Positions 1 to 49,328 of a stretch of DNA of 49,328 bases are shown here, one piece after another. Position 1 is the stretch's first letter; every line of letters starts with the position of its first letter. Made by a program: the position numbers and the translations under genes. The notes under the pieces were generated by a model. It ran no database searches and was not told where the DNA came from. It worked only from the letters and a program-made list of their open reading frames with translations. Source of the stretch: Armatimonadota bacterium (lineage in GTDB: Bacteria > Armatimonadota > UBA5829 > JAUSEB01); the NCBI GenBank assembly GCA_030649165.1, contig JAUSGG010000101.1:1-49328 (forward strand). The letters run 5' to 3'.

Positions 1-65
1 ACAATACGATCAAGTTCTCGCCGCTCCTGCGGCGTCAAATCGATTCGTGGAAGCGCTCGCGCCAT
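1..65 (-). CDS. IS630-like transposase, N-terminal fragment (runs off the left edge)
   Basis: Only the first 21 codons are present. The ATG at 65 follows a good AGGAGG Shine-Dalgarno, and the peptide begins MARALPRIDLTPQERRELDR. This resembles the start of IS630-family (Tc1/mariner-like DDE) transposases, where a 'LTPEER..L' segment opens the N-terminal helix-turn-helix. The gene lies just beyond the point where the upstream cyclase frame is lost, as expected if an insertion sequence entered that gene. The fragment is too short to exclude another HTH protein. Confidence 0.45.
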   Translation of the reverse strand, partial: MARALPRIDLTPQERRELDRI

Positions 66-122
66 ACTGCCTCCTACCTTTTTTTGTAGGATAACACGTA
101 CGCGAGTATTAGTCAATGTATT

Positions 123-605
123 TCAGAAACGCACTACTAGCATAGGCCCGTAGTCTATCCCGATGCCACATCTAACGTTGTCGTAAGGGAAGTGCTCGTT
201 CATGACGAACTGGCTCACAGAGTTTATCAGAACGGCCGTATGGACGGCGTTTTCAAAGCAGTTGAGAGGCGGAAAGACCACCATCACTCTGTCTCCAGTT
301 ATGGCTCTGACTTGACCGCCAAAGTGGGATCCGCATTGGGTCATGGCCCGACCGAAGAACGAATACAACTTCGCGATCGTATCGAGGCGGTGATCCAGGT
401 TCAATTGCGTCGACTCCCTGATATCGACGTAGAGAACACACGTGTCGATTCGTTTGCATTTCATGTCCTTGGTCTTCAGGTTGGCGAATGTGATCTGCGA
501 GTCTTCGTCTGATGGGACTACCGTGGTCCTACAATGGCTCACCTTGAAAGTCGGGGCGGTAATGGCTCCAAGCTCATCACGCAAGCTATCTACCAGTTCG
601 ATCAT
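123..605 (-). pseudogene. pycC: Pycsar-type class III nucleotide cyclase (PycC-like), 3'-truncated
   Basis: The 160-residue product is a class III nucleotidyl cyclase homology domain without a membrane or partner domain. The two metal-binding aspartates are visible: D61 in YVDIREST and D105 in AITGDRVMVVF, followed by the GIGIDYGPMLVV strand near residues 147-158. In intact family members the domain continues for tens of residues after this strand, often followed by a C-terminal sensor domain. Here the frame stops after VVRF, about 58 bases before the IS630-like start codon. The gene starts 12 bases after the stop of the effector gene, so the two form an operon. In Pycsar defence, PycC makes cCMP or cUMP on phage infection and the nucleotide activates the partner. 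Lacking the rest of the domain, the product is probably inactive. Which nucleotide the intact enzyme made cannot be told. Confidence 0.75.
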
Positions 606-617
606 ATTCAGATGCTC

Positions 618-1193
618 CTATACAAGCTTAATGAGAATACGGATGACAGCGATTATATAAGGTAGCATAATGCCCATCATCGCAGCAAGTATGCCCAACA
701 GTGCACGCCGAGTGGCGTGGACGAATAAGCTGTATTTCCCGCTGGCGATCCGGGCGTTTATGATGGCCTGCGCGGCGAGATCAACATCGCTCTTGTTGTC
801 TTGCGGTGTATAGTCTGCTTGGAGACAATAACGCTCAGCTATCGCTTGCGCCAAGCCGTTCGGGCTGTATTTCTGTATGTGGCCGAAAAAATACAGGTTG
901 TCCTCTACACTTGGTTTGTCGCACTTGCGGTCAGACAACACTTTCTTCGGATTTGTTTGAGGCAAAAACGATTTGAGGCATAGCAGCGCACTCCACATCA
1001 GTAATACAGAGCTGTACAGGAACAACGCTCCTCCATTGCTCAGTCCACTTGTCGAATATGGAGTTAGGCTAAGTACGGCCATCGCGCTTGCGCTAGAGAA
1101 CGCAAACAATGCCCCGTTTTTTGCTTCGGCAAATCGAAGCCAATCGTTTGTGAGCCCGAATATGTAGGAGAGCTTCTTCTCTACCTCTGACAT
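618..1193 (-). CDS. pycTM: Pycsar-type transmembrane effector (PycTM-like)
   Basis: 191-residue membrane protein. The N-terminal helix contains DWLRFAEAKNGALFAF, resembling the 'aD/E-x-K-x-g' start of Pycsar effector domains, followed by two hydrophobic segments (about residues 25-45 and 52-75). A soluble middle leads to a helix with NARIASGKYSLFVHATRRAL and a C-terminal hydrophobic stretch (about 165-190). In the family, cyclic CMP or UMP triggers the membrane effector to damage the inner membrane and abort infection. It is directly upstream of the cyclase gene (12-base gap), the inverse of the commonly shown cyclase-effector order. An in-frame ATG at 1199 is only 3 bases from the GGAGG; the ATG at 1193 has a 9-base spacer and is preferred. 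The gene looks intact although its partner is broken. Confidence 0.75.
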   Translation of the reverse strand: MSEVEKKLSYIFGLTNDWLRFAEAKNGALFAFSSASAMAVLSLTPYSTSGLSNGGALFLYSSVLLMWSALLCLKSFLPQTNPKKVLSDRKCDKPSVEDNLYFFGHIQKYSPNGLAQAIAERYCLQADYTPQDNKSDVDLAAQAIINARIASGKYSLFVHATRRALLGILAAMMGIMLPYIIAVIRILIKLV

Positions 1194-1236
1194 GCCCATG
1201 TGCCTCCATCAGCAGTTTGCCTGGTCGGGAAGATCA

Positions 1237-1273
1237 TCCTATGCCTGCAGGCAAAACGCCTTTGGGCATAGGA
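1237..1273 (-). terminator. hairpin downstream of rubrerythrin
   Basis: An inverted repeat with 9-bp outer arms (TCCTATGCC / GGCATAGGA) and a 4-bp inner stem (AGGC/GCCT) lies between the rubrerythrin stop and the Pycsar operon. It has no clear T-tract on the minus strand, so it may be a weak terminator or a processing hairpin. Confidence 0.4.
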
Positions 1274-1294
1274 ATCGTGGTGGCGAACCCATTC

Positions 1295-1870
1295 CTACCA
1301 ATTTTCCCCCAACAACTCAAAATGCGCCTGCGGGTGCGCGCAGGCGAGGCAGGCGTTGGGGGCCTCGGCGCCGGTGTGGAGATAACCACAGTTACGACAG
1401 CGCCACGTGACCACTTGGTCGCGCTTGAAAACGCGCCCGGCCTCCACGTTTGCGGCCAAATCGGAGTATCGCTTGCCGTGCTGCTTCTCCGCTATCGAGA
1501 TGTTCTCGAAAAGCTTGGCTATTCCGTCGAAGCCTTCCTGGCGAGCCATGCCCGCGAACTCCGGGTAGAGCACTCCCCACTCGTGGCCTTCGCCCGCGGC
1601 GGACGCTTTGAGGTTATCCAGGGTTGTGCCGACCACGCCGGCGGGATACGCGGCCATGATCTGTACGTCGCCGCCCTTCAGCATTCCGAAGAACCGCTTG
1701 GCGTGTTCTTTCTCCTGATTCGCGGTCTCCTCGAAGATAGAAGCGATCTGCTCGTAGCCGTCTTTCTTCGCCTGGCTTGCGAAATAGGTGTATCTGTTGC
1801 GGGCCTGTGACTCGCCCGCAAATGCGGCCAGCAAATTCTGCTCTGTCTGTGTGCCTTTTAGTTCGGCCAT
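1295..1870 (-). CDS. rbr: rubrerythrin
   Basis: 191-residue non-heme iron peroxidase that reduces hydrogen peroxide in the cytoplasm, typical of anaerobes and microaerophiles. The N-terminal four-helix ferritin-like domain shows GESQARNRY and EKEHAKRFF, then ENISIAEKQHGKRY, which supply the di-iron ligands. The C-terminus has the rubredoxin-like CRNC...CLAC pair that binds one Fe. The start at 1870 is set by AGGAGG six bases upstream and the conserved MAELKGTQTEQNLL beginning; the longer frame upstream has no family similarity. It is monocistronic by spacing. Confidence 0.95.
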   Translation of the reverse strand: MAELKGTQTEQNLLAAFAGESQARNRYTYFASQAKKDGYEQIASIFEETANQEKEHAKRFFGMLKGGDVQIMAAYPAGVVGTTLDNLKASAAGEGHEWGVLYPEFAGMARQEGFDGIAKLFENISIAEKQHGKRYSDLAANVEAGRVFKRDQVVTWRCRNCGYLHTGAEAPNACLACAHPQAHFELLGENW

Positions 1871-2048
1871 TTGTTCCTCCTGATGTGTTTGTTCTAGGGT
1901 GTCAGGACTACTGGGTGTATTGTACCTGCCGGAGCATGATACCTCCAAGGGGGCACATGTTAAACCATGAGCTTGTTTTGAGTTGGGGGACGCTGAGGGG
2001 AGGTTCGATGGGCGCTTCGGACTTGAGTCCCGAAACACTGGAATGTCG

Positions 2049-3137
2049 TCAGTCTTCCGCCTTCCACACCAGCTTACCGGTCCTATCGATGTAGCTCGGC
2101 TCGCCGCCGATGTCCGGCCTGTACTTCCACACACGGGCGAGGCCATCTCGGAAGCTCTCGACGCGGTCGTATGAGAGTCTTAAAACCGCTTTCCCGCTAC
2201 TGTTGATGAAGCTGTAGCGGCGCTTATTCACTGACACTGTGTCATGGCCATCCGGGTCATCGAGCGTGATGATCTCCTGCCCCGGCCTGCTTGTGCTGAC
2301 CAGCGCAAGCCCGTCGGAAAAGCTCTCAGCGTGCTCGAACTGAGGCTCAATCACGGTCTTGCCCGTCTTGTCTATGTAACCCCAGCCCGAATCAATGGGA
2401 AAACGAACCGCCGCCAGCCCTTCGTGAAAGGGTTGAACAGAGGAGAAGCGAGGCTTGATCACGACCTTGCCTGTCGCGTCGACGTACCCTGACTTTGGGT
2501 ACTCTTCGTCTGTTGGAGCTGCCGCGAGCCCTTCGGAAAAATGCAGGCTTCTGAGCGCCCGACGATCGATTGCTGAACGGCCCTTGAGGATGACGTACCC
2601 GAAGCCCCTGCTGCCCTCGTATTCGATCACAGACTCAAGTGTTTTTCCCGTCCGGTTGATAAGCGCCAGCCTGCGACCGTCTCCCGGTCCCTTGATATAG
2701 ACGCGCGCAACGCCATTGTGGAAAACGCCGGGCGAGAAATAGCGCGCCGGTATAACGAGCTTGCCCTTCTTGTTTACGTAGCCCCACCTGTCGTCCCTCT
2801 CATTGGCTCCCTTGACGACACGGACGGCGGCCAATCTCTCAGAGAACTCCGCGGCGTCACTGAATTGAGGCTTGATCACAGATCTGCCGGCCTTGTCGAT
2901 GTAGCCGTATCCGGCGTCTTCCCCGAAGCCGATCTTGACCCGGCCGAGCCCTTCAGAGAAGTAGTTTGCCCCGTCGAAACGAGGACGAATGACGACCTTG
3001 CCGGCGCGGTTCATATAGCCCCACATCCCTCCTCGCACAATGGGAAACAAAGGGCGCTGGTCAGTCGCCGCGGGGCAGGACGCTGCGAAAAGCAAGGCGA
3101 TCGCTGCGCACCAGGCCGGAACTGCAATTCGTTTCAT
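2049..3137 (-). CDS. secreted WG-repeat protein, 8 units
   Basis: 362 residues with a signal peptide (cleavage after about residue 24, CPAA). The rest is a run of WG (KWG-type) repeats of about 38-45 residues. Each unit carries a core like WGYMNRAGKVVIRPRF followed by an 'F-x-E/D-G-L-A' turn, and about eight are recognisable. WG repeats form beta-rich domains of unknown function and are common in secreted bacterial proteins. The start overlaps the stop of the upstream WG gene by an ATGA, so the two are translationally coupled. No catalytic motif is visible; a binding or structural role at the cell surface is inference. Confidence 0.85.
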   Translation of the reverse strand: MKRIAVPAWCAAIALLFAASCPAATDQRPLFPIVRGGMWGYMNRAGKVVIRPRFDGANYFSEGLGRVKIGFGEDAGYGYIDKAGRSVIKPQFSDAAEFSERLAAVRVVKGANERDDRWGYVNKKGKLVIPARYFSPGVFHNGVARVYIKGPGDGRRLALINRTGKTLESVIEYEGSRGFGYVILKGRSAIDRRALRSLHFSEGLAAAPTDEEYPKSGYVDATGKVVIKPRFSSVQPFHEGLAAVRFPIDSGWGYIDKTGKTVIEPQFEHAESFSDGLALVSTSRPGQEIITLDDPDGHDTVSVNKRRYSFINSSGKAVLRLSYDRVESFRDGLARVWKYRPDIGGEPSYIDRTGKLVWKAED

Positions 3138-5185
3138 TGCTGCTCCTTTCCGAGTTTCCAGCCGACGCCCGCCACTCCTTGGGAAAAGTCGCCCGCGCCA
3201 TCGAACTGCTCCTCGATGACCATTTTGCCGGTCTTGTCGATATAACCGTACCTCGGGTTTACCGGGTCACCGGTGACGGCGAAAGCCAGTCCATCGTAAA
3301 ACCCGCCTGCAAGGCTGAACTTCGGCTGGACGACGATGTTCCCACTCGTGTCGATGAACCCCCACTGCCCGCCATTCTCAAGATTGCCATTAACGCTCAC
3401 CATAACCGGCGCCAACCCTTCTGAGAATGCGCCGGCAAGGTAGAACTTAGGCTGAACGACAAACTTGCCGGTTGTGTCGATGTAGCCCCACCTTTCATCC
3501 TGTTGGATGCTCTTGCCCACAGACACCGCCGCCAGGCCGCCTCGAAACGGTTCCGCTCTAAGGAACTGCGGAGCAATGACGACACTCCCCTTCTTATCGA
3601 AATAGCCGTAATTGGTGTGCTTCACCAGCACGCTGGCCAGTCCGTCGGAAAAACTCCCGCACAGCTCGTTCTTGGTTCGGAAGACCTCATTCCCGGATCG
3701 ATCGATGCAGTACGCCTCCATTGTGTCAAGGTCCGTGGCCCAGGCAAGCCCTTCCGAGAAGTCGTTTGCCATGTAAAGGTCCGCCGGTATCACCATCTTA
3801 CCAGTCCCATCGATGTAACCAGCTCCCTCGTGGGTCTCCACACGAGCAAGGCCCTCTGAGAAACCGGCTGCCCATCGATACCGCGGCTCAACCACTGTTC
3901 TGCCGGAACCATCGATGTACCCCCACTTGGCAGATTGCTCGTCGCCAAAACCCACGGGGATCAGGCCCTCAGTGTAGCGGCCCACCATATCGAATTGCGG
4001 CTGGATCACAAGCTTGCCTTGTTTATCTGCAAAACCCCACTTCCCAGTCTCCTCATCTCCGATCCTGACCGGAATGAGTCCGTTGGACATCACGCCCACA
4101 GCGTCATAACGCTTGTTGGTGACGAGCTTGCCCATTCTGTCGATGATGCCGTACGTCCCGCGCCTAGTGCTGGTGCGTGCAAACGCGGCGAGCCCCTCAG
4201 AGAAGTCAGATGCGCCGACCCACTGATTCGGTCCGACTACCAGGTTGCCAGCCTTGTCCATATAGCTCCACCGCTGCCCGATGGAGACTCTTGCCAAGCC
4301 GTTGCGGAACGGCCCCTCGGGGACCATTTCGCTGGTCGGCGCGCAGGTTATGACCTCTATTCCCTTCTTGTTGATGAACCCTCTGCCGCCATTGCTCCAT
4401 ACGAGCGCCAGACCTTCTGAGAAACCTTCTCCGATTGGCGTCACATTCTTGATCACGGTTTTCCCGGAGGTATCTATGCAGCGGTAACTGAAATTGTTGT
4501 TGCCAATGCGTTTGGCAACGAACGCCAGTCCGTCCAGGAATCCCGCGGCGTGATCGTACTGGGGTTTGATGGCTATTTTGCCCGCTCTATCGATATATCC
4601 CCACATCGGTTTAACCAGGTTGCCTGTTGCAACCGGCGCGAGCCCGCACGAGAAGTCACCGGCGTTGATATACTTCGGCTTGATCCTGATCTTGCCGGTC
4701 TTGTCGATGTAGCCCCACCTGTCGGGGTAGCGCTCAACACAGACGCGAGCGTAACCTGCGCGAAACGGGCCCGCTTGGTGATAGCGAGGCTTAATCACCA
4801 TATTGCCTGATTTGTTGATGAAACCCCACTTGTCTTGCTGCTTGCTTACGGCAGCCAGACCCTCGGAAAACCCTGCAGCCCGTTGGTATTGAGGTTTGAT
4901 GACGACCTTGCCCGCCTTGTCTATGTAGCCTCTAAGCTCGTTCCTACCACCCCAATCGGTTCCGGCGCTGTAGTCGGTGACCACTGCCAGTCCCTCGTGA
5001 AACGGCTCCGCTGCCGCGTAGGGTAGATCGAGGGCAATCTTTCCCTTGGCATCTATGTAGCCACACGTCTGGACACTCCCCTGGCTGCCGCGAACCGACG
5101 GCCCGGCTCTCTGTGTGTGACCCTGTGCGGCTGCGCTAAGCGGGAAGAAGACGGCGAGGCAGATTGCCACGAAGGCATATCTCAT
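3134..5185 (-). CDS. secreted WG-repeat protein, 17 units
   Basis: 683 residues: signal peptide (about residues 1-20, ending SAAAQ) followed by about 17 consecutive WG repeats with cores such as WGYIDKTGK, WGFINKSGN and YGYFDKKGS. Each core is followed by 'IKPQY' and 'FSEGLA' elements, at a period of about 38 residues. Some cores have lost the Trp (YRCIDTSGK, AYCIDRSGN), so the units are diverged rather than freshly duplicated. AGGAG lies 7 bases before the ATG. It is the first gene of a two-gene unit with the shorter WG protein. Family function is unknown; the protein should be exported and entirely repeat-built. Confidence 0.85.
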   Translation of the reverse strand: MRYAFVAICLAVFFPLSAAAQGHTQRAGPSVRGSQGSVQTCGYIDAKGKIALDLPYAAAEPFHEGLAVVTDYSAGTDWGGRNELRGYIDKAGKVVIKPQYQRAAGFSEGLAAVSKQQDKWGFINKSGNMVIKPRYHQAGPFRAGYARVCVERYPDRWGYIDKTGKIRIKPKYINAGDFSCGLAPVATGNLVKPMWGYIDRAGKIAIKPQYDHAAGFLDGLAFVAKRIGNNNFSYRCIDTSGKTVIKNVTPIGEGFSEGLALVWSNGGRGFINKKGIEVITCAPTSEMVPEGPFRNGLARVSIGQRWSYMDKAGNLVVGPNQWVGASDFSEGLAAFARTSTRRGTYGIIDRMGKLVTNKRYDAVGVMSNGLIPVRIGDEETGKWGFADKQGKLVIQPQFDMVGRYTEGLIPVGFGDEQSAKWGYIDGSGRTVVEPRYRWAAGFSEGLARVETHEGAGYIDGTGKMVIPADLYMANDFSEGLAWATDLDTMEAYCIDRSGNEVFRTKNELCGSFSDGLASVLVKHTNYGYFDKKGSVVIAPQFLRAEPFRGGLAAVSVGKSIQQDERWGYIDTTGKFVVQPKFYLAGAFSEGLAPVMVSVNGNLENGGQWGFIDTSGNIVVQPKFSLAGGFYDGLAFAVTGDPVNPRYGYIDKTGKMVIEEQFDGAGDFSQGVAGVGWKLGKEQQ

Positions 5186-5447
5186 ATTGGCGCTCCTGTG
5201 TCGGGCGATTAGCCATTTCTGTGGAACTGCTCAGAAAGTAAGACGGTCATAGATGCGACTTTGTTTACCGGTTGCAAGGCGTTGCTGTTGTTCCGCGGCC
5301 AATTTCCTGCGTGGGCGTAAGCGAGCGCTGTCCCCGGCCGCTGATCCGGTTCTTCCAGGCAGGCAGACCCCGGGGGAGAATCGCCGAGGTTGTCTTTCTG
5401 CTGTCGTGCGAAACCGGCGTCGGTCCGCCCTCTCTGGAAGAAGCCGG

Positions 5448-7226
5448 CTATTTCTCCACCGGCACCACAATCCCCTTCATTATCGTGTTCTGCGCGAGGA
5501 CGAACACGAGCAGGGTCGGTATCGCCGCCAGGACCAGCGCCGCGTAAATCATGGACTGGTGCGCGTCTTGCTGGAGCTGGAAGAGCCAGACCATCAGCGT
5601 CCACATCCTCTCGTCCGGGCAGATGATCAACGCGAACATAAACGCCGTGTACGCCGCGGTGAATGCGCTCAGGGTGATCAGCGCCAGTATGGGTTTGGAT
5701 AGCGCCATCGTAAAGCGCCAGAACATGGTCCACTCGCCCGCCCCGTCCAGCAAGGCTGATTCGTAAATCTCCTTGGGAATGCTGTCGAAGAACCCTTTGA
5801 GGATGAATATGGCGAACCCATTTGCCGCGCCGGGCAGGATGAGAGCCCAGAAGCTGTTGAGCAGGTGCAAGTGCTTCAGGAGCAGGAAGTTCGGTATCAT
5901 CGTCACGGCGCCGGGGAAGGCCATCGTGCCGAGGAAGAACATAAGGATCATGTACGTCGACTTCAGGTTGAATCGCGACAGGGCGTACGCGGCGAGCGGG
6001 TTCACGATCAGGGCCACGGCGATGCTGAGCCCAATGAAGATGAATGTGTTCCTGGCCGCACGGCCGTAGACGGCCAGGTAGTTGATGACGTTCCGGTAGT
6101 TCCTGGTCATGATCTCCACGAGCCACGGGCGTTCAGTCCTCTTGAAGACCTCATATTCACGGGCCACGAACGGAGGTATGGCGGTTGCGGATCCGACGTA
6201 CTCGCGGTATCTGGTCGCCGGCGTGTCAAGTCTCAGCCTTTCCACCGGGCATATATTGGTGATGAAGTTCATGTACAGCGTGTACAGGCCACTATTTCTC
6301 AGGTCTTGATAGCTTGTGTTGATGGCGTCAAAGGACTTGTAGTTAGTACCGGCGCCTTTGTTCATCAGCGCTATGTTGCCGGAGGAATTGTTTACCAAGT
6401 ACTGCCTGAAGATCTTCCGGCCCTGGGGATCGAGACGGACGAACAGGCAACTGACCTGGTGCTTGACGAATTCCGCCCACACCGCGGCATCCGGCCCTTT
6501 GGGGCACGTCGCGGTCAGCACTCGCACCCGCTTGAGCTTGCCACTCCTTACTTGCGGGTTGAATTTCTGCGCAAAGTAGAACCAGCCATCGACATTGACA
6601 ATGACCTTGTCATCGAGCGGGCGGCTTCGCTTGAAGCGCAGGAGTTCATCAACCAATGGGTCGACTTCGTAGTTGAACTCCTTAACGATTGGCTGGTCGA
6701 GAACTCCGGGGAACTGGTTCCAGTTGGCGAGGGTTGCGGCGTAGCGTTTGTTGTAGACGTCCACGGTCCCGCACTTCTTGCGCAGGTAGTCCCTAAACAG
6801 GCGGAAGTTTTGGGGCAGCACCCGGTTGTTCATCGGAGCAAGGCTACCGATGGTGTAGAAATGATCGGGGAAGCTGCCGGCTTTCTCTTTGAGGAACTGG
6901 TCATATGTCGCCAGTTCGTTCCGGTTTGTCTCCGGAAGCTGCGCGTCTTTGTTCATCGTAAGTTCCTGCGAATAGGCGTAGGACAGGTAAGTCAGTGACA
7001 CGTACCGGTCTTCGATGAACCGGGCGAAGCGGATTTGCTTGTTATAGAGAAGCTGGGGCACGGGGTCCATACGGTCTGTATCCGCGGAACCCTTCACGCT
7101 GCCGGAAAGCATCAGCAGGAACGGGTAGATCATCGTGACCGAGCCGACGATGAGCACGGTGTATATGACCGTGATCACGAACCTCATCTTGAGCGACTTT
7201 CGTCCTGTGTTGGGCAGTATCGCCAT
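5448..7226 (-). CDS. MalG-type carbohydrate ABC permease with large extracytoplasmic insertion
   Basis: 592 residues, about twice the usual MalG-type length. TM1 is near residues 14-35. About 330 residues of mostly soluble sequence follow (Tyr/Arg-rich, no recognised domain). The standard permease core then resumes at about residue 385 (NTFIFIGLSIAVALIVNPLA) with five further TM helices. The EAA loop that docks the ATPase is clear: ESALLDGAGEWTMFWRF. The terminal PVEK ending is typical of the family. The insertion sits in the first periplasmic loop and so faces the substrate-binding side. The gene begins 3 bases after the stop of the binding-protein/permease fusion, with GGAGG upstream, so the two are one importer. 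The ATPase must be encoded elsewhere. Substrate is unknown, probably a sugar or oligosaccharide. Confidence 0.85.
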   Translation of the reverse strand: MAILPNTGRKSLKMRFVITVIYTVLIVGSVTMIYPFLLMLSGSVKGSADTDRMDPVPQLLYNKQIRFARFIEDRYVSLTYLSYAYSQELTMNKDAQLPETNRNELATYDQFLKEKAGSFPDHFYTIGSLAPMNNRVLPQNFRLFRDYLRKKCGTVDVYNKRYAATLANWNQFPGVLDQPIVKEFNYEVDPLVDELLRFKRSRPLDDKVIVNVDGWFYFAQKFNPQVRSGKLKRVRVLTATCPKGPDAAVWAEFVKHQVSCLFVRLDPQGRKIFRQYLVNNSSGNIALMNKGAGTNYKSFDAINTSYQDLRNSGLYTLYMNFITNICPVERLRLDTPATRYREYVGSATAIPPFVAREYEVFKRTERPWLVEIMTRNYRNVINYLAVYGRAARNTFIFIGLSIAVALIVNPLAAYALSRFNLKSTYMILMFFLGTMAFPGAVTMIPNFLLLKHLHLLNSFWALILPGAANGFAIFILKGFFDSIPKEIYESALLDGAGEWTMFWRFTMALSKPILALITLSAFTAAYTAFMFALIICPDERMWTLMVWLFQLQQDAHQSMIYAALVLAAIPTLLVFVLAQNTIMKGIVVPVEK

Positions 7227-7229
7227 GGA

Positions 7230-9713
7230 TCACCGTCCTCCTTTGAACTCGACGCGGCTCAGGTTCCGCAATTGCATCATTGTGAAGCCGATGAGCATAA
7301 AGCCAAGGACCCACGCCATGGCGTTTGCTGTGCCGAACTTGAGATACATGAACGCTGTGTAGAAGAGTTGCAGGCCGACGACTTCGGTTGATCCGTACGG
7401 TGTATAGGGGCCGCCCCCCGTCATGACGAAGATCGTTTCGCTCGACATGAAGGCGCCGACGAACGCGCCGACGACGTTGATGAGAATCAGCATCCTGATC
7501 GAGGGCAGAGTTATGCAGAACACCTTCCGGCGGATACCCGCGCCGTCCACCTCGGCGGCTTCATAAAGCTCGTCTGGAATGGTCTTGAAGGCGGCCAGAT
7601 AGATGAGACAGCCGGGCCCCATTCCGGCCCAAATCACGGGCAGCAGGACCGCGGCCATCGCAAGGGCAGGGGAGTCCAGCCAACTCTGAGTAATGCTCAC
7701 CGGGGCGAAATGCAGATGAACAAGCCCCATGATGAAGGTCAGCGCGGGGTTCAGGACGTGTTCGAAGGCCCCATTGATGATCACGTTCAGGAATCCGGCC
7801 TCCTTGTAGAAGCTTTTCCAGAGGAAGACAACTACGAGCCCCGAGAGGACCGCCGGCACATAGAAGATGGTCCGGAAGAGCATCTTGCCGCGCGGCACCT
7901 CGGAGAGCAGCAGGGCGAGCACGATGGGGGAGACAAAGGCGAAGGCCATGTAGAAGGCCGTATAGATCAAGGTAACGAACACGGAGTGCCAGAAGGCCGG
8001 ATCGAACAGGACGTAGGAGAAATTGTCGACGCCCGTGAACGGCGAGTCGCCCATGACGTTGTAGTCCTGGAACGCCATTATCGTGCCGCGCAGTAGCGGA
8101 TAGTACTGCCAAAGGACGACGGTGGCAACCCCCGGAATAAGCAGCAGATAGGCCCAGAAGAGTTTCTTCTGGCCTGGGGTCTGCGCCGGAGCGTCGCGCC
8201 TGAAGGTCTTGAACAGATAAACTCCCGCCATAGCGAACGCGAGTGCGGTAAGAGTCAGGAAGACAAACGTGAGCATCGTCCGCGTTCTCACGACGTTCGC
8301 CGGGAGTTGGCCGAACATTCTTTTCGCCGTTTCCGCCTGCGCCCTGTGGAGTATCTGCCTCAGTCTGACCTTGGCCGCCTTCTCGTCATGGCGGTCCAGC
8401 GCCGCGAGAACCACTTTATCATTAATGGCCTCTTCGATAGGTCGGGAAAGCTCGTGGTAGACGACGGCGCAGTTCTTGCCGTAAGGCTCGGGCTTTCCGG
8501 TCTTCATTGCTTCCTTGTAGATTTTAACCCAGCGCTTATCGACCTGTTTCAGGTAGTCCTTGTAGCCGTAACGTTCGAGCGATTCGGGGTTTACAAACTT
8601 TCCGTACCCTCGCTGGATATACATTTTGACGCGAATCTTGTTGGCTTCGTCGCTATCGAGGAAGGACAGGTAATCGAAAGCCGCCTTCTCGACTTCGGGG
8701 TCCTTGACTCCGGCGAAGATGCCTTCCATCGCGGAGTTGACCTCGGTAGCGCTGTGTCCGTGGCCTTCCGGATATGGGAACGGCGCAAAACCGATCAGTT
8801 CCGGTTGGTGGATTTGGACCCGATCGTCAAGATACTGGAAATACATGGCGAAGGGGTTATCCGGCGCGTAGATACTTGGCGATGTGTCGCGATAGGAGTA
8901 TCCGCGGTGGGTCTTGCCCTTGGAGTCCGTCCACTTTTGGCAATTCATCAGGCAGTAGAAGTAAAGCGCGTCCGTCATTTCGTCCGTATTGAACGCCGGC
9001 TCCCAGTCGCCCTTCTTGTTCTTCTTAACAATGTCTCCGCCTCTGGACCACACCAGGTTGATGAAGTTCCAGCCGGCGCCGTCGCCTTTGCCGAAGCCCA
9101 TCCCGAAATTGCCTTTGTCGGGGAAAGTGAGCTTCTTGGAGTACTCCATCAGCTCTTCCCAGGTGCGCGGCGGCTTGTCGGGATCGAGTCCGGCCCTGGC
9201 GAACAGGTCGCGCCTGTAAATAAGGGCTATGACGAGCCTGCTGGTGGGAAGGGCATACCAATGCATTTTGCCGTCAGGTCCCAAGCGATAGGCGACCTGC
9301 TTGACGGCGGGTGGAACTCGTCTGGCGAGGTCCTTGGGGTCCATCTTAGCGATGTATTTGTCGAGCGGCTTCAGAAAGCCTTTCTGAATGTAGGTGTCGG
9401 AAAAGCGGAAATTGACATATATGACATCCGGAGAGATGTCGCCGGCGATCTGCATCAGCGGGACCATGTCCATAGTCTGGACCCCGGGAAGCCTGAGTCC
9501 CGCGCCCGCTCTGAGACGAACGTTGGGATGGAGTTTGAGGAAACGGTTCATAACAGCGCGATCCGACGCGGTTTCAATGCCTGTAAAGGTGGGGTCCGGA
9601 AGGTTGTGGACCGTCAAGGTAATCACGCGCCCATGAACCGCGCTCGGCGGCAGGAGGAAGACAAGAGATAACAGTAACCCGGTAAACAGAGCTTTGGCAG
9701 GTCGATGGACCAC
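7230..9713 (-). CDS. fusion of carbohydrate solute-binding protein and MalF-type ABC permease
   Basis: 827 residues with two normally separate parts of an ABC importer. Residues 1-30 are a signal sequence. Residues about 31-440 are a family-1 solute-binding protein (PDVIYVNFRFSD, PRTWEELMEYSKKLT, GMGFGKGDGAGWNF, NPFAMYFQYL). A TM helix near 480-500 leads to a MalF-like six-TM permease (about 515-827) with the EAA loop ELYEAAEVDGAGIRRKVF. The start is a GTG eight bases after AGGAG. The binding domain is thus tethered to its own channel, so capture and transport partners are fixed one to one. It is followed directly by the MalG-type permease. A small ORF, a promoter-like motif and a REP element lie upstream. 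Both halves look intact. Confidence 0.88.
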   Translation of the reverse strand: MVHRPAKALFTGLLLSLVFLLPPSAVHGRVITLTVHNLPDPTFTGIETASDRAVMNRFLKLHPNVRLRAGAGLRLPGVQTMDMVPLMQIAGDISPDVIYVNFRFSDTYIQKGFLKPLDKYIAKMDPKDLARRVPPAVKQVAYRLGPDGKMHWYALPTSRLVIALIYRRDLFARAGLDPDKPPRTWEELMEYSKKLTFPDKGNFGMGFGKGDGAGWNFINLVWSRGGDIVKKNKKGDWEPAFNTDEMTDALYFYCLMNCQKWTDSKGKTHRGYSYRDTSPSIYAPDNPFAMYFQYLDDRVQIHQPELIGFAPFPYPEGHGHSATEVNSAMEGIFAGVKDPEVEKAAFDYLSFLDSDEANKIRVKMYIQRGYGKFVNPESLERYGYKDYLKQVDKRWVKIYKEAMKTGKPEPYGKNCAVVYHELSRPIEEAINDKVVLAALDRHDEKAAKVRLRQILHRAQAETAKRMFGQLPANVVRTRTMLTFVFLTLTALAFAMAGVYLFKTFRRDAPAQTPGQKKLFWAYLLLIPGVATVVLWQYYPLLRGTIMAFQDYNVMGDSPFTGVDNFSYVLFDPAFWHSVFVTLIYTAFYMAFAFVSPIVLALLLSEVPRGKMLFRTIFYVPAVLSGLVVVFLWKSFYKEAGFLNVIINGAFEHVLNPALTFIMGLVHLHFAPVSITQSWLDSPALAMAAVLLPVIWAGMGPGCLIYLAAFKTIPDELYEAAEVDGAGIRRKVFCITLPSIRMLILINVVGAFVGAFMSSETIFVMTGGGPYTPYGSTEVVGLQLFYTAFMYLKFGTANAMAWVLGFMLIGFTMMQLRNLSRVEFKGGR

Positions 9714-9856
9714 AGAGACACTCCTAACAGTGAAATCAGATGAGCGGGGTCCGCCCGAGAGAGTCCAGGTTCACGGGAATAGCCGGTTAGTTAGCATGCT
9801 TGTGCGCGCAGAACTGAACTCTTTCGTCCGCCCCCGCGGTTATTGCAAGAGGGCTG

Positions 9857-9884
9857 GCTCTAGTATATCATATCCTGCGCAGGG
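9857..9884 (-). promoter_or_regulatory. promoter-like motif upstream of the ABC importer
   Basis: Read on the minus strand: CCCTGCGCAGG, then ATATGATATACTAGAGC. TATACT is a good -10 hexamer, but no convincing -35 is seen. The same core with two changes lies at 12186-12218 before the secreted GH-like gene, and the 12-mer ATACTAGAGCCA recurs at 38308-38319. It would give a leader of roughly 140 bases to the importer operon. Confidence 0.4.
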
Positions 9885-9925
9885 GACTCTAGCTGTTCGG
9901 AAAGACGTAACAGTTCAGGGTCCAT
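9860..9925 (-). CDS. possible 21-residue small ORF with a strong Shine-Dalgarno
   Basis: ATG at 9925 follows a full AAGGAGGT with an 8-base spacer. The peptide begins MDPELLRLSEQLE, ends QDMIY, and is followed by TAG. It lies about 150 bases upstream of the importer gene on the same strand. The strong ribosome site is the only evidence. Its 3' end overlaps the promoter-like motif, so it could not be a leader peptide on a transcript from that promoter. It may be a gene remnant. Confidence 0.3.
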   Translation of the reverse strand: MDPELLRLSEQLESPAQDMIY

Positions 9926-9975
9926 GATTACGCACCTCCTTACGTCCCAGCCGGCGAGAAAAAGACGATCGTAAT

Positions 9976-10035
9976 CCCCTCTCCCTTGAGGGAGAGGGTT
10001 AGAGCCTGCCCTGAGCGAAGCGAATGGGGTGAGGG
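9976..10035 (+). repeat. REP-like palindrome split by a second short element
   Basis: CCCCTCTCCC-TTGA-GGGAGAGGG followed by a GTTAG...GGTGAGGG tail, the same layout as 23480-23515. Here the tail is interrupted by about 22 bases (10004-10025) containing CCTGCCCTGAGCGAAGCGAA. The rest of the 9714-10108 spacer holds the small ORF and promoter-like motif described separately; nothing else is recognisable in it. Confidence 0.75.
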
Positions 10036-10108
10036 TGAAAGCTCTCTGCATTCGTGAACTCTTGCGGTAGGACGGGGTCGAGACTTGCCCCAACGACTTC
10101 GTCGCTTC

Positions 10109-12112
10109 TCATAGTCTCTTCGATGTCTCCAACCACAGCTTCTTAACAGGCGGGGTCGGCGCCGGGCCGTCGCACACGATACGGAAAACGAATCTGCGTT
10201 CCGACAGCGGGTCCAACCGAGACAGATCGAGGCCCGGCTGCTGTCCCCACTGCAACTTCTCATTCGAATCAGCGGCATGGACGGAAACCGTCAGTTCCGC
10301 GTTTGGCGCCGCTGGTCGCCACTCGAGCTTGCCGCAATTCACGCCTGCGGGCAGTTCCACGGGATCGGTTTCCCAAACGACCGACGCAGCCGGCAGGATC
10401 TCGAGGTCGTCGACCCAAATGGTGGCCGCCGGGCAGGCTGCACGGATCGTCAATGCGCCCCCATTGCAGCCCGTCGGCGCGCTGACGTGTCGAGTAAGGC
10501 GCGTCCATTTGCCCTTCGGGACGTCCTGAAAGAGGAAATAGTGGCCCATCGAGCCACCGGGTACATCGCAGTAGACCGTCATTCCCAACCCCTGGCCTTC
10601 CGCTGGACCCGACACCCGGACCCAAAGTCGCAGCACGTATTCAGCGCTTCCGGTCAACTTCACCTCTTGGGTCACGCTGGAAAGCCCTCTGCCCGGTCCA
10701 TCCAGCGGGTCAAACCTTATAGACCGACGTCCGGAATGGGCAAACCGGCTGTCCGTGACGGGCATCGGGTGGGCGCTGTTCCAGCCTTTGGCGTCCTGCT
10801 CGAAGCCGGCGTTGGCTATACTGACCGCGGAAGCCCGGTTTACGGTCCCCGCCTGTTTCAGGCGGGCAATCAATTCGATCTTGCGCGGAAAGCTTGTCAC
10901 GAGCGAGCGGTCGTCGTCCAGCCGTTCGTTCGCCATCGTCAGCGCTTCGAGGTAATGCTCGGGCGGGGCGGCAAGTGTGTATTCGGTCCCCTTGTCCGGA
11001 GGCGTGAGCTTCTTTGCCGCTTCCGGCATGAAGAACATTGCGGAGTAGTACAGCCAGTAGCCGTCTGCTCGTCGTACCAGTTCTTCAAGCTTGGCAGCGT
11101 AAGCCTCCGGATAGCACGTTCCCTGAAACATTCCGCCCACGTACAGCGCGTCCAACCGGGTCGCCCGCAGATGCTTGATTCTTGGCTCCGACCACGGGCG
11201 ATAGCCGTCCGGAAACTCGGTTTCGCTCATTGCCAGAGCAGGCATTTCGGGGGTTCCCCAGCCGCGGATGATGGCGTCGCAGTACCAGTTGGGAACGTAT
11301 GGGTAGAACCCCAGGACAAAGTCGGATTGAACTGCGCGGCATTCGCGCGCGACCTCACCCATTAGAGCCGTCAGCCGCGAGGACATTAGGCTGCGGTATT
11401 TACGCGCCATACCTCTCTGCCGGACCCATCGTCCGCGGCTGGCCGGCGGCAGGGCGGCGACGCTGTCGTCCCGCGCGGTTTTTTTACAGAAGGCAACCCA
11501 GCACTTGTCGCAATAGCAGATGTCCCACTCCCACGCGAAGATTGCCTCCTGGCCGTAAAACTCCAGGTCTATGACCGCTCCGCCTGGGGCGCCCGCCTGA
11601 TGGAGCGCCTTGGCCTGCGTGAGGAACTGGGGCAGTATGAACCCCAACCAATAACGACGCGACACGGGGCATGGGATCAAGTCAGACTGGTGTCCCTCCG
11701 CATCGACGACAAGCTCGTACCTATGCTGTTTGAGTATGGCGGCCTCGACTTCCGACAGGCCGTAAAACGTCGCAAGAGCCAACTGATTTGTCCGCTTGCA
11801 TCTCTTCGCGTGGCTGTCCAGCGACGCCTTCAGCTTCTGCAGGTCCGATTCCTGGACGATCTCCTCGGAATCCGCCGGAGTCGTTTTCTTCAGGCCGCTT
11901 AAAGACCACGTCTGCAGCATCATTACGTTGCACCCGGCTTTGGCCATCGCCTCGATGGACCCTTCCGCGCCGGCCAAATGCGCCAGTCGGACGCCTTCCT
12001 TTCGCAGTCGCTGAACGAAGGGCGGTTCCCGGCCTTCAGCCGCGAAAGCAAACGAGGCGCACAGCGCTAACAGCAGAGTTGAAGCAAACGCTCTTAGAAC
12101 CGGACGTGTCAC
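10109..12112 (-). CDS. secreted glycoside-hydrolase-like protein with CBM-like C-terminal domain
   Basis: 667 residues. The GTG at 12112 has GGAG seven bases upstream and gives a classic signal peptide (MTRPVLRAFASTLLLALCAS, cleavage near FAFA). A longer frame to 12154 adds a basic extension without a ribosome site. Residues about 30-430 look like a TIM-barrel putative glycosidase: VIDLEFYGQEAIFAWEWD, then a CYCDKCWVAFC cysteine cluster seen in uncharacterised GH-like families. Residues about 445-590 resemble a CBM4/9-type jelly roll (NAGFEQDAKGWN ... IWVDDLEIL), and the last 80 form another beta domain. Substrate is unknown; a secreted polysaccharide-acting role is inferred from fold and neighbours. 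It is divergent from the S9 peptidase gene. Confidence 0.65.
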   Translation of the reverse strand: MTRPVLRAFASTLLLALCASFAFAAEGREPPFVQRLRKEGVRLAHLAGAEGSIEAMAKAGCNVMMLQTWSLSGLKKTTPADSEEIVQESDLQKLKASLDSHAKRCKRTNQLALATFYGLSEVEAAILKQHRYELVVDAEGHQSDLIPCPVSRRYWLGFILPQFLTQAKALHQAGAPGGAVIDLEFYGQEAIFAWEWDICYCDKCWVAFCKKTARDDSVAALPPASRGRWVRQRGMARKYRSLMSSRLTALMGEVARECRAVQSDFVLGFYPYVPNWYCDAIIRGWGTPEMPALAMSETEFPDGYRPWSEPRIKHLRATRLDALYVGGMFQGTCYPEAYAAKLEELVRRADGYWLYYSAMFFMPEAAKKLTPPDKGTEYTLAAPPEHYLEALTMANERLDDDRSLVTSFPRKIELIARLKQAGTVNRASAVSIANAGFEQDAKGWNSAHPMPVTDSRFAHSGRRSIRFDPLDGPGRGLSSVTQEVKLTGSAEYVLRLWVRVSGPAEGQGLGMTVYCDVPGGSMGHYFLFQDVPKGKWTRLTRHVSAPTGCNGGALTIRAACPAATIWVDDLEILPAASVVWETDPVELPAGVNCGKLEWRPAAPNAELTVSVHAADSNEKLQWGQQPGLDLSRLDPLSERRFVFRIVCDGPAPTPPVKKLWLETSKRL

Positions 12113-12185
12113 AGGGAGACTCCTCTTACGCCAGGGTCCGCGGGGGCCGAACAACTGTCCGCCTCCGTGGATTGAGGGAGGGGCA

Positions 12186-12218
12186 GCTCTAGTTTACCAT
12201 ATTGGGCTGCACGCAGGG
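12186..12218 (-). promoter_or_regulatory. promoter-like motif upstream of the secreted GH-like gene
   Basis: Read on the minus strand: CCCTGCGTGCAG, a short gap, then ATATGGTAAACTAGAGC. It shares the core of the motif at 9857-9884 (15 of 17 bases over GCTCTAG-to-CATAT). TAAACT would be the -10. It lies in the 288-bp divergent spacer and would give a leader of about 70 bases to the GTG at 12112. Confidence 0.4.
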
Positions 12219-12400
12219 TAGCGCCTTCTCAGTCGGCGCAGGCCGACTTCGTGCAGTTGTGGCCGCGGTTTCAACCGCCGGGCGTCTCTGTTCGTTACAG
12301 GAATCGCGCGCCGACGCGCCGAACAGTATATAGCGCCGACATCGCCTCTCACGCGAACCGGCGCGCAGCGCCCACAAATCTACTGCTGAGGAGAAGCGTA

Positions 12401-14248
12401 ATGTCTCTGGATAGTGTTCCACTGATCCCGCGGGAGGAGATTTTTGGAAATCCGGAAAAGGCGAATCCGCGGCTGTCTCCGGACGGGACCAGGCTGGCAT
12501 ATTTGGCGCCGGATGAAGGCGTATTGAATATCTGGCTGCGAACGGTCGGAGAGGAGGACGACAGGCCGATCACGCGCGAGCGCGAGCGCGCCATCCACGT
12601 CTTTTCCTGGGCCTATGACGAACGGCATATCCTGTACGTGCAGGACCGCGACGGTGATGAGAACTACCACTTGTATGCTGTTGATCTCGAAACCGATGTC
12701 ATTTGCGACCTCACGCAGTACGAAGACATCCAAGCGCGCATATTAGCGATGGACCACCGCTTCCCGACGGAGATATTCGTCGGCTTGAACAACCGCGACG
12801 TCCGACTCCACGATCTTTATCGACTGAACCTCTCGACCGGGGAGATGGCTCTCGAGATTGAGAACCGAGAGGGTGTGATTGACTGGAGCGTTGATCCGGA
12901 ATTCCAGGTTCGTGGGGCATGCATACAGACTTCGGACGGCGGCATCGAGCTTCGGGTGCGGGATACCACGGAGTCTGAGTGGAGATCGCTTGTGACGTGG
13001 GGGCCGGACGAGCAATACGGCGCCTTCGGCTGGACACAGGACGGACGCGGGATGTACCTGATGGACAGCCGCGGCACAAATACGGCCGAGTTGCGGCTGA
13101 TAGACACGGCTACGGGCGAGCTGAAGACTCTGGCGAGCAACCCGGAGGTCGATCTGGGCGGCGTGTTCATCCGCAAGATAGATCGCCGCGTGCAGGCTGT
13201 AGGCTTTAACAAGCATCGACTGGAGTGGACGTCGCTCGATCCGGACGTCGCTGAGGATTTCGCTTTCCTGGAGCGCGCTCAGGCCGGGCAGTTCACTATC
13301 GCAAGCCGAGACGTGGCCGACCGAATGTGGCTGATACTCTACGATCAGGACGTCCGTCCTCCGGCTTACTATCTCTATGACCGCGAAACAAAGAAGCTCG
13401 ACTATGTGTTCTCGACCAGGCCGCACCTGGAGGAATATGAATTGGCTGAGATGCGGCCCGTGACTATCAGGTCGCGCGATGGGTTGACGCTTTACTGCTA
13501 TCTCACGCTGCCTCCGAACGTGGAGCCAAGAGGCCTGCCGATGGTACTTAACGTTCACGGCGGTCCGTGGTGGCGGGATTCCTGGGGATTCATGCACGAG
13601 CCTCAGTGGCTGGCGAACCGGGGTTACGCCTGCCTTCAGGTGAACTTCCGGGGCTCCACCGGGTTCGGCAAGCACTTTGTAAACGCCTCCAACCGTGAGT
13701 GGGGCGGGCGTATGCACGATGATCTGATGGACGCGGTAGAGTGGGCCATAGCCGAGGGCATTGCCGATCCAAAGCGCGTGGCGATCTACGGCGGCTCTTA
13801 CGGAGGATACGCCGCCCTGGTCGGCGCAGCGTTCACGCCGAAAGTCTTCGCCTGCGCGGTGGACTTGGTGGGAGTCAGCAATCTCAGGACTTTTCTTAGT
13901 TCCATCCCGCCATATTGGGAAGTAATGAGAAAGATGCTCAACGTCAGGGTAGGTGACCTGGAGAAAGACGGCGAATTCCTTGACTCCCGTTCCCCTCTGT
14001 ACAAGGCCGATCAGATCGAGTGCCCGCTGCTTATTGCCCAGGGAGCAAACGATCCTCGCGTCAAACAGGCCGAAAGCGAACAAATAGTTGCAACGCTTCG
14101 GGAGAAAGGCAAGCAGGTCGAGTATTTACTTTTCGAGGATGAGGGACATGGCTTCGTAAAACCGCAGAACAGGTTGAAGTTCTATGCGGCGGCAGAGAAG
14201 TTCCTGGCTGAACACCTGGGCGGGCGGTATCTGCCGCCGCGGGGTTGA
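12401..14248 (+). CDS. S9-family serine peptidase (prolyl oligopeptidase-like)
   Basis: 615 residues without a signal peptide, so probably cytoplasmic. The N-terminal two thirds form a beta-propeller built from WD40-like PD units ([41 protein letters not shown]). The C-terminal alpha/beta-hydrolase domain has the nucleophile in [13 protein letters not shown] (S466), the acid in GANDPRV (D551) and the histidine in EGHGF (H583), so the triad is complete. The family cleaves oligopeptides and acyl-peptides. The ATG at 12401 has GAGGAG seven bases upstream and [18 protein letters not shown] is the typical beginning; the 50 codons upstream in frame are not part of it. Confidence 0.93.
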
Positions 14249-14305
14249 GTCGCATTTCCGCGGGAATCCACTCCCAAAAGAACGAACAAAACGGGCGCGC
14301 CACTG

Positions 14306-14348
14306 CGTTATTCGTGCAGGCATTCCGTATGCCCGGCGGTGAATAACG
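14306..14348. promoter_or_regulatory. nested inverted repeat between the S9 peptidase and ADP-ribosylglycohydrolase genes
   Basis: Perfect 8-bp outer arms CGTTATTC/GAATAACG enclose a 5-bp inner stem GGCAT/ATGCC. It lies 58 bases after the peptidase stop and 51 bases before the next start. It could be a hairpin in the leader, an operator, or a terminator without a T-tract. Confidence 0.35.
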
Positions 14349-14399
14349 ATATAGGTTGCACGACTCCCTCCAATACTTGCCCGAAAACGGAGAGTGACT

Positions 14400-16451
14400 A
14401 TGCGGAAACAAACGTTTGAAGCCAGAGTCCGAGGATGTCTGATCGGAGCCGCCGTCGGGGCCGAGTTGGGTTTTTCCAAAACCGCCAGGCCGGGGAATTT
14501 CGCGGTAGAGCGCCCCTCGGACGTGTTTGGCGTAAAGCTTGAGCCGGCGTTCGACTATGTGGAGGAAAAAGGCAGAGTAGCTGATGCCAACTGCCGGGCA
14601 ATCGTGGATCTGGGGATACGCGCGTATCTTGAGAAACAGGGAAGAGTCACCGCTGAGGATTTCGGCCGCCTGTTGAAGGACGACCCGGGAATTGCCAAGC
14701 CGGCGATCTGCTGGGACGGTATGCACACTGTTCAGGAGCTTCTGAAGGAAGGGATGAACCCCAGAATCAGCGGCCTTGGGAATGCTCCCACCGGATTCAT
14801 GACCCCGGCGATGCTCGGTGTCGGCATATACCATTACGCGGACCCTGAGTACGCGTATCTGGATGGCGTAGAGCTTGCGTCCGTCGCGCAGCCGCGCAAG
14901 GGCGCCGACTGGGCGGCCCTGGCGGCCGGCGCCATTGCGTGCGCGCTTGGTCCTTCGGCGGACGAGGAGAACGTCGTCGAAACCGTCTTGAAACTCGCGC
15001 ACGCCAACAACAAGGAACTCTTCTATACTATGAACAACCGCCGCGGGGAAGCCTCCCGGTTGTCCGGTCAGGAGGAAGCGTTCTTAAACTGGTGGTGTTT
15101 TGTCGGCGGACGGACGGATACGACAAACGAACAGCAGTGGTTTGCGTACAATCCGGTCGGTTACGTGCTGCCTTTGCTGAAAGCCTTTGGCAGCCGCCCT
15201 GAAAAGCTGATGGCGCTCTTGCTCGCCCCGAGCAACTATGCGGCGACGACGGCGCCCATCGTCGCGGGAGCGATTGCCGGCGCGATTCACGGAGCGGACG
15301 TTTTCCCCGAAGAGTGGCTGAAATGGGCTGAACCGATAGCGGAGCCCTGGTTCGGCATTATCGACGTGGTCAACAAACGCCGTCAGAAAGATAGGGAAAT
15401 CGTTGCGGTCATCGATCGATTGCTGAAGAAGCAGGAGAACGGCGATACCCTTCTGTTCGATAAGGTATACGGTTGCATACTCGCCGGAGCCATTGGCAAT
15501 GCGATGGGGTCTCCCGTCGAGAATCGTTTTTATTGGGAGGTAGATGAGAAGTTCCCCGGCGGCATCAAGACCGTGATAAATCCCAAATGCCTTGAGAGCG
15601 AAGACGACAACCAGATGGCCATGCTGTTGGTGGAGACTTACCTTCAGCGCGAAGGCCATCCGGTATCGGCCAGACACTTTGGGCGCACATGGTACGATCG
15701 ACTGAACCGCCAGCATTTTTACGCGCAATGCATGGGGAACGCGTACGATCTGATCCGCAAAGGCTGGGATCCGCGTATCACAGGGCATTGGAGCGTGGTC
15801 ACGGGCTCGACGGTTATGTGCATGGAGCCTGTCGGCATCTACCATCTCGCCGATCCGGAAAACGCTGGCATCGACGCCAAAGCGATCTCGTATATGTATC
15901 AGCGGGGTCTCGACGTGACGGCAGCGGTCATTCTCGCCTCCGCCGTGGCCGAAGCTCTTCGACCGGAAGCAACGGTAGACAGCGTTTGTGAAGCGGCCCT
16001 GAAGGCGGCTCCGAAGGAGAAGATGAACACGTTCGACAAGCGCGAGTTCGATTCGCCGTACGATTACATCGTTCGATGCCTGGAAATCGCGGGCAAGTAC
16101 GACGACGTCTTCGCAGTCAGGAAGGAGCTGTACGACAAGTGCATGCTCTATCACGCGATCGACCCGCTTGAAGTCATCGGATTCTCTCTTGCCATGTTCA
16201 AAGTCGCGGACGGCGACGTGCGTCTTGCGGCCATCGGAGGCACGAACATCGGTCGTGATTCCGATACTATTGCCGGTCGGGCCGCTATGCTCTCGGGCGC
16301 GCTGCGGGGCAGCGGGAACGTGCCGCAAGACTGGATAGATCTCTTCAAACCTTCGGTTCTTGAAGGAATTCGCGGGAATTCGGCGCGACTGGTCGAGCTC
16401 ATCGTCGACAAGAAGATTGCTATGCTGCGGTCTCGCACGGAGATCGCATAG
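14400..16451 (+). CDS. tandem ADP-ribosylglycohydrolase-family protein, N-terminal half degenerate
   Basis: 683 residues made of two ADP-ribosylglycohydrolase (ARH/DraG-like) domains. The second (about 355-660) begins KVYGCILAGAIGNAMGSPVE. It keeps acidic metal-ligand sites, EDDNQM at 401-406 (usual TDDTQM) and RDSDTIAG from 619. The first (about 8-345) has the family beginning RGCLIGAAVGAELGF. At the matching places, however, it has ADANCR (61-66) and NYAATTAPI (from 279), so its ligand aspartates are gone. Active members remove ADP-ribose from proteins or related substrates using two Mg ions; these environmental paralogues are uncharacterised. ATG at 14400 has CGGAGAG about 7 bases upstream, whereas the in-frame GTG at 14394 abuts that site. 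The URO-D-like gene follows closely. Confidence 0.82.
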   Translation: MRKQTFEARVRGCLIGAAVGAELGFSKTARPGNFAVERPSDVFGVKLEPAFDYVEEKGRVADANCRAIVDLGIRAYLEKQGRVTAEDFGRLLKDDPGIAKPAICWDGMHTVQELLKEGMNPRISGLGNAPTGFMTPAMLGVGIYHYADPEYAYLDGVELASVAQPRKGADWAALAAGAIACALGPSADEENVVETVLKLAHANNKELFYTMNNRRGEASRLSGQEEAFLNWWCFVGGRTDTTNEQQWFAYNPVGYVLPLLKAFGSRPEKLMALLLAPSNYAATTAPIVAGAIAGAIHGADVFPEEWLKWAEPIAEPWFGIIDVVNKRRQKDREIVAVIDRLLKKQENGDTLLFDKVYGCILAGAIGNAMGSPVENRFYWEVDEKFPGGIKTVINPKCLESEDDNQMAMLLVETYLQREGHPVSARHFGRTWYDRLNRQHFYAQCMGNAYDLIRKGWDPRITGHWSVVTGSTVMCMEPVGIYHLADPENAGIDAKAISYMYQRGLDVTAAVILASAVAEALRPEATVDSVCEAALKAAPKEKMNTFDKREFDSPYDYIVRCLEIAGKYDDVFAVRKELYDKCMLYHAIDPLEVIGFSLAMFKVADGDVRLAAIGGTNIGRDSDTIAGRAAMLSGALRGSGNVPQDWIDLFKPSVLEGIRGNSARLVELIVDKKIAMLRSRTEIA

Positions 16452-16465
16452 GAATGGAATGCCCC

Positions 16466-17581
16466 ATGAACGACAGAGAAAGATTCAACAGAATACTGCG
16501 TTTCGAGCCGGTCGATAAGGTCCCCAACTACGAACTCGGAGGGTGGCCCCAAACCTTCAGCCGCTGGGCCTCGGAAGGAATGCGGCCGGACGGCTGCCAT
16601 CGCAACTGGTTTGAAGGAGAGCCTTACCTCGGCCTCGCCCCGCGTGGTTTTGCGCACGTCAACGTCGCAATGTTGCCAGTGTTCGATTACGAGGTCTTGG
16701 AAGAAGACGAGCGGTACATCACCGCCCGGAACTGCGTGGGGATCGTCACCAAAGCGCTCAAAGAGGGAACTGAAGACGGTGTAAGGATGTCTATGGACCA
16801 GTACCTGGCACACCCCGTCACCGACCGCAAGAGCTTCGAAGCGATCAAGAAACGCTACGACCCGACTGCTCCCGTGCGCTATCCGCTGTGGTGGGACGAG
16901 TTGGTCAGGATGTGGAAGACGCGGGACTATCCACTGTGCTTGCTCGGCAATGGTACTTTCGGCCTGTATTCGCAGCTTCGGTCGTGGGTTGGGACGGAGG
17001 AGATATCTACGCTCTTCTACGATGATCCAGCGCTCGTGGAGGAGATGCTCGACTTCAACACTGATTTCTTGTTGGCGACGATAGAGAAGGCCCTGAATGA
17101 GGTCCAATTCGATTACTTCAACTTCTTCGAGGATTTGGCCGGCAAGGGCGGTCCGCTTGTCTCCCCCAATCTCTTCCGGCGTTTCCTAATGCCGCAGTAC
17201 AAGCGTATCACCGAGCGAATGCGCAAAGCCGGGATCGAGCATTTCTGGGTCGATAGCGACGGCGACCCTGAGGTTCTCATTCCGCTCTGGATCGAATCCG
17301 GCATAACCTGCTTCTGGCCGCTGGAGCAGGCGTCGGGGATGGACCCGCGGAGGCTGCGAAAAGAATACGGCAAAGACCTGGCCCTCGCCGGCGGATTGGA
17401 CAAGATCGAGCTGACCAAGGACAAAAAGGCAATCGAAAACGAGCTACGCGCCAAAATCCCGCCGATGCTCGACTCCGGCGGCTACATACCTCATCTCGAC
17501 CATTGCTTCCCGCCAGATATATCTTACGAGAACTTCAAGTACTACATGGAGGTGAAGTCACAGCTTATTGGCGGACGATAG
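16466..17581 (+). CDS. URO-D-like (uroporphyrinogen decarboxylase fold) protein, probable corrinoid methyltransferase relative
   Basis: 371 residues from the ATG at 16466 (MNDRERFNRILRFEPVDKVP, the typical family beginning); an in-frame ATG at 16454 adds four residues. The fold is the URO-D/MtaA barrel: NFFEDLAGKGGPLVSPNLFR, then HFWVDSDGDPEVLIPLWIE and the C-terminal DHCFPPDISYENFKYYMEV. True HemE decarboxylases have an N-terminal arginine motif that I do not see here. The gene is therefore more likely one of the many paralogues acting in methyl transfer or sugar/aromatic catabolism. It lies just after the ADP-ribosylglycohydrolase gene and is probably co-transcribed. Substrate unknown. Confidence 0.8.
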   Translation: MNDRERFNRILRFEPVDKVPNYELGGWPQTFSRWASEGMRPDGCHRNWFEGEPYLGLAPRGFAHVNVAMLPVFDYEVLEEDERYITARNCVGIVTKALKEGTEDGVRMSMDQYLAHPVTDRKSFEAIKKRYDPTAPVRYPLWWDELVRMWKTRDYPLCLLGNGTFGLYSQLRSWVGTEEISTLFYDDPALVEEMLDFNTDFLLATIEKALNEVQFDYFNFFEDLAGKGGPLVSPNLFRRFLMPQYKRITERMRKAGIEHFWVDSDGDPEVLIPLWIESGITCFWPLEQASGMDPRRLRKEYGKDLALAGGLDKIELTKDKKAIENELRAKIPPMLDSGGYIPHLDHCFPPDISYENFKYYMEVKSQLIGGR

Positions 17582-17596
17582 GACCTCCTATGGAGT

Positions 17597-17614
17597 GCGG
17601 AAACTTGTTTCCGC
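17597..17614. terminator. tight hairpin between convergent genes
   Basis: GCGGAAAC-TT-GTTTCCGC: a perfect 8-bp stem with a 2-base loop followed by TTTC, 16 bases after the URO-D-like stop. It probably terminates the plus-strand operon. Confidence 0.5.
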
Positions 17615-17660
17615 TTTCGCCACGCACTGTTTCCCCTCGGATTATCTTACGACAGCCGTT

Positions 17661-17685
17661 CGTCCTGGAAATCTGTTCCAGGACG
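17661..17685. terminator. second hairpin between convergent genes
   Basis: Perfect 10-bp arms CGTCCTGGAA/TTCCAGGACG around a 5-base loop, 29 bases beyond the stop of the minus-strand gene that ends at 17714. It could serve as the terminator for the minus-strand operon or as a bidirectional pair with 17597-17614. Confidence 0.5.
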
Positions 17686-17713
17686 TATCTTTGCGGAAAT
17701 CCATGTCCGGGTC

Positions 17714-19234
17714 TCAAGGTCTTACCGCTTTCCCTTCCGCAAACACCTTCCGCAGTTCGCGGTTCTCGCAATCCGTAAACTTCAGGAACACAGGCGCGGC
17801 CTGATAAACCCGGCGGCCGGGAAAACTTGCGATCTCAACGAACGAAAGCTCCACACCGACGGGCAGGCCCTTCAGCTCTTCGGGCCGCGGCCAGTTGCCG
17901 TCCTCACGAGGGGTTCCCGCACTGGCCGGCTTCAGCTCCAGGCGGATCACCTGCTTCCTGTTCGATGGATCGCGAGCGCCGATGTAGACTGCTCTGCCTG
18001 CTTTCGCGGAGGCAAATCCCACCCACGGCTCGGGCTGGCCTTCGGGATACGAGTAGAACTGCTCCGGCCCCTGGTCGCCGAACGCGGACATATTCCCGAA
18101 TATATGGAACACGTTGGCCGTCGCAAAGGAATCGTTTGCCGCCGGGCGGACCATTTCAGTGGCTTTGAGCTGCCCGTTGGTCCTGCCCAGTCCCTGGATG
18201 CCGCCAACGACCGGGAAGTAGACCTCGCCGACGGGATAGTTCGACTTGTTGTCGATGCTCATACTGAAGAGCGCTCCACCGCCGGTAAGCTCGATGGTTT
18301 CCGTAACGGAGGCGTTGAACTTCGCGCCGAGATAGTTCTTAAGCGGCCCGTTCCAGCGCAGCGTGAGCTTGTCTCCATCGACGGAATACGAGGAGAGTTT
18401 GTTCTGCCGGCCGAATATCCAGTTTGCTTCCAGGGTCTGCCAGGGCTCTCTGCCGGGAATCATCAGAGCGAACTTGTAGCTTCCGGCGAGGCGCGGCTCA
18501 AGGATCAGGTCAAGACCGCTCTTCTTGTCGCGAATGCGCGTGACGGAGCCGTTCGATTTGCTGGCTTCGACAAGGCAGACGCTGTCCTCCAGCCGGATGG
18601 ACTTCTTTGGATCGAACGCGGGAAGCGCGCCCACGGGCTTTGACATGCCGCCGGGCAAGTTGGCGGTCCTGACGTCGTCTATGCAGAGCATCGAGAAGCT
18701 CGGCTGGTCAGCGTCGTCTACAGCCTCGATATAGACTCTCTTACCTCTGTGCTTCGAGCCGTCGAGGAACACAGGGACGAAGGTCGTAGTGTTGGGAGCG
18801 TAGACACGGTCGATTTCGGTCCCATTTTCGAGGTTCAGTGTGATGTAGTTCCACTTGCGGGGATTTCCGGTGCCGAATATCGAGTTCCAGCCTGAGATCA
18901 TAATCCGCACGGCTTCTTTGTCCAGAACGAACGGCTTCGACCTGAGCTTGCCCACCGCGGGCTCGCCTTTGCCGCCGCTCCACGCCCAATAGTTGCCCTG
19001 CCATCCGATGTAGAAGCCGCAATTGTTGTCGACAATCACCCAGTTCGGATCGGCGGTCCAGCCGTCGAAGGTTCCGGTCTCGAATGTGCCATTCCGTATG
19101 GCCGAAAGAGGCGCGGAGATGACAAGCGCAAGAAACAGGCAAGCTATAAAGAGTGAGGTGTGAGAGATGAGGGTCCCGCCGGTCCGGCCCATCCGACTCC
19201 TTCGACTCGTCCGACTCATCCGACTCTTCCTCAC
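17714..19234 (-). CDS. secreted beta-sandwich protein, barrel-less paralogue of the upstream DUF6259-like GH
   Basis: 506 residues from a GTG that overlaps the upstream stop (GTGA). The first 20 residues (Arg/Ser/Met-rich) are encoded by a 9-bp tandem repeat, so translation might instead begin at an internal Met. A signal peptide follows (TSLFIACLFLALVISAPLSA). Residues about 45-205 form a carbohydrate-binding-like jelly roll (NGTFETGTFDGWTADPNW ... CIDDV). Residues about 230-490 match the N-terminal domain of the upstream GH: SVDGDKLTLRWNGPLK here, SVDGNRLVLHWDGPLK there, both followed by EVYFPVVGG/EVWYPLIGG. The TIM barrel with the catalytic aspartate is absent. A binding or accessory role is inferred; the function is unknown. 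Confidence 0.7.
   Translation of the reverse strand: MRKSRMSRTSRRSRMGRTGGTLISHTSLFIACLFLALVISAPLSAIRNGTFETGTFDGWTADPNWVIVDNNCGFYIGWQGNYWAWSGGKGEPAVGKLRSKPFVLDKEAVRIMISGWNSIFGTGNPRKWNYITLNLENGTEIDRVYAPNTTTFVPVFLDGSKHRGKRVYIEAVDDADQPSFSMLCIDDVRTANLPGGMSKPVGALPAFDPKKSIRLEDSVCLVEASKSNGSVTRIRDKKSGLDLILEPRLAGSYKFALMIPGREPWQTLEANWIFGRQNKLSSYSVDGDKLTLRWNGPLKNYLGAKFNASVTETIELTGGGALFSMSIDNKSNYPVGEVYFPVVGGIQGLGRTNGQLKATEMVRPAANDSFATANVFHIFGNMSAFGDQGPEQFYSYPEGQPEPWVGFASAKAGRAVYIGARDPSNRKQVIRLELKPASAGTPREDGNWPRPEELKGLPVGVELSFVEIASFPGRRVYQAAPVFLKFTDCENRELRKVFAEGKAVRP
19192..19227 (+). repeat. 9-bp tandem repeat (4 units) at the start of the barrel-less GH paralogue
   Basis: Units TCCGACTCC, TTCGACTCG, TCCGACTCA and TCCGACTCT. 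They lie within the first 15 codons of the minus-strand gene. Confidence 0.9.
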
Positions 19235-21312
19235 CTTTCGCCTCCGATCTCTTCCACGAACACAATACGTTCGCCGGGTATCTCGACCGCCGCCGGGAGC
19301 TTGACAATGTAAGTCTTACCGAACGGCGTGTGGATGCGAACCCTGCCGCTGGAATTGTCCTCGAAAGAGGCAATCGTCTGCTTCTGCGCTTCGCGGCCGC
19401 TGTTGGTCAAAATGCAAACCCCGCGGCCCGTATCGCGGTTCCTGAAGACGTTGTACTCCACGCCTGCTGCCATTTCGCCGGTGAGCTTCACTCCGGCCTG
19501 CCCCAGAACCTCTCCGTAGAACACCGCGTCCTGCAGAGTGTCACGTATGCGCTTGACTTCCTTTATGTAGCGGGCAAGTCCGGCGAATGGAGGCCAGTCG
19601 AGGCCGCGGCAGAAGTTCATGGGAGCGACCATTACGGCATGGCCGTTGCGGACCGCGTTGTTGACTCCGAGGTAATCGTAAGCCTGGTAGAGGCCGAGAG
19701 TCTCCGCGTTTTCCGGGAATATCTTGCGAGTGATGAGCTGGTTGCCAACCCACCACGTCGCCCCGCCGAACTGAAGCATCCTGTCCCAATTGCACTCGAA
19801 AGACATGGCCCAGTTCGGGTTGTGCTTTCGGCATTCGGCCATGATCTCCCTAGTGAGAATCATGGATCCCTCCCAGGTGGATGTGTCGGGACTCATCGGA
19901 ATATCGGGGTTGTAGCACAGGCCCGCGGGGAACATCTTGTCCACGTGAACTCCGTCGCCGCCGATCTCAGCGAGCTTGGAGAACTGATCGACTATGATCT
20001 TCCTGAACTGAGGGAACGACAGGTCGGCCCAGGTCATCAGCTTCGGATGGCCCATCCTCGCCGAAAGGGTGCCCATTCCCCAGCCCGCCATCCAGGTGTG
20101 GCCGCCGTCCGCCGTCATCTCGCGGTACTTGTGCAGTTCGTTCTTATACCAGTTGGACTCGACCATCATCGGCTGGTAGTTGACGAAGAAGAAGACCTTC
20201 ACGCCCATCTTGTGGCAGGCGCGGATGCCGTCTTCGAGGTCTTTCCAGGTTCCGAGGCGGGGGTCGGGGATGTAGTAGGGATAGCCGTTGTCGTGGCCGC
20301 CGACCTGCCAGCCGCTGATCTGGACGGCGTTTATGCCGCAGTCCTTCGCGGCCCTGGCCCATTTAGGAATGTCTTTGAACGTGTAGTTGATTGTTCCCTC
20401 GGGCAGCATAAACATCGTGAAGAGGAAGAACGACTGCCTTCGTATCCAGTCCTGGGAGATCGGCGCGATGCCAAACGTATCCACAAACCATTTTCGGTAC
20501 ACCTGCCCCGCCGCGCGCCAGTCCCCCTCAACGAAGCTGAGCACGACCGGGGATCCCTCGAAGGTCTTGCCCGGCGGAGTAAACGGGCTGTGGTGGATAG
20601 ACAGGAACACATCCTTGTCTTCTTTGTCACCGACCTCCATCAGGTGATACACCTTGTAGCGGGCGATATCGTCGTGTGAGGCGAAGTAGATGCATTTGCC
20701 CAGGGACTTGCTGGACACGCAGGCGAAGGACATGATCATGTGCCCGGGATACTGGAACGCCGCGGACTCAAAGGGTAGCTTAACCGGTTTCTCCCAGGGA
20801 GTCGATATGGGAACCCATGCGGAAGCGTCCGGCGCGAAGTCGGTAAGGCCGCCGATCAGAGGGTACCAGACCTCCTGCACTTTGAACCTGGTGTTGTTGA
20901 CTACGTGCGGCCTGAACTCCAGTGAACTTCCGGTCGCAGTGATCCCCATGCGTATGCTGAGATCATGTTCTCCGCCGCCGGTGTCCTTGAGAGGACCATC
21001 CCAATGGAGAACCAGCCTATTGCCGTCCACGCTGTGATCCGAGAGCTTCTGGTCCTTGCCGAGAATAGTGGCAGTGGTCTTATCCGGGGTCAGCAATACC
21101 AGCCTGAAATTGTCCGCCATCCACTGAGGCGGTTCGAGCGACAACTTCGATGCTTTGTCCAGAACGCGCGCAAAAACACCGGTAGTGGGATCGACATCAA
21201 GAAGAACGCGGTCATTCTCCAGCGTAATCGGGCCCGCGTGGCACATTGGAGGAATAAGCAACGCGACCAGGACGATGCTCAGATTGCGCAGATATGTGTA
21301 TGCTCTTGCCAA
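19231..21312 (-). CDS. secreted DUF6259-like glycoside hydrolase
   Basis: 693 residues with a signal peptide (cleavage near PPMCHA, about residue 26). The N-terminal beta-sandwich (about 30-300) resembles a galactose-mutarotase-type domain. A TIM barrel (about 310-600) has INAVQISGWQVGGHDNGYPYY, FFFVNYQPMMVES and GGDGVHVDKMFP, the last with the likely nucleophile aspartate. The ending is a small beta domain. This matches the DUF6259 group of GH36-like putative glycosidases, whose substrates are mostly unknown. The start is a TTG seven bases after GGAGG. It is third in a four-gene minus-strand unit after GH4 and SGNH genes, pointing to breakdown of a decorated glycan outside the cytoplasm. Confidence 0.72.
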   Translation of the reverse strand: MARAYTYLRNLSIVLVALLIPPMCHAGPITLENDRVLLDVDPTTGVFARVLDKASKLSLEPPQWMADNFRLVLLTPDKTTATILGKDQKLSDHSVDGNRLVLHWDGPLKDTGGGEHDLSIRMGITATGSSLEFRPHVVNNTRFKVQEVWYPLIGGLTDFAPDASAWVPISTPWEKPVKLPFESAAFQYPGHMIMSFACVSSKSLGKCIYFASHDDIARYKVYHLMEVGDKEDKDVFLSIHHSPFTPPGKTFEGSPVVLSFVEGDWRAAGQVYRKWFVDTFGIAPISQDWIRRQSFFLFTMFMLPEGTINYTFKDIPKWARAAKDCGINAVQISGWQVGGHDNGYPYYIPDPRLGTWKDLEDGIRACHKMGVKVFFFVNYQPMMVESNWYKNELHKYREMTADGGHTWMAGWGMGTLSARMGHPKLMTWADLSFPQFRKIIVDQFSKLAEIGGDGVHVDKMFPAGLCYNPDIPMSPDTSTWEGSMILTREIMAECRKHNPNWAMSFECNWDRMLQFGGATWWVGNQLITRKIFPENAETLGLYQAYDYLGVNNAVRNGHAVMVAPMNFCRGLDWPPFAGLARYIKEVKRIRDTLQDAVFYGEVLGQAGVKLTGEMAAGVEYNVFRNRDTGRGVCILTNSGREAQKQTIASFEDNSSGRVRIHTPFGKTYIVKLPAAVEIPGERIVFVEEIGGER

Positions 21313-21331
21313 TTAACCCCTCCACCCCTGA

Positions 21332-21363
21332 GAACCTACAACCCTACAAACCTTAAGACCCTA
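21332..21363 (+). repeat. 8-bp degenerate tandem repeat between SGNH and GH genes
   Basis: Units GAACCTAC, AACCCTAC, AAACCTTA and AGACCCTA. The last overlaps the SGNH stop codon. Confidence 0.7.
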
Positions 21364-22023
21364 TCCAATCGGAAACCACCTCAGCAAATCATCCGCAACA
21401 AGTTGGTGACCGTTTCGGTTCGGGTGGTTCGGCCACGACAGCAAATCGGACAAATCGCCGCCGGATCCCACGCATCTCTCGTACAGCGCGAAGCTGTCCA
21501 CAAGCCCAACCTCGTACTCGTCCGCGAGTTTCCGTATCTGCCCGGCCTGCTGCCTCAGCGACTCCCAGTATTCCGGAGGACCGACCAGACCGCTGTTGTC
21601 GTGCGTGGGCGTCAGCAAAACCAGCTCGATGTCCCGCTGTAGCGATTTCTCGATCATCGAACGCCAGGAGGCTTCGGCTTTCTCCAACCCGATCCGCCGA
21701 TCGTTCAGGCCGTAGTCGATGGTCAGAACGCGGGGGTTGTGGTTCAGGACTTCGCTGTCGAAACGAGCCGCGCCCTTGTCGGATTCCTCTCCACCGATCG
21801 CGGTGACTATGACGTTGACGACGGCAAAAGCGAACCGTTCCTTCAGTCCACAGTGGAACAGGTGCGGATACGACTTGAAGGTTTCGACCGTCGCCCAACT
21901 GTGGTACCCCGCCGGAACGCTGTGCCCGTGGCAAACGATATTGACTGTCCTGTTCTCCGGCCACTGGGTTTTCAGTTCGTCAACTATATTGGCAAGATAC
22001 GTTCTTCTATCGGCGATACTCAA
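21361..22023 (-). CDS. SGNH/GDSL-family esterase or lipase-like hydrolase
   Basis: 220 residues, no signal peptide. Block I carries the nucleophile in GHSVPAG (S near residue 35, GHS instead of the usual GDS). Block III is YGLND, and block V is the HPNRNGH near residue 205 that supplies the catalytic histidine. Members remove acyl groups from carbohydrates or lipids. Placed between a GH4 gene and a secreted GH, a carbohydrate de-esterifying role in the cytoplasm is plausible. The start is a TTG six bases after GGAGG, 31 bases past the GH4 stop. Confidence 0.8.
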   Translation of the reverse strand: MSIADRRTYLANIVDELKTQWPENRTVNIVCHGHSVPAGYHSWATVETFKSYPHLFHCGLKERFAFAVVNVIVTAIGGEESDKGAARFDSEVLNHNPRVLTIDYGLNDRRIGLEKAEASWRSMIEKSLQRDIELVLLTPTHDNSGLVGPPEYWESLRQQAGQIRKLADEYEVGLVDSFALYERCVGSGGDLSDLLSWPNHPNRNGHQLVADDLLRWFPIG

Positions 22024-22030
22024 TTACACC

Positions 22031-22060
22031 CTCCACTCGCTCCACTCCCCCGACTCATCC
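22031..22060 (+). repeat. 9-bp degenerate tandem repeat between GH4 and SGNH genes
   Basis: Units CTCCACTCG, CTCCACTCC and CCCGACTCA. They fill most of the 31-bp gap between the two genes. Confidence 0.8.
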
Positions 22061-23416
22061 CTTATGCATAAACCTCCGGTTCGCCGCGATCAGCTCCTGT
22101 CCCATCTTCTTAATGTCGCTGACGGTCAAACGCGCGCAGACTGGGTCCGCCACGAGGGCCATCAGCGCCGCTTCCTTGTCGCCTGACAGGCCGGCCTGCA
22201 CAGTGCGTATCTGAACTTCCGCGTGAGGCGCTACCACGGCTTTGATCGACTCCGGCAGCGGGCCCGCGGCTAATGCGCGGAAACCGCTGGAATCCACAAG
22301 CCCCATCGTCTCCACGACCGCGCCAAGCGGCAGGTTGGGGACCTGGCCGGCGTTGACCGTGTTCACCACATCCGTGAAGCCCTCATTGAAGACAATCGCA
22401 TGCATAATGTCGGCCGCGGTTTCCCTCGACGGCTCCGTGTTTAGAGCAAAGTCGGCTTCCTTGCCTTCGGTCCAAAGCTTTATCCGCTCGGCGGCGGCTC
22501 TGTATCCCCGCTCCCGGTCTTCGATGGACGTCCGCTTCAAACCGAACCTCTCCATCAATTCAGGACTGGTGATATAGCAACTGAAGAACTCGCACGTGTG
22601 CCGGTCGCCGATGTACGGAAGATGCCCGTAGTTCTCCAAGAGTTCGCCGGCCAACAGGTAACGAGAGCTGAAACCCATCGGGTCCTCGTATGCTTCACCC
22701 ACAAGCTCGTGGAACTTCCGACCTTTCATTTTGTCGCGCAGCATTTTGTGGCCGTCGCGCCCGTTGATCTTCATGTCCAGGACCCAGAAGAAGTGATTGA
22801 GTCCGGCGAAACGGGTGATCACTTCCTTTTCGCTCTGCAACCCGAATATCCGCTGGAGGACTTCGAGAGCTTCAAATAGTCCGTGGCAGAGCCCGACGAC
22901 CTTGTTCGGTCCCAGTTCATCCGCCAGGACCTTCGTGAGCGTCCCCATCGGATTCGTGTAGTTCAGAACGTAGGCCTTTGGCGCCACTTTCTTGATAAGC
23001 TCGGCATAGGTCTTGAAGACCGGGATGTTGCGCAGAGATCTGGACCAGCCTCCGGGGCCGGAAGTATCTCCGACCGTATGATACACGCCGTACTTCTCAG
23101 GAATCGCCAGGTCGTGCCGCATGGCCTCGAGCCTGCCGGTGGAAATGGTTATGAGGACAAAGTCGGCGTTCGATAGCGCCTCGCGCGCTTCCGCCGCGGC
23201 TCTAATCCGCACGCGGTCGATTCCCCACTCTTTGAGCTTCACGTCGAAGAGCGTCTCGATAGCCTTCGCTCGCGGCGCGTCGATGTCGAGGAGGCGGATG
23301 TCCAGGCGCAGCCTTTCCATGCCCCGCTTGAAGATGATATCCCTTATTACCGTTGGCGCCCAATTCTGGCTGCCGCCGCCGATGTGCGCTATCTTGATGG
23401 TCTCGCTGTGTTGCAT
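22055..23416 (-). CDS. GH4-family NAD-dependent glycosidase
   Basis: 453 residues. The N-terminal Rossmann fold has IAHIGGGSQNWAP and LLDID for NAD binding, then NYTNPMGTLT and the metal-site Cys-His in GLCHGLFE (near residues 175-182). GH4 enzymes use NAD+ and a divalent metal in an oxidation-elimination mechanism, mostly on alpha-glucosides, alpha-galactosides, galacturonides or 6-phospho-sugars. I cannot choose a substrate from sequence. It has no signal peptide, so it works on imported oligosaccharides. It is first gene of a four-gene unit; GAGG lies 9 bases before the ATG. A REP element sits directly upstream. Confidence 0.9.
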   Translation of the reverse strand: MQHSETIKIAHIGGGSQNWAPTVIRDIIFKRGMERLRLDIRLLDIDAPRAKAIETLFDVKLKEWGIDRVRIRAAAEAREALSNADFVLITISTGRLEAMRHDLAIPEKYGVYHTVGDTSGPGGWSRSLRNIPVFKTYAELIKKVAPKAYVLNYTNPMGTLTKVLADELGPNKVVGLCHGLFEALEVLQRIFGLQSEKEVITRFAGLNHFFWVLDMKINGRDGHKMLRDKMKGRKFHELVGEAYEDPMGFSSRYLLAGELLENYGHLPYIGDRHTCEFFSCYITSPELMERFGLKRTSIEDRERGYRAAAERIKLWTEGKEADFALNTEPSRETAADIMHAIVFNEGFTDVVNTVNAGQVPNLPLGAVVETMGLVDSSGFRALAAGPLPESIKAVVAPHAEVQIRTVQAGLSGDKEAALMALVADPVCARLTVSDIKKMGQELIAANRRFMHKG

Positions 23417-23479
23417 CTTTTCGTCCTCTCACAAAGGTGTCTCAAAGCCAGGTCACCTACCGCGTTTCGATCACGTAAT

Positions 23480-23515
23480 CCCCTCTCCCTTGACGGGAGA
23501 GGGTTAGGGTGAGGG
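23480..23515 (+). repeat. REP-like palindrome, complete copy
   Basis: CCCTCTCCC-TTGAC-GGGAGAGGG plus a TTAGGGTGAGGG tail, between GH4 and the PEP-CTERM operon. It matches the copies at 9976-10035 and 39193-39224. Confidence 0.8.
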
Positions 23516-23574
23516 CGCTCAGATCATGCCACGCCTCTGCAAAGCCCTCGAAACGCCGAGCAGGTAACCCGGCG

Positions 23575-23688
23575 CTACTTCGAACCCTTGCGCAGATCAG
23601 CGTCCATCTGCCCCGGCGCGTAGAAACGCTGATAGCTTGCTTCAGCCTGCTTGGATATTTCAGCGTGAGGCGGCAACCTCACGCGCAT
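23575..23688 (-). other. structured spacer with a possible 37-residue ORF remnant
   Basis: Between the REP element and the sigma-54 promoter lies a region with several inverted repeats: GCGTGAGG/CCTCACGC at 23663-23684, and CAGCGT/ACGCTG arms close by. On the minus strand a short frame reads MRVRLPPHAEISKQAEASYQ onward for 37 codons. A protein-like tail continues in another frame after its stop (APGYLLGVSRALQRRG). It may be a decayed gene or a structured RNA. I could not match it to a riboswitch class. Confidence 0.25.
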
Positions 23689-23796
23689 TCTCTCACGCCC
23701 GTACCAACCAATTACAACGAAATCATAGAAATCCCTCTTTGCCGGGCGAAGTGAGGTGGGTCGCAGTCATCCCCCTCTTGTTGAACCATCTCGCCT

Positions 23797-23813
23797 TTGG
23801 CACGATTCCTGCA
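23797..23813 (+). promoter_or_regulatory. sigma-54-type promoter of the PEP-CTERM operon
   Basis: TTGGCACGATTCCTGCA matches the -24/-12 consensus TGGCAC-N5-TTGC with one change, and the GG and GC anchor pairs are correctly spaced. Transcription would begin near 23824, about 15 bases before the ATG at 23839. It implies RpoN plus an enhancer-binding activator; PEP-CTERM genes in other bacteria are known to be under the PrsK/PrsR-RpoN system. Confidence 0.65.
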
Positions 23814-23838
23814 CCCAATCTTCGCGGGTGATCGCATA

Positions 23839-24465
23839 ATGAAGTTGCTGCGTGTCGTCCTCGTCCTCATCATACTCGCTTCGTGCGGAGCCGGGAACGC
23901 GGTGGAGAGAATCACTAACGGCGGGTTCGAGTCCGGAACCGCCGGTTGGACCGCCGGCGCGTACGGATCATCGACGGTCGTCCCCTCTGGTACGTACGGA
24001 GTCACGGCCCATGAAGGCGGCTATTTCCTCGACGCAAGTCTCAGCGATTACGCGCGGTGGCCTAAGACGGCGCTCTGGCAGAGCACGACGGTCCCCCTTG
24101 TCAACACGTGGTACGAGATTACCGGATGGATATACCCCCACTTTTCCGGCGAGCTCGGCGCAAAACAAGCCGCCATAACCGTTGACTGGGGCGACGGCAC
24201 GGTTGAAAGGGTCGCCGCGAGCCTCGACAGCCTGTGGAACAACGTCGGCGCGGCCCACTACGTCCAGTTCAACTCCCCCAGCCCCATAACCGTTTACCTG
24301 GAGATATACGGCGGTCCGCTGGTGTCCGGCGACTTCGCGCTTTTCGATGACATCAGTCTACAGGAATACTCCAGCAGCGTGCCTGAACCGGGCAGCCTGT
24401 GCGCTTTTGCGAGCTTTCTGCTTGCCGTTGCGGCCGTCCGGCGCGGAATCGGAAGGAAGAAATGA
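23839..24465 (+). CDS. PEP-CTERM sorting-signal protein
   Basis: 208 residues from the ATG at 23839, which sits just downstream of the sigma-54-type promoter; the 14 codons upstream in frame would overlap that promoter. An N-terminal export signal (residues 1-21) contains LASC, so it could be cut by signal peptidase I or II. A jelly-roll carbohydrate-binding-like domain follows (NGGFESGTAGWTAG ... LFDDISLQEY). The C-terminus is a full PEP-CTERM tail: VPEPGSL, a hydrophobic helix, then RRGIGRKK. Exosortase/archaeosortase-type enzymes process this tail and hand the protein to the exterior, usually with exopolysaccharide. No exosortase gene lies in the window. The stop overlaps the next start (ATGA). 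Confidence 0.88.
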   Translation: MKLLRVVLVLIILASCGAGNAVERITNGGFESGTAGWTAGAYGSSTVVPSGTYGVTAHEGGYFLDASLSDYARWPKTALWQSTTVPLVNTWYEITGWIYPHFSGELGAKQAAITVDWGDGTVERVAASLDSLWNNVGAAHYVQFNSPSPITVYLEIYGGPLVSGDFALFDDISLQEYSSSVPEPGSLCAFASFLLAVAAVRRGIGRKK

Positions 24466-27400
24466 GAAAACTCGTCCTCCCGCTGAGCATCGTCCTTCTA
24501 TTCCTAGTGGCGTCGCCGCGGCCCGTCCGGTGCGTGACGGCGGGAGTCACCCGGCAGGAGGTTCTCATCATTGTGAACCAGCAGAGCCCCGCCTCGCGGC
24601 GCATCGGGGAATACTACCGGGTGGCGAGAGGCATCCCGACGTCGAACGTCTGCTTTATCAACTGCCCAACTACCGAGACGACCACTATAACGACCTACCT
24701 CCAGCAGATCGAGACGCCGATCAAGAGTTTCCTTACGAACAACCAGTTGGAGGACCAGATAAAGCTGATCGTCACCACCAAAGGCGTGCCGCCGCGGATG
24801 GCGGAGGTCGACCGGATGGCGTCGGTCGATTCCGCCCTTGCGCTGCTGTTCAACCAAAGCGCCTGTGGCCGGGCGCCTGTGGGAGAGGCCACCATGCCGT
24901 TCTTCGGCGCGGTCCCAAACCCGTACTACGGCTCGGGAGACGCTTTCGCAAACTTCAGGTCCGCGTCCGCCAACGTTGCTATAGAGGCTTTCCCCCAGAT
25001 TGCGGACCTGGCGCTTCTGCCGAACGGGAACGTAGTGGCTGTCGGCGACAAGGGAGTGATAGTTCGCGGTTCCGCCGGAACCTGGTCCGTCATCGACGAC
25101 CAGAGGAAACACTACGTCCAGGGGAATTTCGGTTCGGTGTGTTTTGCCAACTCCAACGAGGGCTGGGCGGCGACCGACGACGGAAAGGTCGTCAGGACCG
25201 GCAACGGCGGCCTCGACTGGACGCGAATTCGGGCTTCGTCGAACGACCGGCTGAACGACATCGCGGCGCCCACCAATTCCGAAATCTACGTCGTAGGTGA
25301 GACGGTCATCAGCTCCACCGAGACACGTCCGTTAATACTGCACTATGTGAGTTCCTGGGTTTCGGAGCCGACTGGTTTGACTTCAGGCGCTTTGTACTCC
25401 GTGTCGGCGCCCGACACCGGAAACGTGTGGGCGTGCGGCTCGGGCGGGACCATCCTCCGGCGAACTGGAGGCGTTTGGGAGCGTCAGACCAACGGCGTGC
25501 CGAATACCGTCTATCGGTCTATCACAATGCGGAACGTGGCCGGCAACTACCACGGCTGGGCGGCCGGCGACGGAGGGACCATCCTTCACACTATCAACGG
25601 TGGAGATACCTGGGCGCAGCAGCCCGGCGGCCTGACAGGCCGGCTCTCGCAGGTCTTCGCGCTCGACTCGCTGAATGCCTGGGTCACGCCCGATTGGCAG
25701 GATTCGCGACTGCTGAAGACGACCGACGGTGGCGGGAATTGGCTGAGCGTCCAAAACGACTACAATGGCAAGTTCGCGGTCGCGTTCAGCAGCAACACGG
25801 ATGGTTATGCGGTCGGGGCGGACGGCAACAGTGGGAAGTTCTCCGTCCTGCACACGAGCGACGGCGGCGTTACGTGGTCGCCGGTCTTTCGGGGTCCCGA
25901 CACGCTCTGGCGGATCAAATACCTCGTGTGCCGGCTCGACGCGTACTCGGAAGACCGCAACGGCGACGGATTACCTGACGATGTGAAGGCGCTGATCGAC
26001 CGTGCCGTTTCGCCGGAGCCGTCAGGCGCGTTCGTGCTCGACATCGATCCTGGTCGAGATGCCTCGCCCGGCAGCAAGCTCGGCAACGATCAGCTTCGCG
26101 ACGCGCGCGCGGCGCTTTCCTCCGCGGGGGCGACAACTGTCCTGGACGAGGATTTGGGCGCCGGTTCGACGTTCATGACGGGCGAATGGCTTCAACAGAG
26201 ATTCGGCGCCGCCGTTCCGGTTGGCGGATACTGCAGTTGGGGGAGCAATGACTACGGCTCTCGGTCCACCACCCAATGGGCGCGGCCCGCGCTGGAGTGG
26301 AAGCCTGGGGCCGTCGCTATGTGCTACGTCAGCACGGACGGCAGGACGCTTAACGAGTCTGACTTCTTTGTCTCTTCGAGCAATTCCCTCGTGCGAGAGG
26401 GCAACTGGACTGACATCGACGTGGTTCACGCGAACAACGTCTACGTGGGCTGGCGCGCTGAGCTGCGCGACACAGCGTCCGGCATGACGTATTCGGCGAT
26501 CGCCGCGGCCGGACACGTAAGCGTGCCCTTCGCCGGCTCGGTCACTTCAGGCTACCTGGAGATCACAGTTCCCGATCCCGATAGTCCCGGTTCCTTCATC
26601 CCGCTTCCCGGGGCGAGAGTGAATGCAAGCGTATCGCAGCCGATATCGGGTGGAAACAATTATCACCTGCTCGTGCCTCAATCGCTGATTGCCGATCTGC
26701 TGAACGAAGGCTGTAGTGGGGCTATCGGAAATGTCTACGAGCCGTATCTGGACGGGACCGGGTGTCCCGACAAGGCGTTTCCCAAGTACTACTCCGGCTT
26801 CACGTGGGCCGAAAGCGCGTACGCGGGGTTGAGGTATCTGGGATGGCAGGAGGTCGTCATCGGCGACCCGCTGATGGCCCCGAACGCGCCGACTGTGAAG
26901 ATCGCGTCGCCGAAGAGGGGAGGGGCCGTGTCGGGAACAATTTCGGTGACGGCCGCGGCGACGGATCCCCGTGGAGTCAACCGGGCGGAACTGCTGTTGG
27001 ACGGCGCCTCGCGGGGCGTGGACACATCTCCTCCGTACCAATGGACGATCAACACCACCGGCGTCACTGACGGCAGGCACGGGCTGGAGGTTGCCGCATA
27101 TCGTGATGGACCGTCCGGAGTTACATATCGGGGCTACGACTATACGGAGATACTCGTCAGTAACAACGCGCCGATAGTGAACTCGCCCGGTGATGCCCTG
27201 TCCTTGCAGGAGGGCGCGTCAGTGACGATAGCGTCCGGCATAATCACGGCCGATTCGGACGCGCTCGGAGGCCGGTCGTACGTCGAGCATCCCGTGCGAT
27301 TTGCGGCGCTGGGCCTCACACCTCCCGCGGGCATAAGCTTAAACGAAGGCTTTGCGGTCTCGGCGACGGGGTCGATGACGACGGTTGAGGGCGAGAGACG

Positions 27401-27791
27401 GCTCGGAGCGTCGCAAATGGCCATCGGGGAATGGGTGGGATGCCCGGCCCCGATCGGTTTCGCGGAATACCTCCTGGGCGGTAAGCACAGCTCGCCCAAT
27501 GTTCCCGCGCTTCCAGGCGCGCACGGCGTCTACAACATTGGGCTGCTGGCCAAGGTGATCGGCAGGGTTACGACCGTCGGTTCCGACTATTTCTACCTCG
27601 ACGACGGCTCGGCGCTGATCGATAATTCGGGCAACGCCGGGGTACGCGTGGAGTGCGGGACCCTCGTCAAACCATCAACCACTCACGCCGCCGTAACGGG
27701 CATCGCCGGTGTCGAGACCGTTAACGGCGGCCTCGCGCGAGTTATCCGGGTGCGGAAACAGGAAGACATCGTGCCGGTGGCAGGGTTCTGA
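24462..27791 (+). CDS. TIGR03790-family secreted protein with inserted beta-propeller and C-terminal Ig-like and OB-like domains
   Basis: 1109 residues from the ATG at 24462 (GGAAGGAAG upstream), with a signal peptide near 1-24. The TIGR03790 domain starts at about 30 (VLIIVNQQSPASRRIGEYY, RGIPTSNVCFINCP, VTTKGVPPRM). It is broken at about 175 by a YCF48/BNR-like propeller (to about 475; DGGTILHTINGGDTWAQQ, RLLKTTDGGGNWLSVQ). It resumes with YLVCRLDAYSEDRNGDGLPD and YCSWGSNDYGS and ends with LGWQEVVIGDPLMAPN near 790-805. A bacterial Ig-like domain follows (about 805-890) and the C-terminus holds an OB-like module (GRVTTVGSDYFYLDDGS). The family has no known function. It is translationally coupled to the PEP-CTERM gene. 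Confidence 0.82.
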   Translation: MRKLVLPLSIVLLFLVASPRPVRCVTAGVTRQEVLIIVNQQSPASRRIGEYYRVARGIPTSNVCFINCPTTETTTITTYLQQIETPIKSFLTNNQLEDQIKLIVTTKGVPPRMAEVDRMASVDSALALLFNQSACGRAPVGEATMPFFGAVPNPYYGSGDAFANFRSASANVAIEAFPQIADLALLPNGNVVAVGDKGVIVRGSAGTWSVIDDQRKHYVQGNFGSVCFANSNEGWAATDDGKVVRTGNGGLDWTRIRASSNDRLNDIAAPTNSEIYVVGETVISSTETRPLILHYVSSWVSEPTGLTSGALYSVSAPDTGNVWACGSGGTILRRTGGVWERQTNGVPNTVYRSITMRNVAGNYHGWAAGDGGTILHTINGGDTWAQQPGGLTGRLSQVFALDSLNAWVTPDWQDSRLLKTTDGGGNWLSVQNDYNGKFAVAFSSNTDGYAVGADGNSGKFSVLHTSDGGVTWSPVFRGPDTLWRIKYLVCRLDAYSEDRNGDGLPDDVKALIDRAVSPEPSGAFVLDIDPGRDASPGSKLGNDQLRDARAALSSAGATTVLDEDLGAGSTFMTGEWLQQRFGAAVPVGGYCSWGSNDYGSRSTTQWARPALEWKPGAVAMCYVSTDGRTLNESDFFVSSSNSLVREGNWTDIDVVHANNVYVGWRAELRDTASGMTYSAIAAAGHVSVPFAGSVTSGYLEITVPDPDSPGSFIPLPGARVNASVSQPISGGNNYHLLVPQSLIADLLNEGCSGAIGNVYEPYLDGTGCPDKAFPKYYSGFTWAESAYAGLRYLGWQEVVIGDPLMAPNAPTVKIASPKRGGAVSGTISVTAAATDPRGVNRAELLLDGASRGVDTSPPYQWTINTTGVTDGRHGLEVAAYRDGPSGVTYRGYDYTEILVSNNAPIVNSPGDALSLQEGASVTIASGIITADSDALGGRSYVEHPVRFAALGLTPPAGISLNEGFAVSATGSMTTVEGERRLGASQMAIGEWVGCPAPIGFAEYLLGGKHSSPNVPALPGAHGVYNIGLLAKVIGRVTTVGSDYFYLDDGSALIDNSGNAGVRVECGTLVKPSTTHAAVTGIAGVETVNGGLARVIRVRKQEDIVPVAGF

Positions 27792-27812
27792 GGGTGCAGG
27801 GTCGGAAGCGGA

Positions 27813-27892
27813 GTTGAGGGTTGAGGGTTGAGAGAGGGAACCCCCATAGGGAACCCCCCGATCTTCTCCGACTCCTTCGACTCTTCCCACAT
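27813..27892 (+). repeat. 7-bp and 9-bp tandem repeats between convergent genes
   Basis: Three GTTGAGG/A heptamers (27813-27833), then GGGAACCCCC twice with a 4-base gap (about 27836-27860), then 9-bp units TCCGACTCC and TTCGACTCT (about 27866-27883). They fill the 102-bp spacer between the TIGR03790 gene and the helicase gene. Confidence 0.8.
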
Positions 27893-27893
27893 C

Positions 27894-30800
27894 TCACGAC
27901 TCTCGCGCCGGGCAGAGGGCCGCGTAGTCGCAGCGTCCGCACCTGAAATGGTCGGAAGTCGGCTGGAAATCACCGGATAAGATCAAGTCGGCCACAGACA
28001 GGACTTTGGTCTTAACCTCCTCAAGCTGCGTCTCGGTTCTGCTGCTCGATACGATCTCGTCGGAAGACAGGAAGTACAGGCTGAGGCGTTCCGGAACCAG
28101 ACCCAAACACTCCCTAACCGCAAGGGCGTACAGACTGAGCTGGAGATCGGCGTCCACATCCTTTTGCTCTTTCGGCTTTCCCGTCTTGTAGTCAATCACC
28201 TCGCACTTGCCGCCGCCGATTGGGTCAATCCGGTCAATGAACCCGTGGACGAAGTGCGGACCGACCGGCAGAGTGAACTTCCATTCGAGTTCCAGCGGTT
28301 TGATGGGCCTACCCTGATGACGCTCATACACCGAGCCGAGGCTGTGTTTCCCTTCCTGCCAGTAGGCTTCTTCCTGCGCTTTCAGAGCGTAACCGTCCCG
28401 CTGCCAGTGCTCCTTATACAGCCGCAGAAGGTCGTCCAGCGAAGGATTCTCCCCAGCCCGGACACGCTCGAAGAAACGACGCAGCGCAAGATGCACGGAA
28501 CTGCCGAATGAGAAGTAAGGCTGAGGTTTGCCCGGAATTTTGAATATACAGCCGAACTTGTAGGCCATCGGGCACTCCTCGTACGTGTTTATCTGGCTGT
28601 AGCTCAGATGGAGTGACCGCTCAGGAATATCCCGTCCCGCCGCGTCAATGAGGACCCGATATGCAAGCAGTTCGGTGACTCGCTCCTCCAGAGCAGGGTC
28701 GATATGGAGGTCGCTCCGGCGTCGGAACTCACTCAGCTTTTTGCCCCAGTTTTGGCCATCTGACGACTCGCGAAGAGACATGGCAAAAGAAAGCAAACCG
28801 ACGGTTTTCCGCAAGTCCTCCGGCCTGTCGAGTTGCGTCATGATCGTTCGACGGACATCGCGCTCGAGCAGGTCGATGTCCGACGCGGGTTCGACCGAGG
28901 AGTCGAAGTCCACTTCCGGGACCTCCACCAGGCGAATGGCGTCACCGGCTTCAAGGGCCTCCTGAACGAACACGGACGGCTTCACGCCCTTCTTTTCCAC
29001 GCAAGTCAGGTAGAGCCGCTCCCGCGCCCTTGTGAACGCCACGTAGGCCAGCCGCCGCTCCTCACGCTCGTGGAAGTCGCCGGGAGGCAGAGGCTCTTTC
29101 ATCAGCTCGTCAGGGAAGGGGATCTCTTCCTTCTTCTGAGTAGTTGGAAACCTTCGGCTGCACAGGCACGCTACGAAGACAAATGGCCATTCAAGTCCTT
29201 TGGCGGCGTGGACCGTCATCAACTGCACGGCGTCCGTGGAGTCCTCTACGGGTTCTTCCTCTTCGTCCGCCCCCGCTTCGAACAGCATATCCTGATAATC
29301 GGCGAAGGCGGCGAGGCTCTTGTCCTCGCTGAACGTCTCGAATTCCTGGACCTTGCGGAGATACTTGCCCAGGTTGGCCACCCGCTGGCGGCTGTCGGGC
29401 GAATCGTCGTGCAGATACCGCTTCAGAATCCAGGTGGAATCAATAATCTCACGACACGCCTCGCTTGCCGGTTTGGCCGCTGCGCTGGACGCGGCGTCAG
29501 CCAAATATTGCCGCGCTTTCAGAAGCCCGGCAAGTCCCGACTTGCTGAGGTCTTTGACGTTCTCGATTCTGCGCACAGCGTCTTCCAGACCCAGTTCCTG
29601 TGACCTGGCCCAGCCAGTGAGCCTTTGGAGATCAGTCGCCGGTATTGCAAAGTCTGTGAGCGAGAGGACCCGGAACAGCGACACGCCGTCAGCTCGCCCC
29701 GATACGACTCTGACCAGGGCAGCGATGTCCCGAATCTCCTCCTTTTTGTAGAACCCGGCCCCTCCAAGTATCCTGTAGGGAATCCGGCGGCGGACCAGAG
29801 CTTTTTCGAACTCCTCGCGGTGCCCGTGAGCGCGATATAGTATGGCAAAGTCCGACAGCCGCCTGTCCTCCGGATCGCGTTCGCCGGCGAGTCTCAGGAT
29901 TTCGCCCGCCACTGCCTCGGCCTCCGCGACGTAGGAGGGCGCCTTGATGACCGTCACTTTGTCCCCGGTCCCGTTGTCGGTCCAAAGCTCTTTTTCGGCC
30001 CTATAGCGATCGGAGTTGTTACTGATAAGGTGTTTGGCCACCGACAGGATGTTTCTGGTGGAGCGGTAGTTTTGGGTCAGCGCGAACACCTGTCGGCCGG
30101 CGTACAACTCGTCAAACCTCGCGAAGCTCGCGAATGACGCCCCTCGAAAGCGATAGATGCTCTGGTCAGGATCGCCTACCACGCACACCTTACGACCGGA
30201 CCCCGTAAGAAGGTTAAGCAGCTCGATCTGCGAAATGTTCGTGTCTTGAAACTCGTCCACCAGAACGAAGTCGTACCGGCCCTGGATTCTATGGCAAATG
30301 TCCGGATGCTCCCGCAGAATAGCGACGGCCATCGCGATCATATCTCCATAATCCACGGAGTTCTCCGCTTTTAACACGGTTTGATAGGAGGCGTAAAACC
30401 TGGCGACCTCCTCCGTCCTCTCGACTTCGGCCAGCCTTGCTTGCGCGTCGTCCAGGGTGAGCCTTCCCATTTCGGCTTCGTACGCGGCCCGAACGCCGGC
30501 GGCGTATCGGGCATAGTCGTCAGGCGTGACGGTCTCGTCCTTGGCGCGGCCTATGTGTCTCACTAGGTCCGCAACGTGCTTGAACGGATTGGTCTTCGGA
30601 AGGAAATGTCGGAGTTCGAAATCTTCTATCCGCCTGCGCGTCACGATCCAGGAGCCCGTGCCGTCGAGGACTCGCACGTTCTCTTTGAAACCGATGTCAT
30701 CGGCGAACTCGCGGACTATGTCCCAGCAAAACGAATGGAAGGTCGATATGTTGAACTCGTGGGCACGGTGGAGGAAAGTCAGGGTAATCCGCTCCAACAT

Positions 30801-30986
30801 CTCCTCCGCGGACTTGTTGCTGAAGGTTATCGCCAGAATCCGGCCCGGCTCCACGGCGGCCTGCTTCACGAGATGCTCGATCTTGGAGATAATGACCCGT
30901 GTTTTACCGGACCCGGGTCCCGCGACGATGACCGCGGGTCCGTCCAAGTAATCAACGGCAGCCTTTTGTTCGTCGTTCAGATTCAT
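27894..30986 (-). CDS. UvrD/PcrA-like helicase fused to a RecB-type PD-(D/E)XK nuclease
   Basis: 1030 residues. The SF1A helicase motifs are complete and in order: GPGSGKTRVI (Walker A, about 22-31), VLVDEFQDTN, VGDPDQSIYRFRGA, TQNYRST, QLMTVHAAKGLEWPFVF and RLAYVAFTRARERLYL. The C-terminal third has the nuclease core GFIDRIDPIGGGKCEVIDYKTGK, and a CGRCDYAALC ending whose cysteines may bind an Fe-S cluster. This layout resembles AddA- or AdnB-type subunits that resect double-strand breaks. No AddB or AdnA partner is adjacent. The start MNLNDEQKAAVDYLDG lies 6 bases after GAGGG; a Met codon is directly before it, and the 40-codon upstream extension is atypical. Divergent from sbcD. Confidence 0.92.
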   Translation of the reverse strand: MNLNDEQKAAVDYLDGPAVIVAGPGSGKTRVIISKIEHLVKQAAVEPGRILAITFSNKSAEEMLERITLTFLHRAHEFNISTFHSFCWDIVREFADDIGFKENVRVLDGTGSWIVTRRRIEDFELRHFLPKTNPFKHVADLVRHIGRAKDETVTPDDYARYAAGVRAAYEAEMGRLTLDDAQARLAEVERTEEVARFYASYQTVLKAENSVDYGDMIAMAVAILREHPDICHRIQGRYDFVLVDEFQDTNISQIELLNLLTGSGRKVCVVGDPDQSIYRFRGASFASFARFDELYAGRQVFALTQNYRSTRNILSVAKHLISNNSDRYRAEKELWTDNGTGDKVTVIKAPSYVAEAEAVAGEILRLAGERDPEDRRLSDFAILYRAHGHREEFEKALVRRRIPYRILGGAGFYKKEEIRDIAALVRVVSGRADGVSLFRVLSLTDFAIPATDLQRLTGWARSQELGLEDAVRRIENVKDLSKSGLAGLLKARQYLADAASSAAAKPASEACREIIDSTWILKRYLHDDSPDSRQRVANLGKYLRKVQEFETFSEDKSLAAFADYQDMLFEAGADEEEEPVEDSTDAVQLMTVHAAKGLEWPFVFVACLCSRRFPTTQKKEEIPFPDELMKEPLPPGDFHEREERRLAYVAFTRARERLYLTCVEKKGVKPSVFVQEALEAGDAIRLVEVPEVDFDSSVEPASDIDLLERDVRRTIMTQLDRPEDLRKTVGLLSFAMSLRESSDGQNWGKKLSEFRRRSDLHIDPALEERVTELLAYRVLIDAAGRDIPERSLHLSYSQINTYEECPMAYKFGCIFKIPGKPQPYFSFGSSVHLALRRFFERVRAGENPSLDDLLRLYKEHWQRDGYALKAQEEAYWQEGKHSLGSVYERHQGRPIKPLELEWKFTLPVGPHFVHGFIDRIDPIGGGKCEVIDYKTGKPKEQKDVDADLQLSLYALAVRECLGLVPERLSLYFLSSDEIVSSSRTETQLEEVKTKVLSVADLILSGDFQPTSDHFRCGRCDYAALCPARES

Positions 30987-31048
30987 CATAGACCCTCGAA
31001 GTACCTTTAGGCCCGGCTGCCGATTTTTCCTGCGAGGTCTCCGTTCCC

Positions 31049-31076
31049 CTCCACTCCTTCCACTCCTCCCGCAAAT
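31049..31076 (+). repeat. 9-bp degenerate tandem repeat in the helicase/sbcD divergent spacer
   Basis: Units CTCCACTCC and TTCCACTCC, followed by a decayed TCCCGCAAA. They lie in the 131-bp spacer that must hold both promoters. Confidence 0.7.
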
Positions 31077-31117
31077 CCCCCTTGCGCCGAAGGCGATAAT
31101 CAGCGACAATATGGAAA

Positions 31118-32254
31118 ATGCGTATTGTTCACCTCGCGGACCTGCATCTGGGGTACCGCGCGTATAATCGGGTAACGTCCCAGGGGATCAACCGGCGCGA
31201 AGCCGACGTCTTCAATGCGTTCAGGGCGGCTTTGGACAAGACTGTCGAAATCCAGCCGGACCTTATCATTATCGCAGGGGACCTGTTTCACTCCGTCCGG
31301 CCAAGCAACCTGGTCATTCAGCACACGTTCAGCGCGTTTCTGGATCTTCGGGGCAAGTCGGGCGCGCCGATCATCGTGATCGGCGGCAATCACGACTCGC
31401 CAAAATCAGTCGATACCGGATGTATACTCGACCTGCTGGCGAACATACCGGACGTCTACGTTGCTCACAGCGAGTACAGCGGGATTCGCCTGCAAAACCT
31501 CGATACGACCGTCTTCTGCTTATGCCATCGCGCCCTTCCTTCTCTCAAAGAGCTGAAACTGGAGCCTGATCCACAGAGCCGCTGCAATATTCTGACTCTT
31601 CACGGCTCCATCGAGGGCGTGGCGCGCGATTTTACCGACGTTTATATGGTCCGGCGCGAGGACATTCTGAGCGACGCATGGGATTACGTCGCCTGCGGGC
31701 ACTTTCACATCCGCACCAGGCTTGCGGACAACGCTTTCTACTCAGGCTCAACGGAGTTCACCAGTTTTAACATTTGGGAGGAGCGCGAAACGCCGAAGGG
31801 ATTCGTCGAGTACGACACCGACAGTAGACAAATGACCCCCCACGAACTGCCGACGCGGCCCGTGATCGAGCTGAACACAATCGATGCCGGAGGGCTCACG
31901 GCCGCCGAAGTCAACGATTCCATCGAGCGTCGTGTCGCCGGGATAGACGGCGGCCACACGGACAAGATCATTCGCCTCGTCGTCGAGAACCTTCCGCGGC
32001 AGGCAATGGTCGATCTCGACTACGCGCTTGTACGCCAGATAAAGGCGGAAGCCCTCCATTTCGAGCTGCAGTGCCGCCGGCCCGGAAAAGACGGGAAGCG
32101 AGCTGACAATGCTCGCGCTCAGACAAGGCCGTTGGAAGTCGAGTGGCGCGAGTTCATCGGCGACAACGTCGAGATTCCGGGCGGCGTAGAGCGCGCGAAG
32201 CTATTGGAACTCGGACTGCAGTACCTTGCCGGACAGGAGATCCCCGCGGAGTAG
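31118..32254 (+). CDS. sbcD: SbcD (Mre11-type) DNA exonuclease subunit
   Basis: 378 residues of calcineurin-like phosphoesterase. The metal-binding motifs are DLHLG (about 7-11), AGDLFHS, GGNHDSPKS and GHFH (about 195). With SbcC it forms the ATP-dependent nuclease that opens hairpins and cleans protein-blocked DNA ends. The sbcC GTG begins 3 bases after this stop, so they are an operon. The ATG has only a weak GGA upstream. Confidence 0.96.
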   Translation: MRIVHLADLHLGYRAYNRVTSQGINRREADVFNAFRAALDKTVEIQPDLIIIAGDLFHSVRPSNLVIQHTFSAFLDLRGKSGAPIIVIGGNHDSPKSVDTGCILDLLANIPDVYVAHSEYSGIRLQNLDTTVFCLCHRALPSLKELKLEPDPQSRCNILTLHGSIEGVARDFTDVYMVRREDILSDAWDYVACGHFHIRTRLADNAFYSGSTEFTSFNIWEERETPKGFVEYDTDSRQMTPHELPTRPVIELNTIDAGGLTAAEVNDSIERRVAGIDGGHTDKIIRLVVENLPRQAMVDLDYALVRQIKAEALHFELQCRRPGKDGKRADNARAQTRPLEVEWREFIGDNVEIPGGVERAKLLELGLQYLAGQEIPAE

Positions 32255-32257
32255 AAA

Positions 32258-34681
32258 GTGCAACTTATCGAGCTGGAGTTAGACAACTTTAGACAGCATC
32301 TACACTCTGTTTTGAGGTTCGAGGACGGGGTGACTGGCATCATCGGCAGGAACGGGGCCGGCAAGACCACCATTCTCGAAGCCATCGCTTGGGCGCTCTA
32401 TGGGGCTCCCGCGCTGCGCGGCACGAATGACACCGTGCGCTGCAAGAGCTCCGACGGCGGGGCAAAGGCGCAGGTGCGGCTGGTTTTCAGCTTGGGCGGA
32501 CACACGTACACAGCGATCAGAAGGCTTGATGGCGCGTCGCTGGCTATTGACGATTTAGGCGCGCGGACCGGTCTCTCCGAGGTAACCACGGCCGTAACAC
32601 AGCTTCTGAAGATGGACTACCGCGCCTTCTTCACCAGTTTCTTTACGGAACAGAAGCAGTTGACGTTCATGGCGGGAATGGACGGCCGGCAGAAGGCGGC
32701 CTCGATCAGCCGTATGCTGGGTTACGACAGGCTTACGAAGGCCCGGGACAAGGCTGTGGAAGACCGCCGGGGGATCGACCGGGAGATATCGGGCATCGAA
32801 CAGGGTCTGGGCAATCCGGAGGAAATCCGTTCGCGCCTGGCCGAGTCGAAGAAGGCCGTGTCACAGGCGGAGAAGTTAGTGAAGGAAGCGGAGGCGCGGC
32901 GCGAAGCGGTGCGTGCTCAGGTGGCGGAACTGCGGCCTCGCAAGGAGTTGTCCGATCAGGTCGGCAAGCGTCACGAGGAGTTGTCTCGCCGGCTGGACCT
33001 CGACCGCGTGGCGCGGGAGCACGCGAAAGCGCGGCGCGAGGAGCTCGATAAGCGACTGGCCGAGATTGCGGCGATGGAAAAGGAGTTCGCCTTGATCGCT
33101 CCCCTCCTCGAAGAGTTCAAGACGGTTGAGGCCGAATACAGGCGGCTGCAGGATTTGCAGAAACACGACGCGGAGCGGCAGCGGGTAAGCGGCCAGCTTG
33201 CGGCGCTCACCGCTGATTGCGACAGGCTGGAGGAGCAAATCCGGGGCCTCTCCGGCGCTCGTAAGGCATTGGAAGAGGCGGCCTCACGGGTCGCCGATCT
33301 GGAGCTCCGCGTCAAGGAAGCGGAGATGTCGGCCCAGGTCGCCCGCGATCGATGGATGGCCCGGCGCGGTTCTCTCGCCGATGAAGATAAGCGTCTCCGC
33401 GCCCAGCGCGAGGAGGTCGCGCGGAAGCGCGCCGAGATCGAAGCCGCGGGGCGAGAAGGACGGTGCCCCACCTGCGAACGGGAGCTTGGGAACGACTTAG
33501 ACACCGTGCTTTCGAACTTCGACGGGCAAATCAGGGGTGTCGACAACAGGCTCGCGGAGATGCAACAGGAATGTAAGACCATTCAGGCGCAGCCGGACGA
33601 AGTGTCGAATCTGCTGACCCGGAAGGAGGAGCTTGAGCGCGAATTGGCGGAGGCGCGAAAGCTCAGAGAGGAGGCCGATGCCTCCGTGAAGCAGCTTGCG
33701 GCGGCGCAGAAGGACCTGGCCGCGAAGCGCGTAAACGAAGCCGCGCTTAAGGAGCAATTGGGCAAGCTCCCGTCCGGGTTCGACCAGGAGAAACTGAACT
33801 CCGCGCTCGCGCGGGGACGAGAGCTGCGCCCCGTGAAAGACAGGTCATTGGTCCTTCAGGCGGAAACCGGAAAGAAACCGAGCGTAGAGATGGAATCGAC
33901 TGAGCTTTTCAAGGCAATGGAGCTGCGGCAGAAGGACATCGAGGCGGCCGAAGCATCGATCGGGGAATTGGCGTTCTCGCCTGAGGAGCATCAGAAACTC
34001 GCGGTCGAGTTCGAGTCGGCGTCCGAGCAGTTGGCTGCTGCGGACATAGAGACCGAGCGCTTGAAGGGCGACGCCCGGACGGCGTTGGCGGAGTTTACGA
34101 ATGTGGAAGCGGAGGACCGCTCATACAAGCGGAAGGCGGAGCAGCTCAAAGCAAAGCGTTCGGAGCGGCTGTATCTTGGCGCGTTGTCCGATTGCTTCGA
34201 CCGGCTCCGCATTGACCTGGACGCCCGTACACGGCCCGACCTGGAGGCCGCCGCCGGCGAGCTTCTCTCGGAGATGACCGATGGGCGGTACAACACAATC
34301 GAGATCAACGAAGCATATCAGGCGACGGTCCGGGACGACGGCGAACTCAAGCCCGTGATATCGGGCGGGGAGGACGACGTCGTAAACCTCGCGCTCCGGC
34401 TGGCCATCTCGCAGATGATCGCCGACCGCGCCGGACAGCCGTTTTCGCTGCTTATTCTCGATGAGGTTTTTGGCTCTCTCGATGACTCTCGACGCGATAA
34501 TGTGGTGGATATGCTGCTGAACCTCAAGAACCGCTTCCGCCAGATCGTCGTCATTACCCACGTCGAGTCGATTCACGACATGGTCGATAACTGCATCTGG
34601 GTGGACTACGACGAGCGCGAGAAGATCAGCCGGATCGTGGAACGCAGACCGGGCGTCCCAGTTCTGAGTCCTGAGTTCTGA
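32258..34681 (+). CDS. sbcC: SbcC (Rad50-type) SMC-like ATPase subunit
   Basis: 807 residues, shorter than E. coli SbcC (1048). The Walker A GRNGAGKTTILEAIAW is near residues 28-43. Long coiled coils flank a zinc hook CPTC at 403-406. The C-terminal ATPase half has the signature region SGGEDDVVNLALRLAISQ and Walker B LLILDEVFGSLDDSRR. Start is GTG with GGAG 8 bases upstream. It binds and tethers DNA ends and drives SbcD. A hairpin follows the stop. Confidence 0.95.
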   Translation: MQLIELELDNFRQHLHSVLRFEDGVTGIIGRNGAGKTTILEAIAWALYGAPALRGTNDTVRCKSSDGGAKAQVRLVFSLGGHTYTAIRRLDGASLAIDDLGARTGLSEVTTAVTQLLKMDYRAFFTSFFTEQKQLTFMAGMDGRQKAASISRMLGYDRLTKARDKAVEDRRGIDREISGIEQGLGNPEEIRSRLAESKKAVSQAEKLVKEAEARREAVRAQVAELRPRKELSDQVGKRHEELSRRLDLDRVAREHAKARREELDKRLAEIAAMEKEFALIAPLLEEFKTVEAEYRRLQDLQKHDAERQRVSGQLAALTADCDRLEEQIRGLSGARKALEEAASRVADLELRVKEAEMSAQVARDRWMARRGSLADEDKRLRAQREEVARKRAEIEAAGREGRCPTCERELGNDLDTVLSNFDGQIRGVDNRLAEMQQECKTIQAQPDEVSNLLTRKEELERELAEARKLREEADASVKQLAAAQKDLAAKRVNEAALKEQLGKLPSGFDQEKLNSALARGRELRPVKDRSLVLQAETGKKPSVEMESTELFKAMELRQKDIEAAEASIGELAFSPEEHQKLAVEFESASEQLAAADIETERLKGDARTALAEFTNVEAEDRSYKRKAEQLKAKRSERLYLGALSDCFDRLRIDLDARTRPDLEAAAGELLSEMTDGRYNTIEINEAYQATVRDDGELKPVISGGEDDVVNLALRLAISQMIADRAGQPFSLLILDEVFGSLDDSRRDNVVDMLLNLKNRFRQIVVITHVESIHDMVDNCIWVDYDEREKISRIVERRPGVPVLSPEF

Positions 34682-34710
34682 GTGAGACAAGGCAGGAGGG
34701 TAACTTCGAT

Positions 34711-34745
34711 CCTTCGGTAGCAGAGCGAAGCGGCGCTGCCGAAGG
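34711..34745 (+). terminator. hairpin downstream of sbcC
   Basis: Eleven-bp arms CCTTCGGTAGC/GCTGCCGAAGG (one G-T pair) around a 13-base loop, 30 bases after the sbcC stop. There is no strong T-tract, so it may instead be a dispersed palindrome. Confidence 0.45.
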
Positions 34746-34849
34746 AGGCAGATCTATCATGCGGGAACGGCATAGCACTGCTAACTGTCGAATATCGGCA
34801 AAGTCGAACAAGCTGCATGATATGTTAATTACGAATCACTCTACTAGAT

Positions 34850-34996
34850 ATGGAGAAGCCCGGCATACGGGCCATAACGTCAGCGCTTGCCGGTGACGCG
34901 GACGAAGTGATAGCGGACCTCGCCCGGAGACTGCTGAGCAGATATGCCGCGGAACAGCGATCGACCGGACGTAGGAAAAACAAAGTGAGGTGCTAG
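34850..34996 (+). CDS. possible 48-residue small protein upstream of valS
   Basis: The frame MEKPGIRAITSALAGDADE continues as a predicted amphipathic helix and ends in a basic tail (GRRKNKVRC). Its third-position base use is like that of neighbouring genes, and it ends just before the valS GTG, whose ribosome site (GAGG) lies inside its last codons. No good Shine-Dalgarno precedes it and I recognise no family. The 34682-34999 spacer otherwise contains only the hairpin at 34711-34745; I see no T-box. Confidence 0.3.
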   Translation: MEKPGIRAITSALAGDADEVIADLARRLLSRYAAEQRSTGRRKNKVRC

Positions 34997-34999
34997 CCA

Positions 35000-37741
<2,742 letters not shown>

Positions 37742-37776
37742 TAGCTGTCAGCCATCAGCTTTGAGCCAAAAGCTAC
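37742..37776 (+). repeat. 7-bp degenerate tandem repeat after valS
   Basis: Units TAGCTGT, CAGCCAT, CAGCTTT, GAGCCAA and AAGCTAC share an AGC core at a period of 7. They begin directly after the valS stop. Confidence 0.75.
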
Positions 37777-37808
37777 CGGAGCGCCTGAACTGCTCAAACA
37801 CTCCGGAC

Positions 37809-38030
37809 TTAAGCTGAAGCCATGTACTCGACAGGCAGGATTCTATCGAGGCTCACGTGTCTCGATGCGTCGAGTATCTCGATACCGACAATCCGATCAT
37901 CTTCGCCAATATCCAACACAATATCTTCGGTTACGCGCACGTTGACGACTTGCTGTTTCCTGTCATCAAGTCGTATGTACAGCAGATCCGTCCTGTCATT
38001 GTAACTCACGTTCACTATTTCTGATCCCAT
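37809..38030 (-). CDS. DUF2283-family small protein, likely antitoxin-like partner of DUF4258
   Basis: 73 residues: VSYNDRTDLLYIRL, then a beta-rich core and VLDIGEDDRIVGIEILDAS, the DUF2283 hallmark. These proteins often follow a DUF4258 gene, as here, where the ATG lies within the last 16 bases of the DUF4258 frame. The pairing resembles a type II toxin-antitoxin unit, but I know of no proof for this family. The overlap implies coupled translation. Confidence 0.85.
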   Translation of the reverse strand: MGSEIVNVSYNDRTDLLYIRLDDRKQQVVNVRVTEDIVLDIGEDDRIVGIEILDASRHVSLDRILPVEYMASA

Positions 38031-38282
38031 CGTCCATAGAATACGTACACGGTTACCGTGGTTGCTTGCCTCTCATCGCCGACGTAGATGACTTCGATCC
38101 TTTTTCTGCTCATAATACCGGCCATTGCGCTCCTGCCTGAAGTCGTAGACCTTTGCTCTGGCGTAGCGTCCCCGTTTGGCGGGAACTTCGCTCTCTGTCT
38201 CAACGACGTCCCTAATCTCGTCCGTGCTCGCGCCTCTTTCCTCCGCGCGTTCCAGTGTGTGAGGATCTATTCGGATTTCCAC
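38015..38282 (-). pseudogene. DUF4258-family protein (RelE-like), frameshifted in an A5 run
   Basis: From the GTG at 38282 (GGAG about 10 bases upstream) the frame reads EIRIDPHTLERAEERGAS through RNGRYYEQK and then loses similarity. The family continuation (KRIEVIYVGDER ... TVYVFYGRWDQK) lies in another frame. Deleting one A from the five at 38101-38105 (CAGAAAAAGG on the minus strand) restores one 88-residue protein. The corrected stop overlaps the DUF2283 start by 16 bases. DUF4258 proteins have a RelE/BrnT-like fold and may be mRNA-cutting toxins, which is inference. The shift may be a sequencing error at a homopolymer, a real inactivation, or slippage. Confidence 0.75.
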
Positions 38283-38307
38283 CAGGGCCGTTGCTCCAAG
38301 CAATCTG

Positions 38308-38319
38308 TGGCTCTAGTAT
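38308..38319 (-). promoter_or_regulatory. ATACTAGAGCCA element upstream of DUF4258
   Basis: This 12-mer is identical to the one at 9855-9866 in front of the ABC importer, at a position suited to a -10 region for the DUF4258/DUF2283 pair. Weak evidence on its own. Confidence 0.3.
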
Positions 38320-38348
38320 GAAGCGCTTGAGTGCGAATGTCAATCTCA

Positions 38349-39251
38349 CTACAGCCTCCGGCTCTCCCCCCACAACAGCCGGTTCATAGGTGGATATGTG
38401 TCCTCCGAGATCATCTCCCGCACCGAGCGGCCGTCGGTTGTGATTCGGCGGTAGACGGCGACCTGCATACCCGGCGCGCCGCTGTTGACCACCCGCCAGC
38501 GCAGACCGCGCGGATCGGAATCGCGTAGGCGGATCACTTCACCGGGAGGAGTCACTTGCCTGACCTCACGCTGCACCGCAATTCTGCGTCCAAGAGGCCG
38601 CTGAGACAGTAAGCGGCAGACCAGCCCATTCCCTTCCACCTCGGCCTCTATCTTGACCGGCCATTCGTAGGGGTTGCGGAAGCGCAGATCGATGTCCATT
38701 TGGGCAACGGCCGCGTCCTGGCCCGGCGGCGCGTAGCGGACCGGGAAACGGTGTTTGTGGCGTTCCTGTACTTCCATTCCGCCCAGAAGCGCGGCGTTAT
38801 AGAGCGTTGTGGACGCCTGGCAGACGCCGCCGCCCCAGCTTGGTATCAGTTCTCCGTCGTAGCTTACAGGAGCTTTCACGTATCCGCGGTCGGGAGACCA
38901 GGAACCTACGGCTCGGTTGAAAGAGAACTCGCCGCTGGGCGCTATGAGCTTCCCATCGATCGACCTGACCGCAAGACGCACGTTGTGGATTTGGGCGTCG
39001 GTGCGTCCGTCCAGGCCCGTCCGGTAGGCGGCCACTGTTTGCCATCGGGGAGGCAGTGTCGCCGCCCAGACGGCGAGGGCAAGGGCGATGGCGACGGAGG
39101 CGAGGGCGAGTCCGCGAGGTATGAGCGCTGAGCGCTGAGCGCTGAGTGACCGCCCCCTAACCCCCTCCTGAGAGGAGGGGGGATTTGGCGCTCCCTCTCC
39201 TTGTAGGAGAGGGTTGGGGTGAGGTTCAGGATCAGTCCCGTGGCGTCTCAT
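38349..39251 (-). CDS. VanW-family protein with repeat-encoded N-terminus
   Basis: 300 residues. The ATG at 39251 overlaps the upstream alpha-2-macroglobulin stop (ATGA). Residues about 9-43 are encoded by two REP-like palindromes and a 7-bp tandem repeat (for example HPNPLLQGEG). A TM helix or signal anchor follows (about 45-66). The VanW domain then begins: APSGEFSFNRAVGSWSPDRGY, GGGVCQASTTLYNAALLGGMEV and the Tyr/Arg beta region FPVRYAPPGQDAAVA. VanW is named from vancomycin-resistance clusters, but its role is unsettled and an extracytoplasmic cell-wall role is inferred. Starts nearer the TM helix would need non-ATG codons without ribosome sites. Last gene of a three-gene unit. Confidence 0.85.
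   Translation of the reverse strand: MRRHGTDPEPHPNPLLQGEGAPNPPSSQEGVRGRSLSAQRSALIPRGLALASVAIALALAVWAATLPPRWQTVAAYRTGLDGRTDAQIHNVRLAVRSIDGKLIAPSGEFSFNRAVGSWSPDRGYVKAPVSYDGELIPSWGGGVCQASTTLYNAALLGGMEVQERHKHRFPVRYAPPGQDAAVAQMDIDLRFRNPYEWPVKIEAEVEGNGLVCRLLSQRPLGRRIAVQREVRQVTPPGEVIRLRDSDPRGLRWRVVNSGAPGMQVAVYRRITTDGRSVREMISEDTYPPMNRLLWGESRRL
39123..39146 (+). repeat. 7-bp tandem repeat inside the VanW N-terminal codons
   Basis: GAGCGCT three times followed by GAG, in the minus-strand coding frame of the VanW gene. Confidence 0.85.
39153..39187 (+). repeat. second REP-like palindrome type
   Basis: CCCCCTAACCCCCTCCT-GAG-AGGAGGGGGG: a C-rich arm and a G-rich arm around a short centre. It is adjacent to, and different from, the element at 39193-39224. 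Confidence 0.7.
39193..39224 (+). repeat. REP-like palindrome, third copy
   Basis: CCCTCTCCT-TGT-AGGAGAGGG plus a TTGGGGTGAGG tail, a diverged copy of the elements at 9976 and 23480, here inside the first codons of the VanW gene. Confidence 0.75.
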
Positions 39252-42200
39252 CGTACCCTCACCTCATCCTCCTTGCCGATGGCGGTTATGGACGGGTCGT
39301 ACATCGCCTCGACAAGCGCCGGCAGGGCGTTGTACCGGCCCGGAATGCCCGCCCGGAACTCGTATTCGAGCAGGCTCTTGCCCCTCGGCAGCGTCTCGAG
39401 GTAGAAAGACACTCTTTCGTCGCGCACATCCTGGTCAACCCACCAATAGCTCCACTCCCACGGGTCCACTCTCCCCCGGTCGAACGCTTCGCATCCCGCC
39501 GGCAGGTAGTCCTCCACCAGAAGGTGATAGTACTGCCTGGGCGAACGGATCACAAGCCTGACGCGATATGTATCGCCGCTGCGGAGGTCGGCGCTTGGCG
39601 AATCCGCGGGCTGCAGACGGTTTCTCCTGTAGGATTCGTCCCATCGCGACACGAGCTTCCGGTATTCACGTGTAACGGTAATGCCGGAACCGCCGGCGAC
39701 CTTACGTTTTTCGGGTCGACGGACGTATTGCGTCGTCTCGATTGTGTAGTAAAGCGCGCCGCGGCCGCGCAGGTTGATGCGAAAATAGTGATATCCTGGG
39801 CGCAGTTCGTCATGGATGCGCGGGATCGTCTTTACACCTGGGACAGTCTTGGTCGGAGAAGGTGGAGTCTCCGAGCTTATCGGATGAATGACGAGTTCCT
39901 CTTCGGGCTGAAACAGCGATCTCCTGTCGAACCTAAACTCTCCGCTAAAGCGATTATTGTGCGAAATGGTGGCGACGAAATTCGGCTGCAGCTCCTTCGA
40001 GCGCGAGAGATAATCGGAGAGCGCATACAGAATCATCGCCGTGTCGCGCGTCGAGTACCAGTGGTTATACCGCCTGTTCCGGAGCAGCCAGCGGACGATC
40101 TTCGGAATGCGGCTGTCATTCGGTGTGATCCTCTGGACGGCCATCAGCGCCTGCGCGGTCGCCTGTGTCGGAATCTCGTCGTAGTAGCCATAGTAGTCGT
40201 GATACCGGCGTCCCCAATGGATCTCGCCGCCGGTCACGATAGCCTGGCTCCACAGTTCAGTAAGATAGTCTCGGGCAGCGGCCGTATCGCTGATATTGGC
40301 GAGAGTCATCGCCAACAGAGCGTTCTGCTCTGGCCTGACCTTCTTTGCGGTTAGAACGGAATGGATGTGGTTCCTCACCGTTTGCTTGCGCCCGCCGGTG
40401 GAAAGAACGTAGAGCGCGTAAATCCTCGCGCTCTGCGACTCCTCGATGCGCCGAGGCTTACGCTTCAACTGCCGCTCCAGTGATTCCAGCCCGCGCTCCA
40501 GCGCGTCCCGGTTCACGTGGAAGCCGGCTTCGCGCGCGGTCAGGAGTCCGAATACCACGTAGGCAGTCATCCACAGATCGTCCTGTCCGTATTCGCACCA
40601 GCCCCAACCGCCCGTGTCTTCGTGCTGGAAGTCATACAGCCGGTTAAGCCCTTTGCCGACCATATCCGGCAGCTTTCGCTTCAGATCGGGGTTCTCGACG
40701 CCAAAGGCCTTCCACGAGCGCCAGATCACCACGTCGGGCAGGAAGGAGCTCATCGTCTGCTCGGTGCAGCCATAAGGATACTGCGCGAGGTATTCCAGAC
40801 TTCCGAGCATACTCGACGCCAGCGAAGGCGCCAGCCTGATCCGTATCTGGCTCGCGCCCGCGACCGAGTCGGAACGTATGATCAAAGTCTCGTTTACCGG
40901 ACTCCCGAACGTCGAGCCGGACCTTGTCTCCACCAGCCTCTGCCCGTGCGGGCGGACCGGGATGGTCAGTTGCATTGCATCATTTGCGTCACGGGCTACG
41001 GCGTAGGCGGTGAAGGTCGCGGCGCCGGTTCCGGGCGCCGTGATGCGCCAATCGACACGCTCCACGCCTTCGCTGCCTACCGTGACCGTGTGCGTGGACT
41101 TACCGGAAACGGCGCCATCCGCGTAGATCGTCACCTCAACTCTCTGTGGCTTTGGCAGGTAGTTGTGCACTGCTGCCGAGACGACACTCTCGTCCTTCTG
41201 TACCAGGAACCTCGGCGTGGTCAACCGCACCAACAGTTTTTTGGAGCAAATGGTCTTGTTAGTTGTCTGGCCTACAACGGTGTCCGCCGTGCAGGCCCTC
41301 GCGGTGGCGCGCCAGGTGGTCAGGTTGTCCGGCATCTTGAACCGGACCCGCGCCTCGCCCTTCTTGTCCGTGACTACGTCGGCGCGCCAGAAGGCCGTGT
41401 CCACAAACTCCTTTCGAATTCTGCCCGTGAACCCTCCCTTGTCGGCGCTGTAATACACTTCCGGGAACGAATATCGCGTGTTCACGTTGTTCGGCTGGCG
41501 GCTATAGAACAAGTCGCGGATGGGCGTGGTGTTTTCCTCACGAATGGCGTAGATGGCTTCGTCAACAACGCCGAGCGACACTTCCGCCTGGACGGGTTTG
41601 CCGCGCGAGTTCACGGTCCTGAGCAGGTAAACAGCCTGCTCGCCGGGCTCGTATTTGCGTTTGTTCGGCGTGACCGTCAGCTTCAGCGACTGCTCGGCCA
41701 GCGATACCTTCGCCCCGTCTTCGGCCGAAACGAGCTTTTTGTCCTTCACGTAGCACACCGTAACATAGAAGTTCGGGCGGTATTCCGGCTTGATCGGTAT
41801 GTTGACAACGGTTGACCGCCGGTCCAGCTTGACGAGTTTGTGGTCGAACAGCCGGCGGCCCTCCACGGTGACGAGCGCCGCTACGCCGGACTGCGCGGAG
41901 TTTATCAGGACCTTGGCTGTGTCGCCCGGCTTGTAGACCTTCTTGTCCAGAACGACCTCAAGACTGGGGTATTTGTAACCGGCGAACTCCCGCGTTCCCG
42001 GGACCCAAAGCCACGCCGACGATTTCAAGAGCCGCCCGCGTCGATCGCGGCACGTTACCCGGACCATATACTGGCCTTCCTTACGCGGTGTGAAGGCGAA
42101 GATCGCGCGCCCCGCGGCATCGGTTGACGTCTTGGCGCTCGCCACCTGGCCGTAGTTCTCTTCTCCGTCTTCCCACGAGACAAGGCCGGCCATGATGTCC

Positions 42201-44044
42201 AGTTGAACTCCCGCCCGCGGCCCGCGGCCGTAGTCGGCCGCCCGGATTTTGAACCGCGCGCTGTTTCCGGGGTTGACGATGTATTCCACCGCATTGACGT
42301 CAACGCGGAAATCGCCCAGCGTCGCGATCACGCTAGCATCGCCCTCGGCCTCTCTCCGGCTCTGGTCTGTCACGAACGCGTGGATGGAAAACTCCTGGTC
42401 GGCCGGTGAGTAGTCGTCCGGCTCCTGTTTCCATCGGGCTTTGAACTCGACTTCCGCGGTTCCGTCCGGACCGGTCACCAGCGTGCCGCTCAGGATTTCC
42501 TCCCCGTAGCCGCCATAGTCGTCGTATTCGCCCTCGTATCCCCAATCGTAGCCGTCCTCACCCTCGTCCCAGGGGGCCCAGTAGTCCGACCGCGAGATCG
42601 AGTAGCGCACTTCCGCCCCGACCACCGGCGCGCCGAAGTAATACGTCGCGCGGATTTTCGCCTTCACCGTATCGCCTCTGACGTAGCGCTTCTTTGGGGT
42701 CTGGACGCTGACCGTAAACTCCGGCTTGCGATATTCGGCAACGGCGAACGACGCGCTCTGCTGCTCCTTCTCGAATGTACAGTTCAACTGATATTCTCCG
42801 GTCGCCGAGAATTGCGGCAGGCTGAAGTCGCCGTGGAATGAGCCGAACCGGCTGAGCGGCAGGGATTTCGCGTAGACTAGAGTGTCGCGGCGGTCCCGCG
42901 CTTCAACCCGGACCTGCCCGGCCATCGGAGTGTGATAGGCGTCCTTCGAGAACTTGCGCACGATTCCGCGGAACCGCACCTGATGACCGGGCCGGTACAC
43001 CGGCCGGTCCGTATAAGTGTAGATCGTCGCGCCTTCCGAACGTGAGGTATAACCTTCAGAGCCAAGAACGGCGACTGAATCGCCTTTGCGGGCCACGACG
43101 TATATGGTCTCATATTCCGGCTTCCCACTGGCTGCCATTCCGGCGCGCCAGATTCCGGTCGCGTCCGTTGTCCCTGAAGCAATCGTCTTGTCGTCGCGGA
43201 TGACCTTTACCTGTGTCCCCGGGACCGGCTGTCCGGTATCGGGTGTCACGGCGTAAGCCAGCATTTGGCTGCTGCTGTTCTTGCTGACCAGACTTATGTC
43301 GCTCACGGACAGCCAGGCGCCGCGGCGGATACCATCGGCCTCGGCGCTGATGATGTAGAGGCCGGGCGCGTGCGGTTCGAACTTTACTCTGCGATGATAG
43401 ATGCCTTCGCTGTCTCGCTTGTCAATCGCGACGGTGAGGGATTCGCTGGAGAGAATCGCGGGGGGATTGGCGCGTTTCTTGCCGGAGGGTGACGGGTTTT
43501 CCCTCAAGACGTCCCGAACCGACCCCGCTGTTCCGGAAATCAACTTGTCGATGTCAATCCGATGCAGCTCTACGCTCACGTGGTCACCCGGAGTGAATCC
43601 GTCGAGCGCTATCTCCGGTCGCTCCTTTGTCGTGAAGCTGCGTTGACTGGCATAGAGGTTCAAGTACGGTTGGCCGGGGGCCATTTCGAGATCGAGTTCC
43701 TCGATCTGACCTTCCGTAACTGTGACGTTGACGGGACGTACGGAATGAACGTCGGCATTTGCTTCAATGACATATTCGGCGACCGGCAAGTCCTCGAACT
43801 TGAACTCGCCGTTGGCGTCTGTTTCCTCGTGCCTGCTTTCCCAGTGGTCACCGTCGGTAGTCTCGACGCTCCGCAGGTAAATGCGAGCGTCGGCGATAGG
43901 CCGTCCGGTCTCGACCGCGTAGACCTTGCCGCGAATGTCGCCGGTTGGGGTCTCCTGCGCGACAACGAAGGCCAGAATGACGCCGCACCAGAAGACCGCG
44001 GCGGCGATTGCGAGCCATTGGCGGGATATGACGGAGCGCGGCAT
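39248..44044 (-). CDS. bacterial alpha-2-macroglobulin family protein
   Basis: 1598 residues. An N-terminal signal/anchor helix (about 10-29) is not a lipobox. A carboxypeptidase-regulatory-like beta domain follows (about 33-125; DIRGKVYAVETGRPIADARIYL). Macroglobulin domains come next (GATIYTYTDRPVYRPGHQVRF ... KRYVRGDTVKAKIRATYYFGAPVVGAEV). A bait-like loop is rich in Asp/Gly/Tyr near 505-520. The thioester motif CTEQ is at 1093-1096 within YPYGCTEQTMSSFLP, so the protease-trapping chemistry is kept. Bacterial A2Ms trap foreign proteases in the periplasm. Many are lipoproteins encoded beside penicillin-binding protein 1C, and neither holds here. Its gene follows the 500-residue membrane protein by 4 bases and overlaps vanW. 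Confidence 0.93.
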   Translation of the reverse strand: MPRSVISRQWLAIAAAVFWCGVILAFVVAQETPTGDIRGKVYAVETGRPIADARIYLRSVETTDGDHWESRHEETDANGEFKFEDLPVAEYVIEANADVHSVRPVNVTVTEGQIEELDLEMAPGQPYLNLYASQRSFTTKERPEIALDGFTPGDHVSVELHRIDIDKLISGTAGSVRDVLRENPSPSGKKRANPPAILSSESLTVAIDKRDSEGIYHRRVKFEPHAPGLYIISAEADGIRRGAWLSVSDISLVSKNSSSQMLAYAVTPDTGQPVPGTQVKVIRDDKTIASGTTDATGIWRAGMAASGKPEYETIYVVARKGDSVAVLGSEGYTSRSEGATIYTYTDRPVYRPGHQVRFRGIVRKFSKDAYHTPMAGQVRVEARDRRDTLVYAKSLPLSRFGSFHGDFSLPQFSATGEYQLNCTFEKEQQSASFAVAEYRKPEFTVSVQTPKKRYVRGDTVKAKIRATYYFGAPVVGAEVRYSISRSDYWAPWDEGEDGYDWGYEGEYDDYGGYGEEILSGTLVTGPDGTAEVEFKARWKQEPDDYSPADQEFSIHAFVTDQSRREAEGDASVIATLGDFRVDVNAVEYIVNPGNSARFKIRAADYGRGPRAGVQLDIMAGLVSWEDGEENYGQVASAKTSTDAAGRAIFAFTPRKEGQYMVRVTCRDRRGRLLKSSAWLWVPGTREFAGYKYPSLEVVLDKKVYKPGDTAKVLINSAQSGVAALVTVEGRRLFDHKLVKLDRRSTVVNIPIKPEYRPNFYVTVCYVKDKKLVSAEDGAKVSLAEQSLKLTVTPNKRKYEPGEQAVYLLRTVNSRGKPVQAEVSLGVVDEAIYAIREENTTPIRDLFYSRQPNNVNTRYSFPEVYYSADKGGFTGRIRKEFVDTAFWRADVVTDKKGEARVRFKMPDNLTTWRATARACTADTVVGQTTNKTICSKKLLVRLTTPRFLVQKDESVVSAAVHNYLPKPQRVEVTIYADGAVSGKSTHTVTVGSEGVERVDWRITAPGTGAATFTAYAVARDANDAMQLTIPVRPHGQRLVETRSGSTFGSPVNETLIIRSDSVAGASQIRIRLAPSLASSMLGSLEYLAQYPYGCTEQTMSSFLPDVVIWRSWKAFGVENPDLKRKLPDMVGKGLNRLYDFQHEDTGGWGWCEYGQDDLWMTAYVVFGLLTAREAGFHVNRDALERGLESLERQLKRKPRRIEESQSARIYALYVLSTGGRKQTVRNHIHSVLTAKKVRPEQNALLAMTLANISDTAAARDYLTELWSQAIVTGGEIHWGRRYHDYYGYYDEIPTQATAQALMAVQRITPNDSRIPKIVRWLLRNRRYNHWYSTRDTAMILYALSDYLSRSKELQPNFVATISHNNRFSGEFRFDRRSLFQPEEELVIHPISSETPPSPTKTVPGVKTIPRIHDELRPGYHYFRINLRGRGALYYTIETTQYVRRPEKRKVAGGSGITVTREYRKLVSRWDESYRRNRLQPADSPSADLRSGDTYRVRLVIRSPRQYYHLLVEDYLPAGCEAFDRGRVDPWEWSYWWVDQDVRDERVSFYLETLPRGKSLLEYEFRAGIPGRYNALPALVEAMYDPSITAIGKEDEVRVR

Positions 44045-44048
44045 AAGA

Positions 44049-45551
44049 CTATCCCTCCCTTACGGGCCGGTGCGCGAGCAAGGCCGAGATCGCGGCCCAT
44101 ATCGCCGCCAGCGCGAGGGCAATCGCCAAGACGAGTATTCTCGTGAACCGCGTCCCTTCCGAAAGCGGCAGGACCAGGCCCGACAGAAGGACCGCGGAAA
44201 CCTGCGCCGTGAGAGCGAGCGTTGCCGATTCCATGAAACGTCGCTCGTTCGAGCTTATGGCCCCCAGGCAAAGGAACAGGACGAAGACCTCAGCGGCCAC
44301 CGTGCCGATCACGAAGCCGAGCGCCGGCTTCATTCCCCATACCAGAGCTATTACGAGCGGAGCGGCGGCGGCGAACAAGCCTGCCGAGGCGGCCCCGACG
44401 CCCCGCCCCGCCGTCCCGTGGTCCGGCAGGATCGGGAAGAAGGACACCAGGAGGAACGGGAATATGACGCCAATGGCAAGGGTGACAAAAGTGTAGTGCG
44501 AGCGAAGGTCGAGCCCGGCCAACCCCGGCGAGTAGGTTTCCAGGAACAGGCGCAGAAGCAGGACACCGACGCCGATGAACATGGCGTAAACCAACGCTCG
44601 CGAGGGGTTCGAAGGCTCGTCCTTCGACCCGGCTGACCTGGAGGCGGCCGCCGCTGGGAGGACGACTGCCCAGCCCGCGAGCAGAGCTATTCCTACTCCG
44701 AAACCGCCGAGTTGGCGAAATGCGAAGGCGCTGAGCGCTACGACGGCGACTGCCGCCACGGCCGACGCGCGGATCGAAGACGCCGCGGTCGATGCAAGCC
44801 AGCCCACAAGCGCAAATGTTATTACGCCCGCGAGCGCGACCATGAAGACCGACCAGTCGGGGAAGAGCCGCCAGGACATAACCGCCATCAGCCCCAGCGT
44901 GATTACCGAAGCCAGCGTAGCGGGGATGGCCACTTTTCGTCCTTCGCGGGCTGTGGAGGCGGCCGCGAACTGCGCTATGATCACGACCGCCAGCGTCATA
45001 AGCGGCGCTCGCCACCAGAAACGTTCGGGACTGTTGTCGTAGTGAAAGACGCCGAGTGTAACCGTCGCCGCCAAAGCGACGGTTGTGAGCGTCCACACCT
45101 CGATGTCCGTTGACGCCGGCAACGCCGAGCGGAACAAAGCGCCGGCTATCACCGCGCCGATGACAAAACCAGCCAGAGCAGGCTGCGGGTAGTCTTTGAA
45201 AATCAGCAGCGTGACGGTCGTTCCGAGCAGCGCCAGGGAACAGGAGGCGACGGACGCTATTGCCGATTTCCAGGGCGTGTTAGTTATAAGTCTGGTCGAT
45301 CCCAGGCCGGCTAGAGCGCCGAGCAGGCCGCCGATCAACGCGCCCCATCCGAGCCGTTGTCCGGGGGAAAACGGCTCCTCCACGGGCCGCGTCAGAAGAA
45401 AGACGATAACCGCCCCGACTATCGTGAACAGGGCGATGATGAGTCCGTCCCTGCGCTCGTCTGCTTGCTTTTCATATCCGGCAAGCACGAACGCCAGCGC
45501 TGCGCCGAGCGCTCCTACCGCTAGAGCAATCCAGCCAAGTGATGTCTCCAC
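44049..45551 (-). CDS. polytopic membrane protein of unknown function
   Basis: 500 residues, almost entirely hydrophobic, with roughly 13-15 predicted TM helices and short loops (for example GWGALIGGLLGALAGLGSTRL, FVIGTVAAEVFVLFLCLGAI). No transporter motif or catalytic residue pattern is apparent, and I do not recognise the family. It is the first gene of a minus-strand unit with alpha-2-macroglobulin (4-base gap) and VanW. It may form or support an envelope assembly, which is inference. Confidence 0.75.
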   Translation of the reverse strand: METSLGWIALAVGALGAALAFVLAGYEKQADERRDGLIIALFTIVGAVIVFLLTRPVEEPFSPGQRLGWGALIGGLLGALAGLGSTRLITNTPWKSAIASVASCSLALLGTTVTLLIFKDYPQPALAGFVIGAVIAGALFRSALPASTDIEVWTLTTVALAATVTLGVFHYDNSPERFWWRAPLMTLAVVIIAQFAAASTAREGRKVAIPATLASVITLGLMAVMSWRLFPDWSVFMVALAGVITFALVGWLASTAASSIRASAVAAVAVVALSAFAFRQLGGFGVGIALLAGWAVVLPAAAASRSAGSKDEPSNPSRALVYAMFIGVGVLLLRLFLETYSPGLAGLDLRSHYTFVTLAIGVIFPFLLVSFFPILPDHGTAGRGVGAASAGLFAAAAPLVIALVWGMKPALGFVIGTVAAEVFVLFLCLGAISSNERRFMESATLALTAQVSAVLLSGLVLPLSEGTRFTRILVLAIALALAAIWAAISALLAHRPVREG

Positions 45552-45667
45552 GTCCGCCTCCTGACATGATCTTCAACAGGTACTGACGCTGGGAAGGCCC
45601 GATTTGTTTGCATCACAGACCGTCATCAGCGCCCTCGTTATACCGCGTACGGAGGAGAATTGCAATA

Positions 45668-45738
45668 GTTGGTTGATGGTTGTTAGTTGTTGGTTAGGTT
45701 CGTCCCATCCGTCCTATCGGTCTGATCCGTCCCATTCA
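45668..45738 (+). repeat. adjacent 7-bp and 9-bp degenerate tandem repeats in a divergent spacer
   Basis: Heptamers GTTGGTT, GATGGTT, GTTAGTT, GTTGGTT (45668-45695), then nonamers TCCCATCCG, TCCTATCGG, TCTGATCCG, TCCCATTCA (45703-45738). They lie in the 235-bp spacer between the membrane-protein and O-antigen-ligase genes. Confidence 0.85.
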
Positions 45739-45786
45739 GTCCGGCAGTTGACGCCCGCCGCACGGCGGCGGTAATATGCGGGTGGT

Positions 45787-48015
45787 ATGAAGAAAAGCCC
45801 CGCGACGAGAACCGCCCATGCGGCGCCCGACTCCCTACGCCAGCAAGCCGTTGAATGGCCGTTTTTCGCGCTGGCGGTCCTGGCCCCGCTCGCCTTCTGC
45901 ACGGGCGCATCCGCCCCGACCTCCGTGAAACTGCCCGTTATATGTCTTCTGGCCGTCTTCATGCTGATCGGGCTTTACGCGCGAGCATTTAGCGCCGACT
46001 GGCGGCCGGCCAGAAGCGCGCTTGTTTACCCGGCGTTTGCGATGTTCACCTGGAAGCTGATCGCGAGTGTTTACGGCGGTCACTTCTACTCGTCGGCGGA
46101 GCCGCTGCTTTATAGCGCGTTGTACCTCATCGTATTCGCCGCGGCGGCAGGTCTCCCGCGGAAAGAGGAACAAATCGTCAGAACGCTCCTGGTCGCCGCG
46201 CTTGCGGCGGCGCCGATAGCGATCATCGGCATATTCGAGCATTACGGCCTGCGTCTTTCCCTGCGCCAGGTTGTCGGACTCGGCAGGGTCCACTCTACAA
46301 TGGGCAATCCCACGTTTCTCGCGGCGTATTTTGCGCTGTTTCTGCCCGTGCAACTCTGCCTGTTCTTCACGATGGAGTCGCGGCGAATGCGGTGGGCGCT
46401 CGGCGCTTCGGCCGGCGTCACCTATCTGTGCGTCATCTGGACGTACACGAGGGGTATCTGGCTGGGCATGATGCTGTCGGCCGCGATGCTGGCGGTGCTG
46501 TTCCTGGCCACGGAGGCAAAGGCGCGGATACTCACGAGACGCAGGGACCTCGCGGCGCTGATCGCTGTTCTCGCGGCGATTACGGCGTTTGCCTGGGCGA
46601 CGCGGTCGGCTCCCGTTGACGACTCCGGAAAGGTTTCTGGAGACCTGAGTTTCGCCGGGCGAAAATCGGACCTGATCCGCAAGTCCCTGATGGGCGCTGG
46701 AATACAAATGTTCCTGGATCGTCCTGTTCTCGGATGGGGATTGGGCGGATACCGGGCCTATCAGATGAACTACATTTCGGGCAAGCCTGTCTTCGGTCAT
46801 TACGAAATGGGCGAGGACCACGCGCATAACGACCTGATAGAAACGGCTGCCGACCAGGGCGTTGTGGGGGTGGGGATTTACCTGTGGCTGATTGCCGCTA
46901 TCTGTCTCACTGCCGCGGCGGCGCTGAGGCGGGCAAGTCACAGTCCCGCGAGGTTATTGGCGTCGCTTGGCGTGATTGGTGGACTCGTGGCTTTTTTCCC
47001 CGATCTGATGGTCAACGTGAGCATTCACGAGGCGCACGTCGGGGTGTTTGTCTGGATGCTGTTGGGAGCGCTGGCGGCGCTTTCCGCTTCAACTGATAAG
47101 TCGGCAGCGGAAAAGCCGGTCGCCAGGCCGCCGCTGCAAAAGGCGGGGATTGCCGCCGCCGCGGTCGTGGTGTCGGCGTGGCTGATGTGGGGGGGCGCCG
47201 CGAGCTTTCTGGCCGACGTTCACGCGATGCGCGCCGGACAGGCGCGGGACAAGCGCGATTGGAATGCGTGGACGCGGGAGAACCTGATCGCCCTGAGGAT
47301 TTACCCTTACGCGACCCGATCATTGTACTGGCTCGGTCTGTCCTATCTGGAAGACGGCTACGCGGAGGACGCTCTGGCGGCGATGAAGGATTACCAGCGA
47401 AAGTACCCGCACGCGATGAGGATAGACTACGAGCTGGGCAGGGCGCACTTTCGGACGGGGGACTATAAACAGGCGGCGAGTTCGTATCAGACGGCGGCGC
47501 GGATGGATCCTGAGAACTTCCTCGCCTGGCGTGGACTCGCGGCGGCGTATTATATGACGGGCGACAGCGAAGCCTCGCAGCACGCGATCGCAAGAGCTGT
47601 CCTGTTGGGCAGCCAGGCTCGAATCGCTGGAAACTATGAAACGCCGCCTCTGCGCCCTCAGTCGGGGTTGGGTCACTATCTGATCGCTGACGATCTGATC
47701 CGGGCGGGACTGTACGCGGACGCGATCCCGGAGTTGAAGCGGGCCGCCCAGGAGTCCCCGGAACAGGCTGTGTATCTAACGGCGCTCGGCGCGGCATATT
47801 GGAAGACCGGGAAGCTGTCGGAGGCTGAGACCGCGCTCAGGCGCGCGACTGCGGCCGATCCGCGATCGACTGACGCTGTGGGCTATCTCGCTTCAGTGTA
47901 TCTCGAACAGGGCCGCAAGTCCGAGGCCAGGCGCGAATTGCTGAAGGCGATGTCGCTGACGCGCGACGAAACCAGGCTCGCCGGTTTCCGACAAATGCTG
48001 CGATTGACGCAATAA
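45787..48015 (+). CDS. O-antigen ligase/polymerase (Wzy_C/WaaL-like) with C-terminal TPRs
   Basis: 742 residues. The first 460 hold about 12 TM helices with the family region YTRGIWLGMMLSAAMLA. The ligase signature follows: FLDRPVLGWGLGGYRAYQMNY, then DHAHNDLIETAADQGVVGVG, with the H in HND near residue 344 on the large periplasmic loop. Residues about 510-740 contain TPR units (YELGRAHFRTGDYKQAASSYQ, LGAAYWKTGKLSEAETALRRA). Such proteins join lipid-linked glycans or polymerise repeat units at the outer face of the inner membrane. No glycosyltransferases are adjacent, so the acceptor cannot be named. Confidence 0.88.
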   Translation: MKKSPATRTAHAAPDSLRQQAVEWPFFALAVLAPLAFCTGASAPTSVKLPVICLLAVFMLIGLYARAFSADWRPARSALVYPAFAMFTWKLIASVYGGHFYSSAEPLLYSALYLIVFAAAAGLPRKEEQIVRTLLVAALAAAPIAIIGIFEHYGLRLSLRQVVGLGRVHSTMGNPTFLAAYFALFLPVQLCLFFTMESRRMRWALGASAGVTYLCVIWTYTRGIWLGMMLSAAMLAVLFLATEAKARILTRRRDLAALIAVLAAITAFAWATRSAPVDDSGKVSGDLSFAGRKSDLIRKSLMGAGIQMFLDRPVLGWGLGGYRAYQMNYISGKPVFGHYEMGEDHAHNDLIETAADQGVVGVGIYLWLIAAICLTAAAALRRASHSPARLLASLGVIGGLVAFFPDLMVNVSIHEAHVGVFVWMLLGALAALSASTDKSAAEKPVARPPLQKAGIAAAAVVVSAWLMWGGAASFLADVHAMRAGQARDKRDWNAWTRENLIALRIYPYATRSLYWLGLSYLEDGYAEDALAAMKDYQRKYPHAMRIDYELGRAHFRTGDYKQAASSYQTAARMDPENFLAWRGLAAAYYMTGDSEASQHAIARAVLLGSQARIAGNYETPPLRPQSGLGHYLIADDLIRAGLYADAIPELKRAAQESPEQAVYLTALGAAYWKTGKLSEAETALRRATAADPRSTDAVGYLASVYLEQGRKSEARRELLKAMSLTRDETRLAGFRQMLRLTQ

Positions 48016-48029
48016 TCAGGGGGAACAAT

Positions 48030-48614
48030 ATGACTTCCGAACAGTTTATGCACTCGAACTATGAGATTCGCAGGAAATTCCTCAAGCTATTTGGCGGTTC
48101 GTACTATATCCTGAATGGCCTGGGGGACGAGGTGATGTTCGCCAGCCTCAAGGCGTTCAAGCTGAAAGAGGATATTACGATCTACACAGGCAGAGATATG
48201 CAGACCGAGGTCCTGAAGATAAGGGCCAGGCAGATATTGGACTTTTCCGCCACGTACGACGTGACCGACGCCGCAACCGACGAGAAGGTCGGCGCTCTTC
48301 GTCGAAAGGGCCTCAAGTCCGCGTTCCTGAAAGACGAGTGGCTGCTCCTGGACAACCTCGACAACGAGGTCGGCGTTATCAGGGAGGACAATGCGCTCCT
48401 GGCGCTGGTACGACGCTGGCTCACGAACCTCATTCCGCAGAAGTATCATGCTGAGATGAATGGGAATCAGGTCTGCACGTTCAAACAGAACTTCAACCCG
48501 TTCTCCTTGAGGCTTGCTATAGACTTCTCCCCGGATATGAGGGGACAGCTCGACCGGAGGCTTGGGATTGCGGCGGGCATTCTGCTCAGTGCGATAGAGG
48601 GCAGGCAGCAGTAG
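48030..48614 (+). CDS. LURP-one-related (Tubby C-terminal-like) protein
   Basis: 194 residues folding as a LURP1/Tubby-type beta barrel: FGGSYYILNGLGDEVMFASLKAFK, ITIYTGRDMQTEVLKIRARQ, DEKVGALRRKGLKSAFLKDEWLLLDNLDNEVG, and a C-terminal hydrophobic helix (LDRRLGIAAGILLSA) that would thread the barrel. It has no signal peptide. Some relatives bind phosphoinositides or act as scramblase-like lipid proteins; the bacterial role is not settled. 14 bases after the ligase stop, with AGGGGG upstream, so probably co-transcribed. Confidence 0.85.
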   Translation: MTSEQFMHSNYEIRRKFLKLFGGSYYILNGLGDEVMFASLKAFKLKEDITIYTGRDMQTEVLKIRARQILDFSATYDVTDAATDEKVGALRRKGLKSAFLKDEWLLLDNLDNEVGVIREDNALLALVRRWLTNLIPQKYHAEMNGNQVCTFKQNFNPFSLRLAIDFSPDMRGQLDRRLGIAAGILLSAIEGRQQ

Positions 48615-48688
48615 CTCGGGTGTGTGATTGAGCTGTTCCAGCCGAGGGTATTGTCTAGTCTGATTCTGCGTAGACGGGAGGTTGACGC

Positions 48689-49153
48689 ATGCCAGTTGAA
48701 GGGCAAAAGGCTCCGGAATTCGCCCTAAAGGCGACGAATGGACAAACCATATCACTTTCGGAGTTCAGGGGACGTCGCAACGTAGTCCTGTACTTTTATC
48801 CTAAGGATGACACGCCCGGCTGCACTAAAGAGGCGTGTTTCTTCAGGGACATGCAAGCGGAGTTCGAGGACGTAGGAACTGTCATTCTGGGTGTGAGCAC
48901 GGACAGCGTGAAGAGCCACGAGAAGTTTGCTGAGAAGTACCACCTGCCGTTTTCGCTGCTGGCGGACGAGGAGAAGCGCGTCTCGACGGCCTACGGTGTG
49001 TACAAAGAGAAAAGCAACTACGGACGGACCTATATGGGTGTCGAGCGCACAACCTTCGCCATCGACAAGGAAGGCGTGATACGCAGGGTATGGCCCAAGG
49101 TGACTCTGGAAGGGCATATAGACGAGGTACTGGACTTCGTGAAACGCATGTAA
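48689..49153 (+). CDS. bcp: thioredoxin-dependent peroxiredoxin, Bcp/PrxQ type
   Basis: 154 residues, full length. The peroxidatic Cys45 is in [11 protein letters not shown] and the resolving Cys50 lies five residues on, the Bcp layout. [19 protein letters not shown] and the conserved Arg in VERTTFAID complete the active site. It reduces hydrogen peroxide and organic peroxides using thioredoxin. GGGAGG lies 7 bases before the ATG. Confidence 0.97.
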
Positions 49154-49186
49154 CAACCGACAACAACCAACCATCAACCACCAACC
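49152..49186 (+). repeat. 7-bp degenerate tandem repeat after bcp
   Basis: Units AACAACC, GACAACA, ACCAACC, ATCAACC and ACCAACC begin at the bcp stop codon and run to the edge of the insertion sequence. Confidence 0.8.
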
Positions 49187-49202
49187 GCGGGTCGTGTCAA
49201 TA

Positions 49203-49328
49203 TTAGTGTGTAAAATCAAGTTTGGGTGTTTCCTTCCAGTCGTTGTTTCTTTGCCAGAACAGGCCGTACAGAAGTCGGTAGCAGCTCTCCCTGTTCTGAA
49301 ATCCTGCCCAGCCGTAGGACCTGCTGCG
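49203..49328 (-). CDS. IS256-like transposase, C-terminal fragment (runs off the right edge)
   Basis: The last 41 codons of a minus-strand frame. GFQNRESCYRLLYGLFWQ followed by NNDWKET aligns with the IS256/Mutator-type transposase tail (GIFPNEASCLRL... EWETG). The stop lies within GTGTAAAA-containing DNA, as in IS256-family inverted repeats, so the IS end is probably near 49190. No target duplication can be judged from one end. Confidence 0.6.
   Translation of the reverse strand, partial: RSRSYGWAGFQNRESCYRLLYGLFWQRNNDWKETPKLDFTH

Follow-up and report, generated by a model that had tools for sequence, protein, structure and literature searches.

A Pycsar operon in an Armatimonadota genome with its cyclase gene apparently broken by an IS630-like element

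The question raised by this locus is whether an effector and a cyclase lying at the end of a contig still form a working Pycsar antiphage system or whether, as a first-pass annotation had proposed, the operon was inactivated by an insertion sequence. That proposal proved right in substance. With a probability of about 0.92, the preferred reading is that a horizontally acquired effector-cyclase Pycsar operon had its cyclase broken by an IS630-like element that transposed in at a CTAG, and that the system is dead for defence. The observations beneath it are an element end, a truncated cyclase frame that stops inside the element, an intact effector and no detectable second half of the cyclase in the assembly.

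The window is the whole stretch of DNA that was analysed and comprises the entire contig C37 (49,328 bases) of a 5.48 Mb genome in 266 contigs with 2.46% contamination. The contig starts at window base 1, and the portion of the element inside the window is 140 bases only. Both operon genes lie on the minus strand, with a rubrerythrin gene upstream. Their two frames (618-1199 and 123-605) were present as first described, 12 bases apart with the effector upstream, and neither contains an internal stop. The features are as follows.

1 to 140, minus strand: right end of an IS630-like insertion sequence (five right ends the same to base 140, then divergent; a whole copy elsewhere in the genome)
About base 65 to base 1, minus strand: start of a transposase frame (MARALPRIDL...) in the element end
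137 to 140: CTAG forming the element edge
123 to 136, minus strand: element bases read as V R F (plus part of the preceding V) and a TGA stop (codon map and five-end alignment)
141 to 605, minus strand: Pycsar-type class III cyclase gene, 5' half, coding for residues 1-155, with residues 156-157 on the CTAG (PADLOC PycC and relatives)
618 to 1199, minus strand: intact PycTM-type effector gene, 193 aa (Pfam PF18967, PADLOC and full-length alignment)

Further into the contig, window positions 2049-5185 hold two adjacent genes composed mostly of WG repeats, with 6 matched stretches in one and 13 in the other.

The effector was searched against profile collections and matched Pfam PF18967 (PycTM) at 32.4 bits, over a cut-off of 27.2. 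PADLOC PycTM models matched it with a best E of 1.1e-24, and the generic '2TM effector' models of PADLOC scored it slightly better (best E 8.8e-34). No other family was found in Pfam, and none above cut-off in NCBIfam. Four effectors of 175-183 aa, sharing 19-37% identity with the 193-aa protein, aligned along its whole length, and all four plasmid matches of the protein are annotated 'Pycsar system effector family protein'. The initial description of an intact, Pycsar-like effector was borne out: judged from these matches the protein is of PycTM type and full length, and it is predicted to damage the membrane in response to a cyclic pyrimidine.

The cyclase fragment matched the PADLOC PycC profile PDLC02367 at E 5.6e-25 over profile positions 3-151 of 226, in agreement with its proposed identity as a class III cyclase. 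It fell below the cut-off of Pfam Guanylate_cyc (18.3 vs 21.9), which is passed by a full-length Parageobacillus relative (28.1). Both metal-binding aspartates named in the first-pass annotation, D61 and D105, are kept and are invariant in an alignment with 10 relatives. Identity of the fragment was 46-57% to six plasmid-borne full-length cyclases and 37-43% to four other full-length cyclases. Searched alone against solved chains, the fragment had 7r65 as its sole match (E 3.9e-06); a profile of the fragment plus 10 relatives gave 7r65 as best match (E 1.6e-24), followed by the uridylate cyclase 8jsz (E 1e-18). The 7R65 chain is BcPycC, a clade B enzyme homologous to the one here, and its Y50 and R97 correspond in the alignment to Y59 and R106 here. 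As described in PMC11224242, Y50 and R97 are the UTP-recognition residues of BcPycC, Y50, D94 and R97 together serve clade B pyrimidine recognition, and other clades differ; the same source describes EaPycC as a homodimer of head-to-tail subunits whose active sites lie at the interface. The window's cyclase differs from BcPycC in carrying T103 in place of D94, a position occupied by I or V in its relatives, and in lacking everything after residue 157.

Element ends were located with window bases 1-170 as the genome query. Five places agree from window base 1 (or 2) through base 140 and diverge beyond; they are identical over the common 139-140 bases and all five right ends finish in CTAG. An IS630-like element does truncate the cyclase, as first proposed, but its edge does not lie near the transposase start codon at about base 65: since the five right ends agree to base 140 and differ beyond it, the boundary is base 140. 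It follows from the codon map that the 160-residue frame takes its final three residues and its stop from the element: residues 1-155 belong to the gene, 156-157 fall on the CTAG, and 158-160 with the TGA are element DNA.

A whole copy of the element is present on contig C85. It is 1142 bases long with 13-base exact terminal repeats (CTAGTAGTGCGTT) and encodes a single 345-aa transposase with HTH and DDE_3 domains (PF13358, 84.3 bits, cut-off 28.6), features by which the element appears IS630-like. Left ends were likewise found at five places, the one on C85 beginning at the element without a flank; four left ends match the complete copy at 100% identity across 140-141 bases. CTAG stands at 5/5 right and 5/5 left ends (the flankless one included), where a duplicated target and the element's own bases are indistinguishable without an empty site. 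These ends fit the target reported for IS630 of Shigella sonnei, a preference for the TA within CTAG (Tenzen and Ohtsubo 1991); according to PMC2170065, IS630 has a single transposase of Tc1/mariner type. The likeness to the Shigella element consists of the CTAG target and the single transposase, and the two are set side by side by description, not by sequence. CTAG is scarce in the window, with 18 occurrences vs 56 expected from trinucleotide counts. The idea that imported DNA offered a preferred CTAG target was unsupported, the operon holding only one further CTAG (P for excess 0.31).

The amount of enzyme lost was gauged from 15 full-length relatives at 14 loci (7 plasmid, 5 viral contig, 2 at a single Chitinophaga locus and 1 in a genome of this phylum). 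The frame does stop shortly after the GIGID strand, as first noted. None of the 15 ends at residue 160, an ending that the first-pass annotation had named as grounds for refuting it. A motif of the form W-x-G...N-x-A-x-[KR]-L lies beyond the cut point in 15/15 relatives and is absent from the remnant, which ends by residue 157. The GID-strand pattern was matched in 13 of the 15, making them measurable; because these run on for 156-185 further residues past that strand, about half of the enzyme is taken to be lost. In class III cyclases the N...K/R motif stabilises the transition state. With the later strands gone, and with them the asparagine/lysine-arginine motif that completes the dimer-interface active site, we strongly infer that the remnant cannot make a cyclic pyrimidine (cUMP or cCMP).

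In the preferred reading, a two-gene Pycsar operon (effector, then cyclase) would have been acquired horizontally, and an IS630-like element would then have transposed into the cyclase gene at a CTAG. The half-cyclase would make no cyclic pyrimidine and the membrane effector would never be activated; left so, the system would give no phage defence and do the cell no harm. The cell would be phage-sensitive and freed of a cost, and the spread of the element, not selection, would be enough to explain the insertion.

Horizontal transfer of the operon is likely from its composition and its distribution. Its G+C content is 50.3% against 59.1% for the window, and in a sample of relatives a cyclase match better than E 1e-30 was found in 1/300 other genomes. 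The third-position G+C of the two operon genes is 0.67 and 0.58 vs 0.69-0.80 in eight other genes. At E 0.001, cyclase matches occurred in 17/301 genomes, the only strong one besides the window's own being in G045; PycTM matches occurred in 10/300 other genomes, 8 of them over cut-off. A scan of genome contigs yielded one cyclase locus, in Chitinophaga. No empty site, a comparison put forward in the first-pass annotation, was found among the 301 genomes, only one other of which has a strong cyclase match. The insertion looks recent, since the element ends are identical among copies and neither frame is otherwise defective.

It is unlikely, though the best surviving of the alternatives, that the insertion is polymorphic, with part of the source population keeping an intact operon and the assembly showing the broken allele; for that allele it would be compatible with the preferred reading. 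The genome's 266 contigs, its contamination of 2.46% and the one missing element flank would suit such a mixture. However, the cyclase contig begins with 140 element bases like the other junction contigs (eight in all, carrying 139-141), and the junction itself is unbroken, where a well-covered intact allele should, depending on the assembler, have broken the assembly. The contig probably ends inside the element because the repeat could not be resolved.

The fate of the 3' half was followed at the other copies of the element. It was sought beside the four assembled left flanks (C57, C58, C240 and C245), with frames read outward, and was not found; a profile of the second halves of six relatives, which had no positive control in this genome, also returned nothing. 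The search for the missing half proposed in the first-pass annotation was in this way empty. The four flanks were then compared with the right ends. For C58/C52 the frames share a register and remain open up to the edge; a 57%-identical repeat over 72 residues lies on both sides. For C57/C85, tandem Creatininase genes (71% identical, in the same direction) lie on both sides. C240 ends in a CcmF gene and C205 begins with siroheme-synthase and glutamyl-tRNA-reductase genes; haem and cytochrome genes such as these are often neighbours. For C207/C245 there are 242 and 122 open codons in one register, with no Pfam family. This last pair rests partly on elimination, because equally long frames arise in other joins (C58 with C207 gives 462 or 715 codons). 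Joining C240 to the cyclase contig in silico also leaves 493 open codons, a result that speaks against this pairing scheme, but the frame runs antisense to the CcmF gene.

The other four right ends thus have plausible left partners and C37 alone is left unpaired. On that ground, the missing fifth left flank is probably the one with the cyclase 3' half, and it probably went unassembled or unbinned. As a separate observation, the Creatininase-family genes (L010:197-976 and L005:1367-2143) adjoin left and right element ends as if the element lay between tandem copies.

Less probable again is that truncation or deletion removed the 3' end of the cyclase, either earlier than the insertion or together with it, and that no 3' half exists; the gene would be equally inactive. 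With the second half and the empty site both unseen, there is room for a deletion next to the element, and one would be in keeping with the lack of any 3'-half match, both genome-wide and next to the four left flanks. Against it, each of the other four right ends can be assigned to one of the four left flanks; the left partner of C37 is unassembled, and the absence of the 3' half from the bin is therefore expected without any deletion.

Under the preferred reading it also matters whether another cyclase could serve the effector. The genome has no second match to the PycC profile PDLC02367, the one PycC profile used for this genome search, and no second PycTM. One other class III cyclase is encoded, on C99; it passes Pfam and matched no PADLOC model at E 0.01. 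With neither a second PDLC02367 match nor a PADLOC match for the C99 protein, the effector is most likely silent. That the orphan PycTM is still used, answering cyclic nucleotides made in trans by a cyclase of the cell or of an invader, is very improbable: its frame is intact and a second class III cyclase exists, but that cyclase goes unmatched by PADLOC and the insertion looks recent from its identical element ends, so that the intact effector needs no selection to explain it; if true, loss of the cyclase would have changed the trigger of the orphan effector instead of ending defence.

Gene order was compared across the 14 related loci. The first-pass annotation had taken the effector-first order as inverse to the usual one; this was not upheld, nor was the order a sign of anything unusual, effector-first being the common order in the subfamily. 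Ten of the 14 have both genes on one strand with the effector upstream (L031, L032, L033, L034, L035, L040-L044), the genes are divergent in 2 (L036, L037) and the effector is downstream in 2 (L014, L038). This count omits plasmid matches H7 and H8, phage match H15, L039 (cyclase 28% identical) and the weaker genome matches L015-L030. At L031 a different cyclase stands between the effector and the related cyclase, and at L035 the effector is frame-split. The closest parallels named are the plasmid operons of Parageobacillus and Paenibacillus (NZ_CP040554.1, NZ_CP010270.1 and NZ_CP011513.1), where the effector likewise immediately precedes a same-strand cyclase, with cyclases 53-57% and effectors 34-37% identical to those of the window. 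They differ in that their cyclases are full length (324-327 aa) and no insertion is annotated.

Several of the compared loci are of interest in their own right. In the Phyllobacterium zundukense plasmid NZ_CP017941.1 (L035:2377-2957), an intact related cyclase is preceded by an effector whose coding sequence falls in two frames, a second half-broken Pycsar with the damage here to the effector; a sequencing error is possible. In a plasmid of Deinococcus sp. NW-56 (L038:1560-3888), an IS982 transposase gene is annotated between cyclase and effector, both with open frames. Chitinophaga sp. CF418 (L031:2358-6776) has a PycTM-like frame followed by four cyclase-like frames in succession (264, 335, 338 and 267 aa), the first called by eye and unscored by profile. 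A Paraclostridium plasmid (L039) has the order cyclase-effector-cyclase. Such multi-cyclase Pycsar loci may deserve study. In G014, from the same order, a 449-aa frame that is cyclase-like by eye lies two genes upstream of a PycTM effector (L057:5023-7763); no cyclase-profile match was found near that effector within the 3.3-kb locus L052.

Insertion sequences that break defence genes are already known, and this is a further instance, in a Pycsar operon. PMC10359306 reports 163 natural insertions in cas genes, together with IS1 or IS10 insertions in 12 other kinds of defence cluster. As here, an insertion sequence breaks a defence gene in those cases; unlike the present case, the survey of non-CRISPR systems was made with IS1 and IS10 and did not involve an IS630-like element. 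The main text of that paper does not mention Pycsar. In the portions available of the literature on Pycsar with insertion sequences, no description of a Pycsar cyclase carrying an insertion was found, which is weak evidence of absence.

As an example of a known defence system being lost, the locus is clear but ordinary; it places a Pycsar operon among the defence systems observed with insertion-sequence damage. It offers a base-exact example of how an abortive-infection system may be lost, the signal synthase being broken and the effector most likely left silent. It also shows that a tally of effector genes may exceed the number of working systems. Of the 14 loci compared, one pairs an intact cyclase with a frame-split effector and another has an insertion sequence annotated between its two genes, so a systematic survey could cover decay of both kinds of gene.

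Follow-up and report, generated by a model that had tools for sequence, protein, structure and literature searches.

The question raised by this locus is what a complete beta-propeller does inside a TIGR03790 domain. In the window, by which we mean the whole 49,328-nucleotide stretch of Armatimonadota DNA that was analysed, an earlier note made from the sequence alone had placed a gene at 24462-27791, and both its ATG and its stop are found there. The NCBIfam profile TIGR03790 matches the encoded protein in three stretches that together span the whole profile, with 164.3 bits and an E value of 4.9e-48, where the curated cut-off is 67 bits. When the protein was aligned with its relatives, all the family motifs (TKG, RLD, SWGSND, EP, and GDPL) were present, and block 2 contains both the RLDAYSEDRNGDG and the WGSNDYGS that the note had read in it. 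Since relatives have these blocks contiguous, sequence comparison indicates that the separate blocks are one domain. The protein is probably exported. Pfam has no family matching the TIGR03790 domain, profile searches of the PDB found no solved relative, and our literature search found no paper naming TIGR03790.

Table 1. Features of the TIGR03790-propeller gene and of its upstream partner in the window.
Feature	Coordinates	Strand	Basis or details
Upstream partner gene, 208 aa	23839..24465	+	Signal-peptide-like start, weakly CBM_4_9-like N-terminal part, PEP-CTERM tail VPEPGSLCAFASFLLAVAAVRRGIGRKK
Coupling junction GGAAGGAAGAA-ATGA	24449..24465	+	Partner TGA stop overlaps TIGR03790 ATG by 4 nt
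TIGR03790-propeller gene, 1109 aa	24462..27791	+	ATG start at 24462, stop at 27791
Signal-peptide-like N-terminus MRKLVLPLSIVLLFLVASPRPVRC	24462..24536	+	Read from sequence
TIGR03790 block 1 (profile 1-137)	24552..24974	+	NCBIfam profile (match at 24555-24965) and alignment
Insert 1 (311 aa, residues 172-482 from ATG 24462), a complete beta-propeller of the Ycf48/BNR type with seven blades	24975..25907	+	Pfam, AF2, Foldseek
TIGR03790 block 2 (profile 139-259); contains RLD and SWGSND	25908..26360	+	Profile (match at 25920-26360) and alignment
Insert 2, ~105 aa, beta-rich, between profile 259 and 264	26361..26675	+	Profile gap and alignment
TIGR03790 block 3 (profile 264-316); contains EP and GDPL	26676..26897	+	Profile (match at 26688-26846) and alignment
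Big_7 Ig-like domain	26889..27092	+	Pfam E 5.6e-17
C-terminal OB-like module (probable)	27174..27788	+	Tail common to TIGR03790-Ig paralogues and a free-standing propeller protein

The gap between the first two pieces of the profile match is filled by a propeller, as the earlier note had proposed. PSII_BNR/YCF48 is matched there (Pfam E 4e-10), and phmmer relates insert 1 to solved Ycf48 chains (E 2e-11). Block 1 had been said to end near residue 175, with an insert of about 300 residues, which agrees well with the ~311 residues that we find. In an AF2 model of residues 23-814, built from three input sequences and with a mean pLDDT of 52, much of insert 1 reaches a pLDDT of 70-92 and the TIGR03790 part is mostly below 50, too low to locate the propeller relative to its host. 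The 28 strands modelled for the insert fall into seven sets of four, after which comes YLVCRLD, a strand of block 2. When it was compared with the PDB using Foldseek, the top 12 matches were all Ycf48, over ~310 columns and with target TM scores of 0.65-0.70; 5ojr and 2xbg, at the head of the list, score 0.68-0.70. In a closed propeller, both ends lie near each other, and such a module can therefore sit in a loop without pulling its host domain apart. We rejected insert 1 as a Ycf48 orthologue because it is an embedded domain in a non-photosynthetic setting.

Insert 2, which does not figure in the earlier note, splits the TIGR03790 domain a second time; in the alignment, it is absent from plain TIGR03790 members and common to the clade of the window protein. 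Further downstream, the Ig-like module of the note is a clear Big_7 domain, and the OB-like fold that it had read in the C-terminal tail is probable. The latter is made plausible by a match to RMI2, an OB-fold family, in a relative with the same tail (E 5e-4), but AF2 models the Ig-OB tail with a pLDDT of 33. Free-standing multi-blade Ycf48-type proteins are encoded at L054 (634-3096) and L056 (1-2301), and the L054 protein ends as the window protein does, in this OB-like tail.

We then asked how widespread the propeller is. We surveyed 291 Armatimonadota genomes; 172 have a TIGR03790 match, and among the matches listed nearly all are uninterrupted. When up to three candidates per genome were scored, 3 of the 291 genomes proved to carry the propeller, in at least six copies that are all in the same loop. 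This survey of the phylum leads us to reject the segment as a normal part of TIGR03790, and the insertion put forward in the earlier note therefore stands. The copies are in the source genome of the window (the window itself, two on contig C193, and one on C194), in G020 (locus L115), and in G003, which belongs to the same order as the source genome. Full-length open frames are kept at 24-45% propeller identity. C193 (L113, 1-5550) carries tandem pairs of PEP-CTERM and propeller-TIGR03790 genes, the propellers of which are 88% identical, and one of its copies stops inside the propeller, with the next PEP-CTERM gene following immediately. In G003 (L029, 1596-3656 on contig C111), the propeller-TIGR03790 gene is broken ~73 residues into the insert, beside an IS3-like transposase gene. 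A scan of genome contigs with the window protein found no relative. In a second scan, with the propeller alignment, a Ycf48-like protein standing by itself and the broken copy of G003 were the only matches. No match to TIGR03790 or the propeller was found in viral contigs, and the plasmids scanned gave YCF48-related proteins only.

When the propeller was removed and a tree built from the host domain alone, the window protein grouped weakly with the G020 copy, and the C193 and C194 copies fell among propeller-less relatives. A single clade of propeller carriers was rejected (AU p 1e-4). Since the propeller tree is saturated, one insertion followed by losses and several insertions are both possible histories. 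Another TIGR03790 subfamily (L025 and L090-L100), spread over many families of the phylum, has at about the same place ~140-200 extra residues that match TPR. Because propeller and TPR modules are found at about the same place, the block 1/block 2 loop is a repeated insertion site that accepts modules. Could the insertion be functionally neutral, a closed module tolerated in a permissive loop and persisting by drift? Its patchy distribution would fit, as would carriers that do not form one clade and the two damaged copies, one broken beside the IS3-like element and one ending inside the propeller. However, the same loop has been used recurrently, the frames are open over their full length at 24-45% propeller identity, and the seven-bladed geometry is retained in the model, so we consider neutrality very unlikely.

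The earlier note made no mention of the gene immediately upstream, which overlaps the TIGR03790 start codon (Table 1). In a pattern scan, the tail of its product fits the PEP-CTERM pattern, with a VPEP motif, a hydrophobic stretch, and a basic tail at the C-terminus; its Pfam PEP-CTERM score of 14.4 bits falls short of the 20.7 cut-off, and its CBM_4_9 match is weak (Pfam E 0.002). A PEP-CTERM gene lies directly upstream of five of the six propeller copies (the window, both C193 copies, C194, and G003) and of three of the five closest propeller-less relatives (L023, L024, and L028). No upstream PEP-CTERM neighbour was found for the G020 propeller copy (L115) or the propeller-less L030 and L031. 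All eight pairs have a 4-nt NTGA overlap (ATGA, TTGA, or GTGA), and in all eight the purine-rich Arg/Lys codons of the basic tail sit at the position expected for a ribosome-binding site. Judging by this placement, these codons are likely to act as the Shine-Dalgarno-like site of the downstream gene. The partner bodies are 39-46% alike between C193 and C194, and those of the window and G003 have little in common beyond the tail. The 4-base overlap of the genes suggests that the TIGR03790 and PEP-CTERM proteins work as a pair, which we infer to be co-translated.

The association extends beyond the propeller carriers. In 271 kb of TIGR03790 loci, the whole window included, 23 of 25 strict PEP-CTERM open reading frames have a TIGR03790 gene as a same-strand neighbour. 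TIGR03790-Ig-OB paralogues have two adjoining PEP-CTERM genes in most genomes examined, and a conserved three-gene neighbourhood of a TIGR03790-Ig-OB gene with two tandem PEP-CTERM genes was seen at L112, L117-L124, L037, L039, L043, and L044. In the short flanks examined, short plain and TPR-type members are mostly without PEP-CTERM neighbours. The source genome encodes two exosortases (TIGR02602) over the cut-off and has at least 19 PEP-CTERM matches. Across the 291 genomes, 157 of the 172 that have TIGR03790 also have an exosortase, as do 84 of the 119 that lack it (odds ratio 4.4, Fisher p 6e-6, genomes being counted regardless of relatedness).

Our preferred reading, to which we give roughly even odds (about 0.5), is that the two genes encode a coupled exported pair in exosortase/PEP-CTERM surface sorting, the propeller serving to dock the partner. 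The propeller would have been inserted whole in the block 1/block 2 loop, leaving the host domain undisturbed, and the TIGR03790 protein would be made by translational coupling with the upstream PEP-CTERM protein. The pair would be dedicated to exosortase/PEP-CTERM surface sorting, with the TIGR03790 domain as its conserved core, and the propeller would most likely be a docking module for the ectodomain or the extended C-terminal tail of the partner. Export, physical partnership, and docking are what we infer from this arrangement. There is a precedent for docking in Ycf48, a seven-bladed propeller around which the C-terminal tail of D1 wraps (PMC10403576), and by analogy insert 1 might hold its partner as Ycf48 holds the D1 tail. 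Only two of the six positions of the Ycf48 Arg patch can be aligned with insert 1, in a blade-shifted alignment, and neither is Arg. Since these two positions are not conserved, the binding mode of Ycf48 has probably not been carried over. Further findings temper the docking reading, among them the below-cut-off Pfam score of the partner tail in the window and the relatedness of the genomes behind the exosortase association. L115 has the propeller without a PEP-CTERM neighbour, and the propeller-less L023, L024, and L028 are also coupled; coupling alone therefore does not explain the propeller.

The propeller might instead be an anchor at the cell surface that binds glycan or exopolysaccharide and makes no contact with the PEP-CTERM partner. 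Sugar-active proteins are known among BNR/Asp-box propellers, one of the weaker Foldseek matches of insert 1 is GH74, the partner has its own weak CBM_4_9 match, and PEP-CTERM systems have been linked to exopolysaccharide (PMC1569441). Nevertheless, the nearest solved relative by both sequence and fold is Ycf48, which binds protein, and we regard a glycan anchor as unlikely.

The earlier note had suggested that the insertion separates the parts of one active centre, over which the propeller might act as a lid or gate. Insert 1 is indeed near the conserved RLD motif in sequence, and the window protein keeps all the family motifs. However, TIGR03790 is a family without an established catalytic centre, known activity, or solved fold. 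In the model, insert 1 would enter ~4 residues before a predicted beta-strand with RLD at its far end, and a parallel alpha/beta fold would place the propeller opposite the motif loops. Moreover, the C193 and C194 copies keep the propeller and have lost SWGSND and TKG. The lid or split-centre idea is thus slightly disfavoured by these points, and as an explanation of the propeller we hold it to be quite improbable. We favour recognition over catalysis because about the same loop is occupied by propeller and TPR, repeat modules that are unrelated to each other and that each commonly bind protein.

What the TIGR03790 core itself might be was addressed by comparing its profile with 32 Armatimonadota C25 peptidases. 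The two align in order over their whole length, with a P of about 0.02 that is not significant by itself; in two sets of 120 shuffled controls, 2 and 0 scored as high. The alignment pairs RLDG with GRLP, Y.SWGS with Y.GHG, and GDP with GDP. The catalytic His position of C25 is Trp in TIGR03790, which thus does not show the His-Cys dyad, and Pfam C25 has no match in the window protein or 14 relatives. A degenerate C25-like fold is therefore a weak lead. A broader reading would make TIGR03790 proteins cargo-dedicated factors of the exosortase pathway, with a degenerate C25-like (PorU/gingipain-type) fold lacking the dyad, in which propeller or TPR modules in one loop select the PEP-CTERM cargo made from the same NTGA-overlap message. 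We think this distinctly unlikely.

The coupled PEP-CTERM protein of the eight pairs is a concrete candidate partner for TIGR03790, a family without assigned function, and it makes the locus more interesting than the insertion by itself would. In addition, since the loop takes a propeller in one lineage but TPR in a different one, it may mark where the TIGR03790 family recognises something. With both clues, two adjacent genes open the role of this exosortase-linked family to direct study.

Elsewhere in the window, the minus strand encodes a 683-aa protein that WG_beta_rep matches in 11 stretches (3134-5185) and a bacterial alpha-2-macroglobulin of 1598 aa (39248-44044). An O-antigen-ligase-like (Wzy_C) protein with a TPR array at its C-terminus is encoded on the plus strand (45787-48015).

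A propeller within TIGR03790 was not found described in the literature searched. Compared with NCBIfam TIGR03790, the window protein is alike in its whole-profile 164-bit match, in the major motifs, and in the exosortase and PEP-CTERM genes alongside, but it adds the propeller, the ~105-aa beta-rich insert, and the Ig and OB-like tail, where typical listed members are uninterrupted. With Ycf48/HCF136 (PSII_BNR, PF14870), insert 1 shares a seven-bladed propeller and the best match by sequence and fold; unlike Ycf48, it is embedded in another domain, in a non-photosynthetic setting, and lacks Arg at the two alignable patch positions. TPR-insert members of TIGR03790 (e.g., L025 and L090-L100) resemble the window protein in that a module of foreign repeats is inserted at roughly this loop, but the module is TPR, the taxonomic families are others, and no PEP-CTERM gene was found beside this type in short flanks. 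The likeness to Peptidase_C25 (gingipain-type, PF01364) is a weak collinear profile alignment, with the difference of Trp at the catalytic His position. Finally, the locus shares with the PEP-CTERM/exosortase system the PEP-CTERM tail of the partner and the exosortases in the genome. Since most PEP-CTERM genes have been described as single-gene operons (Haft 2006, PMC1569441), the coupling of one to a TIGR03790 gene that we see here is unusual.
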